From an uncultured bacterium (GTDB lineage: Bacteria > Elusimicrobiota > Elusimicrobia > Elusimicrobiales > Elusimicrobiaceae): 51,217 nucleotides of DNA. Below, one piece after another: positions 1 to 51,217 of this stretch. The DNA lies in assembly GCA_949297775.1 (NCBI GenBank), contig CASFTM010000014.1, positions 1-51,217 on the forward strand, in the 5' to 3' direction. Made by a program: the position numbers and the translations under genes. Numbering within the stretch: position 1 is the stretch's first letter; every line of letters starts with the position of its first letter. Below the pieces are notes generated by a model. That model was not told where the DNA came from. It did no database searches and saw only the letters and a program-made list of their open reading frames with translations.

Positions 1-41
1 TTTTTGATAAATTTTGCGTATGAGCAAAATTTATCAAAAAA
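1..41. repeat. Palindrome with pilin start codon in its loop
   Basis: Positions 1-17 pair perfectly with 24-40, and base 41 would pair with a T just outside the window. The six-base loop 18-23 contains the ATG at 20-22. The stem is AT-rich and is not followed by a T-run in either direction, so it is not an ordinary terminator. It could be an operator at DNA level or a translation-controlling hairpin in the mRNA. No Shine-Dalgarno is visible. Confidence 0.9.
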
Positions 42-91
42 CCCACCCGGCGGGGAAAAACGCCGGATTTACGCTAATAGAGCTGTTAGTG
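1..91 (+). repeat. 91-bp direct repeat, copy 1 (pilin leader cassette)
   Basis: Positions 1-91 are identical, base for base, to 15630-15720. The identity runs across the poly-T end, the start codon and the first 24 codons of two prepilin genes, then stops abruptly. This copy touches the window edge, so the repeat may extend further upstream. No other prepilin gene in the window shares it at nucleotide level. Confidence 0.95.
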
Positions 92-538
92 GTCGTTTTG
101 ATTATCGGTATTTTAGCGGCGGTGGCTTTGCCGCAATATACCAAAGCGGTGGAAAAATCCCGCGTGACCGAAGCAATGATTATACTGAAAAAAATTGCGG
201 ATAATGTGGATATGTGTCTGCTGGAAAACGGCGGGCAGTTGGCCCTTTGCGGAGAGCCGGATATCTGTTTTGCTGGATTTGAAAACAAAGGTTACAATGC
301 GTCCGGCTTCACTACGGATCATTTTCAATATGGGTGGTGGGCTGTTCCGATGGCCATACGGAATACAGATGATTATGGTTTAATACAAGTCACTCCCCAG
401 GTGGCGGCTATCAATGGGCTGCCGGAGGGGCGTTGGTGTGCCCCAAATACGGAAAAAGGACAGGCTCTTTGTAAGAGCCTTGCCGGTGGGAAAGCCTCTA
501 TTACGAATGGCTTTATGGGCACAGCATTCCCATTTTAG
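20..538 (+). CDS. Orphan type IV prepilin / pseudopilin
   Basis: A 172-aa precursor of a type IV pilin-like subunit, inserted in the inner membrane, processed by prepilin peptidase and assembled into a filament. A 16-residue leader ends in Gly, followed by FTLIELLVVVLIIGILAAVALPQY; Glu5 of the mature chain is present, as is the ALPQYTKAVEKSR segment typical of Elusimicrobia pilins. The C-terminus carries WC-x10-C, a likely disulfide loop. ATG at 20 is preferred over TTG at 14. The leader is long compared with the MKK-G leaders of most other pilins here, and lies inside the palindrome and the 91-bp repeat. It converges on uvrA with only about ten bases between stops. Whether it is a major or minor subunit cannot be told. 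Confidence 0.9.
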   Translation: MSKIYQKTHPAGKNAGFTLIELLVVVLIIGILAAVALPQYTKAVEKSRVTEAMIILKKIADNVDMCLLENGGQLALCGEPDICFAGFENKGYNASGFTTDHFQYGWWAVPMAIRNTDDYGLIQVTPQVAAINGLPEGRWCAPNTEKGQALCKSLAGGKASITNGFMGTAFPF

Positions 539-548
539 CGAGGAAGGT

Positions 549-3530
<2,982 letters not shown>

Positions 3531-3651
3531 ATCCAAAATCCTTTCTAATCCAAAAAAGCGGAAATCAGTCGGAAAAAGAAGCAAAAATACTGCTTTTTTC
3601 CGCTTAATAAATTATATAATTTATTTATCTGTTTTATCCCGGAGCGCGCGT
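3531..3651. promoter_or_regulatory. Divergent promoter region uvrA / flippase-like gene
   Basis: The AT-rich 121-bp gap between divergent genes holds nested inverted repeats (AAGCGGAAA near 3556 with TTTCCGCTT near 3597, enclosing an AAGCA/TGCTT pair) and a TATAAT at 3615-3620 pointing at the plus-strand gene. I see no convincing -35 for it. I cannot identify a known SOS box. Confidence 0.35.
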
Positions 3652-4704
3652 ATGAAAAAACCGCTTAAAATATTGCTCTATACCCTGGGGGCCCTGTTAT
3701 CCGTCGGTATCATTGCCGTTATGGTGTACCAGACGCGGGACAGCTTTGTTAAAATTTGGCAGGGTGTGAGCACCCGGTATTTGTTCCTTTCGCTGTTTTC
3801 TTCCGTTTTGATTTATGCGGCGATGGGCATGAGCCTTTACGAAGTATTGCGCATTATGGGCCGGCGCGTAAGCAAAAGCGCGGCTATTGGCATTGCGCTG
3901 GTATCCACGACGGTCAACTATGTGGTGTCGTCGCTGGGGGTAAGCGGGTTTGCCCTGCGGGCGCATTTGTTAAACCGCCGCCGCGTGCCGTTTGGCATGT
4001 GCGTAACCGCCAGTATCGTCATTACGGTTTTGCTTTACTTTGTGTTGGCGGTAATTATTTTACAGGGCTCTATTTTGATGTTTTTTAATTCTTCCGCTAC
4101 AACCATGCAAATCCTTAAAAATTTCCTGCTGATTGTGGCCATGTGCGCCGTGTGCGTGCTGATTACGGCCTTTTTGTTTAACAACGAATGGCGCTCCAAA
4201 TGGCTGCGGAAAATTTTCCGGATGATCAACAAAGTGCTTTACCACGTGTTCCGGGCGCTTATTCCCAAGGGCAAGTACGACGATTTTATGGACCAGCTGG
4301 ATGAAGGCATTGATTTAATCCATAAAAAGAAAAAGAAACTGACGATGACCATCGTCTATGTTTGCGCCGACTGGCTGTTTACGATACTGGTGCTGTATTT
4401 CGCTTTCCGCGCGGTGGGCATACATATTACCGCCGGCGTGCTGGTGGCCGGGTTTGCCGTTGGTATGGTAACGACCCTTATTCCCATTTTGCCCGGCGGG
4501 CTGGGCGCTATGGAGCTGGCCATGACAGCCGTTTACGCCCAAATGGGCATAGACTGGGATTCCGCTTTAATGGCTACGCTCATTTACCGCGTGGTGTATT
4601 ATGTGATTCCGGGCATTATCAGTATTTTCATTTACTGGGGGCTGCAACTCTCTTCTCCCGCGGCGCCCCGCAAGAAAAAAACCTCCCAAGGAGCCTCTTT
4701 ATGA
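3652..4704 (+). CDS. LPG-synthase-TM / flippase-like membrane protein
   Basis: A 350-aa polytopic inner-membrane protein of the UPF0104 family (lysylphosphatidylglycerol synthase TM region, Pfam PF03706), often called flippase-like. Several hydrophobic segments are visible, and the C-terminal third has the characteristic PGGLGAMELAM motif after GVLVAGFAVGMVTTLIPIL. It lacks the soluble aminoacyl-transferase domain of MprF, so lipid flipping or transport is more likely than aminoacylation. Start taken at ATG 3652, since upstream codons overlap the divergent promoter region. The stop overlaps the next start (ATGA), implying translational coupling to the hexapeptide protein. Confidence 0.85.
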   Translation: MKKPLKILLYTLGALLSVGIIAVMVYQTRDSFVKIWQGVSTRYLFLSLFSSVLIYAAMGMSLYEVLRIMGRRVSKSAAIGIALVSTTVNYVVSSLGVSGFALRAHLLNRRRVPFGMCVTASIVITVLLYFVLAVIILQGSILMFFNSSATTMQILKNFLLIVAMCAVCVLITAFLFNNEWRSKWLRKIFRMINKVLYHVFRALIPKGKYDDFMDQLDEGIDLIHKKKKKLTMTIVYVCADWLFTILVLYFAFRAVGIHITAGVLVAGFAVGMVTTLIPILPGGLGAMELAMTAVYAQMGIDWDSALMATLIYRVVYYVIPGIISIFIYWGLQLSSPAAPRKKKTSQGASL

Positions 4705-5216
4705 AAGAACGCATTAACGAACAGGTGCCCAGCGTGCGCCCCAGCTGCTATTTGCATAAAACGTCCGTACTTATCGGTGACGTAACCCTGGGGGAAAATG
4801 TATCCGTTTGGCCTTGCGCTGTTTTGCGCGGGGATATCGCCGCGATTGTGGTGGGGGATAATTCCAACATCCAGGAAAACGCCTGCCTGCACGTAAATTA
4901 CGGCGCGCCGTGCTTAATCGGGCGCGGCGTAAGCGTGGGGCACGGGGCCGTGGTGCACGGCAGCAAAATAGGCGATAATTGTTTAATCGGTATGAACGCC
5001 GTCGTAATGGAGAGCGAAATCGGCCCCAACTGCATTATCGGTGCGGGGGCGGTGGTTCCGGCGGGGAAAAACATTCCCGCGGGCTCTTTGGTAATGGGGG
5101 TGCCCGCCAAAGTGGTGCGCAAACTGGAGGAGGACGAAGTAAACGCCGTCATCCGCAATGCGCGCGAATATGCGGACGCCATTATGCTCTACAAAGACCA
5201 TTGCGAAGAAATGTAA
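4701..5216 (+). CDS. Gamma-carbonic-anhydrase-like hexapeptide protein
   Basis: A 171-aa left-handed beta-helix protein of the YrdA/PaaY/gamma-carbonic anhydrase family. Repeated hexapeptides of the [LIV]-G-x4 type run through residues 18-140, and the three metal-binding histidines are in place: His64 (LHVNYG), His81 and His86 (GHGAVVHG). R43, D45 and Q58 sit where the family keeps active-site residues. A final helical cap follows. The family contains true carbonic anhydrases and inactive or acyl-transferring relatives, so the substrate is uncertain. AAGGAG lies about eight bases before the ATG, which overlaps the preceding stop. Confidence 0.9.
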   Translation: MKERINEQVPSVRPSCYLHKTSVLIGDVTLGENVSVWPCAVLRGDIAAIVVGDNSNIQENACLHVNYGAPCLIGRGVSVGHGAVVHGSKIGDNCLIGMNAVVMESEIGPNCIIGAGAVVPAGKNIPAGSLVMGVPAKVVRKLEEDEVNAVIRNAREYADAIMLYKDHCEEM

Positions 5217-5218
5217 GT

Positions 5219-5584
5219 ATGAAAAAAGTCCTTTTGATAGAAGATTCCAAAGTATTGGGCACGGCGCTTATCGGCGCGCTGAAGGTGGAAAATATAGAAG
5301 CCCACTGGGCCGACAACGGCGTTTCCGGCGTGCAAATGGCCAAACAACTTAAGCCCGATTTGATTTTGCTGGATCTAATGCTGCCCAAGCTAAGCGGTTT
5401 TGAAGTGTGCAAAATGCTCAAAACCGATAACGCCACCTGGCGTATCCCGGTGGTAATTATGTCCACGCTGACGGATGCCGAATCGCGCGACCGCGCCACC
5501 GAGGCCGGGGCGGATTACTTTATCCCCAAGCCGTACGATTTGGCTTCTACGATGGGCGAAATAAAAAAATTATTAAAAATTTAA
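5219..5584 (+). CDS. Single-domain response regulator (CheY-like receiver)
   Basis: A 121-aa stand-alone receiver domain. The acidic pocket E8/D9, phospho-acceptor D52 (LILLDLMLP), switch residue S82 (VVIMSTL) and K104 (FIPKPYD) are all present. There is no output domain, so it probably signals by protein contact, as a chemotaxis-type or motility regulator, or passes phosphate on. It starts two bases after the stop of the hexapeptide gene, so it is cotranscribed; no strong Shine-Dalgarno is seen. No partner histidine kinase occurs in the window. Confidence 0.93.
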   Translation: MKKVLLIEDSKVLGTALIGALKVENIEAHWADNGVSGVQMAKQLKPDLILLDLMLPKLSGFEVCKMLKTDNATWRIPVVIMSTLTDAESRDRATEAGADYFIPKPYDLASTMGEIKKLLKI

Positions 5585-5612
5585 AACCCCAACGGGGCTC
5601 AGGGAGAAACCT

Positions 5613-6749
5613 ATGGCTGCAACCAAACAAACAACCGCCAAACGCAGTGCGAAAACCGCCAAATCCGCCCGGAAGACGGCAAAACCCGCCGCCAAGCTGG
5701 ATCTGCCGGCTTTGGAAGAGCTGCTGGAGCAAAACCGCCCTTCGGAAGTGTTGGAAAAATTGCTTTCCGCCCGCCAAAAAGACGCGGCCGCCTGGTTCTT
5801 AACCGGCGAGGCCCAGCGCCAGTTGGGGTCGTTTGAAGGGGCTTTAAAAAGCTATGCCGTTGCCTTGCAGACTGCCGACCAGGCCGAAACCCGTATGGAC
5901 GCCTTGCTCGCCATGGCCGCTTGTTACCGCACGCTGGGGCATTCTGCCGCCGCGTACGAGCTGGCGGAGGACGCTTTGAAAATGGCGCAGGAGCTGGAAT
6001 ACGACGAATTTACCGTGCGCGCTATGCAGGAAATGGGAATGGCCCTGCGCGCCTGGGGCCGGCTGGAGGAGGCGCTGGACTTGTTGGACGCCGTTTTATC
6101 GGCCTATACCCAGCTGAAGGATTATGCCGGGATGAGTTTTATCCATTGGGCCAAAGGCGGCATTTTCCGCCTGCAGGGGCATTTTCAGGAAGGCATTGCC
6201 CAGTTCAAACAGGCTATTAAACTGGCTAAAAAAGCCGGGGACGACATCAGCCTGGCATACGGCTACTGCGGGTTGGCGGGTATCAGCCGCATCTGCGGAG
6301 AAATTGACAACTGTGTGAAAAATTACAAGCTGGCGGAAAAAATCTTCCGCAAGAGCGAAGATTTGTTCGGCAAGGCCTACACCAACTGCGGTATGGCAAA
6401 CGGCCTGCGCCAGCAGGGAAAATATGACGAAGCCCTCCGCCATTATAACGTGGCGGATAAGCTCTATTCCGCCATTAACGATACGGTAGATTTGGGGTTT
6501 GTAAAATGGGGCCGCGCCGATATTTTAAAACGTAAAAACAAAATGGACGCTGCGTTGAAAGATTTGCAGGAAGCGCGCATACTGTTTGATAATTCCGACG
6601 AAACCCGCGGACAAATTTTAACCAAGCTTTCTTTGGCGCAGGTGCTCTACGCGCTGGGCCAGACGCAGGAAGCTGAAGAATTGTACGAAGCCGGCGTAGC
6701 CCAGGCGCGCGCCGAAGGATTGCACACCTATTTGGAAAGCTATACTTGA
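5613..6749 (+). CDS. TPR-repeat protein with basic N-terminal tail
   Basis: A 378-aa protein. Residues 1-30 are almost entirely Ala, Lys, Thr, Arg and Ser (AKRSAKTAKSARKTAKPAAK), a disordered polycationic tail. Residues 35-375 form a chain of about eight tetratricopeptide repeats (for example AAWFLTGEAQRQLGSFEGAL and GKYDEALRHYNVADKLYSA). It has no signal peptide, so it is probably a cytoplasmic scaffold. AGGGAGA precedes the ATG. It lies 28 bases after the receiver gene and may be a partner of it; that is inference. No enzymatic motif is seen. Confidence 0.85.
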   Translation: MAATKQTTAKRSAKTAKSARKTAKPAAKLDLPALEELLEQNRPSEVLEKLLSARQKDAAAWFLTGEAQRQLGSFEGALKSYAVALQTADQAETRMDALLAMAACYRTLGHSAAAYELAEDALKMAQELEYDEFTVRAMQEMGMALRAWGRLEEALDLLDAVLSAYTQLKDYAGMSFIHWAKGGIFRLQGHFQEGIAQFKQAIKLAKKAGDDISLAYGYCGLAGISRICGEIDNCVKNYKLAEKIFRKSEDLFGKAYTNCGMANGLRQQGKYDEALRHYNVADKLYSAINDTVDLGFVKWGRADILKRKNKMDAALKDLQEARILFDNSDETRGQILTKLSLAQVLYALGQTQEAEELYEAGVAQARAEGLHTYLESYT

Positions 6750-6783
6750 TAGCCTGTGCCAGAGGGATATATGCAAAATAGGG

Positions 6784-6812
6784 TTGAAATTTGAACAAAG
6801 ATTTCTTATCCT
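6784..6812 (+). promoter_or_regulatory. Candidate sigma-70-type promoter
   Basis: TTGAAA at 6784-6789 and TATCCT at 6807-6812 are separated by 17 bases. Predicted start near 6819 gives a leader of about 25 bases for the secreted protein at 6844, with AAGGGG as ribosome-binding site. Confidence 0.45.
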
Positions 6813-6843
6813 AATAACAATAAGATGTTACAAGGGGTATTGT

Positions 6844-7386
6844 ATGAAAAAACTTTTACTGGCAGTTTTGGGACTGTCCGTGCTGGTTGTGCCGGCGTGT
6901 GCGGAAAATAAAATCCAAATGGTTACTTATTTCCCCGTGCCGTATGTGGCTTATAGCAAAGTTACCGTGGACAAGCAATTGGATGTGGGGCTTACGGCAT
7001 CGGCGTGCCAAATGAATTTAGGCTGCAGCGATTTAAGCGACTATGGAACGCAAAAGCCTTTGTATGTCAGCGATAATATGATTGTTCAAAGAGGGACTGC
7101 TCAATTTAATAGCGGCATTATTCGTGCCAATAGGATTTTGATGGGGAAACAGACTTCTAGCTCGGCTGCTAACTTAAATTTTAGCAGCAATTTGCGTATT
7201 GGGGAATTGCTAAATGGTTATACTTTGGAAGCAACCAATATGAATGTTACCGAATTGAAGTTGTTCCCCGACTATATTACCAATTCTTTCCCCAGCTGTT
7301 CTGCTGCAAGCGGAGGGTCTCCCAACATATCGTGGCAGGAATTGACCTTATATAAAACTGCGGAAGTGTATTTGGTCTGCGGCTAA
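6844..7386 (+). CDS. Small secreted protein of unknown function
   Basis: A 180-aa protein with a clear Sec signal peptide (MKKLLLAVLGLSVLVVPACA, cut after ACA). The mature chain begins near ENKIQMVTYFPVPYVAYSK and contains five cysteines, suggesting disulfide bonding outside the cytoplasm. I recall Elusimicrobia proteins that start with a similar YFPVPYVAY segment but cannot assign a function. Composition (Ser, Asn, Thr, short beta-like stretches) resembles pilin head domains, but there is no prepilin leader. Possible role: surface or periplasmic factor related to the pilins; low certainty. Confidence 0.7.
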   Translation: MKKLLLAVLGLSVLVVPACAENKIQMVTYFPVPYVAYSKVTVDKQLDVGLTASACQMNLGCSDLSDYGTQKPLYVSDNMIVQRGTAQFNSGIIRANRILMGKQTSSSAANLNFSSNLRIGELLNGYTLEATNMNVTELKLFPDYITNSFPSCSAASGGSPNISWQELTLYKTAEVYLVCG

Positions 7387-7417
7387 GAGAAAAGGCCGTA
7401 TGTTTTTGGGCGGCAAT

Positions 7418-7452
7418 AAAAAGAGGAACACTGCAAAAGTGCTCCTCTTTTT
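7418..7452. terminator. Bidirectional intrinsic terminator
   Basis: A 15-bp stem with one mismatch (7418-7432 with 7438-7452), loop GCAAA, flanked by A5 and T5, so it can end both the plus-strand secreted-protein gene and the minus-strand FKBP gene. Confidence 0.85.
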
Positions 7453-7484
7453 GTATTGGTCCGCTTGAAAAACCGTTTAGGGAA

Positions 7485-7901
7485 TTAGTTAATTTCTTTA
7501 ATTTCTACTTCAAACGTAAGTTCTTTCCCAGCCAGCGGGTGGTTAAAATCCAAGACCACTTCTTTATCCGTAATTTCCTTCACCACTGCGCGGAAGGTGT
7601 GTCCTTCGTTGCTGGCGCCTACCATATCGCCCACTTTTAAATTTTCAGCTCCGCCGATAGCTTCTTTCGGCACGCGGCGGATCGCTTCTTCCAGTACTTT
7701 GCCGTAGCCTTTTTCGGGGGCAACTTTAACGGTTTTTTTATCGCCCACTTTCATTCCGGTCAGTTCTTCTTCCAAACCCGGAATAATATGCCCTGCCCCG
7801 TGTACGTATTCCAGCGGGCCGCGTCCGGCGGAGGTGTCAGCAATTTTGCCGTCCACGGTAAGGGTATAGTCAAATTTGACTTTGGAACCTTCTTTAATCA
7901 T
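7485..7901 (-). CDS. slyD: SlyD-like FKBP peptidyl-prolyl isomerase
   Basis: A 138-aa cytoplasmic peptidyl-prolyl cis-trans isomerase and chaperone. The FKBP core is split by an insert-in-flap domain: residues 1-65 contain YTLTVDGKIADTS, GPLEYVHG and IIPGLEEELTGM, the flap insert lies at about 68-115 (PEKGYGKVLEEAIRRVPKEA), and the core closes with VVLDFNHPLAGKELTFEV. The His/Cys-rich metal-binding tail of Escherichia coli SlyD is absent. AAGGAG lies just upstream of the ATG. It is a single-gene transcript on the minus strand. Confidence 0.93.
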   Translation of the reverse strand: MIKEGSKVKFDYTLTVDGKIADTSAGRGPLEYVHGAGHIIPGLEEELTGMKVGDKKTVKVAPEKGYGKVLEEAIRRVPKEAIGGAENLKVGDMVGASNEGHTFRAVVKEITDKEVVLDFNHPLAGKELTFEVEIKEIN

Positions 7902-8212
7902 TTTTTTCTCCTTTTGCCGCAGGGGTCCTGGGCGAGTGTTATGGTATATTGTAACAGTTTTTAAATACGAACGGGAAAAAATGTTTTTACACCAAACGAA
8001 AGCCCCCGCCGTTAAGGCGGGGGAGCCAACATGTTGGCGGGGAAAAGAAAATACCTCGGTATTTAAGCAGTATGCCTATTTGAAAGGACCTGTGCAACCG
8101 GGAAAAAGGATTAGTTTTATTTTCAACCGGCAGGCTAATGCGTGGGTTGTCCTTTGAAAAAAATAAAAAAGCCGCGCCTTTGCCAGGCGCGGCGTATGTT
8201 GGATAAACACGC
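7902..8212. other. Intergenic region without a gene
   Basis: No plausible coding frame. It holds an 8-bp GC-rich hairpin (8003-8010 with 8016-8023), the guaC terminator at its right end, and presumably the promoter of the slyD-like gene, for which I see no clear hexamers. Confidence 0.6.
8155..8193 (-). terminator. guaC intrinsic terminator
   Basis: Read on the minus strand: 8-bp stem (8171-8178 with 8186-8193, all G/C), followed by T6-A-T7-like tract. Good Rho-independent terminator just past the guaC stop. Confidence 0.85.
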
Positions 8213-9316
8213 TTATTCGTTGCCAAAAATGGTATTTAACTGGCGGTTAACGCGGTAGAAAGTGGCGCACTTTGGCATATCTTTCAAGCGTTTTGCGCCG
8301 ATGTACGTCATACAGCTGCGGATGCCGCCCAAAATAGCTAATAAGGTGTGTTCAATTGGCCCGCGGAACGGAATTTCCACCACTTTTCCTTCGCTGGCGC
8401 GATACTTTTTCATTCCGCCGTAGTGCTTGTCTTGGGCGTACTCGGAGCTCATTCCATAGAATTTTTTGTATTGTTTTTCTTCAATGCGCAGCGCACAGGT
8501 TTTGTCGTCAATCATTTGCACTTCGCTGGTTTGGAAGGCTTTGGTGCACATATCTCCGCCGCTTTCGGCGTGCCCGGCCAGCATGCCGCCCAGCATCACA
8601 AAATCCGCCCCGGCGCACAGGCTTTTGCACACGTCGCCCGGTACGGTGCAGCCTCCGTCGGCGCAAATCATTCCGCCTACCCCGTGGGCCGCGTCCGCGC
8701 ATTCAATGACGGTGGAAAACTGCGGTCTTCCCACTCCGGTCAGCTTGCGCGTGGTGCAAACGGACCCGGGCCCAATGCCTACTTTAACAATATCGGCTCC
8801 GTTTAAAATTAAATCCTCGCACATATCGCCGGTTACCACATTCCCTGCCATAATAAGCGCTTTGGGCCAGGATTTACGGACCTTGCGGATATAGTCAATC
8901 AAATAAGGGGAATAACCGTTTGCCACATCTACGCAAATGTTGGAGATGAGCCCGCTGTCCATCACTTGGCGGAGTTTTTCGTAATCGGCGTTCGACACGC
9001 CGGAGCTGACAAACAGCAAATCGTTGGTGCCAAATTCCTGGGCGTTTTTTTGCAGGAAAGTAATCAGTTCTTCGGCGCTATAGTGTTTGTGCAGGGCGCT
9101 TAAGAGGTGTTGTTTCTGCATTTCACGGGCAATTTCAAAGGTGCCGGTGGTAGCCATGTTGGCGGCTACGATGCCCGTGGCTTTTAGCGGACGGGGACAC
9201 CATTTGAAGGAATATTCCCGTTCTACCTCTACTTCCGAGCGGGAAGCTAAGGCTGAGCGTTTGGGACGCAGTAAAACATCGCAGTAATCTAATTGGATGT
9301 CATCATAAATTCTCAT
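8213..9316 (-). CDS. guaC: GMP reductase (IMPDH/GMPR family)
   Basis: A 367-aa TIM-barrel enzyme that reduces GMP to IMP with NADPH, releasing ammonia. The catalytic loop GIGPGSVCTTRKLTGVG carries the active-site Cys and Thr; the phosphate-binding GGMLAGH region and the flap KKFYGMSSEYAQ follow. It lacks the CBS pair that IMP dehydrogenases usually carry, and its N-terminus (YDDIQLDYCDVLLRPKRS) matches GMP reductases. ATG at 9316 has AAGGAG upstream; a start seven codons earlier is possible but less likely. Probably monocistronic. Confidence 0.93.
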   Translation of the reverse strand: MRIYDDIQLDYCDVLLRPKRSALASRSEVEVEREYSFKWCPRPLKATGIVAANMATTGTFEIAREMQKQHLLSALHKHYSAEELITFLQKNAQEFGTNDLLFVSSGVSNADYEKLRQVMDSGLISNICVDVANGYSPYLIDYIRKVRKSWPKALIMAGNVVTGDMCEDLILNGADIVKVGIGPGSVCTTRKLTGVGRPQFSTVIECADAAHGVGGMICADGGCTVPGDVCKSLCAGADFVMLGGMLAGHAESGGDMCTKAFQTSEVQMIDDKTCALRIEEKQYKKFYGMSSEYAQDKHYGGMKKYRASEGKVVEIPFRGPIEHTLLAILGGIRSCMTYIGAKRLKDMPKCATFYRVNRQLNTIFGNE

Positions 9317-9404
9317 GTGTTTCTCCTTACCCTGCAAATGAGTTTGGGAAAATCCCCAAACCGTTTTATATCATACTAAATTTGTCCAGGGTTGGTTCTT
9401 CGCC

Positions 9405-9433
9405 TTGGCAGGAAAGCTATTTTTAGCTATAAT
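9405..9433 (+). promoter_or_regulatory. Sigma-70-type promoter of the pilin trio
   Basis: TTGGCA at 9405-9410, 17-bp spacer, TATAAT at 9428-9433. Predicted start near 9440, leader about 45 bases, GGAG eight bases before the ATG at 9485. One of the best promoter matches in the window. Confidence 0.75.
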
Positions 9434-9484
9434 GGGTATTGTAATTTGTAATAAAAAAACTATACTTGTAAAAATGGAGCTCTT

Positions 9485-9955
9485 ATGAACAAAGGGTTTA
9501 CGCTAATAGAATTGCTGGCGGTCGTGTTGATTATGGGTATTTTGACGGCAATCGCCCTTCCGCAATACCGCCGCAGCGTGGAACGCTCCCGTGTGGCCGA
9601 GGCGCTGCAGTTGTTGCCGGCTATATACGACGCCCGCGAACGTTTAATGACGGAACGCGGTTGGACATGGGGAAGCGGTTCCGCGGGGCTTTCGTTTTCT
9701 AAGCTGGATATTGATATGAAAGGAACACTGGCTTCTGATACGCAGTGGAAAACCCAGAATTTTTCTTATAATTTGTCTGCAAATTGCGCCGGGGGAGCGT
9801 GTTCCTCTTCTAATCCCTGGGTATCGGCGGAACTCATCAAAGGGATTTATAAAGGAACCACTTTGTATTACAATGGCGGCAATGTGGTGTGCTGCCCCGG
9901 AGATGACGCCGCGGATGCGTGCGACCGATTGAATATTGATAAAGGTTCCTGCTAG
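9485..9955 (+). CDS. Orphan type IV prepilin 2 (first of tandem trio)
   Basis: A 156-aa prepilin. Short leader MNKG, then FTLIELLAVVLIMGILTAIALPQY with Glu5 present, an amphipathic helix continuing through RRSVERSRVAEAL, and a variable globular head. Cysteines cluster in the head (NCAGGAC) and at the C-terminus (CC-x8-C, then DRLNIDKGSC). It is the first gene behind the promoter at 9405 and is followed 21 bases later by another prepilin. No assembly genes lie nearby, so it must use the machine at 35-48 kb or one outside the window. Confidence 0.92.
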   Translation: MNKGFTLIELLAVVLIMGILTAIALPQYRRSVERSRVAEALQLLPAIYDARERLMTERGWTWGSGSAGLSFSKLDIDMKGTLASDTQWKTQNFSYNLSANCAGGACSSSNPWVSAELIKGIYKGTTLYYNGGNVVCCPGDDAADACDRLNIDKGSC

Positions 9956-9976
9956 TTGGAAAGAAAAGGATTTTGT

Positions 9977-10477
9977 ATGAAAAAGAAAAATGGATTTACC
10001 TTAATTGAAATGTTGGCGGTGGTGTTGATTATAGCGATTTTGTCCGGCGTGGCCTGGCCGCAGTACCGCAAAGTGATAGAGAAAGCGCGCATTGCGGAAG
10101 TAGAATCCATGCTGCGCACCATATATGATTCCAGCGAGCGTCTGGCGGGCGAGTTTGGATATCGCACTTATGCCGCGCTGGTGGGGGCAAAAGGGGAAGC
10201 TAATTATTCGTTTTCCCGTATGGATATGTTTGATACGGATAACCTGCCTGCCGGGTGTTCGTTAAGCGGACGCGCGTTAAAATGCAAATATTATTTGTAT
10301 TACCCTTTGGTGTCGGCCAACGGGGTATCTTATGTTACGGCTCAAAAATTAAAAGCGCCTTATGCCAACACATTGATTGTCTTTAACCGCGATAACCAGC
10401 AAATTTACTGTCAGAACGCAGGCAACTCTACGGCGTGCGAAGATGTATTCGGGCTGGATACGGTTACGGGAATTTAA
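9977..10477 (+). CDS. Orphan type IV prepilin 3
   Basis: A 166-aa prepilin with leader MKKKNG and mature start FTLIEMLAVVLIIAILSGVAWPQY; Glu5 present. The conserved KVIEKARIAEVESML helix precedes a variable domain ending in YC-x8-C-EDVFGLD. ATG at 9977 has AAAGGA upstream, preferred to a start seven codons earlier that would lengthen the leader. Middle gene of the trio; the gap to the next gene is 15 bases. Similar to its neighbours in the first 40 residues and in the C-terminal loop only, suggesting old duplication followed by head-domain divergence. Confidence 0.92.
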   Translation: MKKKNGFTLIEMLAVVLIIAILSGVAWPQYRKVIEKARIAEVESMLRTIYDSSERLAGEFGYRTYAALVGAKGEANYSFSRMDMFDTDNLPAGCSLSGRALKCKYYLYYPLVSANGVSYVTAQKLKAPYANTLIVFNRDNQQIYCQNAGNSTACEDVFGLDTVTGI

Positions 10478-10492
10478 CGGAGAGGAACCAAT

Positions 10493-10999
10493 ATGAAAAA
10501 AGGTTTTACCTTAGTTGAAATTTTAGTGGCGGTCATGGTCATTACGTTGCTGGTGGCTATGGCCGTGCCAATGTACGAAAAGACGGTGGAAAAATCCCGT
10601 ATGGCGGAGGTGCGGGCCTTGCTAAAGCAGATTATGGAGTCCAAAATGCGTGTTTTGGATGCCATGGACCGCGATACTTATTCCAGCGGGCTGTTTGGCT
10701 TTGAAGCGTTGGACATTTCTATTCCTTGTATTAACCAAAGCTCGGGGGCGTTGCTTTCCCGTTGTGAAGGAGATACTATCTATACAAAGGATTTTAAATA
10801 TTCGCTGGCGCCTACAGGCACTTCGTCAAACGCTGTTTGCGCCGAACGCCGCAAAGGGGATAATGCGGGCGTGCAATTCTTGTATTTAGGGGAAGAGGCC
10901 ACCGGTGTGCAAGAAAAATTCTTTTGCAATGATGGTTCATCCGGCGGTTCGTGCGAATTGTACGGGTTGGAATCCAGCGGTTCGGCTTGGTGTTCCTAA
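10493..10999 (+). CDS. Orphan type IV prepilin 4 (last of trio)
   Basis: A 168-aa prepilin: leader MKKG, then FTLVEILVAVMVITLLVAMAVPMY with Glu5. The helix EKTVEKSRMAEVRALLKQIM follows. The head ends with FC-x8-C-ELYGLESSGSAWCS. GAGAGGAA is the ribosome-binding site. Followed by a strong terminator, so the trio 9485-10999 is a complete transcription unit. Confidence 0.92.
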   Translation: MKKGFTLVEILVAVMVITLLVAMAVPMYEKTVEKSRMAEVRALLKQIMESKMRVLDAMDRDTYSSGLFGFEALDISIPCINQSSGALLSRCEGDTIYTKDFKYSLAPTGTSSNAVCAERRKGDNAGVQFLYLGEEATGVQEKFFCNDGSSGGSCELYGLESSGSAWCS

Positions 11000-11018
11000 A
11001 GAACGGTCTGTCCATTTT

Positions 11019-11053
11019 ACTCCCGGGCGGTTGTTAAACGCCCGGGAGTTTTT
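11019..11053 (+). terminator. Intrinsic terminator of the pilin trio
   Basis: An 11-bp perfect stem (11019-11029 with 11039-11049), 9-base loop, then a T-run to 11053. Confidence 0.9.
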
Positions 11054-11190
11054 ATCGCCATTATTTTGTACATCCCGTCTTCGGAACTTGGTTGCAGCCG
11101 GATTTTTAAGAGCCCAAAGGGGCGAAATGCCGTTGGGTTGCTTCCGGTAAGGAAGGATGCGCGGCTAGAATAAATTTCGGCCCTTCCCAT

Positions 11191-11220
11191 AAAAAACCCC
11201 CGGCCGGAGCCGGGGGAAAA
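11191..11220 (-). terminator. Terminator of the DUF885-like gene
   Basis: On the minus strand an 8-bp G/C stem (11197-11204 with 11209-11216) precedes a T6 run. Between this and the pilin terminator (11054-11190) I see no gene. Confidence 0.8.
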
Positions 11221-11221
11221 A

Positions 11222-13120
11222 TTACAGTAAATTTTCCTGCTTTTCTTTCTTTTCTTTTTGTTTTGCTTTCAGTTTTGCTTTTTTATCCAGCCGTTCGGCT
11301 TCCTGCTGCAGTTGGTCGGGGGGAACGTTTCCCGCTTGCAGCAGCAAGGCATGAAACCGTGCCGGCGAAAATTGCTTTCCCCACTTTTTACGGAAGGCAT
11401 TATAGGTTGCCTCAAAGGCGTTTAAGCCGTAGATATAGCTGGCGGCTTCACCGGGGCGGGCGGCGATTTCCTTCAGTAAGATTTCAGCCTCTTCCTGCGC
11501 AAAACCGTTTTCCGTTACTAAAAAATTCAGTGCATCGGCATAAGTGTATTGTTTGGTTTGCAGGTGCACATCTGCCAGGGCGGCCGCGGCGCGGCGGTAG
11601 TTGGTCCAGGCCAGGAAAAGCCGTTCCTCGTCCGAAGAAATGTAACCGCGCCGGGCGGCCAGCTGCTGGGCATAGGCGCTCCAGCCGTTGGCGGATGAAA
11701 CCGACGGATACAGCCGGCGGATAGCGGATAATTGGCTTCCGGCTACGGTTTGGTAGTAGCGGCCGGGAACCAGCTCCCCGCATAAAAGCAATTTGCGTAC
11801 GGGCATATTAAAATCACGCTGCAACTGTTCCTGCCGGGCCAATTTGTTGCCGGACGGCAAGCGCAGAAACAGGTCCGTGGTGGGGGCGTATTGTTCGCCA
11901 AACGGCGGCATAAACAGGTAAGCTTGGAAATAGGCATAAAAAGCCGGCATCGGTTTCACGGAAAAGCGCATCCGGCTGGCGGGAAGGGTGCCGTCTTGGC
12001 TGAAGAAGGAAGCCAGTTGGTTTGCGTCCTGGGTAAGTTCGGCTATTAAATCCCCGCCGGACGGAGCGGCTTGCACCCGGGCGGCGGCTTTATAAAAATC
12101 CTGGGCGGTGGGGGGCACATATTTGCCTTTTTTTGCTTTTTGCTTTTTCTCCTGCGGAATTTCTTGCACATCGGGGGTGCCGTTGGGGTCGTCTATTACG
12201 GTCACTTCCTCTTCCGCCGTATCTAAGGCAAACGGTTCCAAGGCTTGGGCCAGTTCCTTTTGGGCGGCAGTAAATTCCTTGGCTAATTGTTTTTCCAACT
12301 TGGAGGGTTTTACCTCTATTTGATAGCGGTCGGCAAGCACGCGGGTGTAGTTGTCTGCCCCCAGGCGGAAATCCTGGGTGTCTTTTTCCTGGGAGAGGCG
12401 TTTAAACAGGTCAAACATTTGTTTAATGGCGCGCTTGGCGTTTTGCCCGTTTTGCTTAATTTGCGCAATAGAGATATCGTCTTCTACTCCTTGGAGCAGG
12501 AAATCAGTTACTTCGTCAAAAGCCAGATAGGCGTAGTAGGCTTTTTCCATCGCCTGTTGGGAAAGGAAGGCCGGCGGCTGCACTAAATTTTTTTCCGCTT
12601 GGGCGGCTACGGCGGGCAAAGCGTTTACGCGGGCCGCCAAGTCGGCCTTTTGCTGGGCGGTGGAGGTCATTTTTTTAAGCATCACGTCATATATGGCGTC
12701 AAACACTTCGGCATAGTAGAGGGGGTCGTTTTCAATGCGGTTTTGTTCCAAGCTCCAAATATCTGCGTTGAGGGTATTTTGCAGCAGTTCCAGGTCCGGT
12801 TGGTTGGCGGCGGAGAGTTGGTCCTTTTTGATTTGGTCGGTAATCTCTTTAACGGAGCGCAGCGCGCCTAGTGCCAGGGCGTTGGTTTGGGCGGAGCGGT
12901 CGTTTAATTTGGAATTGGCCGACGAATACCCCAGCCGGGTGGCCCGTTCCGGGAAGAACGAAAGCATTACCGAAGCGTACCGGTTGGCGGCCTCGGTCAG
13001 TTGGTTGTCTTCCAGCAGGGTGTCAATGCTTTCAAAATCAACATCCGTTTGCGCAAAGGAAGCGGACGAAAATAAAAGGCTGCCGCATAGCAGCAAAGCA
13101 AATATACGTGTTCTTTTCAT
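11222..13120 (-). CDS. Secreted DUF885-family protein lacking metal ligands
   Basis: A 632-aa exported protein (signal peptide cut after SSASFA) of the DUF885 family (Pfam PF05960), related to zinc metallopeptidases. The C-terminal half aligns well by eye with the family: NGWSAYAQQLA in place of the usual EGWALYAE, then LHTKG-like, LTEAEAE-like and PGEAASYIYG segments. The defining HExxPGHHxQ motif is replaced by GELVPGRYYQ at residues 448-457, and the later family His appears as Gln (DVHLQTKQ). All obvious zinc ligands are therefore gone while the fold seems kept. It ends in a Lys/Glu-rich tail (KAKLKAKQKEKKEKQ). Probably a pseudo-enzyme with a binding or scaffolding role in the periplasm. 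Confidence 0.8.
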   Translation of the reverse strand: MKRTRIFALLLCGSLLFSSASFAQTDVDFESIDTLLEDNQLTEAANRYASVMLSFFPERATRLGYSSANSKLNDRSAQTNALALGALRSVKEITDQIKKDQLSAANQPDLELLQNTLNADIWSLEQNRIENDPLYYAEVFDAIYDVMLKKMTSTAQQKADLAARVNALPAVAAQAEKNLVQPPAFLSQQAMEKAYYAYLAFDEVTDFLLQGVEDDISIAQIKQNGQNAKRAIKQMFDLFKRLSQEKDTQDFRLGADNYTRVLADRYQIEVKPSKLEKQLAKEFTAAQKELAQALEPFALDTAEEEVTVIDDPNGTPDVQEIPQEKKQKAKKGKYVPPTAQDFYKAAARVQAAPSGGDLIAELTQDANQLASFFSQDGTLPASRMRFSVKPMPAFYAYFQAYLFMPPFGEQYAPTTDLFLRLPSGNKLARQEQLQRDFNMPVRKLLLCGELVPGRYYQTVAGSQLSAIRRLYPSVSSANGWSAYAQQLAARRGYISSDEERLFLAWTNYRRAAAALADVHLQTKQYTYADALNFLVTENGFAQEEAEILLKEIAARPGEAASYIYGLNAFEATYNAFRKKWGKQFSPARFHALLLQAGNVPPDQLQQEAERLDKKAKLKAKQKEKKEKQENLL

Positions 13121-13263
13121 AAATTTTATAGGCTTATTCCGCCGTAACGGTATGTCGGACGGAAGGGAAGCGTTGGGTTAGGTTTAGTTTTATAAGGGCG
13201 TTTCCGCCGCCCTATATATATTTTATTGTTTGCGCGGGAAGGCTGTCAATGCAGTTTTGGCGT

Positions 13264-13293
13264 TTGCAAGACGAGGGAAAAATGTGCTACAAT
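13264..13293 (+). promoter_or_regulatory. Candidate upstream promoter P1 of tRNA unit
   Basis: TTGCAA at 13264-13269, 18-bp spacer, TACAAT at 13288-13293; predicted start near 13300. A terminator-like hairpin follows within 55 bases. Confidence 0.45.
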
Positions 13294-13307
13294 AAATTAT
13301 CTTCAGA

Positions 13308-13353
13308 ACAGAGGGGGGCCTGCTGCAGGCCGTTTACCCAAATCTCTGTTTTT
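13308..13353 (+). ncRNA. Attenuator-like hairpin / possible short RNA
   Basis: An outer stem ACAGAG/CTCTGT (13308-13313 with 13344-13349) encloses a GGCCTG-CTG-CAGGCC hairpin (13317-13331) and is followed by T5. Transcripts from P1 would stop here after about 55 nt. It may be a small RNA or simply insulate the tRNA promoter P2. Structure seen by eye only. Confidence 0.35.
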
Positions 13354-13361
13354 GCTATAAT
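13333..13361 (+). promoter_or_regulatory. Promoter P2 of the tRNA-tig unit
   Basis: TTTACC at 13333-13338, 17-bp spacer, TATAAT at 13356-13361. Predicted start near 13368, 12 bases before tRNA-Lys. The -35 overlaps the hairpin of the upstream element. Confidence 0.65.
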
Positions 13362-13379
13362 CTAATCGTAACCCTTTTC

Positions 13380-13452
13380 GGGCCATTAGCTCAGTTGGTA
13401 GAGCAGACGCCTCTTAAGCGTAAGGTCGTGAGTTCGAGCCTCACATGGCCCA
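13380..13452 (+). tRNA. tRNA-Lys (anticodon CTT)
   Basis: A 73-nt cloverleaf. Acceptor GGGCCAT pairs with ATGGCCC, D-arm GCTC/GAGC, anticodon loop CTCTTAA with CTT, T-arm GTGAG-TTCGAGC-CTCAC, discriminator A. CCA is not encoded. The first pair of the anticodon stem is a G-A mismatch. Confidence 0.96.
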
Positions 13453-13474
13453 TTTCGTTTTCTAAAAATAATAA

Positions 13475-13556
13475 GGACGGATGGCGGAACTGGTAGACGC
13501 GTACGCCTTAGGAGCGTATGGAGCAATCCGTGAGGGTTCAAGTCCCTCTCCGTCCA
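13475..13556 (+). tRNA. tRNA-Leu (anticodon TAG)
   Basis: An 82-nt class II tRNA. Acceptor GGACGGA pairs with TCCGTCC, anticodon loop CTTAGGA with TAG, a variable arm (TGGAGCAATCCG region), T-arm GAGGG-TTCAAGT-CCCTC. CCA is not encoded. It starts 22 bases after tRNA-Lys and ends 39 bases before tig with no terminator between. Confidence 0.95.
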
Positions 13557-13595
13557 GATTTTCGGCCCGGCCGATATATAGGAGTGACTGAACGT

Positions 13596-14885
13596 ATGTC
13601 CATCTTCAAAACCGCCCAGAGCGGGGAAGTAAAAACCCAACAGCTTAATAAAGAAGGCTGCCGCGTGACGCTGTCCGTGGAAGCCGCCCCGGAACTGGTA
13701 ACCAAATGCTTTCAAAATGCCGCCGTGCAGGTTCAATCCCGTGCGCAGATGCAAGGCTTCCGCGTCGGAAAAGTACCGTTGGACCTGGTAAAACAAAATT
13801 TTGCCGGACATATTAAAGAACGTGCGTTGGATTTAACGGTAAAAGCCGCCATTAATTCCGCCATTACCGATGCCAAATTGGACGCCGTTGCCGTACCTAC
13901 GCTGACCAAAGCCGATTTTGTAAACTTTGCCGAAGGCAAACCGTTTACGTTCGAAATCGCGGTGGACGTTGCCCCGGAATTTGACGTAAAAGATTACAAA
14001 GGCATTGAAATCGCCAAAAAGCCCGAAACCGCCACCGAACAGGACGTGACCGACAATTTAAACCGCGTGCTGGACGCCAACGCCCGCCTGGAAAGCGCCG
14101 CCGAAGGCTCCGTGATTGACGACAAATGCTATGCTGTCGTGCATTACACGGGCAAACGCAACGGGAAAGACGACTATAAATTAAGCGCCGACAGCGAACT
14201 GATTGATATGGCTGCCCCGCAGACAATGCCCGGCCTGGCTGAAGGCATTAAAGGCCTGAAAAAAGGCGACGTGAAAGATATTGAAACCAAAGAAGGGGAA
14301 AATGTTATTTCCTATCACGTAACGGTGGATGATATCAAAAACAAAATCGTGCCCGCGTTGGACGATTCTTTCGCCAAAGATATGGGCTTTGAAACTTTGG
14401 ACGCTTTAAAAGCCAAAGTGAAAGAAAGCCTGGACGAAGAAGCCAAACAAAACGCCCGCCGCGACGAAATCGCCCAGATTGAAAACCACCTGGTCAAAAT
14501 GAATAATTTTGATTTGCCCCAGAGCTTGGTGGAAGAATATACCGAATCTTCCTTAAATAACTTCGTGCGCAGTATGACCCAGCTCAAGCCCGAACAGCTG
14601 ACGGCGGACCAGAAAAAAGCGTTTGAAGAACGCATCCGCCCCAGCGTGGAAAAGGACTTGCGCATCGGCTACATTGTGCACGCCATCGCCAAGAAAGAAA
14701 ACCTGGAAGCCACCGAGGCCGACTGGAAAGCCGAATTGGATAAGAGCATTGCCGCCAATTCCCAAAACAAAGAAGACGAAAAGAAAATTAAAGCCTTCTT
14801 TGACGAACGCAAAGCGCACATTTTGGCTACGCTTAGCGAACGCAAAGTCTTTGATTTCATCAAAGAACAAGCAAAATACAAATAA
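13596..14885 (+). CDS. tig: Trigger factor
   Basis: A 429-aa ribosome-associated chaperone and prolyl isomerase that binds nascent chains at the exit tunnel. The N-terminal ribosome-binding signature appears as GFRVGKVPLDLV near residue 55. The FKBP-like domain follows at about 150-240 (YAVVHYTGKRNGKDD, MPGLAEGIKGLKKGD), then the long helical C-terminal arms (FDLPQSLVEEYTESSLNNF). AGGAG precedes ATG 13596; an in-frame extension upstream would run into tRNA-Leu. clpP and clpX, its common neighbours, are absent here. Probably cotranscribed with the two tRNAs. Confidence 0.96.
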   Translation: MSIFKTAQSGEVKTQQLNKEGCRVTLSVEAAPELVTKCFQNAAVQVQSRAQMQGFRVGKVPLDLVKQNFAGHIKERALDLTVKAAINSAITDAKLDAVAVPTLTKADFVNFAEGKPFTFEIAVDVAPEFDVKDYKGIEIAKKPETATEQDVTDNLNRVLDANARLESAAEGSVIDDKCYAVVHYTGKRNGKDDYKLSADSELIDMAAPQTMPGLAEGIKGLKKGDVKDIETKEGENVISYHVTVDDIKNKIVPALDDSFAKDMGFETLDALKAKVKESLDEEAKQNARRDEIAQIENHLVKMNNFDLPQSLVEEYTESSLNNFVRSMTQLKPEQLTADQKKAFEERIRPSVEKDLRIGYIVHAIAKKENLEATEADWKAELDKSIAANSQNKEDEKKIKAFFDERKAHILATLSERKVFDFIKEQAKYK

Positions 14886-14902
14886 ATTTGCCGGAACGAA
14901 AA

Positions 14903-14934
14903 CCCCGTCCGTTTTGCGGGCGGGGCGTTTCGTC
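14903..14934 (+). terminator. Terminator of tig
   Basis: A 9-bp G/C-rich stem with one G-T pair (14903-14911 with 14917-14925) and a weak T-tract (CGTTTCGT). Confidence 0.55.
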
Positions 14935-15004
14935 CCCGGACGAGCCGTTTTCCGCGTCGTATGAACACACGGCATATGGCCTGGACAAACGGTTTTAACC
15001 TCAG

Positions 15005-15034
15005 GGAGCGGGTAATTTTGCCCGCTCCTTTTTT
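15005..15034 (+). terminator. Second terminator-type hairpin after tig
   Basis: An 8-bp perfect stem GGAGCGGG/CCCGCTCC (15005-15012 with 15021-15028), then T6. Better than the one at 14903 and probably the main end point. Confidence 0.8.
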
Positions 15035-15177
15035 GTTGACGCACGGTCTTGCCGGTGGAAATGGGGATTGCCCGGTTGAGAGTTGTTGTGCCGGGGCGTG
15101 GAAGGAGAAAATTTGTATAGCTCCGCTGGTCGGGTTGGCGGGTCTTGGCAGCCGCCCCTGGGGGGCATTTCTGTAGG

Positions 15178-15253
15178 GCGCGGCATTTCTAAAATAGTGT
15201 GGCCCCATTAGTCGTGTTAACGGGCATAGAGCGGGGAGCCCAGCTTTTGGGCC
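15178..15253 (+). repeat. Dispersed stem-loop repeat, copy A
   Basis: Begins GCGCGGCATTTCTAAAA, continues AGTGTGG...GTGTTAACGGGCATAGAG, and ends in a GCCCA/TGGGC hairpin with a GCTTT loop. Shares these blocks in order with the units at 22928-23270 and 31965-32040. Confidence 0.85.
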
Positions 15254-15278
15254 CTTTTTCTGGCACCAGAAAAAGGGC
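15251..15278. repeat. 28-bp near-perfect palindrome
   Basis: 13-bp perfect arms (15251-15263 with 15266-15278) around a two-base centre. It directly abuts the hairpin of repeat copy A. Confidence 0.9.
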
Positions 15279-15289
15279 GAAAAAGAGTG

Positions 15290-15418
15290 CCGGCCCAAGG
15301 CCCCATAAAAATCACTTTCAAGCGGGAAATTTTATAACTCGCGCGGGTTCCCCGCGCTCAGACAATAAAATTTCTTCTCCGCTTGGAAGGCTTTTTATAG
15401 ACGGGGCAAAAGGGCCGG
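15290..15418. repeat. 129-nt long imperfect hairpin element
   Basis: Outer arms CCGGCCC (15290-15296) and GGGCCGG (15412-15418) pair perfectly. Inside, GCCCC/GGGGC, ATAAAAA/TTTTTAT, TTCAAGCGG/CCGCTTGGAA and GAAATTTTAT/ATAAAATTTC pair in register with small bulges, capped by GCGCGGG/CCCGCGC. It could be a miniature inverted-repeat element or a structured RNA. No target-site duplication recognised. Confidence 0.7.
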
Positions 15419-15423
15419 ATAAA

Positions 15424-15471
15424 CGGCAACAGCAACAGCAACAGCATAAGCGTAAGCGGAAACGGAAACGG
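15424..15471 (+). repeat. Degenerate hexanucleotide tandem repeat
   Basis: Period-six tract: AGCAAC repeated, drifting through AGCATA, AGCGTA and AGCGGA to AACGGA and AACGGC. About eight units. No gene spans it convincingly. Confidence 0.8.
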
Positions 15472-15485
15472 CTTCCTTTTGAATA

Positions 15486-15553
15486 GTGCGGCATTTCTAA
15501 AACGTGTGGCCCAGCTAGTCGCGTTAACGGGCATAGCGTGCCTGCCCCGGCAA
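15486..15553 (+). repeat. Dispersed stem-loop repeat, copy B
   Basis: Starts GTGCGGCATTTCTAAAACGTGTGGC, contains GCGTTAACGGGCATAG, and ends in a short TGCC/GGCA hairpin. Tandem with copy C. Confidence 0.75.
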
Positions 15554-15558
15554 GGGGG

Positions 15559-15613
15559 GTGGCTTAAACTAATCGTGCTAACGGGCATAGAAAGGGGAGG
15601 CCAAGCTTTGGCC
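15559..15613 (+). repeat. Dispersed stem-loop repeat, copy C (5'-truncated)
   Basis: Lacks the GCGGCATT block and begins at GTGGCTTAAACTAATCGTG. Ends in a perfect GGCCAA-GCT-TTGGCC hairpin (15599-15613), followed after about nine bases by T12-GATA and then the pilin leader. The tract after the hairpin matches that after unit 4 of the 22928 array. Confidence 0.8.
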
Positions 15614-15622
15614 CTTGACGCG

Positions 15623-15634
15623 TTTTTTTTTTTT
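15623..15634 (+). repeat. T12 homopolymer tract upstream of pilin start
   Basis: Twelve T residues followed by GATA, 14 bases before the ATG at 15649. The same T12-GATA occurs at 23272-23287, and the window itself opens with T5-GATA in the equivalent position. Confidence 0.9.
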
Positions 15635-15670
15635 GATAAATTTTGCGTATGAGCAAAATTTATCAAAAAA
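15629..15670. repeat. Palindrome with pilin start codon in its loop, copy 2
   Basis: An 18-bp perfect stem (15629-15646 with 15653-15670) around a GTATGA loop that contains the ATG at 15649. Same sequence as 1-41. Confidence 0.95.
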
Positions 15671-15720
15671 CCCACCCGGCGGGGAAAAACGCCGGATTTA
15701 CGCTAATAGAGCTGTTAGTG
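15630..15720 (+). repeat. 91-bp direct repeat, copy 2 (pilin leader cassette)
   Basis: Identical to 1-91. Identity ends exactly at the Val codon where the hydrophobic helix of the other gene continues but that of this gene is missing. Confidence 0.95.
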
Positions 15721-16116
15721 ATGGCGGTTATGAAGTCCCGCTTGTCCACGATGCGCACGGTGCTTGAAAACCTGCACAGAGCCGAAGAAGTTTTTTATAT
15801 GGCTAACGGGTATTACGAAGCGAATACGGACAAATTGGATTTTGATTATAAAGGCTCCTGCACGGGAACGGATGTTTTAAAATGTGGCAATTTCTTTTAC
15901 GTGGACATCATAAACGGCAGCGGTGTAGTGACGGATCCGGGCAAATTGCATATCAAAGCTTCTTATTGCGTGGATACGGAAACCCTTTCCGAATGTTCGC
16001 CTGATTTTTCATACTATGTGTGGTTTGATAATTCTTCCAACCCTGGATTACGGACTTGCATAGGAAATAATGAGAAAGGCAGAAAATTCTGTAATATTAT
16101 AAACGCAGAAAATTAA
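15649..16116 (+). CDS. Chimeric prepilin lacking the hydrophobic helix
   Basis: A 155-aa protein with the same 16-residue leader and FTLIELLV start as the gene at 20-538, but the chain then jumps to MAVMKSRLSTMRTV. Against the usual pilin order, about 17 residues (VVLIIGILAAVALPQYT in the sister gene) are missing in frame, which removes most of the transmembrane/assembly helix. The rest of the gene is an intact pilin head with TC-x10-C near the C-terminus. It has its own terminator. As read, it could be processed but hardly anchored in the membrane or packed in a filament. It may be a decayed pilin, a silent donor cassette, a secreted head domain, or an assembly error across the repeat. Confidence 0.8.
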   Translation: MSKIYQKTHPAGKNAGFTLIELLVMAVMKSRLSTMRTVLENLHRAEEVFYMANGYYEANTDKLDFDYKGSCTGTDVLKCGNFFYVDIINGSGVVTDPGKLHIKASYCVDTETLSECSPDFSYYVWFDNSSNPGLRTCIGNNEKGRKFCNIINAEN

Positions 16117-16124
16117 AGTTTGCC

Positions 16125-16148
16125 GCCCCGGTTTTCCGGGGCTTTTTT
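16125..16148 (+). terminator. Terminator of the chimeric pilin
   Basis: 7-bp stem GCCCCGG/CCGGGGC, TTTT loop, T6 tail. Confidence 0.9.
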
Positions 16149-16339
16149 ATGTAACTACTTCCGCTTTTGCCGAAGCGGCTGCACCTTGCACTGGGTGGGC
16201 AGGCCTAGCTAAGGAGCGGCCTGCCCACCGGGCAGTGCGGCGGCCTCTTCTGCAACGGCTATCCCCAAAAGGCGCGGCGCAGTTTCCGGCTGCGCTGAGC
16301 CGCCGGGGGGCAGAGGGGGTTTTTACAGGCCCAATTTGG

Positions 16340-16354
16340 TATAATTTGTATATG
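16340..16354 (+). promoter_or_regulatory. -10 element fused to start codon; leaderless candidate
   Basis: TATAAT at 16340-16345 is followed six bases later by the ATG at 16352, exactly where transcription would begin. No Shine-Dalgarno is present. The 15-base block TATAATTTGTATATG recurs with two changes before kdsA (31838-31852, minus). The -35 is not convincing. Confidence 0.45.
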
Positions 16355-18559
16355 AAGAAATGTTTATTTTTGCTGGCATTTTTGGCTGCGGCATTTGTTG
16401 CGCCGCAGGCCGCGTTTTGTGCGCCGGACGCAGCAGATGTGCAAGCTCCGTCCGTTTCTGCCGGGACTGTTCTTCCGGCTGAACCGGAAGCGGCGCCTGC
16501 CGAACCAGCGCAAACCGTCAGCAAATCTTCCCTGGCTGCTACACGGGTGGACAGCAAATTAAACGAAACGGTTTTGCACCAAACGGTGCTGGATTACTCT
16601 TTGCCGCCGGAAATTGCCGATGTCGCCCAAAAATGTGCGGACGGGAAAATAGACGAATGTTATTTTTCGTTTAAAACTTTTGAAAATGATTCCAACCCCA
16701 AGCTGGCTTCCGCCGCCAATTTGGAGCTGGCGGTGATGTCCTTGCAGCGGGGGCTGGTAAAACAGGCCGTCAAATATGCAGACGCCGCCTGCAAATTTAA
16801 CCCGGACGACCCCTTTGCCGAACTGACGCGCGGCTGGATGTTGCTGTCTGCGGGCAAATACAAAAAAGCGCGCAAATCCTTCCAGAATTTACTGTATCTA
16901 ACCGCTGATTTTGAATATGTTTCTTCCGCCAAATTGGGCACGGCCCTGGCGTGGTATTTGGACGGCGACAAAGAAAAAGCCGCCACCGAGCTGCAATACC
17001 TCTATACCTCTAACCCGTACGCCATTTCGTTTGTGTCCTATATGCTGGGGCGGATTGCGTCGGAAATGAAATCCTCCCGCAAACTGGCGCCGGTATTTTT
17101 GCAGCAGGCGCTTTCGCACGATGAACGCAACTACGCAGCGGTGGAATTGTTTGCCGAATTGTCCGAAAAAGAAAAAGACGACCTGCGCACCTGGCAGTAT
17201 TATTCTACGCTCTACAGCTTGGATCCGGACAACAAAGAGCTGGCTAAAAAAATCGCCAAATACGCCAAAAAACTGGGCGATAAGAGCATTGATTATTTGT
17301 TCTACCTGCGCCTGGAACAGCCCATCGTGCACGAAATGGTTTCCACTCCGTCGGAAAAGGTAAAAATGGCCTTGTACGCCAACCGCGAACAGGTGCCGCA
17401 GGAACTGCAGTCGTTTTCGCTGATGCCTTCGGGCACGGTGCGCGTGGAAGACGAAAAACTGGGCACTGTGCTGCGCGCTCCGTCGTACATAGAAAAAACG
17501 GTCGTTTTCAACCCGGAAACGGGCGGCGTGGATTTCCAAAACGCCAAAGGTCATGTGGAATTTTCCGCCAAGCGTCCGTTTACCATCTTGCTGGAAAACC
17601 CCAACAAAACCTTGCTGGTGCGCAATGCGTCGGCAAAAAACATTTTTGCGGCGGATTTAAGCGATAAAGAACTGAAAGGAAATTTAATCGTTATTCCCAC
17701 GCCTGCCGGCATTAAGCTGGTAAACGAAGTAAACGCCGAAGATTTAATCCCGGCCCTGCTTGCCACCCAGGTGCAGGACGTTACCCACGAAGCCGCCCTG
17801 CAGGCCCTGGCGGTGGTGTTTCGTTCGGCCTTGTTGCAGGCAGTGGCCGACCATCAAGACCAGCCTTACCACATTACCGACAATGATGTTTCCTTCCAAT
17901 TTAAAGGCATTAATTTGATTTTTAAGAAATTGCTGGACGCTTCCAAAGAATCCAGCAAAATCCGCCTGACCGAAGCCCAAGCCGGCGCTTATGCCGACTG
18001 CGGCGTCCTTACCGCGGACGCGCTGGAAAACAGCGCCAACAAACCGGGCTATGTATTCTCGCCCGCCAACGTCAGCAAATACATCCTCTCCAATCCGCCG
18101 GCGGATTTGCATTCCCGCCCGCAGGACCCGACCCGCTGGTCGGGCGTGAAATGGATGTATCTCTACGACGGAAAAGAGATACAAGACCGTATCGCCGTCA
18201 AACAAAACATCGGCAAACTGCGTGCGCTGACGCCTACATCGTTTACGCCCACCGGCCGCATTTTGTCCATGCGTTTTGAAGGCAGCAAAGGCTCGTACGA
18301 AGCCAAAACCCCGCAGGAGGTCGCGTTTATTTTAAGCGCGGGCACAATGCGTTCCAACCTGTTTGATGTGGTGCCGTTTTATAAAGGGAAAAACATCAAA
18401 AGCGTCTTGGTGCGCGGGTATGACACGGGGCTGGGTTACGGGCTTTGCCTGCAGGGGGCGGACGGGTTAGCCAAACAAGGCGCGGACTATATGGCGATTA
18501 TCAAATATTATTTCCCCGAGGCCCGCATCTTGGATACTACCACAGGAACAATTAAATAA
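16352..18559 (+). CDS. TPR + SpoIID/LytB-domain secreted protein
   Basis: A 735-aa exported protein: signal peptide (MKKCLFLLAFLAAAFVAPQAAFC), Ala/Pro-rich linker, TPR-like helices at about 90-340, then a SpoIID/LytB domain at about 390-730. The domain core is recognisable from DLIPALLATQVQ...EAALQALAVVFRSAL and GRILSMRFEG, and ends in GYGLCLQGADGLAKQG with IIKYYFPEARIL. SpoIID enzymes are lytic transglycosylases that cut stem-peptide-free glycan; their catalytic Glu (E88 in Bacillus subtilis SpoIID) corresponds to Gln473 here. It is therefore probably a peptidoglycan-binding, non-catalytic version. Its stop abuts the next start, so it is coupled with the glycosyltransferase. Confidence 0.8.
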   Translation: MKKCLFLLAFLAAAFVAPQAAFCAPDAADVQAPSVSAGTVLPAEPEAAPAEPAQTVSKSSLAATRVDSKLNETVLHQTVLDYSLPPEIADVAQKCADGKIDECYFSFKTFENDSNPKLASAANLELAVMSLQRGLVKQAVKYADAACKFNPDDPFAELTRGWMLLSAGKYKKARKSFQNLLYLTADFEYVSSAKLGTALAWYLDGDKEKAATELQYLYTSNPYAISFVSYMLGRIASEMKSSRKLAPVFLQQALSHDERNYAAVELFAELSEKEKDDLRTWQYYSTLYSLDPDNKELAKKIAKYAKKLGDKSIDYLFYLRLEQPIVHEMVSTPSEKVKMALYANREQVPQELQSFSLMPSGTVRVEDEKLGTVLRAPSYIEKTVVFNPETGGVDFQNAKGHVEFSAKRPFTILLENPNKTLLVRNASAKNIFAADLSDKELKGNLIVIPTPAGIKLVNEVNAEDLIPALLATQVQDVTHEAALQALAVVFRSALLQAVADHQDQPYHITDNDVSFQFKGINLIFKKLLDASKESSKIRLTEAQAGAYADCGVLTADALENSANKPGYVFSPANVSKYILSNPPADLHSRPQDPTRWSGVKWMYLYDGKEIQDRIAVKQNIGKLRALTPTSFTPTGRILSMRFEGSKGSYEAKTPQEVAFILSAGTMRSNLFDVVPFYKGKNIKSVLVRGYDTGLGYGLCLQGADGLAKQGADYMAIIKYYFPEARILDTTTGTIK

Positions 18560-19792
18560 ATGGAAAAGACAAAAATACTCTACTTCATTACCCGCATGGA
18601 CCAGGGCGGCGCGCAAGCCAGTGTGCTGCTGACGCTGAAGAACCTTAACAAACAACAGTTTGAAACTTACCTGGCCTGCGGCCCGGGCGGACGTTTGGAC
18701 AGCCGCCTGAAAAACGACACTAACCACGTGTTTTTTATTTCCTCTTTGCGCCACGACATCCGTCCCAAGTATTTCTTTCACGATGTGGCGGCTCTGGTAC
18801 AAATGGGGCTTGTTTTGCGCCGCGTCAAGCCGGACATCGTGCATACCAACGCCCCTAAAGCCGGCGTATTGGGGCGTATTGCCACGCGGTTGTTTTGGCG
18901 CAAGGCCAAAGTGGTGCACACTTTCCACGGGCTGGGCTTTGCCAAGGAGCATGGGCCGAAACAGTTCAAATTCTTTGTGACGGTGGAAAAATTCTGCGCC
19001 CGGTTTACGGATGTGTTGGTGTTCGTTTCCCGCCGCAACGCCGCCGAAGCCAAACAGCTGGGCATCGGCAAAGGGGTCCGCACGGAGCTGATCCGCGCGG
19101 GGGTAAATTTTAACCCTATTCTGCCGCTTAAGTTTGACCTGGCCGCCAAAAAAGCGTCCTTAAAAATTCCGGCCAATGCCAAAGTCGTGCTGGCCTTGGC
19201 TAATTTCAAGCCGCTTAAAAACCCCATTCACTTTGTGCTGGCGGCCTACAAAGTGCTCAGCCAAATGAAGAATGTGTACTTTATTTTTACCGGCGAAGGC
19301 CCGCTGAAGGAAACGGCTGTCAATTTGGCTAAAAATTTAAGCATAGAACGGCAGGTGCTGTTCCCCGGCTGGCGCAATGACCCGCTGGAACTGTTGGCAA
19401 TTTGCGACGTATACGCCAGCGTGTCTTTGCGGGAAGGACTGCCGATGTCGTTGCTGGAAGCAATGTCTATGCGCGTGCCCGCCGTTTGCTATGATGTGGA
19501 CGGCATTGGCGAAGTGATTACCAACAACAAGACGGGCTTCTTGGTGGCGCCCAACGACATCAACACTTTTGCCGATAAGTTAAAAGTGTTGCTGCGCCAC
19601 GCGTCTTTGCGGGAACGGTTTGAAGCCGCCATTGACCACCGCGATTTTTCCGAATTTACGGCTTCTACCATGGTCAAAAAGCAGGAACGCCTGTACAGAA
19701 GCTTGGTCCCGCCGACTAAAAAGAACGGCGGCAAAAGACGTTTTTTTAGAAAACGCAGACATTTCAAAAAGTTTAACCCGGGAGAAAAATAA
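18560..19792 (+). CDS. GT4-family glycosyltransferase
   Basis: A 410-aa GT-B glycosyltransferase. The N-terminal Rossmann domain opens KILYFITRMDQGGAQ; the donor-binding domain contains NFKPLKNPIHFVLAAY, FTGEGPLKE and the E-x7-E motif SLREGLPMSLLEAM (family GT4), which binds a nucleotide-sugar phosphate. The acceptor is unknown: lipid-linked sugar, surface glycan or glycoprotein are all possible. The last 25 residues are strongly basic (KKNGGKRRFFRKRRHFKKF), suggesting peripheral membrane binding. ATG directly follows the previous stop; its own stop overlaps the next start (TAATG). Confidence 0.9.
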   Translation: MEKTKILYFITRMDQGGAQASVLLTLKNLNKQQFETYLACGPGGRLDSRLKNDTNHVFFISSLRHDIRPKYFFHDVAALVQMGLVLRRVKPDIVHTNAPKAGVLGRIATRLFWRKAKVVHTFHGLGFAKEHGPKQFKFFVTVEKFCARFTDVLVFVSRRNAAEAKQLGIGKGVRTELIRAGVNFNPILPLKFDLAAKKASLKIPANAKVVLALANFKPLKNPIHFVLAAYKVLSQMKNVYFIFTGEGPLKETAVNLAKNLSIERQVLFPGWRNDPLELLAICDVYASVSLREGLPMSLLEAMSMRVPAVCYDVDGIGEVITNNKTGFLVAPNDINTFADKLKVLLRHASLRERFEAAIDHRDFSEFTASTMVKKQERLYRSLVPPTKKNGGKRRFFRKRRHFKKFNPGEK

Positions 19793-21027
19793 TGGATTAC
19801 GCAATTAACGAAATGGAGCAGGAAGTTCTCAACGCTACACGGGAATTTGCCCAAAAAAAGCTCAAACCCCTGCGCGCCGAAATGGACGCCAAGGAACAAT
19901 TTTCCAAAGAAATGCTGGAAGAATACCGCAAATCCGGCTTAATGGGCTTGTGGCTGCCGGAAGCATACGGCGGCCTGGGCGGGGGGATTACCTGCCTGGC
20001 CATGGCGTTTGAAGAGCTTTCCCGCGTGTGCGCGGGGTTGGCGCTTACGCCGGGGACGACGGCCTTGGGCGCTATCCCGATGTTTTTAGCCGCCACCAAG
20101 GAACAGCGCGAACGTTGGTGCCCGGATTTAGCCAGCGGCAAAAAGCTGTGGGCCTTTGCGCTGACCGAGCCCGAAGCCGGCTCGGACGCTACGGCTTTAA
20201 AAACCACCGCCATTAAAGACGGCGATTTTTACGTGGTAAACGGCACCAAACACTTTATTTCCACCGGCAAAGAAGCTGACTTCTATACGGTTGCCGTCAA
20301 CACCAATCCTTCCCGCGGGGCGCGCGGTATTTCGCTCTTGGTCATTGAAAAGGGCACGCCCGGTTTTTCCTTTGGCAAAAAGGAAGAAAAAATGGGCATC
20401 CGCACCAACCCCACGTATGAACTGATTTTTGAAAACGTCCGCGTGCCGAAAGAAAACCTGCTCGGAAGCGAAGGGCGCGGCCTGCTGTATTTGCAGGAAA
20501 CGCTGGATTATTCCCGCCCCGGCGTGGCGGCGCAGGCCGTGGGCATTGCGCAGGGCGCGCTGGACGAAACCATCCCCTACCTGCGCACGCGCAAACAGTT
20601 CGGGCAGCCGATCATCACTTTCCAGGCGCTCGGGCACAAAGTGGCCGAGCTTGCCGCCAAGACGGAAGCCGGGCGCGCCTTGGTGTACAGCTTGACGCAC
20701 CGGATGGACGAAGAGTTTTTGCCCGCCGTCAAAAACGCGCTGGAAAACGGCACCACCGTGCACGATGAGCTGCGCAAATTAAAAGGCGGCCGCTGGACCA
20801 AATACAGCGCCGAAGCCAAATTGTTCTGCTCCAATGTGGCAATGGAAGTAGCCGACGAATGCGTCACCCTCTGCGGCGGCGTAGCGTATATGCGCGATTT
20901 CCCGCTGGAAAAGTACATGCGGGATGCCAAAATCACCCAAATTTACGAAGGCACCGTGCACATTCAAAAGAATGAAATCATCACGGCGCTGATTAAAGAG
21001 TACGCCGCCAAAGGCGACGAGGAGTAA
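19792..21027 (+). CDS. Acyl-CoA dehydrogenase
   Basis: A 411-aa FAD flavoenzyme that oxidises short- or medium-chain acyl-CoA to enoyl-CoA and passes electrons to ETF. N-terminal helical domain, central beta domain with FALTEPEAGSDA and GTKHFISTG, and C-terminal helices. The catalytic base is the Glu of QIYEGTVHIQKN near the C-terminus, in the position used by short-chain enzymes. Start overlaps the glycosyltransferase stop by one base. Followed directly by etfB and etfA, its electron acceptor. A butyryl-CoA-type dehydrogenase is plausible but substrate cannot be read from sequence. Confidence 0.94.
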   Translation: MDYAINEMEQEVLNATREFAQKKLKPLRAEMDAKEQFSKEMLEEYRKSGLMGLWLPEAYGGLGGGITCLAMAFEELSRVCAGLALTPGTTALGAIPMFLAATKEQRERWCPDLASGKKLWAFALTEPEAGSDATALKTTAIKDGDFYVVNGTKHFISTGKEADFYTVAVNTNPSRGARGISLLVIEKGTPGFSFGKKEEKMGIRTNPTYELIFENVRVPKENLLGSEGRGLLYLQETLDYSRPGVAAQAVGIAQGALDETIPYLRTRKQFGQPIITFQALGHKVAELAAKTEAGRALVYSLTHRMDEEFLPAVKNALENGTTVHDELRKLKGGRWTKYSAEAKLFCSNVAMEVADECVTLCGGVAYMRDFPLEKYMRDAKITQIYEGTVHIQKNEIITALIKEYAAKGDEE

Positions 21028-21032
21028 TTTGT

Positions 21033-21830
21033 ATGCATATTGTAGCTTGCGTAAAGCAAACCCCTAAATCCGATAACGTAAAAATTGACCCCGCCACCGG
21101 CTGTTTAATCCGCTCCGGCGCGGCGAGCGCGATGAACCCCTTTGACGAATACGCCCTGGAAGAAGCCGTTACGCTTAAAGAACAAGTAGGCGGAACGGTG
21201 TCCGTTATTACGATGGGCCCGCCGCAGGCCGAAGCCGTCCTGCGCGACAGCATAGCCCGCGGGGCCGATACGGTCTACCAACTGGGCGATATGGCGTTTG
21301 CCGGGTCGGACACGTGGTCCACGAGCTATGCGCTTTCCAAAGGGATTGAAAAAATTAATTCTATCCGCCCCGTGGATTTGATTATCTGCGGCAAACAAAC
21401 CAACGACAGCGACACTGGGCACATCGGCCCGCAGATTTCCGCCTGGCTGAAAATGCCCAATGCGGCGTTTGTCAAAAAAGTGGTGGAAGTGAAGGAAAAA
21501 TCTATCGTCGTGGAACGGCTGACCGAGGACGGAAGCGAAGTGCTGGAACTGCCGTTCCCGTGCGTGCTGGCGGTGGTAAAGGAAATCAACAGCCCGCGCG
21601 TACGCAGCGTAAAAGGCCGTATGGCTGCCAAACGCGCCGAAGTAACCAAATGGACCGCCGACGACATTGGTGCCGACAAAACGATGCTGGGCGTGAAAAA
21701 CTGTCCCACGCACGTGGTTAAATCTTTCGTGCCCAAGCGCGAAGTGTGCGCCATAGCCGTAGAGGGCGCCAACGGCAAAGAAAAAGCCGCCAACTTGGTA
21801 AAATTGCTTAAAGACGGAAAATACATTTAA
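21033..21830 (+). CDS. etfB: Electron transfer flavoprotein beta subunit
   Basis: A 265-aa subunit that pairs with EtfA and accepts electrons from acyl-CoA dehydrogenase. N-terminal IVACVKQTPKSDNVKID, then MNPFDEYALEEAV and the AMP/FAD-site region CGKQTNDSDTGHIGPQISAWL are typical. The family signature VKEINSPRVRSVKGRMAAK is present. It starts five bases after the dehydrogenase stop. Whether this ETF is electron-bifurcating cannot be settled by eye. Confidence 0.96.
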   Translation: MHIVACVKQTPKSDNVKIDPATGCLIRSGAASAMNPFDEYALEEAVTLKEQVGGTVSVITMGPPQAEAVLRDSIARGADTVYQLGDMAFAGSDTWSTSYALSKGIEKINSIRPVDLIICGKQTNDSDTGHIGPQISAWLKMPNAAFVKKVVEVKEKSIVVERLTEDGSEVLELPFPCVLAVVKEINSPRVRSVKGRMAAKRAEVTKWTADDIGADKTMLGVKNCPTHVVKSFVPKREVCAIAVEGANGKEKAANLVKLLKDGKYI

Positions 21831-21841
21831 AGGATATGACG

Positions 21842-22828
21842 ATGAAAGATTGTAAAAATGTTTGGATTTTTGCCGAAGCCCAGCGCGGCAAGTTAAGCCC
21901 GACGGCTTTTGAACTGTTAAACGCCGGGCGCAAACTGGCGGATGATTTGGGCGAAAAACTCTGTGCCGTGCTGATTGGGTATCAAGTGGAAAAATTCGCC
22001 AAAGAGTTGTTTGAACGCGGCGCGGACATTGTGTATGTGTGCGATGACAAAGCCCTGGAAAATTACGTAGACGACGTCTACGCCAAGGTGTTGGCGGATA
22101 TGGTGGCGGCGTACAAGCCCAACAAATTTTTACTGCCCGCCACGAACCTGGGCCGCTCGCTTTCCGCCAAGACGGCCATTTTTGTAGGCACCGGGCTGAC
22201 GGCGGACGCGACGGAAGTCGTCATCAATAAAGAGGACGGCCAGCTGCACGCCACGCGCCCGACCTTCGGCGGCAATCTGATGGCTACCATTACCTGTACG
22301 CATACGCGCCCGGAGATGTGTTCGCTGCGCCCGATGTCGTACGAAAAAGCACCCGTGCAGGCGGGCCGGACGGGGGAAGTAATTAAATTTGCATTTGACC
22401 CGGCCAAGCATACGTCGTTGGCTAAATTCTTGGAATTTATCAAAAGCAAAGGCGATGATATGGATTTATCGGAAGCGGAAATCATCGTAGCCGGCGGCCG
22501 CGGCGTGGGCAAGGCGGAAGGGTTTGAGCTCTTGCACAAACTGGCGGAGCGCCTAGGCGGCGCGGTGGCGGCTTCGCGCGCGCCGGTGGACAGCGGCTGG
22601 ATTGATTACCGCTACCAAATCGGCTTGACGGGCCGCACGGTAAAACCGAAAGTGTATATTGCGTGCGGTATTTCGGGGCAAATCCAGCATATGGCGGGGA
22701 TGAGCGGTTCGGATGTGATTGTGGCTATCAACAAGGACCCCGAAGCCCCCATTATGAAAGTAGCCAACTATGCCGTACAGGGCGACTTATACGACGTGGT
22801 GCCGGCAATGTTGGAAGTGCTGAAATAA
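21842..22828 (+). CDS. etfA: Electron transfer flavoprotein alpha subunit
   Basis: A 328-aa FAD-binding subunit. The C-terminal FAD domain shows IIVAGGRGVGKAEGF, SRAPVDSGWIDYRYQIG-type and GISGQIQHMAGMSGSDVIVAIN motifs, ending KVANYAVQGDLYDVVPAM. I choose ATG 21842, seven bases after AGGA; another ATG two codons upstream sits too close to it. Last gene of the unit starting at 16352, closed by a terminator. Confidence 0.96.
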   Translation: MKDCKNVWIFAEAQRGKLSPTAFELLNAGRKLADDLGEKLCAVLIGYQVEKFAKELFERGADIVYVCDDKALENYVDDVYAKVLADMVAAYKPNKFLLPATNLGRSLSAKTAIFVGTGLTADATEVVINKEDGQLHATRPTFGGNLMATITCTHTRPEMCSLRPMSYEKAPVQAGRTGEVIKFAFDPAKHTSLAKFLEFIKSKGDDMDLSEAEIIVAGGRGVGKAEGFELLHKLAERLGGAVAASRAPVDSGWIDYRYQIGLTGRTVKPKVYIACGISGQIQHMAGMSGSDVIVAINKDPEAPIMKVANYAVQGDLYDVVPAMLEVLK

Positions 22829-22846
22829 TTTGCTGGCAGTATGTAT

Positions 22847-22881
22847 GCGGCGGACGGCTTAGGCTGCCCGCCGCTTTTTTT
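22847..22881 (+). terminator. Terminator of the etf operon
   Basis: 7-bp stem GCGGCGG/CCGCCGC (22847-22853 with 22868-22874) followed by T7. A second small hairpin, CTTTTCC/GGAAAAG, lies just downstream. Confidence 0.85.
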
Positions 22882-22927
22882 GTGCTTTTTCCGGCGGGGA
22901 AAAGTATTCAATGAAGGGAGCGCGAGA

Positions 22928-23275
22928 GGGCGACATTTCCAAAACAGTGTGGCTCAATTAATCGTGTTAACGGGTGAAGGGAAGGGAGCACCGGCTCGGT
23001 GCCGTTGCGCAAGGGCGCGGCATTATGGGAACAGTGTGGATCAATGAATCGTGTTAACGGGTGAAGGGAAGGGAGCACCGGCTCGGTGCTGTTGCGCAAG
23101 GACGCGGCATTCCTAAACTAGTGTGACCCAATTAATCGTGTTAACGGGTGAAGAGAAGGGATCACCGGCTCGGTGCCGTTGCGCAAGGGCGCGGCATTCC
23201 AAAACAGTGTGGCTCAATGAATCGTGTTAACGGGTGAAGGAAAGGGAGCCCAGGCTCTGGGCCTTGATTTGTTTT
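22928..23275 (+). repeat. Tandem array of four 87-bp stem-loop repeats
   Basis: Units start at 22928, 23015, 23102 and 23189, exactly 87 bp apart. Each has GCGCGGCATT-like, CAGTGTGG, AATCGTGTTAACGGGTGAAG and AAGGGAGC blocks, a hairpin, and (units 1-3) GTTGCGCAAGG. Hairpins: units 1 and 2 GCACCG-GCT-CGGTGC; unit 3 the same with its outer pair lost; unit 4 GCCCAG-GCT-CTGGGC. Unit 4 ends instead in CTTGATTTG and T12-GATA. Nothing else is visible in the gap between etfA and the pilin at 23370 apart from this array and a promoter. There are no unique spacers, so it is not a CRISPR array. Confidence 0.95.
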
Positions 23276-23283
23276 TTTTTTTT
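23272..23283 (+). repeat. T12 homopolymer tract
   Basis: Twelve T followed by GATA after the last repeat unit, 86 bp before the pilin start and about 19 bp before its candidate -35. Confidence 0.9.
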
Positions 23284-23301
23284 GATACACTGGTGCTGGC
23301 G

Positions 23302-23330
23302 TTGATTTTTGGGCTGTTAATTATTAGACT
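23302..23330 (+). promoter_or_regulatory. Candidate pilin promoter
   Basis: TTGATT at 23302-23307, 17-bp spacer, TAGACT at 23325-23330. Predicted leader of about 33 bases to the ATG at 23370. Confidence 0.4.
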
Positions 23331-23369
23331 GTAGTTAGGCTTTTAGATTAACTTGCTAAGGAGTTTTTT

Positions 23370-23858
23370 ATGAAAAAGGGTTTTACTTTGATAGAATTAT
23401 TGGTTGTCGTACTAATTATCGGTATTTTGTCGGCGGTGGCGCTGCCGCAGTATACCCGGGCGGTTAATAAATCCCGTATGGCAACGTTGGTGCCCCAGCT
23501 TAAATCATTGCTTGATGCTGGAGAAGTGTATGTGTTGGCAAATTCTCTTTCAGCTGGGCAAGGAGATATAGTCATTCCTTTGGACAGTTTGGATATTGAA
23601 TTGGATGATACTTCATTTGACTTTAAAGGGGGAAAAGAGTGCAGCTTTTCCTTACGGCTTCCGGCAAGTAGTGCGACGGTGGGGCTTGTGTCCATGTGCT
23701 CAGGAAGCGCCGGCATATTTGGGATAACAGGTACCGGCGTGCTGTTCTGTGCGCCATCAGACACTGTTTGCAAAGAATATGGTTTTACTAAAGTAAGCTC
23801 ATTAACTGCCGGCGGGGATTTTGCCAGTATAGTTACCGGTACGGTTTACACCATGTAA
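23370..23858 (+). CDS. Orphan type IV prepilin 5
   Basis: A 162-aa prepilin: leader MKKG, mature FTLIELLVVVLIIGILSAVALPQY with Glu5, then TRAVNKSRMATLVPQLKSLL. The head is Ser/Gly-rich with FKGGKECSFSLRLPASS and ends FC-x6-C-KEYGFTKV. AAGGAG lies ten bases before the ATG. It follows the 87-bp array and converges on another prepilin on the minus strand. Confidence 0.93.
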   Translation: MKKGFTLIELLVVVLIIGILSAVALPQYTRAVNKSRMATLVPQLKSLLDAGEVYVLANSLSAGQGDIVIPLDSLDIELDDTSFDFKGGKECSFSLRLPASSATVGLVSMCSGSAGIFGITGTGVLFCAPSDTVCKEYGFTKVSSLTAGGDFASIVTGTVYTM

Positions 23859-23874
23859 AAGGCTGTACAAATAG

Positions 23875-23913
23875 AAACGGGCTGTCATTCCTGTTGGGAA
23901 TGACCGCCCGTTT
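23875..23913. terminator. Bidirectional terminator between convergent pilins
   Basis: AAACGGGC (23875-23882) pairs with GCCCGTTT (23906-23913) and TCATTCC with GGAATGA inside it, separated by a small internal loop. A/T-rich flanks allow use in both directions. Confidence 0.85.
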
Positions 23914-23938
23914 ATTATAAATATCTTCCAGCCCGGGC

Positions 23939-24400
23939 CTAGCGGATTAGATAAGCGTCTTCGCCGTCCAGGGAAATGGGGGTGTCATCGTCGGTCTGGG
24001 ACTGGCAGAAATTTTCGCCCGCGCCGTTTAATGGTACGCACGCCAGGCGCATAAAGTTTTCCGTAGTAGTCAGCTTATAGGCGGCGTGCGGGTTGGCGTC
24101 CGTTTGGGTAAATTCCGCTTCCCAGCAGGGTTTTGAGGCGTCCGCCCCCGCCCGGCAGATTACGCGCCCGGTGTAGTTTTTTAATTTAGCTTTTTGCAGG
24201 CGGCTGGTCAGCCGGTCGGCCTGTTCCTGGGTCATAAACTGCCCGGTGGAAAAGTTTTTCTGCCGCCCCCACAATACCACCACTTCCGTCATCCGGGCGC
24301 TTTCTACCGCGTTAAAATAATACGGCACCGCAATAGACGCCAAAATGCCTATGATGAGCACTACTACTAACATTTCAAGCAATGTAAATCCTTTTTTCAT
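23939..24400 (-). CDS. Orphan type IV prepilin 6
   Basis: A 153-aa prepilin: leader MKKG, mature FTLLEMLVVVLIIGILASIAVPYY with Glu5. The head is more charged than in the other orphans (RLTSRLQKAKLKNYTGR), and has AC-x10-C-QSQTDDD near the C-terminus. It lies 11 bp after yciH on the same strand, so it may be cotranscribed with yciH and the AlbA_2 gene; alternatively it has its own promoter in the yciH 3' end. Confidence 0.9.
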   Translation of the reverse strand: MKKGFTLLEMLVVVLIIGILASIAVPYYFNAVESARMTEVVVLWGRQKNFSTGQFMTQEQADRLTSRLQKAKLKNYTGRVICRAGADASKPCWEAEFTQTDANPHAAYKLTTTENFMRLACVPLNGAGENFCQSQTDDDTPISLDGEDAYLIR

Positions 24401-24411
24401 ATTCGTTTCCT

Positions 24412-24738
24412 CTATAACACGCGTACTTTGTAGCCTTCTTTTTCCAAGAGGAGGGCGGCTTGGGCCTTTTTGTCGCCCTGTATTTCCAGGCGGCCCTCTT
24501 TTACGGTGCCGCCGCAGCCGAGCGATTTTTTAATTTTTTTAAGCAAATCTTCTTTCCCCTTCGGGTGGAGCGGCAATTTTTCCACCAGCGTCATTCCGCT
24601 GCCTTTGGCGTTTTTGGCAAACCGCACACGCACTGGTTCGGTTTGCTTTTTGGGGGCTCCCAACTGGTTGCACACACAGGGGATATGGCGGCAGTGAGGG
24701 CAAAAATCGGGATCGGTGGAAAAGAAAATCTCGCTCAT
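24412..24738 (-). CDS. yciH: SUI1-family translation factor (YciH-like)
   Basis: A 108-aa homolog of eukaryotic eIF1. The N-terminus carries a small Cys cluster C-x2-C-x4-C-x-C (FCPHCRHIPCVC), as in many bacterial YciH proteins. The SUI1 fold follows with LKKIKKSLGCGGTVKEGRLE and GDKKAQAALLLEKEGYKV. In bacteria it is thought to influence start-site fidelity. The start overlaps the stop of the AlbA_2 gene by one base (TAATG), implying coupled translation. Confidence 0.93.
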   Translation of the reverse strand: MSEIFFSTDPDFCPHCRHIPCVCNQLGAPKKQTEPVRVRFAKNAKGSGMTLVEKLPLHPKGKEDLLKKIKKSLGCGGTVKEGRLEIQGDKKAQAALLLEKEGYKVRVL

Positions 24739-25922
24739 TAATGCGCTTCCTCCAGGTATTGGCTCAGCAGGGCCCGCAGGTCGTGTTCGTTTGCCGGCAA
24801 TCCCAGGGACCAGGCCGCTTCGTGCAAAATGCTTTCCAAAATGCCCGGCAGCTGCGTTTCCAGTTCCGCCAGCGAAAGATTGCGGTCCATACGCAAATAA
24901 TCTTCCAGTACGGTGGCCTGCTGTTTGCCAAACAAAGCGCGCAGGGCGCGGATATTATCTATTTTAAAACGGAAATACAGCGGTCCGCCGAACGAAAGAC
25001 GCGTTAAAAATTTGCGCGCCGTAAGCATAAACAGCGTAACGTTTTGCGCCAGCCGTTCAATGTGCACGGTCTTGGCGGGGTGCCCGTTGACGATTTCTTC
25101 CTGCGTGATGATTTGTTTGCTCATTACCAGGCCGTAGGAGTTAAACTCGGTCATCCGGTAAACGCCGCGCTTGTTGGAAATAACGGCTGCCCCGTCCTGT
25201 ACGGGCTGGAGGGGGAAATCCGGGTCCGCCATTACGCCCCACGGCGCGCGGGCTGACGAAAATTTGATAATTTCCGGCAGTTGTTTGTAGCCTGTGAGCG
25301 GTTCTTCCGGGTACAGCGGCACGATGGATATTGCGCAGGAAGTCTGCCCGGCGGCGGAGAGATTGCGGGTTTTTAAATAATTGTCAAAATGGCTTTCGGC
25401 CTTGTCGTACAGAATATGGCGCAGGCGTTCAGATTTGCGGCGGTGGTCCAAAAGCCAGGGGAGTTTGTCCGGGTGGACGATGGCTTCCGGCCGGCTGCTT
25501 TGCCCGGTGCGGATATACGCCCGTTTGGATTTGCCCACCAGGTGCGGCGTCAGGTTGCTTTGCGGAATGTTGATGACGATGAACATCCTATCCCCGCGGT
25601 CGTTTACGCAAACGTTTATGTCTACAAAGACGATAGGGTCAATGTACACCTGGATGATGTCCTCTATGGAGTTACGGATTTTTTCGTGGTAAGCAATGCC
25701 GGTAAAAGGCGGGCAGGGTTTGTCGTTTTTGTCGTCCTGCACGCCAACAATAATGGTGCCACCCATCGCATTGGCGAACGAGGCGATGGTTTTGGCGAAT
25801 TTTTCGTGGTTTTTTGGCAGCATATATTTGTAATCCAGCTGTTTTCCTTCGGGCAGCCGGCGCTGGCAGAAAGCGACCACGTCGTTAAAAGTCAGGTCGT
25901 GAAACGGTTTATTAAAAAACAT
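24738..25922 (-). CDS. AlbA_2 (Schlafen-type) domain protein
   Basis: A 394-aa cytoplasmic protein. Residues 15-150 form an AlbA_2 domain (Pfam PF04326): EGKQLDYKYMLPKNHEKFAK, then IASFANAMGGTIIVGVQDD and a C-terminal piece IPQSNLTPHLVGKSKRAYIR. These domains occur in putative nucleic-acid-binding regulators and Schlafen-like nucleases. The C-terminal 240 residues have no motif I recognise and lack the ATPase or winged-helix modules common in the family. ATG at 25922 has GAGG upstream; an upstream ATG at 25994 is disfavoured because the leader there is low-complexity. Confidence 0.8.
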   Translation of the reverse strand: MFFNKPFHDLTFNDVVAFCQRRLPEGKQLDYKYMLPKNHEKFAKTIASFANAMGGTIIVGVQDDKNDKPCPPFTGIAYHEKIRNSIEDIIQVYIDPIVFVDINVCVNDRGDRMFIVINIPQSNLTPHLVGKSKRAYIRTGQSSRPEAIVHPDKLPWLLDHRRKSERLRHILYDKAESHFDNYLKTRNLSAAGQTSCAISIVPLYPEEPLTGYKQLPEIIKFSSARAPWGVMADPDFPLQPVQDGAAVISNKRGVYRMTEFNSYGLVMSKQIITQEEIVNGHPAKTVHIERLAQNVTLFMLTARKFLTRLSFGGPLYFRFKIDNIRALRALFGKQQATVLEDYLRMDRNLSLAELETQLPGILESILHEAAWSLGLPANEHDLRALLSQYLEEAH

Positions 25923-26017
25923 CGCAATACCTCGCTGTTGGCCTGGGGGCGGTTTAATTGATAAAATTATTATAATAAAATTATGGTGCGCCAAACGAAA
26001 ACTTTCAAGGATAAAAT

Positions 26018-26767
26018 ATGAATTCCCCTATGCATACGCTGGCAGGCGTCATTACCGAAAAATTCATCGCGGCGGATCCGGCCGCGGCGGCCCGCGCGCT
26101 GGAAACATTGGCTACGCACGAAGTGCTGTTGCTGGTGGGTTCTTTAAAAGCGCAGACGCTGGTGGCGTGCCTGAACCCGATGGACCCGGCAAAAGCGGCG
26201 GCGGTGCTGCGGCGGCTGCCGTTGCGGCAGGCGTCGTACGTGCTGGCGCATTTGGACGTGCCGCAGGCCGCACGGCTGATGAAAGAGTTTTCCGCCCCGT
26301 ACCGCCAGCGCATAGCCGCCGCGCTGGAACCGGCGTTTGTGGCATTGCTGGAGCAGGCGGGCTCGTACGCGCCGGGCAGTGTGGGCCTGTTAATGAGCAC
26401 GGACGTGGTTACCGTGCGCACGGAAAGCAAATTGGCCGCCTTGATTGAACGTTTGAAAGCGTTGCCGCGCAAAAAATTGCCCGCGGCGTGTTTTGTAACC
26501 GCCAAAGACGGAGAACTCAAAGGCGTTATCCGCACGGCGGAACTGGCGTTTTATAACGCGCAGTCGGTATGCGGTTCCATTATGAGCCCCGCTGATACGC
26601 TCCGCCCTCAAGCGGACGCCGAAACCGCCCGCCAGGCGTTTTTGAAAGCGCAGGCGGATGTGTTGGCGGTAACGGATGAAAAAAACATTTTGCTGGGCGT
26701 TTTGCTCAAGCAAATGCTTCCACCACCGGCGGATAAAAAATCTTTTTGGAAGCGGCTGGCGCAATAA
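26018..26767 (+). CDS. MgtE cytoplasmic-domain protein without channel
   Basis: A 249-aa soluble protein. Residues about 15-105 match the superhelical MgtE N domain (DPAKAAAVLRRLPLRQASYVLAHLD repeats the motif seen in MgtE and FliG-like proteins). Residues about 118-235 look like a CBS pair (GLLMSTDVVTVRTESKLAAL, CGSIMSPADTL, VTDEKNILLGVLL). The five-helix magnesium channel that normally follows is absent, and the chain stops at KSFWKRLAQ. It may be a stand-alone Mg/nucleotide sensor or a partner of a channel encoded elsewhere. Divergent from the AlbA_2 gene across an AT-rich 95-bp gap. Confidence 0.75.
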   Translation: MNSPMHTLAGVITEKFIAADPAAAARALETLATHEVLLLVGSLKAQTLVACLNPMDPAKAAAVLRRLPLRQASYVLAHLDVPQAARLMKEFSAPYRQRIAAALEPAFVALLEQAGSYAPGSVGLLMSTDVVTVRTESKLAALIERLKALPRKKLPAACFVTAKDGELKGVIRTAELAFYNAQSVCGSIMSPADTLRPQADAETARQAFLKAQADVLAVTDEKNILLGVLLKQMLPPPADKKSFWKRLAQ

Positions 26768-26789
26768 CGCAAAGTTTTTTGGAAAGAAA

Positions 26790-26816
26790 AACCCCGGTAT
26801 ACGACCGGGGTTTTTT
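26790..26816. terminator. Bidirectional terminator
   Basis: CCCCGGT/ACCGGGG stem (26792-26798 with 26804-26810) with A-run on the left and T6 on the right, between convergent genes. Confidence 0.9.
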
Positions 26817-26828
26817 ACAGTACAAAAA

Positions 26829-27668
26829 CTAATTGATTTTGCTGTGGGGGGGAATGTCGTGCGTGATCCATTTGTTGGCGCCGATAACGCTGCCTTTCCC
26901 GATGGTAATGTTGCCCAGGACGGTGGTTTCGGCATAGATGATTACGTCGTCCTCTATATTGGGGTGGCGTTTAATGCCCTTGACCGGGTTGCCTTGGGCG
27001 TCCAGCGGGAAGCTTTTGGCCCCCAGCGTAACGCCTTGATAGAGCTTTACGTTGGCGCCGATGACGCACGTTTCGCCGATTACTACGCCGGTGCCGTGGT
27101 CAATAAAAAAGCCGGGGCCGATAGACGCGCCGGGGTGGATGTCAATCCCGGTTAAATTGTGGGCGTACTCGGTAACGATGCGCGGAATTAAACGGACGCC
27201 TTTTTGGTGCAGATAGTGCGCCAAGCGCTGCAGCGTAACGGCGGTAACGCCCGGATAGCACAACAGCGGTTCAATGGGGTTGATGGCGGCGGGGTCTCCT
27301 TCGTAGGCGGCGTTTACGTCGCTTATCAGCAGGCGTTGGATGTCCGGCAGAGCACGGATAAAATCACAGGTGATGTCGTGCGCCTGCTTTTCGCAGCGGG
27401 CGCAGTCCTCTTTTTGCTGGCACATAAAGCAAAGGGATTTTAAAATTTGTTCTTCCAACCGTTCCGCCAGGGTGTCCAGCGTAAACTGCGGCGTTTCCCG
27501 GCCCGATTCCAAGGGGTACTGGTACAAAAAATCTTTTAGCGCGCAAAATATCGCCACCGTTTTGCGGGCGGAGGGAATAAACTTGGCCTTTTGAAAATAT
27601 TTTTTGTCAAAAGTGTTTTTCAGTTCTTCGGCGGTTTGGGAGAAATTTTCGCTCACGGGGCGCCTCAC
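26829..27668 (-). CDS. cysE: Serine O-acetyltransferase (EpsC/SrpH type)
   Basis: A 279-aa enzyme making O-acetyl-L-serine, the cysteine precursor. The N-terminal helical part ends ISDVNAAYEGDPAA; the left-handed beta-helix has GIDIHPGASIGPGFFIDHG, GVVIGETCVIGANVKLYQGVTLGAKSF and a C-terminal VIIYAETTVLGNITIG; the His of FIDHGTG and the IHPGA segment are catalytic. Unusual is C80-x2-C-x5-C-x2-C92 in the N-terminal region, a possible metal or Fe-S site. The start is GTG, overlapping the lptB stop by four bases; no in-frame ATG lies nearby. It is the last gene of the lipopolysaccharide-export operon. Confidence 0.9.
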   Translation of the reverse strand: MRRPVSENFSQTAEELKNTFDKKYFQKAKFIPSARKTVAIFCALKDFLYQYPLESGRETPQFTLDTLAERLEEQILKSLCFMCQQKEDCARCEKQAHDITCDFIRALPDIQRLLISDVNAAYEGDPAAINPIEPLLCYPGVTAVTLQRLAHYLHQKGVRLIPRIVTEYAHNLTGIDIHPGASIGPGFFIDHGTGVVIGETCVIGANVKLYQGVTLGAKSFPLDAQGNPVKGIKRHPNIEDDVIIYAETTVLGNITIGKGSVIGANKWITHDIPPHSKIN

Positions 27669-28384
27669 ATCTTGAAATCTTCACCCAAATACAAACGTCT
27701 TGCGTTAGGGTCGTTTAACAGGGTATTTTGGTCGCCTTCTACCAGGATTTTTCCGTCATAAATCAGGTAAGCGCGTTCGGTCAGCGGCAGGGTTTCGCGC
27801 ACGTTGTGGTCCGTAATCAACACGCCGATGCCTTTGTCCTTGAGTTTAAAAATCATATGGCGCAGGTCGGACACGGTAATCGGGTCAATCCCCACGAACG
27901 GTTCATCCAGCAGAATGATTTTGGGGTTGCTTATCATACAGCGCGCAATTTCCATACGGCGTTTTTCGCCGCCGGAGAGCGTCCAGGCTTTTTGCTTGGC
28001 CAGTTTGGTAAGGCCAAATTCGCTAAGCAGCGCGTCCACGCGGCGTTTTTGTTCCTGCTTGTTGTCCAAAATGCGTTCCAATACCGCCAGCAGGTTTTCT
28101 TCCACCGTCAGCCCTTTAAAAATGGTCGGTTCCTGCGCCAGATACCCCAGGCCGTGGCGGGCGCGTTCGTACATCGGCAGGGAGGTTACGTCGTCCCCGT
28201 CAATAAACACGCGGCCCTTGGTGGGGCTGATAAAACCCACCATCATATAGAAGGAAGTGGTTTTCCCGGCGCCGTTGGGGCCCAACAGCCCGACAATTTC
28301 GCCGGATTTGACGTGGATGTCCACCCCTTTTACGACCATACGGTCTTTATAAACTTTTACAATTTGTTCACTGCGAAGCTGCAT
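27665..28384 (-). CDS. lptB: LPS export ABC transporter ATPase LptB
   Basis: A 239-aa cytoplasmic ATPase of the LptB2FG complex that extracts lipopolysaccharide from the inner membrane. Walker A GPNGAGKT, Q-loop region GYLAQEPTIFKGLTVEEN, signature LSGGEKRR, Walker B IILLDEPFVGIDP and switch His in ITDHNVRETL are all present. The order kdsD-lptC-lptA-lptB matches other Gram-negatives. lptF and lptG are not in the window. Eight bases separate it from lptA. Confidence 0.97.
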   Translation of the reverse strand: MQLRSEQIVKVYKDRMVVKGVDIHVKSGEIVGLLGPNGAGKTTSFYMMVGFISPTKGRVFIDGDDVTSLPMYERARHGLGYLAQEPTIFKGLTVEENLLAVLERILDNKQEQKRRVDALLSEFGLTKLAKQKAWTLSGGEKRRMEIARCMISNPKIILLDEPFVGIDPITVSDLRHMIFKLKDKGIGVLITDHNVRETLPLTERAYLIYDGKILVEGDQNTLLNDPNARRLYLGEDFKM

Positions 28385-28392
28385 AAAAACCT

Positions 28393-29292
28393 CTAAAATT
28401 TATCGTTGATTTCCGCGTCGTTTAACTGCGGGGAAACCACCCACCCCTGCACTTTTCCGTTCAGTTCCACTTTGCGGCCTTCGTTGTCGGACTGTACTTC
28501 ATCCGCTATTATAGCAAATGTGCCCTGTTCGCTTGTGCCGCTTAAGAGCGGGCGGGAACCGGAAGCGGTGGAGCGGTTGTTCTCTCCATCGTAAATAATG
28601 GTGTTTGCCTCCAGCGTACGCCGGCTGTCGGACAGTTCCGCCCCGCCGGAAAGCGTTAGGTGGTTTTGACTTTGCTTGAAGGTGGCTTTTTGCGCTTTGA
28701 GCGTTTGCATGCCTTCGGGGGCGGGGCGTTCCACGCGCACGTCACCTTCCAAAATAAAAATTCCGTCCGCCAAATTGAAGTCAGCTTTTTTTGCGTATGC
28801 CGTTACGGAAGGCTGTTGCGCTTCCTGGTAAATCAGACGGATTTTGTTGTTTTTGGAAGCGGTTAAAACGCCTTTTTGGGTTTTGTAATTATAGCGGGCA
28901 TAGTCGGCGTACGCTTCGTACACCGGCTGGCCGGGTTCAGCCTGTTTGACGTAAACGCTGCCTTTGGCGGTAAAACGGTTTTGGGCCCGCTCGGAGAGGG
29001 CGTAGTCGGCGCGGAAGGTGTAGACGCCGTTATCGTAGGATACGTTGCCTTTGAATTCTTCCTGTTGTTTGTCTTTATAAATGACCCAGCTGTCGCTGGC
29101 AATCAGCCCGCCCAACACGGGGGGGAGCGTCATATCCTGCACTTTGCTTTTCAAGGAATTTTTGGCCACATCCAAGCGTTTTTTGGCGGGCGGAATTTTA
29201 ATTTCCGGCCCTTCTAGGCGCACGGTTTTGCAGCCGCTTAAAAAAGCGGACAAAAGTAAAAAAGCCGGAAGCAAAAAAGTAAATTTTTTCAT
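28393..29292 (-). CDS. lptA: LptA/OstA-like lipoprotein
   Basis: A 299-aa protein with a lipoprotein signal (lipobox LSGC, Cys21) and an OstA-type beta-jellyroll region at about 60-295 built of repeated short strands (KGNVSYDNGVYTFRAD, LEGDVRVERP, KAQKATFKQSQNHLTLSG, ADEVQSDNEGRKVELNGKVQG). LptA forms the periplasmic bridge for lipopolysaccharide. It is longer than Escherichia coli LptA and lipid-anchored, which is unusual for a soluble bridge; it may combine LptA function with membrane attachment. Start overlaps lptC stop by four bases. Confidence 0.8.
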   Translation of the reverse strand: MKKFTFLLPAFLLLSAFLSGCKTVRLEGPEIKIPPAKKRLDVAKNSLKSKVQDMTLPPVLGGLIASDSWVIYKDKQQEEFKGNVSYDNGVYTFRADYALSERAQNRFTAKGSVYVKQAEPGQPVYEAYADYARYNYKTQKGVLTASKNNKIRLIYQEAQQPSVTAYAKKADFNLADGIFILEGDVRVERPAPEGMQTLKAQKATFKQSQNHLTLSGGAELSDSRRTLEANTIIYDGENNRSTASGSRPLLSGTSEQGTFAIIADEVQSDNEGRKVELNGKVQGWVVSPQLNDAEINDKF

Positions 29293-29828
29293 AACGAAGG
29301 GCTCTTTAATTCGTTTGCGTCCGCGGGCAGGCGGGTGGTTTGTTTTTTGATTTCAATTTTGGTCAATTTGGAATCCGTTTCTATTCCGCCGCGCGCCGTT
29401 ACTTTGGCGCCGCCGCGGGTGACGACGGTTTTCCCGTCCGACCAAATGCGGTCTTTGTCCACGTCGTAGAAAAAGCGTTCCGCGGTAATGATTAAATTTT
29501 CGGTAAACGATTGTATTTTGGCGTTTCCTTCAATGGTAACCAGTTTGCTGGGGTAATCAAACGAGCCCGTTTTGCCGGTGACGGACGCGCTGTCCTGTCC
29601 GTTTTCTTTCAGCAGCAAATCCGGGTTTTTCAAAACGGCGCTTTGCAGGCTGGAAAAATCCACCGATTCGGCGCGCAGGATCCATTTTTTATGGCTGTCC
29701 TGCGACTCAAAGATAGACACATTCGTAGCCAGCTGCATACCGGCATCCTCGGCGGGGGAGAATTCTTTTTCTCCGCCGCAGGCGCACAGGCCGCATACCG
29801 CTAGCAAAAGGGCAATCGTTTTCCTCAT
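29289..29828 (-). CDS. lptC: LptC-family lipoprotein
   Basis: A 179-aa LPS-export component. A signal sequence ends in LCAC, a lipobox-like motif with Cys17, whereas classical LptC keeps an uncleaved transmembrane helix. The rest is a jellyroll with the family pattern WILRAESVDF, DYPSKLVTIEGNAKIQS and GKTVVTRGGAKVTARG. It overlaps kdsD upstream and lptA downstream by four bases each, so translation of all three is tightly linked. Confidence 0.85.
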   Translation of the reverse strand: MRKTIALLLAVCGLCACGGEKEFSPAEDAGMQLATNVSIFESQDSHKKWILRAESVDFSSLQSAVLKNPDLLLKENGQDSASVTGKTGSFDYPSKLVTIEGNAKIQSFTENLIITAERFFYDVDKDRIWSDGKTVVTRGGAKVTARGGIETDSKLTKIEIKKQTTRLPADANELKSPSL

Positions 29829-30826
29829 TTTTTATCCAGTAAAGCCAAAAATTCAATTAAATCTTTCTCGTCAATAATACCCACCACTTTGCCGGTTTTG
29901 TCCAACACGGGCAAATTGTCCACGTGCGTGGCGTGAATCATTTTGGCGGCTTCTATGGCGGGCAGGGTGTCCAAAATATGGTACGGGTTTTTGGTCATCA
30001 CTTCGGTAATATTTTTGTTTAACACATCCGTTCCGCTTTGCAGAATGCGGCGCAAATCACCGTCGGTAAAATACCCCAGCAAATGCCCCTTTTTGTCTAC
30101 AATGCTGGTGGCACCGGCGGCGCCGGTTTGCGTCATGACCAACAGCGCGTCCTGCACCGAGGCGCTCTCGCGCACGGTGGGGTTATTTTTGCCTTTGCGC
30201 ATGACGTCTTTTACCTGTTGGGTAAGCAGTTTGCCCAAAGAACCGCCGGGGTGAAAGACGGCAAAGTCGCGCTTTTCGAAATGTTTGATTTTCATCAGGC
30301 AAATAGCCAGCGCATCGCCCACGGCCAAAGTGGCGGTGGTGGAGGCGGTGGGAGCTAGGTTGTAGGGGCAGGCTTCGCGCTCAATGTGGATGGTGATGTG
30401 AATGTCCGACATCAGCGCCAGCTTGGATTTGTCGTGCCCGGTCATGGAAATAACGGTTAATTTGCGGCGTTCCAGCGAAGGGAGAATTTTGTTAATTTCT
30501 TCCGTCTGTCCGGAAAAAGAAATAGCCAAAATCACGTCGCCGGGGGTAATCATCCCCAAATCGCCGTGCAGCGCTTCCACCGGGTGCACAAAGAAAGACG
30601 GCGTGCCCGTGGAGGCCAAGGTGGCGGATATTTTCCGCCCAATGATGCCGCTTTTGCCGATGCCCAGCACCACCACGCGGCCTTTTGTTTTGGCGATCAC
30701 ATCCACCGCTTTTAAAAAATTTTCGTCAATGCTTTTTTTGCTCAGGGCCAACGCTTCGTGTTCTATTTCCAAAACGCGGCGGGCGATTTTTTTGACAGCT
30801 TCTTTGGAATAGGTTTTTTCAGTCAT
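29825..30826 (-). CDS. kdsD: Arabinose-5-phosphate isomerase KdsD
   Basis: A 333-aa enzyme converting ribulose 5-phosphate to arabinose 5-phosphate, first step to Kdo. The SIS domain (about 35-180) has GIGKSGIIGRKISATLASTG, LHGDLGMI and SFSGQTEE; two CBS motifs follow (VKDVMRKGKNNPTV and VTEVMTKN-like), ending LIEFLALLDKK. AGGTAA lies upstream inside the 60-aa gene. The phosphatase KdsC, often encoded next to KdsD, is missing from this operon. Confidence 0.96.
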   Translation of the reverse strand: MTEKTYSKEAVKKIARRVLEIEHEALALSKKSIDENFLKAVDVIAKTKGRVVVLGIGKSGIIGRKISATLASTGTPSFFVHPVEALHGDLGMITPGDVILAISFSGQTEEINKILPSLERRKLTVISMTGHDKSKLALMSDIHITIHIEREACPYNLAPTASTTATLAVGDALAICLMKIKHFEKRDFAVFHPGGSLGKLLTQQVKDVMRKGKNNPTVRESASVQDALLVMTQTGAAGATSIVDKKGHLLGYFTDGDLRRILQSGTDVLNKNITEVMTKNPYHILDTLPAIEAAKMIHATHVDNLPVLDKTGKVVGIIDEKDLIEFLALLDKK

Positions 30827-30830
30827 AAAG

Positions 30831-31013
30831 TTACCTGTTTGAGTGCAGCCAGGGGGCCGCTTCGGGCGCGGGCTGGCGTTTTTGATACGGCGCGGGCAGG
30901 CGGTCCGTTACGTACGCAAGCGCAAAATAAGCCGCCGTGCACGCCACCAACAGCGCGCCAAACAGTTTGGCGTGCCACAAAAGGGCGGGTTTCCAGGCGG
31001 GGGGTGTGGTCAT
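30831..31013 (-). CDS. Small single-span membrane protein in Kdo/Lpt operon
   Basis: A 60-aa protein with an N-terminal cytoplasmic stretch, one hydrophobic helix (LFGALLVACTAAYFALAYV) and a Pro-rich basic tail (APYQKRQPAPEAAP). Its ATG overlaps the kdsA stop by one base (TAATG), and kdsD starts five bases after its stop. That tight packing is the main evidence that it is real. I do not recognise the family. Possible roles: scaffold between Kdo enzymes and the membrane, or an Lpt accessory peptide. Confidence 0.65.
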   Translation of the reverse strand: MTTPPAWKPALLWHAKLFGALLVACTAAYFALAYVTDRLPAPYQKRQPAPEAAPWLHSNR

Positions 31014-31840
31014 TATTTAAATTTTTTTACTACTTGGTCAATGGCGCATAATTGGCGCGCCATTTCGCCGGCCATTTTTAAATCCAGCGAGTTGGGCCCG
31101 TCGGAAAGGGCGTGGTCCGGGTCCGGGTGGGCTTCAAAAAACACACCCGCAATGCCCAGGGCCGTGGCGGCTTTGGCCAGCACCGGGGCCAACTGGCGGT
31201 TGCCGCCGGTGGCGGTGCCCAGTGCGCCGGGTTTTTGCACGGAGTGGGTGGCGTCAAAAATAACGGGATAGCCGAACTGCTTCATAATTTCCAGCGAGCG
31301 CATATCCACCACCAAATCGCCATAGCCAAAGCTGGCGCCGCGTTCCGTCAGTAAAATGTTGTGGTTCCCGCGCGATTCAATCTTTTTGATGACCTGTTCC
31401 ATCGCGCCCGGCGCCAAAAACTGGCCTTTTTTGACGTTAACGGCGCGGCCTGTATCGGCGCAGGCCAACACTAAGTCTGTCTGGCGGCACAGAAAGGCGG
31501 GGATTTGCAAAATGTCGGCTATCTGGGCCGCTTCTTCGGCTTGCCAGGGTTCGTGCACGTCCACTACCAGCGGCAGGCCCGTGACGGCTTTGGCTTTGGC
31601 TAAAATATCCAGCCCTTTGGCCAGCCCCGGGCCGCGGTAGGCGTCCACCGAGGTTCGGTTGGCTTTGTCAAAAGAGGCTTTCAAAATAAAAGGGTGTTTG
31701 GTTTTAGCTAAAATGGTTTTGAGCTTTTTTGCAGTGTCAATGTAATGCTTTTCGCTTTCAATGACGCAGGTGCCCGCCATAAAAGCCAAAGGCAGGCGGT
31801 TGGAAATTTTATAGTTGCCGATTTGAATGGTTTTTTGCAT
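31013..31840 (-). CDS. kdsA: Kdo-8-phosphate synthase KdsA
   Basis: A 275-aa aldolase that joins phosphoenolpyruvate and arabinose 5-phosphate. Family motifs: GTCVIES, FKASFDKANRTS (given as FILKASFDKANRTS), DVHEPWQAEEAA, RQTDLVLACADTG, FDATHSVQ and FFEAHPDPDHALSDGPN. The metal-binding Cys (AGTCVIES region) and the later His, Glu and Asp suggest the metal-dependent class, but this was not tested. Two ATGs are possible (31846 and 31840); the second sits exactly at the expected transcription start of a TATGAT element. First gene of the operon. Confidence 0.95.
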   Translation of the reverse strand: MQKTIQIGNYKISNRLPLAFMAGTCVIESEKHYIDTAKKLKTILAKTKHPFILKASFDKANRTSVDAYRGPGLAKGLDILAKAKAVTGLPLVVDVHEPWQAEEAAQIADILQIPAFLCRQTDLVLACADTGRAVNVKKGQFLAPGAMEQVIKKIESRGNHNILLTERGASFGYGDLVVDMRSLEIMKQFGYPVIFDATHSVQKPGALGTATGGNRQLAPVLAKAATALGIAGVFFEAHPDPDHALSDGPNSLDLKMAGEMARQLCAIDQVVKKFK

Positions 31841-31852
31841 ATACATATCATA
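31838..31852 (-). promoter_or_regulatory. -10 element fused to kdsA start; leaderless candidate
   Basis: TATGAT at 31852-31847 followed by ATGTATATG. Matches the TATAATTTGTATATG block at 16340-16354 at 13 of 15 positions. No Shine-Dalgarno and no clear -35. Confidence 0.4.
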
Positions 31853-31935
31853 GCAAATTTTGCCTGTTTTTCTATATAAGGTTGCGTGCGGGGGCAACAA
31901 GTACCAAAAACACCCGCCCCAAGGAGCCCCGGATC

Positions 31936-32055
31936 GGAGCCCAGGCTTGGGCTGTTGCGTAAGAGCGCGGCATTTCTAAAACAGTGTGGCTTAAACTAGT
32001 TGTGTTAACGGGCATAGAGAGGGGCGGGCAAGCTTTTGCCCCGGCTCGGTGCCCT
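31936..32055 (+). repeat. Dispersed stem-loop repeat, copy D with partial copies
   Basis: A 3' unit fragment (31936-31964: AGCCCA-GGCT-TGGGCT hairpin then GTTGCGTAAGAG), a full unit from 31965 (GCGCGGCATTTCTAAAACAG, GTGTTAACGGGCATAG, hairpin GGGCAA-GCTT-TTGCCC), then a fragment CGGCTCGGTGCC. It lies between the divergent kdsA and O-antigen-ligase-like genes, in the same orientation as the latter. Apart from this repeat I see nothing in 31901-32117. Confidence 0.85.
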
Positions 32056-32117
32056 CTTTTCTAAAACGTTTGAAAAAACTACAATATAACCGACTCTGTC
32101 TAAAATGAGGAAATTTT

Positions 32118-34745
32118 ATGCTTAATTTAACCAAAGCCGCCAAAGAAACGGTTTATATGAAAATTTTGCGCGTACTGCTGGCGATGTGTTTTTTGGTGGT
32201 GCCGCTTGTATTTTTTACCGATTTAACCGTCAATCCGTTTTTTATTCAAAACACCTTGCTGTATGTGCTTGTCGCGCTGATTTACGGTACGCTTGCCGTT
32301 AAATTTTTACGCTCGCACGATATTGATTTTACGAAAACATTTTTTGATTTGGCGTTTTTTGTGTACGTCATTGCGTGCGTGATGGGGTGGCTGTCGGCGG
32401 TATCGTCGGCTTCGCAGGTGCTGCGCCAAACGATGTTCTACGGTCTGCTTAATTACGGCACGCTGCTTTTGATTGTATCCTTAGGCGCGTATATTATGAG
32501 CAAGAACGTTGTGTTTTCCGGCACGATTGAAAGCAAAACCAACTATATTTTGTTGTTCTTGGTGTGGGGGGCGTTGTGGTATTTCCTGCCGATGCTGAAG
32601 ACGCATTTGTCGTCGGAAAATGTGTTTGCCCAAATGTTTGACTGGTATGGCCTTTTGTTATGGGGGGGTGGCGTATGGCTGGGCGTGCGGGTGCTTAAAA
32701 AGCTGACGCAGGAAAATATTTTGGTGCTGATGTTTGTGGCGGTGTTTCTGGCGTGCTGTTACGGCGTATTGCAGGCGTTGGGGCTGGAATTTTTATGGCC
32801 GTTTGAAATCAACCAGTTTGCTACGAAAGCGTTTTCCACCTTTGGGAACCCGAACTTTTTATCTTCGGCGGTGGTCATGCTGATGCCGTCTTTGTTGGTC
32901 TACTTTATGCGTACCGACAGCAAAAAAGATTTTGTCGTCTACGGGCTGTTGGTATTGGTATATGTGCTGTTTTTGTCGTTTGGGCTGGCGCGTTCGTGCT
33001 GGCTGGGGGCGGCGTGCGGGTTGGTAATGATGTGGATGTTCGGCACGCTGCGCGCGCTTATTTGGAAGCGCAAAGGCCGGGTGTTTTTGCTTGTGTTGTT
33101 GGCGGTAGGCGTGGGGTGGGGTTCCGTGTATGTGGACGGGACCGACCAGCCCAGCCCGGTGGCGAAACGCGCGGCGGAACTTTCGCAGGTAACGCCTTCC
33201 AACATAACCTTAAAAGTAGACCGGGATAAAATTTTCCAGTCCCTGCACCAGCGGTTGTTTATGTGGGACGTATCTAAAGAGATTTTCCTTTCGCGTCCGG
33301 TGCTGGGCAGCGGATTGGGAAATTTCCAAATGGCGTTTGAGCAAAACCAGCCCAAAACGCTGCTGCGCTACCCTAATTTGCGTGAACTTAAAACCGTTAC
33401 CCACGCTCCGCACAACGAGTTGTTTTTCCAGCTGGCCCAGGGGGGGATTGTCGGGTTAGGCTTATTTGTGTTTATGTTTATGGTGCTGTTTTTGGAAGTG
33501 CGCGATTTCGCCGCCCATAAAAAAGAGGGCGACAAAAAACAGCTTCTGCAGGCGTTGTTCTGCGGCATTTTGGGAATGCTCGTGGACAATATGCTTAACA
33601 TTTCCTTGCACGCCGTGGTGCCGGCGTTTATCTTTTGGTGGCTCGTGGGGGCGGAAGTCAGCGGCGTAGGGAAGGAAGAAGGCCGCATTGCCATTACCGC
33701 CAACCCCGTTACCAAAACGGTGGCGTTGTCGGTGTTGGCGCTTTGCTCGGCTGTTTTGGTGTGGCAGGGATTATGGCTGACCAGCGAATACCGTTCGTTT
33801 TTGGGGCAAAAAGATATTGCCGAAAAACGCTACGATTCCGCCGCGCAAAACTTGTCGGCGGCGCTTTCGCTTTATCCGGCCAATACCGAGGCGGGCTTCC
33901 GCTTGGGCAATGTGCTGTTGGCTCAGGGAAAATATAAAGAGGCTTTGGAAGCGTTTGAGAAAACCATTTCCGCCGCTTCTTATTACGAGGAAGTCTATTT
34001 CCACGCGGCGTTGGCCGCCATCGGTGTGCACGATACCAAAAAGGCAGTACATTATCTGATGGATAACTTGCGCCTGCATCCGTACCACCTGCAAGCGTAC
34101 GAAATGCTTTCCCAGCTATTGTACGAAGACGTTATTTACGCCGATGAATCCGCCCTGGCACTCATGGAACGGGGGCTGACGCTGTTCCCGTACGAAACCA
34201 ATCTGTGGCGTTTGGCGGGGGAGATTTACCAAAAACTCGGCGATATGGAATATGCCAAAAACACCTACAAGCGCGGGCTGACCGTGGATACGCTGGACCA
34301 AGAACTCCTAAAAAGGCTGACGGCGCTGTATCCGGCGGGAACGGCGGACCGGCCGGAAGTCATTGCCCAGGCGCAGCGTTTGCAGCGTTACCAGGACAAA
34401 GCCAATAAATTTAATAAAATGTCGCCTTATTATCAGCACCGCCTGCGGACGGACATAGAAGACTATATTAAAAAATATCCCGATGACACCAACGGACGCA
34501 TTTTGCTGGCGCGGGTGCTTTCGCTGGCGGGCAATGACATCAAGGCCGAAGAAGTGCTGGAGAGCGTGTTGGCGGAATATCCCGACGATCTGTGGGCCAA
34601 TCTGGCGCTTTCTACGCTGTATTATAAAGCGGAGGATATACAAAAAGCCAGACAGTGTTTGGAAAACGCTTTGTTTTATTATCCGCAAAATGCGCTGGCG
34701 ACGGCGCGCTTGGAAGCGTTGGATAAACTTTTAGAGAAAAAATAA
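32118..34745 (+). CDS. O-antigen ligase / O-oligosaccharyltransferase-like protein with TPRs
   Basis: An 875-aa protein. About twelve transmembrane helices (residues 15-560) carry Wzy_C-type features: FGNPNFLSS, a large periplasmic loop with SRPVLGSGLGNFQMAFEQ and THAPHNELFFQLAQGG, where the His is the usual essential residue. Residues about 575-875 are TPRs (NTEAGFRLGNVLLAQGKYKEALEAF and others). The family transfers lipid-linked glycans to lipid A (WaaL) or to proteins such as pilins (PglL, PilO of Pseudomonas). Position directly before the pilus operon makes pilin glycosylation attractive, but the neighbouring Kdo operon also fits O-antigen ligation. AGGA precedes the ATG. Confidence 0.85.
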   Translation: MLNLTKAAKETVYMKILRVLLAMCFLVVPLVFFTDLTVNPFFIQNTLLYVLVALIYGTLAVKFLRSHDIDFTKTFFDLAFFVYVIACVMGWLSAVSSASQVLRQTMFYGLLNYGTLLLIVSLGAYIMSKNVVFSGTIESKTNYILLFLVWGALWYFLPMLKTHLSSENVFAQMFDWYGLLLWGGGVWLGVRVLKKLTQENILVLMFVAVFLACCYGVLQALGLEFLWPFEINQFATKAFSTFGNPNFLSSAVVMLMPSLLVYFMRTDSKKDFVVYGLLVLVYVLFLSFGLARSCWLGAACGLVMMWMFGTLRALIWKRKGRVFLLVLLAVGVGWGSVYVDGTDQPSPVAKRAAELSQVTPSNITLKVDRDKIFQSLHQRLFMWDVSKEIFLSRPVLGSGLGNFQMAFEQNQPKTLLRYPNLRELKTVTHAPHNELFFQLAQGGIVGLGLFVFMFMVLFLEVRDFAAHKKEGDKKQLLQALFCGILGMLVDNMLNISLHAVVPAFIFWWLVGAEVSGVGKEEGRIAITANPVTKTVALSVLALCSAVLVWQGLWLTSEYRSFLGQKDIAEKRYDSAAQNLSAALSLYPANTEAGFRLGNVLLAQGKYKEALEAFEKTISAASYYEEVYFHAALAAIGVHDTKKAVHYLMDNLRLHPYHLQAYEMLSQLLYEDVIYADESALALMERGLTLFPYETNLWRLAGEIYQKLGDMEYAKNTYKRGLTVDTLDQELLKRLTALYPAGTADRPEVIAQAQRLQRYQDKANKFNKMSPYYQHRLRTDIEDYIKKYPDDTNGRILLARVLSLAGNDIKAEEVLESVLAEYPDDLWANLALSTLYYKAEDIQKARQCLENALFYYPQNALATARLEALDKLLEKK

Positions 34746-34809
34746 TTATTTTTAGGCGATTTTTAGAATAGATGTTTTAGCAAGCATATGAAAATTGTAA
34801 AAAAGTACC

Positions 34810-34837
34810 TTTACAAACCGCGTTAAATTGCTATAAT
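34810..34837 (+). promoter_or_regulatory. Promoter of the pilus operon
   Basis: TTTACA at 34810-34815, 16-bp spacer, TATAAT at 34832-34837. Predicted start near 34844, leader about 54 bases, AGGAA seven bases before ATG 34898. Confidence 0.75.
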
Positions 34838-34897
34838 TCTAATATCTGTGTGTTGCAGGGTATAGACGGATAGATCGCAAGGGACAGGAATATTGTA

Positions 34898-36904
34898 ATG
34901 ATAAATATGAATAAATGCTGGAGATATTTGTTAGTTTCTCTTTTCTGCTTGTCGCTGACGGGCGGAAGTTTTGTTTTTGCCGCCTCTGCGGCCAAACAGC
35001 TGGCCAGAGGTATTTCGTTCTACGAAGAAAACCAAAATGAAGAAGCGTTGGATTGCTTTGTAGACGTTATGCTCTCAGGCAATAAAGAACAAATAGCTGA
35101 AGCAAATAAATATGTGGAACTTATCCATAACCGCATTGGCGGTATTCAAACGCCGGTGGAGGTGGATATTAATTTTAAAGAGGGTGAAGTTAAAAGTTTG
35201 GAAGACGTAACGGACGCGTCCGTGCGTGCCGCCCAAGCCCAAGCAGAGGCCGAAGCCGCCGAGCTGGCTGCCCAGGCGCAAGCCGCCCGGGATGAGGCCG
35301 CCGCCCAAGCGGCTGCTGCCAAAGACGAGGCGTTAGCCGAAGTGCAGGCCCAGCAGCAAGCGTTGACGGAACGTATTGAAGCTAATCGGCTTGCCGCCCA
35401 GGAAAATATGGAACAACTGCGTCAAGACGCGGTCCAGCGCGCGGCTGACGTAAACGAAGCGGCTTTGGAAGCGGTAACGGTTACGCAAGGTGTTGGCGAT
35501 GTGGCCGGTCAGTCTGCCACGGAACAGGCGGATTTGCAAGCCATAGAAAACCAGGAGGCGGCGGTGGTGGTATCTTCTGAAGGAGACAGTTCCCGCCCGG
35601 AAGGAATGCTTACCACAACCAATGAACCGGCTTCTTCTACATTTACCGATTTAACCTCCCCCGAAGCAATTGAAGCCCGCAACATCTATACCAGCCAAAA
35701 GCTAACCAGCATGAAAGCCGCGGCAATGGATAAAATTGCTGCCGCCAAAGGGATTCACCTGTATTTCCGCGACGGCTTGCCCGATGCCCTGGATATGGAT
35801 GCAGATGTAATTTTCCAGGGAAATAAATTCCGCCCGGAAGGGTTGGCCTTGTTGGATGATATTTATGATTTGCTGGCTCTTACGCAAAATGCCGCTTATA
35901 TTATTCTGCCGCCCGGATCGTATACTGACGATGTAACCCTGTCCGGCATTCGCCAGGCTATGGCGCTTAATTCTTATTTTGTCAACCGCGGTATTTCGCA
36001 GGGTAAATTGCACTATAATATGGGCTTGGTGGACCAAGAGCCGCCGGCCCGCTTTGCCAATTTAAACGGGCTTTCTATCGTGTTTGATTACACCGCCCAA
36101 TTGCCGACCCAAATGGAAAAAAACGAAAATAACGAAAAAGCTCCGCTTTTGAGTATGGCTATCGTGCCGCAATGCCACGCGATTGACCGCTCCTTAGGCG
36201 AAGCTTATGCTATTGATTTTTCTGTGTTGGAGACGGTAAACCCTGTGGATAACTGGGTGCTGCAAGTTGTACAGCATGGACGCGACGGGAAGTATTATGT
36301 TGTACGCCAGCTGGAAGGCTTTACCCCCGTATATCACCAAATTTTATGGAATGGGCGCAAAGGCATCATTGGGCCGGAACTCCCTTGTGGCAAATATACC
36401 GTAGTGTTGACGGCCACTGACTTGAAAGGCCAAAAACAAACCCTGCGCCGCCGCATTATTGTAAAATGCACTAAGCAGAAGGTTTCTTCGTCGTCTGCTT
36501 CTTCTGCCTGCAATACAAGCTCCTGCCAGCAGGCTGCGGCGGATGAATTGTGCCCTAAATGTAATTATAAAGCGTCCCGCTTATGGGTAAAACCAGGCCG
36601 CACGATGAAAGCTGTTGCCGAAGAGGAGTCCGCTCCGGTAAATGCGTCGGCGGATCCGTATGCCATGCCGGCTGGTACTGATCCCTATGCTATGCCCAAT
36701 TCAGCGGATCCTTATGCCATGCCGGATACCGTAAATGGTTCTTATACCGGAACCCCTTCTGATCCAATGGCGGCTTCCGCTGCAGGCCAAAACTATGCGC
36801 CCGCCGCGCAGCAGGGAACCATGGGGCAAAATTCTGCCGCACCGGCAGAAATGCCTGTGAATAATCCCTATGATATGCCGTACGAACAATACGGCAATAA
36901 TTAA
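34898..36904 (+). CDS. OmpA-like secreted protein heading the pilus operon
   Basis: A 668-aa exported protein (signal peptide to FVFAAS). Order: one TPR-like pair (30-75), a long Ala/Gln/Glu-rich coiled coil (about 105-200), an OmpA/MotB-like domain (about 300-370: IFQGNKFRPEGLALLDDIYDL and GIRQAMALNSYFVNRGIS), a FlgD-like Ig strand domain (ILWNGRKG...CGKYTVVLTATD), a Cys cluster, and a disordered tail with DPYAMP three times plus NPYDMP. The OmpA-like part suggests peptidoglycan contact, so it may anchor the secretin or pilus machine in the cell wall. I know no exact homolog. Twelve bases separate it from pilM-pilN. Confidence 0.7.
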   Translation: MINMNKCWRYLLVSLFCLSLTGGSFVFAASAAKQLARGISFYEENQNEEALDCFVDVMLSGNKEQIAEANKYVELIHNRIGGIQTPVEVDINFKEGEVKSLEDVTDASVRAAQAQAEAEAAELAAQAQAARDEAAAQAAAAKDEALAEVQAQQQALTERIEANRLAAQENMEQLRQDAVQRAADVNEAALEAVTVTQGVGDVAGQSATEQADLQAIENQEAAVVVSSEGDSSRPEGMLTTTNEPASSTFTDLTSPEAIEARNIYTSQKLTSMKAAAMDKIAAAKGIHLYFRDGLPDALDMDADVIFQGNKFRPEGLALLDDIYDLLALTQNAAYIILPPGSYTDDVTLSGIRQAMALNSYFVNRGISQGKLHYNMGLVDQEPPARFANLNGLSIVFDYTAQLPTQMEKNENNEKAPLLSMAIVPQCHAIDRSLGEAYAIDFSVLETVNPVDNWVLQVVQHGRDGKYYVVRQLEGFTPVYHQILWNGRKGIIGPELPCGKYTVVLTATDLKGQKQTLRRRIIVKCTKQKVSSSSASSACNTSSCQQAAADELCPKCNYKASRLWVKPGRTMKAVAEEESAPVNASADPYAMPAGTDPYAMPNSADPYAMPDTVNGSYTGTPSDPMAASAAGQNYAPAAQQGTMGQNSAAPAEMPVNNPYDMPYEQYGNN

Positions 36905-36916
36905 GCCGAGGTGTTT

Positions 36917-38542
36917 ATGAGCAGCAAGAGCAGCTTTACAGAATCGTTGTCTACGGCTTTAATAGGCCAAAATATGAATGCTCATCCGGATTGTTTGGGC
37001 ATTTATATCGGCATTGATGAAATTTATGTGGCGCAAAGTTCTAAAAAAGATAGCGGAACAGTATTAGAGTCTTTGGTGCGTGTACCGATTAATTCTGTAG
37101 ACAAGACACTTTTGAAGCCTTTGGATTTAAACGAAACTTTTTTTTCTATGGATAATTGGCTGGAGGCTTTGGGAAAAGTCACGTCCAAAAAGAAGTGGAA
37201 AACCAATAAAGTGGTGGTCAGCCTGGCACCCGCTTTTTGTTTGTTGCGCCATTTTGTCATTCCAACGGTGATTGACCGTAAAATGTGGAAGAGTTCTATC
37301 CCGCTCCAGGCGCGCAAGTATATTCACTTTCCGTTTGAAAAAGCGGAATATGCCTATCACGTGTATGAATTTGAAACGGCTGCCACTAAGCAAAAGCGGT
37401 TGGGTGTTGTTTTTGCAATGACGACCAAATTAATTATTGAGCGCTTGCAAAAAGGCCTTAAATCTGTCGGGTTGGATTTGGTGTCTGTGGAACCGTCCAG
37501 CCTGTCTTTGGGCCGCGCGTTTGGCGACAGCGACAAAGAAGCCGTCGGAAACGGCGGGAGAATTTATTCTTTCTTTGGAAAGGATTTGGCGAGTTTTGTG
37601 TTTGTAAACGAAAACGCTCCCGTCTTGCTGCGCGAAGTGGAAATTTCCGGTTCCCTGCCTGCGGAACGCCGTCGTTTTGAAATTACCAACTGCACGGAAT
37701 TTATTGCCAAGCAGTTAGAAAAAGATCCGTTTGAAGAAGCTGTGATTGTCGGCCACGAGACGGAACAGTGGGTACCGGCGTTAGAGGCGGATTCCAAAAA
37801 GCCGGTGCGCAAGTGGGATTTGCGCGAAGTATATGGTGTAGAAACCAAATCGGTGGGAGAGATTGCTTCCATAGGGGCCAGCATTAAGTTTTATGACCAC
37901 AAAACCCCGGATTTGGATTTTACCAAAGGGAACCGCTTAAGCGATTATGAATTTAACGCCAGTTTTACAGCGTGGAAAGTGGCGGCGGTTTTAATCGTGC
38001 TGATTCTGTTGCTGATTTTGAAAGGCTGGCTGGGAGTGCAAAGCAAGGCTGGTGAGCTTGCGAAGACGAAAGCCTCCAATAAGCAGACCATCGCCGATTT
38101 TGAAGGATTAACTGCAAACCAAATACAGAGTAATTTGAGCAAAATGAAGGGCCAAAATTCCAACTTGGAAACTGCGCTTAACAGCGGCAATTTAATTACT
38201 CCGTTGTTAGTGGAAATTGTGGATACGATTCCGCGGGAAATGTGGATTTCTAAAATAAATTATACGGACACTTTCCCAACCAGTTCCAACAATTCGCGCA
38301 GTATTACGATGGAAGGTTCTATTAAAACGGGCAAAGATGGCCGGGCGGATTTAGCTTTGGGTAACAAATTTAAAGATGCCTTGGTGAAACTTCCGACTTT
38401 CCAAAAAATCTGTGGAGATTCGGCCGTGATCCGCTATGTAAATGTGGCCGGAACGGGGAACGCCTCTTCTTCCGACAAAAAGCCTTCAGCCGGGCAGGAA
38501 ACAAGCTTTGTGTTTACTTGCGGCAAGCAAGGAGGTCGCTAA
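36917..38542 (+). CDS. PilM-PilN fusion protein
   Basis: A 541-aa inner-membrane platform protein. Residues 1-345 resemble PilM, an actin-like ATPase (GIYIGIDEIYVAQ, KVVVSLAPAFCLLRHF, IPLQARKYIHFPFE, LDLVSVEPSSLSLGRAF, AVIVGHE). A single transmembrane helix at about 353-375 (WKVAAVLIVLILLLILKG) is followed by a PilN-type coiled coil and periplasmic domain (LVEIVDTIPREMWISKINY). In most type IV pilus systems these are two genes; the type II secretion protein GspL has the fused layout. ATG 36917 is five bases after GAGG; GTG 36911 is less likely. Confidence 0.85.
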   Translation: MSSKSSFTESLSTALIGQNMNAHPDCLGIYIGIDEIYVAQSSKKDSGTVLESLVRVPINSVDKTLLKPLDLNETFFSMDNWLEALGKVTSKKKWKTNKVVVSLAPAFCLLRHFVIPTVIDRKMWKSSIPLQARKYIHFPFEKAEYAYHVYEFETAATKQKRLGVVFAMTTKLIIERLQKGLKSVGLDLVSVEPSSLSLGRAFGDSDKEAVGNGGRIYSFFGKDLASFVFVNENAPVLLREVEISGSLPAERRRFEITNCTEFIAKQLEKDPFEEAVIVGHETEQWVPALEADSKKPVRKWDLREVYGVETKSVGEIASIGASIKFYDHKTPDLDFTKGNRLSDYEFNASFTAWKVAAVLIVLILLLILKGWLGVQSKAGELAKTKASNKQTIADFEGLTANQIQSNLSKMKGQNSNLETALNSGNLITPLLVEIVDTIPREMWISKINYTDTFPTSSNNSRSITMEGSIKTGKDGRADLALGNKFKDALVKLPTFQKICGDSAVIRYVNVAGTGNASSSDKKPSAGQETSFVFTCGKQGGR

Positions 38543-38543
38543 T

Positions 38544-39275
38544 ATGCCTGTCAAATTTGACAAAAATAAAATAGTGGAAGATTTAAAAAAGGGCTTCCAA
38601 GACATTCAGACGGTTGCCCAAGAAGGCAATTTTAAATTGTTTTTAAAACAATTTATTGCTGTTTTGGTGGTATTTTTGCTGTTCAAATATTGCAACGGAA
38701 AATTCGCGGCTGCTGTTTCCAACTACAACGGGCAGATGGAAGCGATTCGGATGCAGCAAACCAGTGAGCAAGAATATCAGGCGAACAAAATGAAATTAAT
38801 CTCGCTGGAACCTCGTTTTCCGGATGTATCTGCTAAGAACGAATGGCTGTTGAGCCAAATCTTGGGCATTTTTAAAGCTGCCAAAGTAACTCCGCAGATA
38901 GAAGGTTCCCAAACAGAAGATACCTCTAATTCTTCTTATTTGGTTGCTTCGCTGCGGGTAAATTCGGAAATGGGTTTTGACCAATTTGCCCAATTTTTAG
39001 CCGGGGTGGAAAACAGAGAAGATTTTGTGAAAGTGTCGGAATTTTCGTTATCCAAATCGACGGAATCCGACAAACTGGGCTCCAACAAGATTACCTTGCG
39101 TTTTAACACCATTTTCCCTAAAGAAAAGATTGCTAAATCTCTATTTAAGGATTATGATAAAATTATAAAACAGCAGGCCGAGCAAAAAGCACAACAGGCC
39201 CAGCAGGCACAACAGGCGAACCAATCTAAAGCGCCTGCCAATAACGAGGGGGTAAATAATGATCAAGAAATTTAG
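38544..39275 (+). CDS. pilO: PilO-like alignment-complex protein
   Basis: A 243-aa bitopic protein. A cytoplasmic N-terminus, one transmembrane helix (QFIAVLVVFLLFKYC, about 36-50), a coiled coil (MEAIRMQQTSEQEYQANKMKLISLEPRFP) and a ferredoxin-like periplasmic domain, as in PilO/GspM. A Gln/Ala-rich tail (AEQKAQQAQQAQQANQ) ends it. AAGGAGG lies within the end of pilM-pilN. Its last 17 bases overlap the next gene. Confidence 0.8.
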   Translation: MPVKFDKNKIVEDLKKGFQDIQTVAQEGNFKLFLKQFIAVLVVFLLFKYCNGKFAAAVSNYNGQMEAIRMQQTSEQEYQANKMKLISLEPRFPDVSAKNEWLLSQILGIFKAAKVTPQIEGSQTEDTSNSSYLVASLRVNSEMGFDQFAQFLAGVENREDFVKVSEFSLSKSTESDKLGSNKITLRFNTIFPKEKIAKSLFKDYDKIIKQQAEQKAQQAQQAQQANQSKAPANNEGVNNDQEI

Positions 39276-39936
39276 CTGTGTGTTTACCCTGGTTTGTTTT
39301 GCAGCGCTTCCGGCGGTGCAGGCCCAGCAGCCTGTTGCTGCCCCGGCGCAGGCAAATACTCCATTGGTGGGGAATACCGCTCCTGGAGTAAAAGAAACAT
39401 TGGCTGCGCAGGCCGATGTGTCGGTAGAAGCAGCGGAAGCACCCGCTGCCCAGCCGGCCCCTGTATCTGCCGCTCAGCCGGCTGAAGCCGCCGCCAACGA
39501 AGAGTTTGTTATGCCGCGCGAAGAAGTACCCGAAAAGGCGGAAACGACAGCCGCGCCGCGGGTGGTGTACAATCCGAAGAATCAGCGCGATCCTACTTTG
39601 TCGCCGGATGATTTCTTGTTGCTGCAATATCGGGAACAGCAGCGTTTGGCTGCTTTGGAAGCGGAACGCCAGCGCAAATTGGCGGAAGAACGCCGCCGCC
39701 GGGAAGAAGCGGAACGGCTCCGCCAGCTGGAATTGGCCCGCATCAAAGACCCTACCCGTGAAGTACGCAACAAAATTCGGGTAACGGGTATCATAGGCGA
39801 AGAAGTGTTCATTGGAAATAAAATTTACACAATCGGCAAAAGCATTTACGGCGCCCGCATTGTGGAAGTACGCCCGGAAGAAGTAGTATTCTCTTATAAA
39901 GGACATAAATTTGTACGGAAAGTTCAGTTAAAATAA
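39259..39936 (+). CDS. pilP: PilP-like secretin-linking protein
   Basis: A 225-aa exported protein: signal peptide to AVQA, Ala/Pro-rich linker, a charged helix (QRLAALEAERQRKLAEERRR), and a C-terminal beta domain (VTGIIGEEVFIGNKIYTIG, VEVRPEEVVFSYKGHKFVRK) like the PilP/GspC homology region that contacts the secretin N0 domain. Unlike classical PilP it shows no lipobox. The long charged helix is not usual in PilP. Identification rests mainly on position between pilO and the secretin and on the C-terminal domain. Confidence 0.65.
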   Translation: MIKKFSCVFTLVCFAALPAVQAQQPVAAPAQANTPLVGNTAPGVKETLAAQADVSVEAAEAPAAQPAPVSAAQPAEAAANEEFVMPREEVPEKAETTAAPRVVYNPKNQRDPTLSPDDFLLLQYREQQRLAALEAERQRKLAEERRRREEAERLRQLELARIKDPTREVRNKIRVTGIIGEEVFIGNKIYTIGKSIYGARIVEVRPEEVVFSYKGHKFVRKVQLK

Positions 39937-39970
39937 AACTCTCATTTAGGAATAAATTACAGGAGGACAG

Positions 39971-41530
39971 ATGACAAATCGTTTAGCAGTTGTGCTGGCG
40001 TGTGTTGCTTCCTTGGGATTGGGGGGAACGGCTGCTGCCCAGCAGGCGCGTCAGACCCTTCCCAGCGACAATACCATCGCCTTGACGGAGGACACAACGG
40101 TAAAGCTGACGGGCGAGACCGAATTGTATAAGGAAACGGAGCAGTTTTCTCCGCTGGACCGCAAAGTGTCCATTCGTGTTTCCAATGTACCGATATCGGC
40201 GTTTTTAAACAGCATTACCACCCAGGCGAAGATTAACTTTATTATGAGCGAAGAATTCGCGAATAAGAAAGTGACGGCTTCGCTTACCCGTGTGACGGTA
40301 AGGGAGGCTTTGGATACGTTGCTTCGCGTGCATGGCTTGGCTTACCAGCGCATCGGCAAGAGCGACAGCTACGTCGTAACCAAACGCTCCAATGACGCTC
40401 CGGATACCATTACCAAGATCTATACGTTAAGCTATATTTCTTTGCAAGGTATTGGCTCCGCCCAGAGCGAGCTTAACAGCATTATGCCGCAGGATGTTTC
40501 TTCCGGCGGGTCTTCCAGCTCCAGCTCGGATACAGGGGCAGGCGTACCCGGCGGCGGAACCGATTCGTACAGCGGCGGTGCGGAAATTACTGCTATTGTG
40601 CAAAGTATGCTTTCCCCGGTAGGTAAAATTGCCGTGGATCCGCGGACGAACAAATTAATCATTACCGACGTGGCCGAAGTATTTCCGCAAGTGGAAAATA
40701 TTTTGGCTGAATTGGATATCAAACCTCCGCAGATTTTAATTGAGGCCCAGATCGTAGAAGTAAGCAAAACCAGCGGTTTAAGCTTGGGCTTTGAATACGG
40801 CGGAGATGGCGGAACCCTGGTTACTATGACGGGCCCCAGCCGCGTGGTTGATTTGGACTATATTAAGGGTAATGGCGTAAAAGGATGGAACTTCATCTTC
40901 CCGACCCAGGACCAAATGAACAGCGATTCCAGCGATTCGGGCTCTTCTTCCTCCAGCTCTTCCGATTCGGAACAGAGTGATGAAGGCGGGTTGTTGGATT
41001 TCTCCGCATTCAACATCGTACTCAAAAGCTTGCTTACCCGCGGGGAAGCCAAATACTTAGGTAAACCGAAAGTGGTTACGCTCAACAACAAAACGGCTAC
41101 CATTACGACTTCTACGGACGCTACCGTAGGTCAGACGATGAGCCAGTCCGGCAGCGGATCGGGCGAAGGGATGACCACCACTTCGGCTGAAAGAAAAAGA
41201 GTTGGTTTGACGCTGCAGGTTACTCCTCAGGTAAACCGTGAAGGTTATGTAACGCTGTATGTGCAGCCTTCTTATTCGGACGTTGTCAGCTCCGGGTTTG
41301 ACTTTTCCAAAGATACTACAACCCGTGCCGCTTCTACTTTGGTTCGCGTGAAAAACGGGCAAACGGTGGTTATCGGCGGGTTGTTAACTTCCCGCGAAAC
41401 GGACCAAACCCGCAAAGTGCCCCTTTTGGGCGACATTCCGATATTGGGCTGGCTGTTTACCAGCAAGACCAAATCCAAAAACACTACCGACTTGGTCATC
41501 TTTATTACCCCGACCATTTTGGCAGAATAA
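39971..41530 (+). CDS. pilQ: Secretin (PilQ/GspD family)
   Basis: A 519-aa outer-membrane channel subunit. Signal peptide to AAAQ, an STN/N0-like domain (KVSIRVSNVPISAFLNSITTQ), an N1-type domain (TITKIYTLSYISLQ ... RTNKLIITDVAEVFPQVENIL), then the secretin core with ILIEAQIVEVSKTSGLSLG, a Ser-rich gate region, and the conserved end VPLLGDIPILGWLF and TTDLVIFITPTI. Two low-complexity Ser-rich loops, one between the N-domains and one inside the core, are unusual. It is shorter than PilQ with AMIN domains and closer in size to a minimal secretin. AGGAGG precedes the ATG. Confidence 0.93.
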   Translation: MTNRLAVVLACVASLGLGGTAAAQQARQTLPSDNTIALTEDTTVKLTGETELYKETEQFSPLDRKVSIRVSNVPISAFLNSITTQAKINFIMSEEFANKKVTASLTRVTVREALDTLLRVHGLAYQRIGKSDSYVVTKRSNDAPDTITKIYTLSYISLQGIGSAQSELNSIMPQDVSSGGSSSSSSDTGAGVPGGGTDSYSGGAEITAIVQSMLSPVGKIAVDPRTNKLIITDVAEVFPQVENILAELDIKPPQILIEAQIVEVSKTSGLSLGFEYGGDGGTLVTMTGPSRVVDLDYIKGNGVKGWNFIFPTQDQMNSDSSDSGSSSSSSSDSEQSDEGGLLDFSAFNIVLKSLLTRGEAKYLGKPKVVTLNNKTATITTSTDATVGQTMSQSGSGSGEGMTTTSAERKRVGLTLQVTPQVNREGYVTLYVQPSYSDVVSSGFDFSKDTTTRAASTLVRVKNGQTVVIGGLLTSRETDQTRKVPLLGDIPILGWLFTSKTKSKNTTDLVIFITPTILAE

Positions 41531-41545
41531 ACAGTTCCCACCAAT

Positions 41546-41571
41546 ACCTGCCCCCGGAAACGGGGGCAGGT
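41546..41571 (+). promoter_or_regulatory. GAAA-tetraloop stem-loop in the pilus operon
   Basis: An 11-bp perfect stem ACCTGCCCCCG/CGGGGGCAGGT closed by a GAAA (GNRA) tetraloop, 15 bases after the secretin stop. It is followed by GTAATACAG and not by a T-run. It could stabilise or process the mRNA, or attenuate weakly, between the secretin and pilB. Confidence 0.7.
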
Positions 41572-41627
41572 GTAATACAGATTTACAGCAAACATTAACA
41601 GGGTTTTAAGTAAAAGAGGAGTAGGAA

Positions 41628-43364
41628 ATGGCAAAACAGTTAAGCGAAATTTTGTTAGAGCAAGGGACTTTGGACGCCACCCAAATTAAGCGTGCCCAGC
41701 TCTATGCCAAACAGAATAATGTGCCAGTAGCAGAGGCTATTGTTAAATTCGGTTTTGCGACGGAAGAACAGGTCACTGCGGCATTATCCAAACATTTTTC
41801 CGTTCCCTACGCTTCTAAAGAAAACGGCATTTTGGTGCCGGAGCGGGAACAAAATTTGCAGGAAATCATTCCGGAAAAATTTGCCCGTGAAAATATGGTC
41901 ATTCCGCTGTTCATAGAAGATGATGAATTGGCGGTGGCGGTGTTGGATCCGACCAACGTGTTTTTGCTGGAAAACATCAAAATGATGTCCGGCAAGCAGG
42001 TGCAGCCCTTTATTGCCAGCAAAAGCCAGCTGCTGCGCGTAATTGACGCTTTTTATTCCAACAAAAATTTGTTGGAAGAAGTAATGAACGAAGCCGCCAA
42101 ACCGAACGCAGATGCGGCTGCTGCGGAAAGCGACGAAGATGTAGATGTTTCCGGTTTTTTGGATTTAGATAAAATTTCTCCCAATTCTTCGCAGTATGTA
42201 AAGCAGGTAAACGCTATTTTGCGCCAGGCGATTGCGGAACGTACGTCTGATATTCATTTGGAAATGTTTGATGAACGCGTCAGTTTGCGTTTCCGCATTG
42301 ACGGTTCTTTGTATGAACGCACGGCACCTGCGAAGGAATCTGTAAACGCCATTATTTCCCGTATTAAAATTTTGTCCAAGTTGGATATTGCCGAGAAACG
42401 TTTGCCGCAGGACGGAAGTTTTACTATCCGTTACCAGAACCGCTCCATTGAAGTCCGTGTGTCTGTATGTCCGGCGGTATACGGGGAAAAACTGGTGCTT
42501 CGTATCTTGGATAAAGGCACCGGGGAAATGAACATTGATAAACTGGGGTTTGAGCCGGACCAGAAAAAAGCCTTCTTGGAAGCCGCCAACTTGCCGCACG
42601 GCCTGATTTTCTTGACGGGGCCGACCGGTTCGGGTAAATCCACCACGCTTAACGCGGTGCTGACCACCATCCGCACCCCAGAACTGAACTTTATGACGTT
42701 GGAAGACCCGGTGGAATACAAACTGGCAGGTATCAGCCAAGTGCAGGTAAAACCGGCCATTGGGTTGACATTTGCCGCTGGGCTGCGTTCCTTCCTGCGT
42801 CAGGACCCGGACGTTATTCTGGTGGGGGAGGTTCGCGATAACGAAACCGCCGAAGCCTGCCTGAAAGCGGCTTTAACCGGTCACTTGGTGCTTTCCACTT
42901 TGCACACGAACGACGCTCTGGGCGCCGTTCCCCGTTTGATTGATATGGGAATGGAGCCGTTCCTGTTGGCCAGTTCTTTGGCCCTGGTGGCGGCCCAGCG
43001 TTTGGTGCGTATCTTGTGCCCGTATTGCAAGGTGCCCCACATTCCGGACCAGGCGATGTTGGCGCGGATTATCCAGGAAGGGCATTTAAATCCGCGCGAC
43101 CAAAATTCGTGGACGTTTTTTAAAGCGGTCGGTTGCCCGAAGTGCTTTGGCACCGGGTTTATGGGCCGGCGCGCTATTTATGAAGTATACCGCATGTCGG
43201 AAGAAATGCGTAACATTATTTACAAAACCCAGGATTTGGTGGAGCTGCGTCAGGCGGCGGTCCGTTCGGGTGCGCTTAACTTGCGTGCCAACGGGTGGCA
43301 TAAAGTAATCCGCGGGTTGACGACGGTAGATGAAATCTTAAGCATTACAACGGCGGACGAATAA
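41628..43364 (+). CDS. pilB: Pilus assembly ATPase (PilB/GspE)
   Basis: A 578-aa hexameric ATPase that drives subunit polymerisation. An MshEN-type N-terminal domain (LSEILLEQGTLDATQI, EEQVTAALSKHFSVPY), N2E domain with SDIHLEMFDERVSLRFRIDG, Walker A GPTGSGKST at 331-339, Asp box LEDPVEYK, Walker B RQDPDVILVGEVRD, and His box LHTNDALGAVPRL. A tetracysteine zinc site (C464, C467, C503, C506) is present, as in extension ATPases and not in PilT. GAGGAG lies before the ATG. Confidence 0.97.
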   Translation: MAKQLSEILLEQGTLDATQIKRAQLYAKQNNVPVAEAIVKFGFATEEQVTAALSKHFSVPYASKENGILVPEREQNLQEIIPEKFARENMVIPLFIEDDELAVAVLDPTNVFLLENIKMMSGKQVQPFIASKSQLLRVIDAFYSNKNLLEEVMNEAAKPNADAAAAESDEDVDVSGFLDLDKISPNSSQYVKQVNAILRQAIAERTSDIHLEMFDERVSLRFRIDGSLYERTAPAKESVNAIISRIKILSKLDIAEKRLPQDGSFTIRYQNRSIEVRVSVCPAVYGEKLVLRILDKGTGEMNIDKLGFEPDQKKAFLEAANLPHGLIFLTGPTGSGKSTTLNAVLTTIRTPELNFMTLEDPVEYKLAGISQVQVKPAIGLTFAAGLRSFLRQDPDVILVGEVRDNETAEACLKAALTGHLVLSTLHTNDALGAVPRLIDMGMEPFLLASSLALVAAQRLVRILCPYCKVPHIPDQAMLARIIQEGHLNPRDQNSWTFFKAVGCPKCFGTGFMGRRAIYEVYRMSEEMRNIIYKTQDLVELRQAAVRSGALNLRANGWHKVIRGLTTVDEILSITTADE

Positions 43365-43380
43365 CGCCAAAAGAGGGTTT

Positions 43381-44604
43381 ATGCAAAAATACACGTATAC
43401 GGTACAAGATGCAAACGGGAAAACGTTAAGAGGCTCTGTGTCGGCAGACAACAGGGAAAAAGTAATTTTGGCCTTGCAGAACAAAGGTTATTTGGTGTTG
43501 GATGTTAAAGAAGGCGCCGCCGGATTATTTGGCGGGCGTTCCGGAGCCCGTAAAAAAGGCGGCAAGGTGCCTGGGCACGTATTGGCTTTCTTTGCGGAAC
43601 AGCTCTCTACGCTGGTCGCGGGCGGCGTGCCGTTGGTGCGTGCCGTTTCTTTGTTGGGGGAATACGCCTCCAACCCGACTTTGGGCGTGGTGCTGACGCA
43701 GGTAGCCAAAGATATCGCGGGAGGTCAATCCTTGCATACGGCTCTTTCCCACCATCCTAAAACATTCAGCCATATTTGGCTGTCCTTGGTACAGGCCGGG
43801 GAAGTGGGCGGCCAGCTGGCGGATACGCTGATGCAGGTGGCCATCTACACCAAGACCCAAGAGGCTATGAAGAGCAAAATCATTACGGCTATTACGTACC
43901 CGGCTATTTTGACGTTTGCCTCCGTAGGCGTATTGGTTTACTTTATTTTGGGCATCGTGCCGACATTTGCGCAAATCTTCAAGGATTTTAATATTGATTT
44001 GCCGTTAATTACCGTTGTGGTGCTAAATGTATCCAGCTTGCTTATTAACAACGGGGTGCTGATTATAGTATCCACAATTTTTCTGTTTGTGGCGTTCCGT
44101 TTTTATATCAAAACGGAAGATGGCAAAAAACGCTGGCACTCTTTCTTGCTGTCTATGCCTATTTTCGGCAATTTCTTGAAAAATATTTATTACGACCGTA
44201 TGCTTTCTACCCTGTCTACTTTGCTTAGAAGCGGTGTGACGATTTTGAATGCCATTTTAGTATTGGAAGAATCGTTTGACGGAAATGTGATTATCCAAAA
44301 TGCGTTAAAACACGTGCGTGCCGAAGTGGCGGCAGGGAAATCTATTTCGGACTCTTTCCGCTCTACGGGCGTATTCCCCGGATTAATGACGGAAATGATG
44401 CTGATGGGGGAAGAATCCGGTAAATTGCCCAGCATTATTGGAACGCTTTCCAAATTCTATTCCGACAATGTGGACCAGTTTATTGCCCGCTTTTCTGCGG
44501 TAATTGACCCTATTCTGATTTGCGGCGTCGGTGCGCTGATTGGTATTATTGTAGCGTCTATCTTCCTGCCTATTTTCAAATTGTCCCAAATTGGCGGGAA
44601 CTAA
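43381..44604 (+). CDS. pilC: Inner-membrane platform protein (PilC/GspF)
   Basis: A 407-aa polytopic protein on which PilB acts. Two repeated GspF domains (AFFAEQLSTLVAGGVPLVRA and MLSTLSTLLRSGVTILNAI) each precede a hydrophobic hairpin; three to four transmembrane segments at about 165-195, 215-235 and 375-400. Ends FLPIFKLSQIGGN, typical for the family. Eleven bases separate it from the first operon prepilin. Confidence 0.96.
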   Translation: MQKYTYTVQDANGKTLRGSVSADNREKVILALQNKGYLVLDVKEGAAGLFGGRSGARKKGGKVPGHVLAFFAEQLSTLVAGGVPLVRAVSLLGEYASNPTLGVVLTQVAKDIAGGQSLHTALSHHPKTFSHIWLSLVQAGEVGGQLADTLMQVAIYTKTQEAMKSKIITAITYPAILTFASVGVLVYFILGIVPTFAQIFKDFNIDLPLITVVVLNVSSLLINNGVLIIVSTIFLFVAFRFYIKTEDGKKRWHSFLLSMPIFGNFLKNIYYDRMLSTLSTLLRSGVTILNAILVLEESFDGNVIIQNALKHVRAEVAAGKSISDSFRSTGVFPGLMTEMMLMGEESGKLPSIIGTLSKFYSDNVDQFIARFSAVIDPILICGVGALIGIIVASIFLPIFKLSQIGGN

Positions 44605-44615
44605 GGAGGCTCTTT

Positions 44616-45143
44616 ATGAAAAAGCAAACCGGATTTACGTTGATTGAAATCCTGATTGTCGTAGTAATTGCGGTTTCTGTAGCGGCGTTTGCACTGCCGG
44701 CGTACAAAAAAACCCAGGACCGAGCGAACTTTTTGGCTGCCCAAGGGGTGTTAATGGATTTGGGGAATGCCGTGCAAATGTTGCGGGAAGAAGTGGATTT
44801 TCCGTTCCCCGCTGCCGCTCGGTCTGTGATGAAAAACTGGCAGGAAAATTCATCTATAGATCCGGAGGAAACCGCTCCCGTTACCGGGAATGCCCACTAT
44901 TTCTTGTTTTTGCGGAAATATTTATCGCCTATTCCGTTCAATGTCGCCAGCTTGTATAAGAATTACCGTTTTGTGCTTTGTCCGGAAAATACCGCCAGCA
45001 GCTCATATTGCTGCAATGGGGATTCTAATGTGGTGGTGTGTATGTACGACTCCGGATACGCTAACCGCGCGACGAAAGGGGAATATTATGGGGCGTTATA
45101 TTATAAAGACAACCATATAGAGCGTATTTCTAAAATCAATTAA
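44616..45143 (+). CDS. Operon prepilin 1 (GspG/PilE-like)
   Basis: A 175-aa prepilin: leader MKKQTG, mature FTLIEILIVVVIAVSVAAFALPAY with Glu5. First prepilin after pilC, the usual place of the major pseudopilin. The head has CPENTASSSYCC and VVVCMYDSGY, a different cysteine layout from the orphan pilins. AAGGAGG precedes the ATG. Confidence 0.9.
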   Translation: MKKQTGFTLIEILIVVVIAVSVAAFALPAYKKTQDRANFLAAQGVLMDLGNAVQMLREEVDFPFPAAARSVMKNWQENSSIDPEETAPVTGNAHYFLFLRKYLSPIPFNVASLYKNYRFVLCPENTASSSYCCNGDSNVVVCMYDSGYANRATKGEYYGALYYKDNHIERISKIN

Positions 45144-45206
45144 GCGGAATAAATTTTAGCTTGAAAATGTTTTAAACAGGCGCAATACTGTAAAGAAGGG
45201 GTATCT

Positions 45207-45650
45207 ATGTATTGGAATAAAAAAGGTTTTACCTTATTGGAATTGTTGATTGCGGCTACGATTGTTGGCATCTTGGCGGTGTTGGCTACGGCGTCCTTTC
45301 GCAGCAGTGCGGGGGAAACCCGGGTAGCGGGTGCCAAATCCAAGGCGGAAATGTTGGCAACGGCGGTGCAGCGGTATAGAATGGATCCTCAGGCGTGCCA
45401 GTTTATTTCCAGCGACTCTCAATTAACGGTGGGTAATTTGGTTTCGTGTGGATATTTGGAAGATTTGAATTTTTCAAATGACGCTTATTTTTCGTTTTCC
45501 ATTTGTGCCAGCGGGTCGGGGTGCCCGAATGCCTCGTATTTAGCTTGTATGACGGGGTACAATTCCAAACTCCCTTCTCGTTATTTGTCCGGCTATTCTT
45601 ACTGTTTGGATGAGGCGGGCCGGGCGGTGGAAACAATGGGGTCTAATTAA
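45207..45650 (+). CDS. Operon prepilin 2
   Basis: A 147-aa prepilin: leader MYWNKKG, mature FTLLELLIAATIVGILAVLATASF with Glu5 (FTLLE). Several cysteines in the head (SICASGSGCPNASYLACMTG). The ALPQY segment is replaced by ATASFR. Probably a minor pseudopilin; GAAGGGG is the ribosome-binding site. Confidence 0.88.
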   Translation: MYWNKKGFTLLELLIAATIVGILAVLATASFRSSAGETRVAGAKSKAEMLATAVQRYRMDPQACQFISSDSQLTVGNLVSCGYLEDLNFSNDAYFSFSICASGSGCPNASYLACMTGYNSKLPSRYLSGYSYCLDEAGRAVETMGSN

Positions 45651-45653
45651 TAT

Positions 45654-46205
45654 ATGAAAAAAGGTTTCACGTTAATGGAAATTTTGGCGGTGTTGCTGGT
45701 CATTGCCGTAGTAGTGTCTATGGCGGTGCCGGTGTTTCGCACCGTGCGTTATGAAATTAGGAACAGCCAGGCAAAAAAGGCCGCGAAAGAATTGGCGGAA
45801 GCCATGCGGACCTATTACCAGGTCAGCCGGGGCCTTGGGGTAAAGCAGACGTGCTTTACGCCTTCTTCCGGCGGGCAGGGTATTGTGACGGCCACTACCT
45901 GTAATTCCGTAGCGGCGGAAGGCATCCCTTATCAAAACAGCAATGTAACCGAGAGCAATCGTGCGGACGTAAACCAGTTGTTTGCCTGCGGATATGCGCC
46001 ATATAAAGATTTTTTGAGGGTTCCGTATGAGTTTTGCACATGTAATCTCTCCGGAGGGGGGCAGTCTTCCTCTTGTCAAATTGACGAGACGACCAACCCT
46101 TATGTAGTGGTCCGGGGTGCTTCCGGAGCCGGGGATAAATACACCAAGGACGACTATTATATTTATGTGGACGGGGCTATGCAAGTGCTGGAAAGTGAAG
46201 AATAG
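45654..46205 (+). CDS. Operon prepilin 3 (GspH/FimT-like position)
   Basis: A 183-aa prepilin: MKKG then FTLMEILAVLLVIAVVVSMAVPVF with Glu5, and RTVRYEIRNSQAKKAAKELAEAMRTYYQ as the long helix. Starts three bases after the previous stop. Its head has a loop with FCTCNLSGGGQSSSC. Function as minor pilin is inferred from order in the cluster. Confidence 0.88.
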   Translation: MKKGFTLMEILAVLLVIAVVVSMAVPVFRTVRYEIRNSQAKKAAKELAEAMRTYYQVSRGLGVKQTCFTPSSGGQGIVTATTCNSVAAEGIPYQNSNVTESNRADVNQLFACGYAPYKDFLRVPYEFCTCNLSGGGQSSSCQIDETTNPYVVVRGASGAGDKYTKDDYYIYVDGAMQVLESEE

Positions 46206-46222
46206 GAAAACAGGGGAGCCAT

Positions 46223-46717
46223 ATGAAACGTATTTTGTGCAATAAAACCGGCGTAACTATTTTGGAAGGCTTAATTGCTTTGGGGTTGCTGGCGCTTGTG
46301 TCGGCAGGAACCTTTGGGGTGTTGCTGTCGGTTTCCCGCAAAGCGGGCAGCCCGGATATTCGCGAAGAAATGGCCTATGCGGTGGAAAAGGCTCATAACC
46401 AGCTGCAAATGTATACTCCCTCTTTATCCTCAGATTTAATAAATCCTAATTTGCCGTACGACTTAATTAACGGTTTGTGCGGGGGGGATGGAAATCCGTT
46501 TGGTTCAGGGACTCATTATATTAATTGTATGCTCCCGCCTATTTGTGACCAGTCCCGTTCCAGCTTTTATTATACGGTGGGAGATCAGGATTTAGATATT
46601 CCCTTTATTGACAATTATAATGCTTCTTCGGGTACGGTAAGCGAGTGGGGTGGAGCGGAAATAGCGCCGCTTAAAAAAGTGGAGTTTTTTATTACATGTA
46701 ATGGGTTTACGTTATGA
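46223..46717 (+). CDS. Minor prepilin (PilV/GspI-like)
   Basis: A 164-aa prepilin: leader MKRILCNKTG, mature VTILEGLIALGLLALVSAGTFGV. Val instead of Phe at +1, Glu5 present, and the LEGLIALGLLA pattern is typical of PilV/GspI minor subunits. Its last bases overlap the next gene by four (ATGA). Confidence 0.85.
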   Translation: MKRILCNKTGVTILEGLIALGLLALVSAGTFGVLLSVSRKAGSPDIREEMAYAVEKAHNQLQMYTPSLSSDLINPNLPYDLINGLCGGDGNPFGSGTHYINCMLPPICDQSRSSFYYTVGDQDLDIPFIDNYNASSGTVSEWGGAEIAPLKKVEFFITCNGFTL

Positions 46718-47415
46718 AAAACAAAAAGGGCTTTACTTTAACAGAAATTTTATTGGCGGTGATGATTGTAGGCATCATCGGAATTGCGCTTGCGGCTTTG
46801 ACGACGGCGGCTTCGCGGGAGTCGGGGGTGGGGCGCAGCAAAATTTTATTGCGCAATAATTTATCTATTGCTATGCGCCAGCTGCGCGAAGATATTCACC
46901 ATGCCAGCCGCGTGATGTATGCGCGTGGGCAAATTAGCAGTGCTTCTTCCGGTCAGCAAATACCCTTGTTAGTGCTGGCAAAAAATGTGGACCGGAATAA
47001 TCAGGCTATTTTGTCCGGAGTTACGCCCACTTATGTGACATATTGTTTTTACGTGGGTTCTACGTCGGCCTTGCCTTCCGGTTCCCGTTCGGAGGGGTAT
47101 ATTACCCGTGCAGAGAGTACATCTGTTCCAAGCTGGAGCTCTATAACGCCCTCTTGTCCCGGCGGGGATGTATTTTTGTATAACGTTAAATACATTCCTC
47201 CCAGCAGCAGTGACGTCAGTTATCCGGTGCCGTTGTTCCGGGTGGATGGAACAACGGGGGTGTATAGTGAAAAAGATACAGGGAATAGTTTGCTGCAAAA
47301 AGATTTAGGTTCTGTTTTGTGGGTGAAATTAATTACGGAACGGCCCAGCACGCCGGTAGTGAATGATGTTGTGGAAGAAATGTTTGTTTTGCCAAATGGC
47401 TTTAGGATAAATTAA
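46714..47415 (+). CDS. Minor prepilin (PilW/GspJ-like)
   Basis: A 233-aa prepilin, the largest of the set: leader MKNKKG, mature FTLTEILLAVMIVGIIGIALAAL with Glu5, then RNNLSIAMRQLREDIHHASRV, the pattern of PilW/GspJ. Overlaps the PilV-like gene by four bases, so the two are translated together, as expected for partners in the pilus tip. Confidence 0.87.
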   Translation: MKNKKGFTLTEILLAVMIVGIIGIALAALTTAASRESGVGRSKILLRNNLSIAMRQLREDIHHASRVMYARGQISSASSGQQIPLLVLAKNVDRNNQAILSGVTPTYVTYCFYVGSTSALPSGSRSEGYITRAESTSVPSWSSITPSCPGGDVFLYNVKYIPPSSSDVSYPVPLFRVDGTTGVYSEKDTGNSLLQKDLGSVLWVKLITERPSTPVVNDVVEEMFVLPNGFRIN

Positions 47416-47427
47416 AGGGGACGCGGT

Positions 47428-47856
47428 ATGTTAAACAATAAAAAAGGGGCTGCTCTGTTGCAAGTTTTATTAATTACGGCTGTGTTGGCCGGGATGGCAA
47501 CTATGTTGCTGCGGGCCAGTTTGTCGCGCACGACCGCGGCCCGCAAAACGCGCCGATTGGTTTCAGCGCAGATGTTGGTCAATTCTTGTATGGCGGAGGT
47601 AAATACCCTTTGGTCTATCAAAAGCCCCGAAGCGTTTGCGCGGGATATGAACCAGTGCATTATGTATTGCAACTCCAATTCTGTCATTTCATCTTGTCCG
47701 GCGGATTCCCAGGTTAAAAGCCACGAATGTAAAATTACGGTAGCCGGCACTGAATATACCGTGACGGCAGAATTTACACAAGACAGCCCGACGTTAGACG
47801 GCGGTAAAAAGTGTGAATTGGTCTATTCCATTGAATCCGAAGTAGATACCCTGTAA
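47428..47856 (+). CDS. Minor prepilin without Glu5 (PilX/GspK-like)
   Basis: A 142-aa prepilin: leader MLNNKKG, mature AALLQVLLITAVLAGMATMLL. Position 5 is Gln, not Glu, a hallmark of the GspK-type tip subunit, which needs no N-terminal neighbour contact. Order after the GspI- and GspJ-like genes agrees. It is shorter than GspK and lacks its large extra domain, so PilX is an equal match. Confidence 0.82.
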   Translation: MLNNKKGAALLQVLLITAVLAGMATMLLRASLSRTTAARKTRRLVSAQMLVNSCMAEVNTLWSIKSPEAFARDMNQCIMYCNSNSVISSCPADSQVKSHECKITVAGTEYTVTAEFTQDSPTLDGGKKCELVYSIESEVDTL

Positions 47857-47870
47857 AATGGCGGTGGAAA

Positions 47871-49484
47871 ATGAAGAAAACCTGCTTGTTGGCCGTGTTT
47901 TGTTTGCTGGGGAGCAACGCCTGGGCGCAGCGGCAGTTGGCGGCGCCGGAAGTGTCTCCGTCCATTCGGGTTTCCACCGCGGTGGAAGCGCCTAAATCCA
48001 ATATAGATTTATTAAAGCAGTCGTTATCTTCTTCCACCGTTTCCGGTGTAGCGGCGGCCTCCGCCCCCGCCGTGCCGGCAAATTCAGCCCCGGCAGATAA
48101 ACAATCATCCTCTTCGTCCAAACCAATGCCAGCTGGAGCGGCAAAATCTGCCGCCTCTTCCAGTACCACATTAGATATGCCGCTTGAAATGGGCGGCACG
48201 GTACAGAGTGTGCAGACTACTGTGGCTCCCGCGGCTAAAAAACCCGGCAAAACGCCGGCGGTTTCTAAGAGCGGAAAGCAGCCATCTGCTGGCGGGAAAA
48301 CGTCCACCAAACCTACCGAACTGGAAAAAGATATTGAAAAATCCAACGCCTTGCTTCCCGCTTCTTCACAACCGAAGGAGGGAGACGCTCCCGCCCAAAC
48401 GGCTGAAGAAGCCGCCGCGGACGCCGAGTTAGAATATGCGGTAAAAATGTTGGAAAAATCCAAGGAAGCCCTACAAACGGCGGCGCGTAAAATTCCGCCG
48501 TCGGCCGCGCAAAACCGCCCTGCTACGGTGCCCGCGCCAAATAAAAAATTCAACCCCAACGCTTACCGGCCCGGCGTCACGTGGACCCTCTCCAAGAGCA
48601 CCCATTTTGATATTTACACGCAAAAACGCTCTTCCGGCATTAGTTCTTCCAATATGTCTATGACGTTTGAGTCTGCTTACCAAACGCTGCGGCGTTTTAT
48701 TCCGTGGATGATGTCCGGCCGGGTGCGGGTGTTTGTGTACCAGGATTATCAGTCGTACCTGCGCCACGAACCCAATGCCAAAGCCTGGACGCGCGCCCTG
48801 GCATATCCCACCCGGGGGGAAATTGTCGTATACGATGAACCTGGCAAAACCCAAGAGCTCAAAGAAGTTTTTACCCACGAGCTGACGCATATTTTTACCC
48901 AGCAATTTTTTGACAGCCACAAAACCGGCCGTATTATGACGCCGACTTGGCTGGATGAAGGTTTGGCGGTATTGATGGAGGACCAGGCGTATAACGGTTC
49001 CAAAGGCGGGCCCTGGAACAACGATTTTAAGACGCTTAATTTCCAGCGGGACCCTTCTACCGAAGTAGCGACCTTTGGTTCTTCTTCTATGTTCGGTTCC
49101 GCTAAAAAGTTAACCGCTAAACGGGCTGGGAAACCGCTCTATTTTACGCCGTTTGCCGAATTTATGGAAGAAGGTTCCCTGTCGGCCGCCGAAGGCCGCG
49201 ATAAAACCCAGGATTGGTATTTTCAAGCCTATACGATGGTACGGTTTTTATTAAATCCGGCGGGGGGCGCCTCTCCGTCCAACCGGATGCAGTTTGAGCA
49301 GTTTACCCGGCTGCTTTCGCAGGGGGAAGCCGTACGCAACCCGTCCACGGGCTTTCTGGTGAAAGACTCCCGCGGCAAAACGGTTTATCAGCCTTATTCG
49401 GTGGAAAAAGCCTTGGGCCGCGCTTACCGCTATAGTACGATTGCGAACTTTGAAGATAATTTTTGGCGCTGGGCCGGAAAATAA
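47871..49484 (+). CDS. Secreted zinc metallopeptidase, last gene of pilus operon
   Basis: A 537-aa exported protein: signal peptide MKKTCLLAVFCLLGSNAWA, a long Ser/Ala/Pro-rich disordered stretch (20-200), then a gluzincin-type peptidase domain (peptidase MA-like). Zinc site H336-E-L-T-H340 with the third ligand in WLDEGLAVLME (E363). The preceding YPTRGEIVVYDEPG and following YTMVRFLL segments fit that superfamily. It starts 14 bases after the last prepilin, so it may be exported or matured with the pilus machine, or may trim its subunits; that is inference. Confidence 0.85.
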   Translation: MKKTCLLAVFCLLGSNAWAQRQLAAPEVSPSIRVSTAVEAPKSNIDLLKQSLSSSTVSGVAAASAPAVPANSAPADKQSSSSSKPMPAGAAKSAASSSTTLDMPLEMGGTVQSVQTTVAPAAKKPGKTPAVSKSGKQPSAGGKTSTKPTELEKDIEKSNALLPASSQPKEGDAPAQTAEEAAADAELEYAVKMLEKSKEALQTAARKIPPSAAQNRPATVPAPNKKFNPNAYRPGVTWTLSKSTHFDIYTQKRSSGISSSNMSMTFESAYQTLRRFIPWMMSGRVRVFVYQDYQSYLRHEPNAKAWTRALAYPTRGEIVVYDEPGKTQELKEVFTHELTHIFTQQFFDSHKTGRIMTPTWLDEGLAVLMEDQAYNGSKGGPWNNDFKTLNFQRDPSTEVATFGSSSMFGSAKKLTAKRAGKPLYFTPFAEFMEEGSLSAAEGRDKTQDWYFQAYTMVRFLLNPAGGASPSNRMQFEQFTRLLSQGEAVRNPSTGFLVKDSRGKTVYQPYSVEKALGRAYRYSTIANFEDNFWRWAGK

Positions 49485-49506
49485 TTTACGCAAAGGCTTT
49501 GATATG

Positions 49507-49538
49507 CACCAGCCGGCGGATTTCTCCGCCGGCTGGTG
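49507..49538 (+). terminator. Strong hairpin ending the pilus operon
   Basis: 14-bp perfect stem (49507-49520 with 49525-49538) with TTTC loop, 22 bases after the peptidase stop. The 3' side continues TGCGTTTGG, a poor T-tract, so it may act as a 3'-end stabiliser rather than a classical terminator. Confidence 0.6.
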
Positions 49539-49862
49539 TGCGTTTGGATAATACGAAAGCAATATAAGATTGCCTATAAACCGCCAAAAGGCGGCTTGCT
49601 CTGGGGTTTTTGCGCTGCTGCTGTGCCGAAAAATCACATCTGGCGTAACGCCTGCGGCCTGCGCATAGTCCGCTTTGTCTTCCACCCGTCACTATTCTAC
49701 ATTAGCAAACCCCTCCCAGGAGCGCTGTTTCAGCCCAAAAATGTTTTCCGGCAGTCCAAATAGGACGGCATAATCCGCGGGGGATGGGCGGAATTGTCCC
49801 GCGCCTGTTATACCCCCCAGCCCGATTAGCTAAAACTTCTCCAAACCGTCAAAATGCGCATT

Positions 49863-49892
49863 AAAAAGCCCCGGGCAAGGCCGGGGCTTTTT
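49863..49892. terminator. Terminator of glnA (bidirectional)
   Basis: GCCCCGG/CCGGGGC stem (49868-49874 with 49881-49887) flanked by A5 and T5, so it can end both strands. Confidence 0.85.
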
Positions 49893-49904
49893 GGTATGGA
49901 ATGT

Positions 49905-51217
49905 TTATAATACAGACAGGTATTTTTCCAACTCATAGCTGGAAACGTGTGTGCGGTAGTTATCCCATTCAATATCTTTATTGGCAATGAACTTTTCAAA
50001 GGTATGGTTTCCCAACACTTTGCGTACCAATTCCGAGTTGCGGGTATAGTTGACGGCTTCGTACAAGTAGGCGGGCAGGGTATCAATGCCGCGTTTTTTG
50101 CGTTCTTCTGGCGTCATATGGAAGATGTTTTCTTCCGTAATCGGCGGGACCGGCAGTTTGCGCTTGATACCGTCCAACCCGGCTCCCAGCATAATGGCAA
50201 AAGCTAAGTACGGGTTGCAGGCTGGATCCGGAAAGCGGCATTCAATGCGGGTAGCATTGGGTTTGCCTTGCTTGGCTTGCGGAATGCGTACCAAAGTACT
50301 GCGGTTTTTGCGGCCCCAGGCTATATACGCAGGAGCTTCGTAGCCCGGCACCAGCCGTTTATAGGAGTTTACCCACTGGTTGGTAACGGAACAGATTTCT
50401 TTTACATTGGCTAAAATACCGGCAATGTAATGACGGGCGGTTTGGGATAAGTACAAGGGGTCTTTTGCGTCAAAAAAGGCGTTGGAGCCATTGGCAAAGA
50501 GCGATTGGTGCACGTGCATACCGCTGCCGTTGATGCCGGCAATGGGTTTGGGCATAAAAGTGGCATACATTCCGTTGGCGGAGGCTACCTGTTTGACGAC
50601 GGTGCGGTAGGTGATAACCTGGTCGGCCATTTTCATTGCTTCGTCGTAGCGCAGGTCAATTTCGTGCTGGGAGGGGGCTACTTCGTGGTGGGAATACTCC
50701 ACGTGTATTCCCAACTTTTCCAGCATTTGCATCGTCTGGCGGCGCACCGCGTAGGAAGAATCCAGCGGAATCGTGTCAAAATAGCCGCCGCAGTCCAGCG
50801 TTTCGGGGTGTTTATTGTCTTTAAAGTAGAAATATTCCAATTCCGGGCCGACCATAAACTGGTCAAAGCCGGCTTTTTTCATTTCCGCCAAGTTCTTTTT
50901 TAGGATGTAGCGCGGGTCCCCTTCAAACTGTTTTCCGTCGGTAGTTTTGATGTCGCAGAAAAAGCGGGCAATCGGGGCGCCGGTGAAATCCGGCGGGAAC
51001 ATTTGGAAAGTGTCCAAATCCGGCAAGGCTACCAGGTCGGATTCGTAGAGGCGGGCAAAGCCTTCTACGGAAGAACCGTCAAAACCCATGCCTTCATTCA
51101 TAGCGTATTCAAATTCTCGGTAAGAGAGGGAAAGGGATTTTAAATTTCCCAAAATGTCTACAAACCATAATTTAATGATTGGGATGTTATTGCGTTCGGC
51201 AGAAGCTAAAATTTCTT
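49905..51217 (-). CDS. glnA: Glutamine synthetase type I (5' end beyond window)
   Basis: At least 437 codons of the ATP-dependent enzyme that makes glutamine from glutamate and ammonia. Motifs: GFDGSSVEGFA, VGPELEYFYF, EVAPSQHEIDLRY, GSGMHVHQSLF, GYEAPAYIAWGRKNRST and RIECRFPDPACNPYLA. The reading frame stays open to the window edge (IIKLWFVDILGNLKS precedes the visible start-like TTG), so the true start lies outside. The C-terminus lacks the adenylylation loop of the GSI-beta class, which points to the alpha type. Single gene as far as seen. Confidence 0.97.
   Translation of the reverse strand, partial: EILASAERNNIPIIKLWFVDILGNLKSLSLSYREFEYAMNEGMGFDGSSVEGFARLYESDLVALPDLDTFQMFPPDFTGAPIARFFCDIKTTDGKQFEGDPRYILKKNLAEMKKAGFDQFMVGPELEYFYFKDNKHPETLDCGGYFDTIPLDSSYAVRRQTMQMLEKLGIHVEYSHHEVAPSQHEIDLRYDEAMKMADQVITYRTVVKQVASANGMYATFMPKPIAGINGSGMHVHQSLFANGSNAFFDAKDPLYLSQTARHYIAGILANVKEICSVTNQWVNSYKRLVPGYEAPAYIAWGRKNRSTLVRIPQAKQGKPNATRIECRFPDPACNPYLAFAIMLGAGLDGIKRKLPVPPITEENIFHMTPEERKKRGIDTLPAYLYEAVNYTRNSELVRKVLGNHTFEKFIANKDIEWDNYRTHVSSYELEKYLSVL

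What the first reader, a model, noticed from the sequence alone, without database searches (positions are those of the whole stretch)
15251..15418. 28-bp palindrome next to a 129-nt long hairpin
Two strongly self-complementary elements follow each other: a 13-bp-arm palindrome and a hairpin with 7-bp perfect outer arms and at least five further paired blocks in register. They are larger and more regular than terminators. Together they resemble a miniature inverted-repeat element or a structured non-coding RNA.
Basis: partly seen in the sequence, partly recalled or inferred. Interest (0 to 1): 0.5.

Follow-up and report, generated by a model that had tools for sequence, protein, structure and literature searches.

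The report
Dispersed DNA hairpin beside pilin genes
The palindrome and long hairpin are one copy of a repeated, probably mobile, non-coding element that a group of gut bacteria can carry dozens of times, in this genome mostly in front of surface-pilin genes, and whose stem sequences change freely while staying self-complementary.

Summary
Together they are one unit of a repeat family: 28 model hits in this genome, hits in 38 of 66 genomes of the genus. Pairing is conserved by compensatory change (26 of 50 pairs; slid controls 7-12). In this genome the unit sits in arrays of an ~86-bp repeat, with a pilin gene downstream in 19 of 22 copies tested and in the window. Elsewhere in the genus it also precedes unrelated genes and is present or absent between species at one site. 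The same architecture (palindrome, repeated half-site, long stem, AACTCGC...GCTCAAACA tip) occurs in a Variovorax plasmid and some viral contigs. Stems are almost purely Watson-Crick; G-U against A-C counts give no consistent strand. Best reading: a REP/MITE-like DNA hairpin repeat amplified here inside spreading pilin cassettes, moved by an unknown enzyme (no Y1 transposase found). RNA on either strand stays open.

The parts
15178..15245 (+). C repeat unit (about 86-bp tandem family, with a small hairpin of variable stem at its end)
   Evidence: nhmmer map; 108 C matches in the own-genome loci fetched
15251..15278 (.). A: 28-bp palindrome, 13-bp arms, 2-nt loop
   Evidence: sequence; the repeat finder; upstream of the hairpin in most copies tested
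15279..15285 (+). second copy of the palindrome's half-site (GAAAAAG; CAAAAAG or CAAAGAAAG in other copies)
   Evidence: sequence; same layout by eye in copies printed
15290..15418 (.). B: 129-nt long hairpin
   Evidence: folds; covariation; CM R1 match 155.8 bits at 15286-15424 (the window copy is one of the sequences the model was built from)
15336..15364 (.). tip of B with the conserved signature AACTCGC...GCTCAGACA (GCTCAAACA in many copies)
   Evidence: alignment A1; pattern matches
15420..15480 (+). short-repeat tail (CAACAG/CGGAAA units) ending GGCTTCCTTTT, seen by eye after B in sibling arrays printed
   Evidence: sequence
15486..15539 (+). C repeat unit, truncated
15559..15607 (+). 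C repeat unit, partial, next to D
15625..15719 (+). D: conserved segment with a T12 tract, a palindrome whose loop holds the start codon (ATG 15649), and the first codons of the pilin
   Evidence: T12 in 52 of 61 matches of length 7 or more
15649..16116 (+). prepilin-like gene of the D class; this copy lacks about 20 aa of the N-terminal helix that its paralogues have
   Evidence: translation against paralogues

Best explanation
15251-15418 is one copy of a dispersed, non-coding hairpin repeat that works mainly at the DNA level. Shown: a fixed architecture (palindrome, repeated half-site, long stem with conserved internal and tip sequences) in many copies; stems that change sequence while staying almost purely Watson-Crick paired; presence or absence at the same site between species; in this genome, location inside C-repeat arrays, mostly in front of pilin genes. 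Inferred: that it acts as DNA; that the copy here came with a pilin cassette (array plus gene) inserted between the trigger-factor gene and its neighbour; that copies multiply mainly by duplication of, and homologous recombination between, such arrays, and more rarely by an unidentified recombinase acting on the extruded or single-stranded hairpin. The arrays would then act as landing sites through which variable pilin genes are gained and lost.
For: 28 CM hits in this genome and hits in 38 of 66 genus genomes, own included (at most 50 candidates scored per genome, so lower bounds). Covariation: 26 of 50 pairs and 219 cells changed on both sides, against 16.4 and 64.7 in shuffles and 7-12 and 22-62 in slid structures. 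Wobble rare: over 17 sequence clusters 706 Watson-Crick, 12.7 G-U, 23.0 A-C, 52.7 other. Pilin downstream on the same strand in 19 of 22 own copies, 16 of 26 in relatives, 6 of 20 in a third set. The same array without the unit in this genome and with it in relatives: L173 against L056, L060, L065, and window 31979 against L186. Rubredoxin site filled in 6 and not filled in 13 of the 19 genomes I chose to fetch, out of 61 with a match there. Whole array plus pilin absent between the same two genes in the 9 closest relatives examined, 9 of 9. At the L045 locus, array alone in three genomes and array-pilin-array in G020.
Against: No recombinase or transposase is tied to the element; the Y1 family is absent from the genome. 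Target duplications and exact ends could not be read because flanks have diverged. In the 48-copy set G-U does exceed A-C once one never-pairing tip column is left out (45 against 27; 65 against 18, or 27 against 18 without one column, in the RNAalifold structure), as a + strand RNA would show. In the diverged clusters A-C exceeds G-U (10 clusters against 2) and the minus strand folds better in 26 of 28 representatives, as a minus-strand RNA would show. Compensatory change and co-directional downstream genes (16 of 20) also fit a transcribed element. Five species share a copy upstream of one gene, more like a retained functional piece than a fresh insertion.
Confidence: 0.42

Rival explanations
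1. A structured RNA read from the minus strand: the long hairpin followed by a pyrimidine/U-rich stretch (CTTTTTG) and the palindrome as a second hairpin, acting as a small RNA or a terminator of antisense transcription.
For: Minus strand more stable in 26 of 28 cluster representatives, mean -46.5 against -41.3 kcal/mol; A-C mismatches on + (G-U on minus) exceed G-U in 10 clusters against 2; conserved tip and internal-loop sequences with free stems.
Against: Within the 48-copy alignment the strands are nearly equal in energy (+ better in 20 of 48, mean -58.9 against -59.9) and the wobble bias is the other way; the tip motif shared by all copies may by itself give the energy bias; a few of the 28 representatives look like chance coding hits; no Rfam family reaches threshold; no expression data.
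Confidence: 0.2
2. A structured 5' leader RNA on the + strand that controls the downstream gene, mostly pilins.
For: 19 of 22 own copies lie 175-561 nt upstream of a pilin motif on the same strand; downstream gene co-directional in 16 of 20 of the third set; stable + strand fold, z -7.8 against -5.4 for minus; G-U above A-C in the 48-copy set after leaving out one tip column.
Against: The opposite wobble bias in the diverged clusters; copies in relatives that precede unrelated genes or have no prepilin motif within 1.3 kb; antisense hairpins in the same arrays (L040, L042, L046, L047); 31 of 51 D-class pilins have no hairpin mapped within 1.5 kb upstream, at least three of these being cut by contig ends; segment D has an AT-rich promoter-like stretch at the start codon (by eye).
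Confidence: 0.17
3. A classical MITE: palindrome A is the end of a terminal inverted repeat, the full element being A-B...B'-A', moved by an IS transposase that is now missing.
For: Inverted A-B...B'-A' arrangements seen by eye in L042 and L047, L215 and L216; both hairpins in opposite orientation also in L040 and L046; high copy number, intergenic sites.
Against: Most own loci have a single hairpin followed by the tail and C or D; a palindrome within 60 nt (110 nt for the far set) downstream of B in 0 of 19, 0 of 26, 1 of 20 and 0 of 12 copies; no target duplication seen; no Y1 transposase, other transposase families not searched.
Confidence: 0.13
4. Ordinary bidirectional terminators or insulators between genes.
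For: Hairpins in intergenic spaces, in several cases shortly after an upstream gene's stop codon.
Against: Far longer than a terminator, two-part architecture, conserved tip sequence; no T run directly after B on the + strand.
Confidence: 0.05

Closest known systems
Bacterial MITEs and ERIC/RU-type repeats (PMC10969869: outline and its section '2. Prokaryotic MITEs' read; PMC2759123: search listing and start of abstract only)
   Same: Short, multi-copy, intergenic, strong stem-loop, present or absent at given sites
   Different: No terminal inverted repeats bounding most copies, no target duplication seen, no parent IS found; stems differ completely between some copies while tip and internal-loop sequences stay
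REP/REPIN elements with RAYT transposases (PMC3116915: abstract and outline read)
   Same: Dispersed extragenic hairpins that can form in single-stranded DNA; paired inverted copies occur
   Different: No Y1 (RAYT-type) transposase in this genome; unit about 170-230 bp with a conserved tip motif
Integron attC sites (recalled, no source read)
   Same: Long imperfect hairpin with free stem sequence and conserved unpaired features, next to exchangeable gene cassettes
   Different: Lies upstream of single dispersed genes rather than in tandem cassette arrays; the core-site sequence recalled for attC was not seen by eye; no integron-specific search was made (6 PF00589 matches in the genome, not classified)
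Stem-loop sequence families of Cozzuto et al. 2008 (PMC2267715: abstract, outline and the section 'Characterization of specific families' read)
   Same: Repeated intergenic sequences with a shared predicted structure, foldable on both strands
   Different: The families named in the part I read are from other genera; its full list of 92 families was not compared

Membership tests
MITE | Length typically under 500 bp, multi-copy, intergenic | tested here: met
   A plus B 168 bp, about 230 with tail; 28 CM hits in the genome; intergenic in the loci examined
MITE | Non-coding | not tested
   Inferred from indels and compensatory changes in A1; no coding-potential test was run
MITE | Terminal inverted repeats bounding the element | tested here: not met
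   Palindrome upstream of B in most copies, within 60 (110) nt downstream in 0/19, 0/26, 1/20, 0/12; A-B...B'-A' only in a minority of loci
MITE | Target-site direct repeats | tested here: inconclusive
   Empty and filled sites too diverged to read ends
MITE | Related autonomous IS or transposase | tested here: inconclusive
   Only PF01797 (0 hits) and PF00589 (6 hits, not tied to the element) were searched
REP/REPIN | Associated RAYT (Y1 tyrosine transposase) | tested here: not met
   0 matches to PF01797 in this 97% complete genome; 5 of 14 control genomes ring
Structured RNA family in Rfam 15 | Match at or above a family's gathering score | tested here: not met
   Only two tRNAs in the window; 16 sub-threshold matches in 15230-15680, all far below their gathering scores
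Cis-regulatory or small RNA in general | Pairing kept with wobble pairs on the transcribed strand | tested here: inconclusive
   48-copy set: G-U 45, A-C 69 of 2265 cells, but 42 of the 69 come from one never-pairing tip column, leaving 45 against 27; RNAalifold structure 65 against 18 (27 against 18 without one column). 17 clusters: 12.7 against 23.0, the other way
Cis-regulatory or small RNA in general | A transcript | not testable with these tools
   No RNA-seq available here for this genome
Integron attC | Recombination by an integron integrase at a conserved core site | not tested
   No integron-specific profile was run; the six PF00589 matches were not classified

The most novel reading that the evidence does not exclude
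A bacterial hairpin element shared across phyla (Elusimicrobiota, a Variovorax plasmid, viral contigs) is the substrate of an undescribed single-strand hairpin recombination system. It keeps only the palindrome, internal loops and tip, lets stems drift with pairing kept, and in gut Elusimicrobiota has been coupled to pilin cassettes, so that dozens of variable surface pilins are shuffled through hairpin arrays.
Probability: 0.1. Interest if true: 0.85.

Novelty: new variant of a known kind. Interest (0 to 1): 0.5.

Why it matters
If right, it gives a well-defined hairpin repeat class, not found in Rfam or in my paper searches, with a clear signature and relatives in distant bacteria, and a concrete model for how a small gut genome with 87 prepilin-motif hits spreads and exchanges pilin genes. 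Strains with long-read genomes would make the DNA-versus-RNA question and the search for the responsible enzyme directly testable.

Tried and rejected
REP/RAYT origin: dropped for this genome, no Y1 transposase. Rfam family: none. Phase variation by the T tract of segment D: the tract is 12 long in 52 of 61 matches of length 7 or more (overlapping loci may count twice); 30 further matches of length 6 I take to be the other arm of the same palindrome. A pilin-specific leader: weakened, since the same unit precedes other genes elsewhere; the names trmL and rubredoxin for two of them are mine, read from the protein sequence, and come from no call.

My first reading of the wobble test ('A-C at least equals G-U, hence not a + strand RNA') did not hold: a recount showed that 42 of the 69 A-C cells lie in one tip column that pairs in hardly any copy. 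I lowered the DNA reading from 0.5 to 0.42, raised the + strand leader from 0.12 to 0.17 and lowered the novel case from 0.12 to 0.10.

The tip pattern AAACTCGC-N(0-14)-GCTCAAACA in viral contigs gave 79 stretches, about what I estimate (no call) chance would give in that much DNA. Most look coding or chance: 3 of 79 fold at z below -4 (40 single-base shuffles each). Those loci were chosen by the tip, so their CM scores are partly circular; L308 was chosen by the palindrome. Not chosen that way: the palindrome of L258 (three copies), L293 and L303, two of the three L258 hairpins, and both L308 hairpin hits. In the far set the palindrome was found in 6 of 12; the misses are L217 (a palindrome lies further upstream, by eye), L252, and the four hits of family f16 that I checked (L218, L219, L220, L222), whose membership is doubtful. 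BLAST with a viral-contig copy hit mainly the palindrome in 13 plasmid records (Burkholderiaceae, Pasteurella, Ilyobacter, Chitinibacter); in L304-L306 I saw no such hairpin after it. Window element against plasmids: no match; L293 against phages: no match; L258 against plasmids: no match.

Literature: searches found no description of this element or its sequence strings in the held library, judged from listings; most subscription papers are not held, and the E. minutum genome paper (recalled, PubMed id 19270133) was not held. So 'undescribed' means only not found in those searches.

Rows dropped: alignment A1 holds 48 of the 55 near-full copies; the own list is 22 copies (antisense partners, contig-end pieces and the window's own copy left out; by the sequence the window's pilin motif lies about 280 nt downstream). 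In one search the regular expression missed the prepilin start by eye in L209, one copy (L192) had only 229 nt downstream, and 3 of 26 and 2 of 20 have a prepilin motif on the other side and strand instead. In one search some of the 28 representatives (L227, L255, L277, L287) look like chance coding hits.

Full report
What is there. The window is contig C14 of a 1.69-Mb, 32-contig genome. Its relatives by the neighbouring trigger-factor gene are mostly records titled uncultured Elusimicrobiales or Elusimicrobium, one of them Candidatus Avelusimicrobium; a genus name for the window is my inference. The reported palindrome (15251-15278) and hairpin (15290-15418) are exact and far from chance. 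On both sides lie units of an about 86-bp repeat (C). Downstream comes a conserved segment D: a T12 tract and a palindrome whose loop holds the start codon 15649 of a prepilin-like gene.

A repeat family. BLAST with 15230-15440 finds 53 places in the genome, pieces and antisense matches to the palindromes included, and matches in 10 of 41 genomes searched, own included, all 10 in the same genus. A profile map of the own-genome loci I fetched gives 28 hairpin matches of at least 90 model positions (38 with fragments), 18 palindromes, 108 C units and 56 D segments. The covariance model R1 finds 28 hairpins in this genome, up to 42 in a relative, and hits in 38 of 66 genus genomes (at most 50 candidates scored per genome). 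Phylum-wide it hits 36 of 294 genomes, three of them outside the genus (stricter filters in both). Of those three, G101 (L217) is a good match by sequence and tip; the four hits I checked in the other family lack the palindrome.

Order and context. In the own genome the usual order is C, A, B, C(n), D, pilin on one strand; antisense second hairpins occur in L040, L042, L046 and L047, and single parts are missing in many loci. The genome has 87 prepilin N-terminal matches. Of the 51 with segment D, 41 have C, 20 have B and 12 have A within 1.5 kb upstream; of the 36 others, 5 have C and none has B. A prepilin motif follows within 1.3 kb on the same strand for 19 of 22 own copies tested, 16 of 26 copies in close relatives and 6 of 20 copies in a set chosen mostly from low-copy or diverged genomes. 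In that last set the unit stands upstream of a trmL-like gene in five species, before a rubredoxin-like gene in two, and before other genes (gene names mine). The pilin link is thus a feature of some lineages, not of the element as such.

Conservation of pairing. In 48 aligned copies (of 55 near-full ones) 93.7% of cells pair, 26 of 50 pairs show double changes (shuffled 16.4, slid 7-12) and 219 cells are changed on both sides (shuffled 64.7, slid 22-62) (the structure is the window's own fold, which favours it over slid versions on cells paired). At the rubredoxin site the filled genomes carry clearly different stems in the same architecture (G058, G019a, G001, G012 against G019b and G068, with G056 a third version; G019, a MAG, shows two versions on two contigs).

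RNA or DNA? Wobble pairs are rare, about 2% of cells or less on either strand apart from single columns. Their bias is not consistent. In the 48-copy set G-U 45 against A-C 69, but 42 of the 69 come from one tip column that hardly ever pairs, leaving 45 against 27; the RNAalifold structure gives 65 against 18, or 27 against 18 without one column. Over 17 clusters of 64 distinct copies it is the other way: 12.7 against 23.0 with 706 Watson-Crick, and the minus strand folds better in 26 of 28 representatives, partly or wholly through the shared tip motif. In the 48-copy set the two strands have about equal energies. I favour a DNA-level hairpin because pairing is so nearly Watson-Crick and no strand wins throughout, but RNA on either strand remains possible.

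Movement. Between the trigger-factor gene and its neighbour the 9 closest relatives examined lack array and pilin; this shows gain here or repeated loss there, and gain is simpler. At L173 and at window 31979 this genome lacks A-B where three relatives and one relative, respectively, have it in the same array. At the rubredoxin site 6 of the 19 genomes I fetched (of 61 with a match) are filled and 13 are not, some of the latter having other spacers. At the L045 locus this genome and two relatives have an array without a pilin, where G020 has array-pilin-array, as expected if a cassette recombines in or out through the repeats; this step is inference.

Beyond the phylum. Viral contigs L258 (three hits), L293 and L303 and a Variovorax paradoxus plasmid (L308, two hits) match R1 at E 2e-7 to 2e-3 over 92 sources, of 18 matches up to E 0.1 in all. 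The palindrome, which is not in the model, stands before the hairpin in all six copies of these four loci tested; for L308 the palindrome was how the record was found, for the others it was not. In 71 other sources (797 kb) R1 found only the window (both strands), one same-genus locus (L078) and one marginal hit, L094 at E 0.085. Most loci were chosen by the tip pattern, so the breadth of the family needs an unbiased search.

Verdict. A real, repeated, probably mobile hairpin family, REP/MITE-like in behaviour but not meeting their defining tests where these could be made, and linked here to a large, spreading pilin family. The mechanism is uncertain; confidence 0.42.

Noticed in passing
15649-16116 (+): The pilin downstream lacks about 20 residues of the N-terminal helix that its paralogues share, and no Pfam family matches it at E 0.001.
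   Followed up: partly
15625-15719 (+): Segment D: start codon in the loop of a palindrome behind a T12 tract next to GATAAATTTT; shared at high identity by dozens of pilin genes; looks by eye like a promoter close to the ATG (possibly leaderless).
   Followed up: partly
16340-16354 (+): The next gene shows TATAAT six bases before its ATG, also in eight of nine relatives printed (the ninth print stops before the ATG), again suggesting leaderless transcription.
   Followed up: no
whole genome; window 1-91: 87 prepilin N-terminal matches in 1.69 Mb; several contigs, including this one, begin or end inside D or the hairpin repeats.
   Followed up: partly
22930-23256 and 31965-32033 (+): Further C-repeat arrays: four units before a pilin without segment D, and one unit before a gene without prepilin motif.
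   Followed up: partly
L304, Caballeronia plasmid pNK81: A palindrome with repeated half-site (AAAGAAAGTAACCAAAGAAAG type) matches at 18 places of this record; in the one copy I read no long hairpin of this kind follows. It may be an older or separate repeat.
   Followed up: partly

What the first reader, a model, noticed from the sequence alone, without database searches (positions are those of the whole stretch)
15599..15720. Repeat hairpin, T12-GATA and pilin gene form a recurring module
At 15599-15649 and 23248-23370 the order is the same: GCT-loop hairpin, CTTGAYNYG, exactly T12, GATA, then a prepilin gene. The window itself opens with T5-GATA before another prepilin, so a third case is probably cut by the edge. 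Homopolymer tracts of this length often slip during replication, and here one sits 14 bases before a start codon. Phase-variable pilin expression is a plausible inference.
Basis: partly seen in the sequence, partly recalled or inferred. Interest (0 to 1): 0.7.

Follow-up and report, generated by a model that had tools for sequence, protein, structure and literature searches.

The report
Poly-T promoter shared by pilin genes
In a genus of gut bacteria (Elusimicrobiaceae), dozens of scattered pilin genes per genome are each preceded by a near-identical predicted promoter whose two contact boxes are separated by a run of almost always exactly 12 T's, which makes them look like one co-controlled pilin family rather than two switchable genes in one window.

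Summary
CTTGAYNYG-T12-GATA occurs 40 times in this 1.69-Mb Elusimicrobiaceae genome. Counting variants, 60 sites were read, 53 of them exactly T12. It was found in 38 of 61 genomes of the genus and in none of 40 from the sister family. All 44 own sites with enough downstream sequence precede a prepilin gene.

The T-run is best read as a promoter spacer. TTGNNN (-35) is followed by a 16-bp spacer (NN-T12-GA) and TAnnnT (-10); the final T is 99-100% conserved. Many start codons sit exactly where transcription should begin, so those mRNAs are probably leaderless. All T9+ copies lie on the G-rich, presumably leading strand.

Phase variation is possible but not shown. Slippage is seen: twin promoters with T12 and T10, and 7-12% of loci off 12. 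Yet T12 stays pure and exact while the -35 and -10 boxes diverge between species, which points to stabilising selection. The hairpin is a frequent neighbour in this genome, not a universal part. The gene at 15649 lacks 51 bp of its membrane helix and is probably non-functional. Both slots hold different pilins, or none, in relatives.

The parts
15599..15613 (+). GC-rich hairpin GGCCAA-GCT-TTGGCC abutting the -35
   Evidence: hairpin statistics (frequent, not universal)
15615..15620 (+). predicted -35 element TTGACG
   Evidence: column conservation
15623..15634 (+). T12 tract, centre of the 16-bp spacer (15621-15636)
15637..15642 (+). predicted -10 element TAAATT
   Evidence: TAnnnT with final T conserved 100% (own) and 99% (other species)
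15649..16116 (+). prepilin-family gene with a 51-bp in-frame deletion of the N-terminal helix; ATG at +34 from the -35 (leaderless position)
   Evidence: no Pfam or NCBIfam hit
16125..16148 (+). the gene's own terminator-like hairpin and T-run
   Evidence: sequence
15035..16315 (.). segment absent from the orthologous intergenic slot (downstream of trigger factor) in six relatives
22937..23257 (+). 3.7 copies of an 87-bp intergenic repeat carrying GCT-loop hairpins
23248..23262 (+). hairpin GCCCAG-GCT-CTGGGC abutting the -35
23264..23269 (+). predicted -35 element TTGATT
23272..23283 (+). T12 tract, spacer 23270-23285
23286..23291 (+). predicted -10 element TACACT
23370..23858 (+). prepilin gene with SD leader
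   Evidence: PF07963 and TIGR02532
1..5 (+). last five T's of a third tract, cut by the contig end
8..13 (+). predicted -10 element TAAATT of the third copy
20..538 (+). prepilin gene of the third copy
   Evidence: PF07963
39971..44604 (+). type IV pilus machinery: pilQ-like secretin, pilB-like ATPase, pilC-like protein (supports that the pilins can be assembled)

Best explanation
The recurring block is a predicted sigma-70-type promoter (TTGNNN, 16-bp spacer NN-T12-GA, TAnnnT) that drives a large family of dispersed, single-gene type IV prepilin loci in one genus of gut Elusimicrobiaceae. Each locus is a promoter, one prepilin gene and usually its own terminator, sitting in an intergenic slot on the presumed leading strand. 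In the commonest class the ATG lies at the expected start of transcription, giving a leaderless mRNA; other classes have a short SD leader. T12 fixes the -35/-10 spacing and gives a stiff A-tract spacer. Its length and purity are kept by stabilising selection, so the genes form one co-expressed pilin set. Occasional slippage changes the spacing and would weaken or tune single promoters. Sequence shows the motif, spacing, gene linkage, polarity and turnover. Promoter activity, leaderless start, co-expression and any effect of tract length are inferred.
For: Fixed geometry: TAnnnT lies at a constant distance from TTG, with the final T at 100% (own) and 99% (named relatives), although it was not part of the search pattern. 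G006 carries TTGACTTG-T12-GG-TATGAT, the same spacing with a different -10. The -35 varies (TTGACN, TTGATT, TTGCAT, TTGTAT) while T12 stays. In G002 the pilin in the same slot as the T11-promoter pilin of G023 has TTGATT-16-TAAAAT with a mixed spacer, the same geometry without the T-run. Gene linkage: 44 of 44 own and 115 of 127 other sites precede a prepilin. ATG at +34 is the commonest start in other species too, including unrelated 5' sequences. Polarity: every T9+ site follows the GC-skew strand in the own genome, and 18 of 18 in G046; background genes are 101:76. Constancy: 53 of 60 and 144 of 155 exactly T12, with no other T/A run of 9 or more in 243 kb. Prepilins number 22 to 93+ per genus genome (93 is the scoring cap) against 3-12 in the sister family.
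Against: No transcript data. A pure homopolymer is more than a spacer needs, and spacing alone does not explain why interrupted tracts are almost absent. The palindrome TTTTTGATAAATTTTGG..CCAAAATTTATCAAAAA around the -10 and start codon in this species could be an operator or part of an RNA, though it is missing in other leaderless classes. Leading-strand placement is inferred from GC skew only. The named loci were found with an exact T12 pattern, so their length distribution is biased towards 12; the own-genome variable-tract search and the G046 stretches are less biased.
Confidence: 0.8

Rival explanations
1. Phase-variable promoters: slippage of the T-run in the spacer switches or tunes each pilin gene independently, so a population shows many pilin combinations. 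This can coexist with the best explanation.
For: Tract lies in the promoter spacer and is kept as a pure homopolymer while homopolymers of 9 or more are otherwise absent. Twin promoters T12/T10 with otherwise identical sequence. Off-12 loci T9-T13 mostly keep open prepilin frames. The same slot in relatives carries T11, T12 and a 17-T run.
Against: About 88-93% of loci, and nearly all listed in G060, are exactly T12. MutS is present. No population data.
Confidence: 0.33
2. T12 is a recognition or structural site for a dedicated regulator or nucleoid protein of the pilin regulon, independent of slippage.
For: T12 is more conserved than the -35. It is tied to prepilins.
Against: No candidate protein was looked for. 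Position between -35 and -10 is explained by a spacer.
Confidence: 0.3
3. Hairpin plus T-run is an intrinsic terminator of the upstream gene, or an insulator.
For: GC hairpins abut the motif at 35 of 59 own sites, against 1.9% of shuffles.
Against: An 8-9-nt gap separates the stem from the T-run. The hairpin is missing at most sites in other species. A terminator does not explain the conserved TAnnnT.
Confidence: 0.06
4. The module is the end of a mobile cassette that carries pilin genes into intergenic sites in one orientation.
For: Paralogue homology can start exactly at CTTGA and end near the gene's end. Slots are empty or hold other pilins in relatives. Strict polarity.
Against: No Y1 transposase in the genome. 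No clean empty site or target duplication; relatives have unrelated filler. Other recombinases were not searched. Duplication and gene conversion suffice.
Confidence: 0.12

Closest known systems
Promoters with phase-variable homopolymer tracts (Neisseria opc and porA, Bordetella fim; from general knowledge)
   Same: A homopolymer between or near -35 and -10 of a surface-protein promoter
   Different: Those are single loci or a few loci with widely varying tracts. Here dozens of loci share one tract, almost always 12.
Helicobacter pylori sabA promoter T-tract (PMC11162790)
   Same: A mononucleotide T-tract near the promoter of an adhesin; its length changes DNA curvature and output
   Different: In sabA the tract alters UP-like element alignment, and its length differs between strains and clones (T13, T15, T17). 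Here it is the predicted -35/-10 spacer and near-constant.
[quoted passage not shown]
   Same: A one-base change in a promoter homopolymer sets expression
   Different: A short A5/A6 tract at a single gene.
Type IV pilus system (PilB, PilC, PilQ, prepilins)
   Same: Machinery in the window and the N-methyl prepilin motif
   Different: About 90 mostly dispersed prepilin genes, most of them single genes with their own promoter and terminator.

Membership tests
sigma-70-type promoter | TTGnnn and TAnnnT boxes at 16-18 bp | tested here: met
   16-bp spacing, conserved boxes
sigma-70-type promoter | transcription starts about 7 nt after the -10 | not testable with these tools
   Consistent ATG at +34, no RNA data
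phase-variable homopolymer promoter | homopolymer placed where its length changes promoter geometry | tested here: met
phase-variable homopolymer promoter | tract length differs between otherwise identical alleles | tested here: inconclusive
   One twin pair T12/T10; 88-93% of loci exactly 12
phase-variable homopolymer promoter | length variation within a population and expression dependent on length | not testable with these tools
   No reads, strains or expression data
type IV prepilin | G-FTLIE cleavage motif and hydrophobic N-terminal helix (PF07963) | tested here: met
   90 hits in the genome at E <= 0.1; window 20-538 and 23370-23858
type IV prepilin | the same, for window 15649-16116 | tested here: not met
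   Cleavage motif kept, 17 codons of the helix deleted; below the PF07963 cut-off
intrinsic terminator | T-run directly after a GC hairpin | tested here: not met
   8-9-nt gap; hairpin not universal
mobile cassette | precise empty site | tested here: not met
   Filler of 59-156 bp differs in each relative
mobile cassette | cognate recombinase or transposase | tested here: inconclusive
   No Y1 transposase; other recombinases not searched

The most novel reading that the evidence does not exclude
A whole pilin repertoire of 50-100 dispersed genes per genome is controlled through one poly-T spacer that acts as a slippage-prone control element, so that each cell displays its own pilin combination while the population defaults to the T12 state.
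Probability: 0.28. Interest if true: 0.82.

Novelty: new variant of a known kind. Interest (0 to 1): 0.62.

Why it matters
Homopolymers in promoters are known at single genes. Here one exact tract is kept at dozens of loci in many species, and the own genome otherwise shows no long T/A runs in the sequence read. It gives a clean natural system to ask whether a pure homopolymer spacer is kept for switching or for promoter structure. It also marks a hyper-expanded pilin repertoire in a little-studied gut lineage, in which the window's two pilin slots hold different pilins, or none, in related species.

Tried and rejected
A Y1 transposase as the driver of polarity was not found. The motif in viral contigs: none. 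The hairpin as an obligatory part: rejected. The palindrome around the start codon as a general operator: not conserved in other leaderless classes. Known RNA families in the window: only two tRNAs. The E. minutum genome paper is not held; paper searches found nothing on this motif. One region request, one protein request and one paper query were malformed and were repeated in corrected form.

Full report
What is there. The first has a GCT-loop hairpin, CTTGACGCG, T12, GATA, and an ATG 14 bases after the T-run. The second has the same order, but its gene starts 82 bases after GATA behind a Shine-Dalgarno sequence. The window's first bases, T5-GATAAATTTTGCGTATG, repeat the sequence at 15630. 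The window is an entire contig or its start (G000:C14:1-51217), so the sequence left of position 1 is missing from the assembly; several other contigs of this genome also begin or end inside the same module.

How common it is. The exact motif occurs 40 times in the own genome and 0 times when the pattern is reversed. Allowing other tract lengths gave 46. Starting from prepilin genes instead of from the motif added more, mostly with GTTGATTTG behind a CCCCCGGCAAGGGGG hairpin. In total 60 own sites with a tract of 9 or more were read: T9 1, T10 1, T11 2, T12 53, T13 3. Of 101 genomes searched, 38 have the motif, all of this genus; none of 40 genomes of the sister family has it.

What it is. Aligned on TTG, the sites show TTGNNN, two bases, T12, GA, TAnnnT. 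The last T of TAnnnT was not in the search pattern, yet is present in 100% of own and 99% of named sites. Allowing three mismatches in three genomes, changes fall almost only in the -35 (TTGACN, TTGATT, TTGCAT, TTGTAT) and in the middle of the -10; the T-run is nearly always pure and 12 long. G006 has the same spacing with -10 TATGAT. In the slot at 23 kb, the pilin of G023 has TTGACT and an 11-T run. Its relative in the same slot of G002 has TTGATT, 16 mixed bases and TAAAAT. This is the geometry of a sigma-70-type promoter with the T-run as spacer.

The genes. All 44 own sites with at least 600 nt downstream precede a prepilin, and 115 of 127 sites in other genomes do. Most are single genes followed by their own terminator. 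In the commonest class ATG lies at +34 from the -35, where transcription should start. This also holds for unrelated 5' sequences in other species, so these mRNAs are probably leaderless. The genome has 90 prepilin matches at E <= 0.1; genus members have 22 to 93 or more (93 is the scoring cap), sister-family genomes 3 to 12. The window carries pilQ-, pilB- and pilC-like genes. The first two dozen residues after the cleavage site are nearly invariant, the rest is variable. The gene at 15649 lacks 51 bp in frame, most of the N-terminal helix, and falls below the PF07963 cut-off; it is probably a non-functional pilin, or an assembly error.

Location and turnover. Every own site with T9 or more lies on the strand with positive GC skew, and 18 of 18 in G046, where the orientation flips with the skew; background genes of 200 aa or more are 101 to 76. 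The first slot, downstream of trigger factor, is empty in six relatives but with different filler. The second slot holds no pilin in G011, a remnant in G034 and other pilins in G020, G013, G023, G028 and G002. G020 and G013 share the pilin body but have different promoter and N-terminal classes, which suggests exchange of 5' modules by recombination. Some paralogue pairs are similar exactly from CTTGA to the gene end, with unrelated upstream sequence.

Does the tract slip? Twin tandem copies in L096 are identical for 37 nt up and 638 nt down, but one has T12 and the other T10. Off-12 loci mostly keep open frames. But T12 dominates everywhere, other long T/A runs are absent from 243 kb of own sequence, and MutS is present. 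Because the -35 and -10 sequences differ between species while T12 does not, recent copying within a genome cannot explain the constancy. Stabilising selection on spacer length and composition is the best-supported reading. Why the tract must be a pure homopolymer is open: switching and DNA structure both remain possible. The named set was found by an exact T12 pattern, so its length distribution is biased; the own-genome and G046 counts (14 of 18 exactly 12) are the fairer ones.

The hairpin. Stems of 5 bp or more abut the -35 at 35 of 59 own sites (1.9% in shuffles), but only 33 of 143 sites elsewhere. They belong to intergenic repeats such as the 87-bp array at 22937-23257, and are neighbours rather than a defining part.

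Known comparisons. Promoter homopolymers that tune surface proteins are established, for example the H. pylori sabA T-tract (PMC11162790) and the meningococcal nspA A-tract (PMC6389960). A single exact T12 shared by a whole pilin regulon was not found in the papers searched; most subscription papers are not held.

Side finding. In G040, which lacks the motif, sampled prepilin genes carry a different shared control element, a covarying structured leader RNA described under noticed in passing. It may be a second regulator of pilins and other exported proteins in this genus.

Noticed in passing
L234, L237, L238, L239, L241, L242, L243, L244 (G040); L268 (G000:C3:66448-66603, minus strand): A leader RNA of about 155 nt with nested helices and a competing terminator-like hairpin lies upstream of prepilin and other exported-protein genes. 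Of 45 predicted pairs, 26 show changes on both sides in 8 sequences. Its model matches 55 of 61 genus genomes and none of 40 outside the genus; no Rfam family matches at gathering score. It looks like an undescribed attenuator or riboswitch.
   Followed up: partly
   Followed up: partly
window 22937-23257: Tandem 87-bp intergenic repeat with GCT-loop hairpins, related to repeats upstream of many pilin genes in this genome.
   Followed up: partly
L096 (CALUXC010000004.1): Tandem twin genes for a predicted secreted protein, not a prepilin, behind the same promoter with T12 and T10.
   Followed up: partly
L220 (G013:C134): TTGA followed by a 17-T run: the G before the tract has become T and the spacing has grown by one.
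   Followed up: no
window 15630-15669: Long inverted repeat TTTTTGATAAATTTTG..CAAAATTTATCAAAAA spanning -10 and start codon in this species and near relatives.
   Followed up: partly

Follow-up and report, generated by a model that had tools for sequence, protein, structure and literature searches.

A covarying hairpin repeat in mosaics upstream of pilin genes in a clade of gut Elusimicrobiales

Pilin genes number between 22 and more than 110 in some members of one genus of Elusimicrobiales, and the literature searched offered no explanation for the origin or choice of such large pilin sets. A tandem array of hairpin-bearing units that precedes a pilin gene in the window (the whole 51,217-nucleotide stretch of DNA that was analysed) raises the question of what such a repeat is and how it relates to the genes that follow it. 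The window is contig C14 of the 32-contig, 1.69-Mb genome of a gut bacterium of this order (G000, 97% complete). The repeat marks exactly these pilin genes in one clade, and so provides a handle on turnover of the pilin repertoire. Its position before pilins, the orientation that it shares with replication and the paired changes in the arms of its hairpin suggest that the family is tied to the turnover of surface-protein genes.

The repeat unit and its hairpin

TRF calls the array at 22937-23257, with a period of 87 and 3.7 copies, in agreement with the tandem family that an earlier note, made from the sequence alone, had described; the spacing of exactly 87 bp given there holds for two intervals (87 and 87), and the third measures 86. 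All units lie on the + strand. Unit A1 (22937-23023) comprises the core, GGGA and a hairpin at 22988-23002 (GCACCG-GCT-CGGTGC), and unit A2 (23024-23110) has the hairpin GCACCG-GCT-CGGTGC at 23075-23089. The GCT-looped hairpins ascribed to the units are fully paired in A1, A2 and A4, but the outer pair is broken in A3 (23111-23197; hairpin at 23162-23176, TCACCG-GCT-CGGTGC). Unit A4 (23198-23263; hairpin at 23248-23262, GCCCAG-GCT-CTGGGC) is cut off at the P1 block (23264-23287, + strand, TTGATTTG-T12-GATA), a putative promoter with a 12-T spacer. A second promoter-like pair predicted from the sequence, P2 (TTGATT-17-TAGACT, 23302-23330, + strand), is present in a subset of these pilins. The type IV pilin-like gene 3' of the array (23370-23858, + strand) has an N_methyl motif.

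The DNA examined in this genome consists of the stretches around pilins, repeats and integrases, together with control contigs. Whole-genome BLAST gave 48 matches to unit A; iterated nhmmer, applied to the flanks of the BLAST matches and of all 87 N_methyl pilins, gave at least 106 copies, and a covariance model at least 78. Of 61 genomes sampled from the genus, the covariance model detected copies in 16; the other 45 lack them. An exact scan of named genomes for the repeat core found matches in uncultured Elusimicrobiales MAGs and in two labelled uncultured bacterium. The unit of about 87 bp consists of a sequence-conserved, unstructured core, GGGA, and a hairpin of six base pairs with a three-nucleotide loop; outside the hairpin, sequence is conserved and structure is not. 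RNAalifold on 130 copies, for either strand, found no supported fold beyond the terminal hairpin, and a fold of the whole unit was therefore rejected. A coding origin was rejected by inspection because the variable positions lack codon spacing, and a weak match (E 0.0087) that fell within a reading frame in one relative was taken as chance.

The earlier note had proposed that pairing of the stem is kept while its sequence changes, and covariation across many copies and species bears this out. At a fixed ungapped offset from the core, without structural alignment, 78.8% of stem cells pair among 171 distinct copies, compared with 55.6% in column shuffles (maximum 59.9% in 1000 shuffles) and 33-54% in slid controls. 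In an alignment of 42 sequences, 89.7% of pairs are kept versus 67.9% when shuffled, two-sided changes occur at all six stem pairs, and the covariation score is 0.516 versus 0.189 shuffled, a value reached in 0 of 500 shuffles. Among these sequences, C-G and A-U occur 19 and 18 times at stem pair 5, and C-G and G-C occur 20 and 15 times at stem pair 2. Single-pair steps link the stem classes in a chain (GCACCG, GCCCCG, GCCCAG, GGCCAG, GGCCAA), with GGGGCG in addition. Where both arms could be placed in one of the six classes (72 copies), 68 copies have arms of matching class, and the other four combine one-step neighbours.

Selection on structure, which had been read from this covariation, is not established, because replication template switching can create multibase compensatory changes without selection (PMC8794818) and because hairpins pair equally well in orphan arrays and in pilin-linked ones (the fraction with a stem of six or more is 0.69 and 0.64, respectively). 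Selection and template switching are inseparable here as causes of the covariation, and upkeep of the hairpin by template switching alone is a serious rival. The repeat might accordingly be non-functional palindromic DNA, carried along by duplicating pilin units, whose complementarity is kept by template switching and gene conversion between the arms rather than by selection. In keeping with such passive carriage, pairing quality is similar in every downstream context (0.67-0.89) and does not depend on adjacency to P1, 45 of the 61 sampled genomes lack the repeat, and module F, an unrelated palindrome in these regions that forms a hairpin of about 120 nucleotides, covaries too. This account is possible but on the whole doubtful: conservation of the triloop is strong, with GCT in 40 of 71 well-paired copies and the inverted forms AGC or AGG in none of them, the GGGA foot (51 of the same 71) and the core are conserved in sequence, and DNA that spread freely would not keep so strictly to pilin promoters. 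Because one genome offers over 100 copies, along with orphans and empty sites, the family is well suited as a natural test of whether selection or a mutational mechanism produces covariation in short hairpins.

Mosaics before pilin genes and their orientation

When copies were mapped relative to pilin genes, as the earlier note had advised, 46 of 54 arrays were found to have a pilin directly downstream on the same strand. In three pilin-free contig stretches (58 kb in total), modules A, D, E, F, N and P are all absent. Arrays hold one to five copies, and some are orphans without a pilin. The usual order of modules is A(n)-D-F-N-A(n)-(E)-P1-pilin, in which D and F are longer palindromes than the A hairpin, and the same layout was found in two other species. 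One locus of a relative (L255, on contig C49 of genome G077) has two full repeat-promoter-pilin cassettes in tandem.

A second mosaic in the window begins with a dispersed A unit (15193-15256, + strand, hairpin type GCCCAG/TTGGGC). It continues with module D (15248-15275, the palindrome CCCTTTTTCTGG-CA-CCAGAAAAAGGG) and the covarying long hairpin of module F (15294-15415), both annotated without a strand, and with module N (15416-15497, + strand). Two further A units (15499-15552 and 15559-15613, + strand) follow, and the hairpin that the earlier note had reported at 15599-15613 is present there as GGCCAA-GCT-TTGGCC, with the loop GCT. Next come a P1 block (15615-15638, + strand, TTGACGCG-T12-GATA) and a dyad, TTTTTGATAAATTTTGCGTATGAGCAAAATTTATCAAAAA, around the pilin start codon (15630-15670, no strand assigned). 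The pilin-like gene itself (15649-16116, + strand) was missed by the N_methyl model; most of its N-terminal hydrophobic segment has been lost in frame (ELLV-MAVMKSR), and it is possibly a decaying pilin. The 91 bp at 15630-15720 are identical to positions 1-91, at a pilin locus with a different body, and the contig begins inside the latter.

The stems that had been listed at 31938-31953 (AGCCCA..TGGGCT, + strand) and near 32030 are also present, but their loops differ slightly from GCT. The first lies 5' of a lone A unit without a pilin (31980-32054, + strand, hairpin GGGCAA-GCTT-TTGCCC), upstream of a Wzy/TPR gene. A 5.4-kb block (26704-32073) with an edge at this lone unit is present in G000, G011 and G023 and absent in G034 and G028.

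The consensus of P1 is TTGAYTYG-T12-GATA, of which the genome has 55 exact copies and none of the reversed-pattern control; all copies that were mapped lie before pilins. By its sequence, P1 is probably a promoter with a 16-bp spacer that is mostly poly-T. The T tract has 12 residues in 88 of 111 instances and 6 to 16 in the others, and slippage in this spacer between the -35 and -10 elements is a plausible source of phase variation for dozens of pilins. The block occurs before pilins across the genus, including repeat-free relatives (loci L102-L117). At about 40 pilins P1 leads into a dyad, perfect or nearly so, that surrounds the start codon, and a Shine-Dalgarno sequence is absent; the dyad at 15630-15670 is perfect over about 18 bp, as at about 40 other pilins, and its arms covary in one relative (L104, GATACATTTTG..CAAAATGTATC). 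It may be an operator or a mark of leaderless mRNAs.

Regulation in cis would make the A arrays an operator, enhancer or insulator for the downstream T12 promoter, with the hairpin blocking read-through or being recognised by a regulator. The arrays are always upstream and co-oriented, the core is as highly conserved as a binding site would be, and the last hairpin abuts the -35-like TTGA of P1 in about 50 copies. Such a role is nevertheless rather unlikely, given that P1 occurs by itself both in species lacking the repeat and before several pilins here, that arrays vary in copy number or stand as orphans, that hairpin quality is independent of adjacency to P1, and that a gap of 8-9 nucleotides from hairpin to T tract would make a poor intrinsic terminator.

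Covariation of the kind seen in RNA structures is present in modules A and F, and the mosaic might be transcribed as a structured non-coding RNA or a long mRNA leader. The consensus fold of A is a short hairpin only, however, array composition differs between loci, and Rfam provides no match (at the gathering score the matches in the window are two tRNAs, and the arrays give only sub-threshold chance matches). The functional RNA that the earlier note had considered became less likely because the hairpin lies 5' of the putative promoter P1 and the core has no other conserved fold, and an RNA role of either kind is now extremely improbable.

All 106 units, distributed over all 20 contigs, lie on the G-over-C (leading) strand, as do 33 of 39 loci in relatives, the exceptions having near-zero skew. 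Pilins without the repeat are also biased, slightly more weakly (30 of 34 on the leading strand), so the bias may belong, in part or entirely, to pilin genes as such. Genes upstream of arrays are oriented at random (26 the same way, 25 opposite). Insertion of terminator-derived elements was rejected, because co-orientation of upstream genes in 26 of 51 cases indicates no link to upstream terminators.

The strict orientation with respect to replication is compatible with the recombination target proposed in the earlier note, but no matching enzyme was found. Together with the covarying hairpin and its conserved 5' foot, the orientation might denote a site similar to REP or attC, which a dedicated enzyme would recognise as folded single-stranded DNA on one replication strand; enzymes of the IS200/REP type act on hairpins of the lagging-strand template (PMC6006769). 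A site of this type is very unlikely, since Y1_Tnp is absent from the repeat-rich genomes G000, G011, G020 and G023, no integrase reaches the IntI cut-off, attC boxes are absent, and the bias of repeat-less pilins may account for the orientation. It is likewise improbable that the hairpin modules are joints where an enzyme so far not associated with such a role acts on folded single strands of one replication strand, cutting and rejoining whole pilin transcription units. If true, these joints would constitute an integron-like system for shuffling pilin genes, built from hairpins that are variable but always complementary.

Turnover of pilin loci among relatives

Presence or absence of units at orthologous sites differs among relatives, as read from consensus MAGs. 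Among close relatives (about 84% DNA identity), the 3' side of etfA is occupied by another pilin with another repeat set, by a repeat-free pilin, or by repeats without a pilin. On the 3' side of the trigger-factor gene, the 1.28-kb stretch A-D-F-N-A-A-P1-pilin-terminator (15036-16315, + strand) is missing at the orthologous site in six relatives, where 59-250 bp remain. Only its left edge could be placed, at the T-run of a terminator, and the target-site duplication typical of MITEs was not seen; comparison with the relatives suggests that it is a unit that was inserted or lost. The neighbouring stretch 14883-15035, 3' of the trigger-factor gene, is 86-94% conserved in most relatives, ends in a terminator and has no Rfam match; possibly it encodes a small RNA.

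Distant loci share tracts of 91-100 bp with 100% identity, and of the 64 contig ends at least 12 lie in or beside modules, as expected of recently exchanged or duplicated DNA. Flanks and pilin bodies are largely decoupled: locus pairs with flanks that are 76-83% similar have pilin bodies mostly at background similarity (0.62-0.66, compared with a mean of 0.63), including those with the closest flanks (0.83). The correlation of flank and body similarity is weak but significant (Mantel r = 0.16), and part of the flank pattern is therefore plain co-duplication. Units are more similar within arrays (0.648) than between arrays (0.592), as expected of local duplication.

The tentatively preferred reading, put at somewhat less than an even chance, is that unit A is a module of a lineage-specific mosaic that provides shared homology for exchange and turnover of pilin units. 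The mosaic would flank, on their upstream side, the pilin transcription units of a dispersed family, and its many near-identical, co-oriented blocks of repeat and promoter would supply homology by which pilin units could be duplicated, replaced or deleted and their 5' ends homogenised while the bodies diverge. Hairpins that can fold in single strands may favour breaks or template switches at the replication fork. This reading is favoured by the arrays beside pilins, their absence from pilin-free stretches and the recurrence of the layout in two other species, and also by the variation at the etfA and 1.28-kb sites, the identical tracts, the decoupling of flanks from bodies and the analogy with neisserial arrays described below. 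From these patterns we infer both recombination as their cause and participation of the hairpin in it. Against shared homology, searches for Y1_Tnp and Tyr recombinases yielded no recombinase or transposase that could be linked with the repeat, the repeat is dispensable for pilin expansion, and recombination is deduced by comparison across lineages.

The repeat is not required, since most species of the genus have pilins and the promoter block without it. All 61 genomes have many pilins, and repeat-free species have just as many as the others; hence the repeat is not needed for pilin expansion, and the idea that high pilin number is its consequence was rejected. The simplest reading is that the repeat was added later, in some lineages of the genus.

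Comparison with known repeat systems

The repeat family appears to be undescribed in the literature searched, which held nothing relevant on pilin repeats in Elusimicrobia. The earlier note knew of no matching family, and comparison with Rfam, attC/IntI, RAYT/REP and dRS3 left that statement intact. Integron attC sites resemble the repeat in keeping structure more than sequence, and integrons in having genes with a recurrent flanking repeat on one strand, but here there is no cassette array, and the units are dispersed over the chromosome upstream of the gene. The attC boxes R'' (RYYYAAC) and R' (GTTRRRY) occur together in none of 130 units, and the six Tyr recombinases of G000 score far below the TIGR02249 cut-off of 265 bits (the best, an XerC-like protein, has 146), so an integron was rejected. 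REP/BIME elements with their TnpA-REP (RAYT) are likewise high-copy intergenic hairpins with a conserved 5' foot, whereas here the foot is GGGA rather than GT[AG]G (neither GTAG nor GTGG is among the feet listed for the 71 well-paired copies) and the units are direct rather than inverted. A link to RAYT was rejected because no module was found at any of six Y1 loci from other species.

BOX elements of Streptococcus pneumoniae are modular, with a tandem inner module and stable stem-loops, are restricted to the species and have been proposed to affect expression of neighbouring genes (PMC3049150). Compared by description only, the present family is similarly a modular repeat with a tandem unit and stem-loops. 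In the pneumococcus, repeats occupy scattered intergenic positions, about 61-63% of them on the leading strand (PMC3049150), in contrast to the exclusively leading-strand units of this genome, nearly all of which precede pilins; the two families are not known to share any sequence.

For the NIME arrays that surround meningococcal pilS, a role in promoting exchange of surface genes has been proposed (PMC3898611). Like these neisserial arrays of dRS3 and RS elements, the mosaics described here are intergenic arrays of unit repeats joined by short palindromes around pilin loci, and they too lie near pilin or surface genes. They differ in that the 20-bp dRS3 (ATTCCC-N8-GGGAAT) is found in none of 130 representative units, the stem sequence itself changes in a compensated manner, all arrays lie upstream in a strictly shared orientation, and no target of a phage integrase is known. 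By analogy, NIME and BOX are the nearest in kind to this family, and the closest counterpart would be the NIME arrays around pilS, for which the same role has been proposed.
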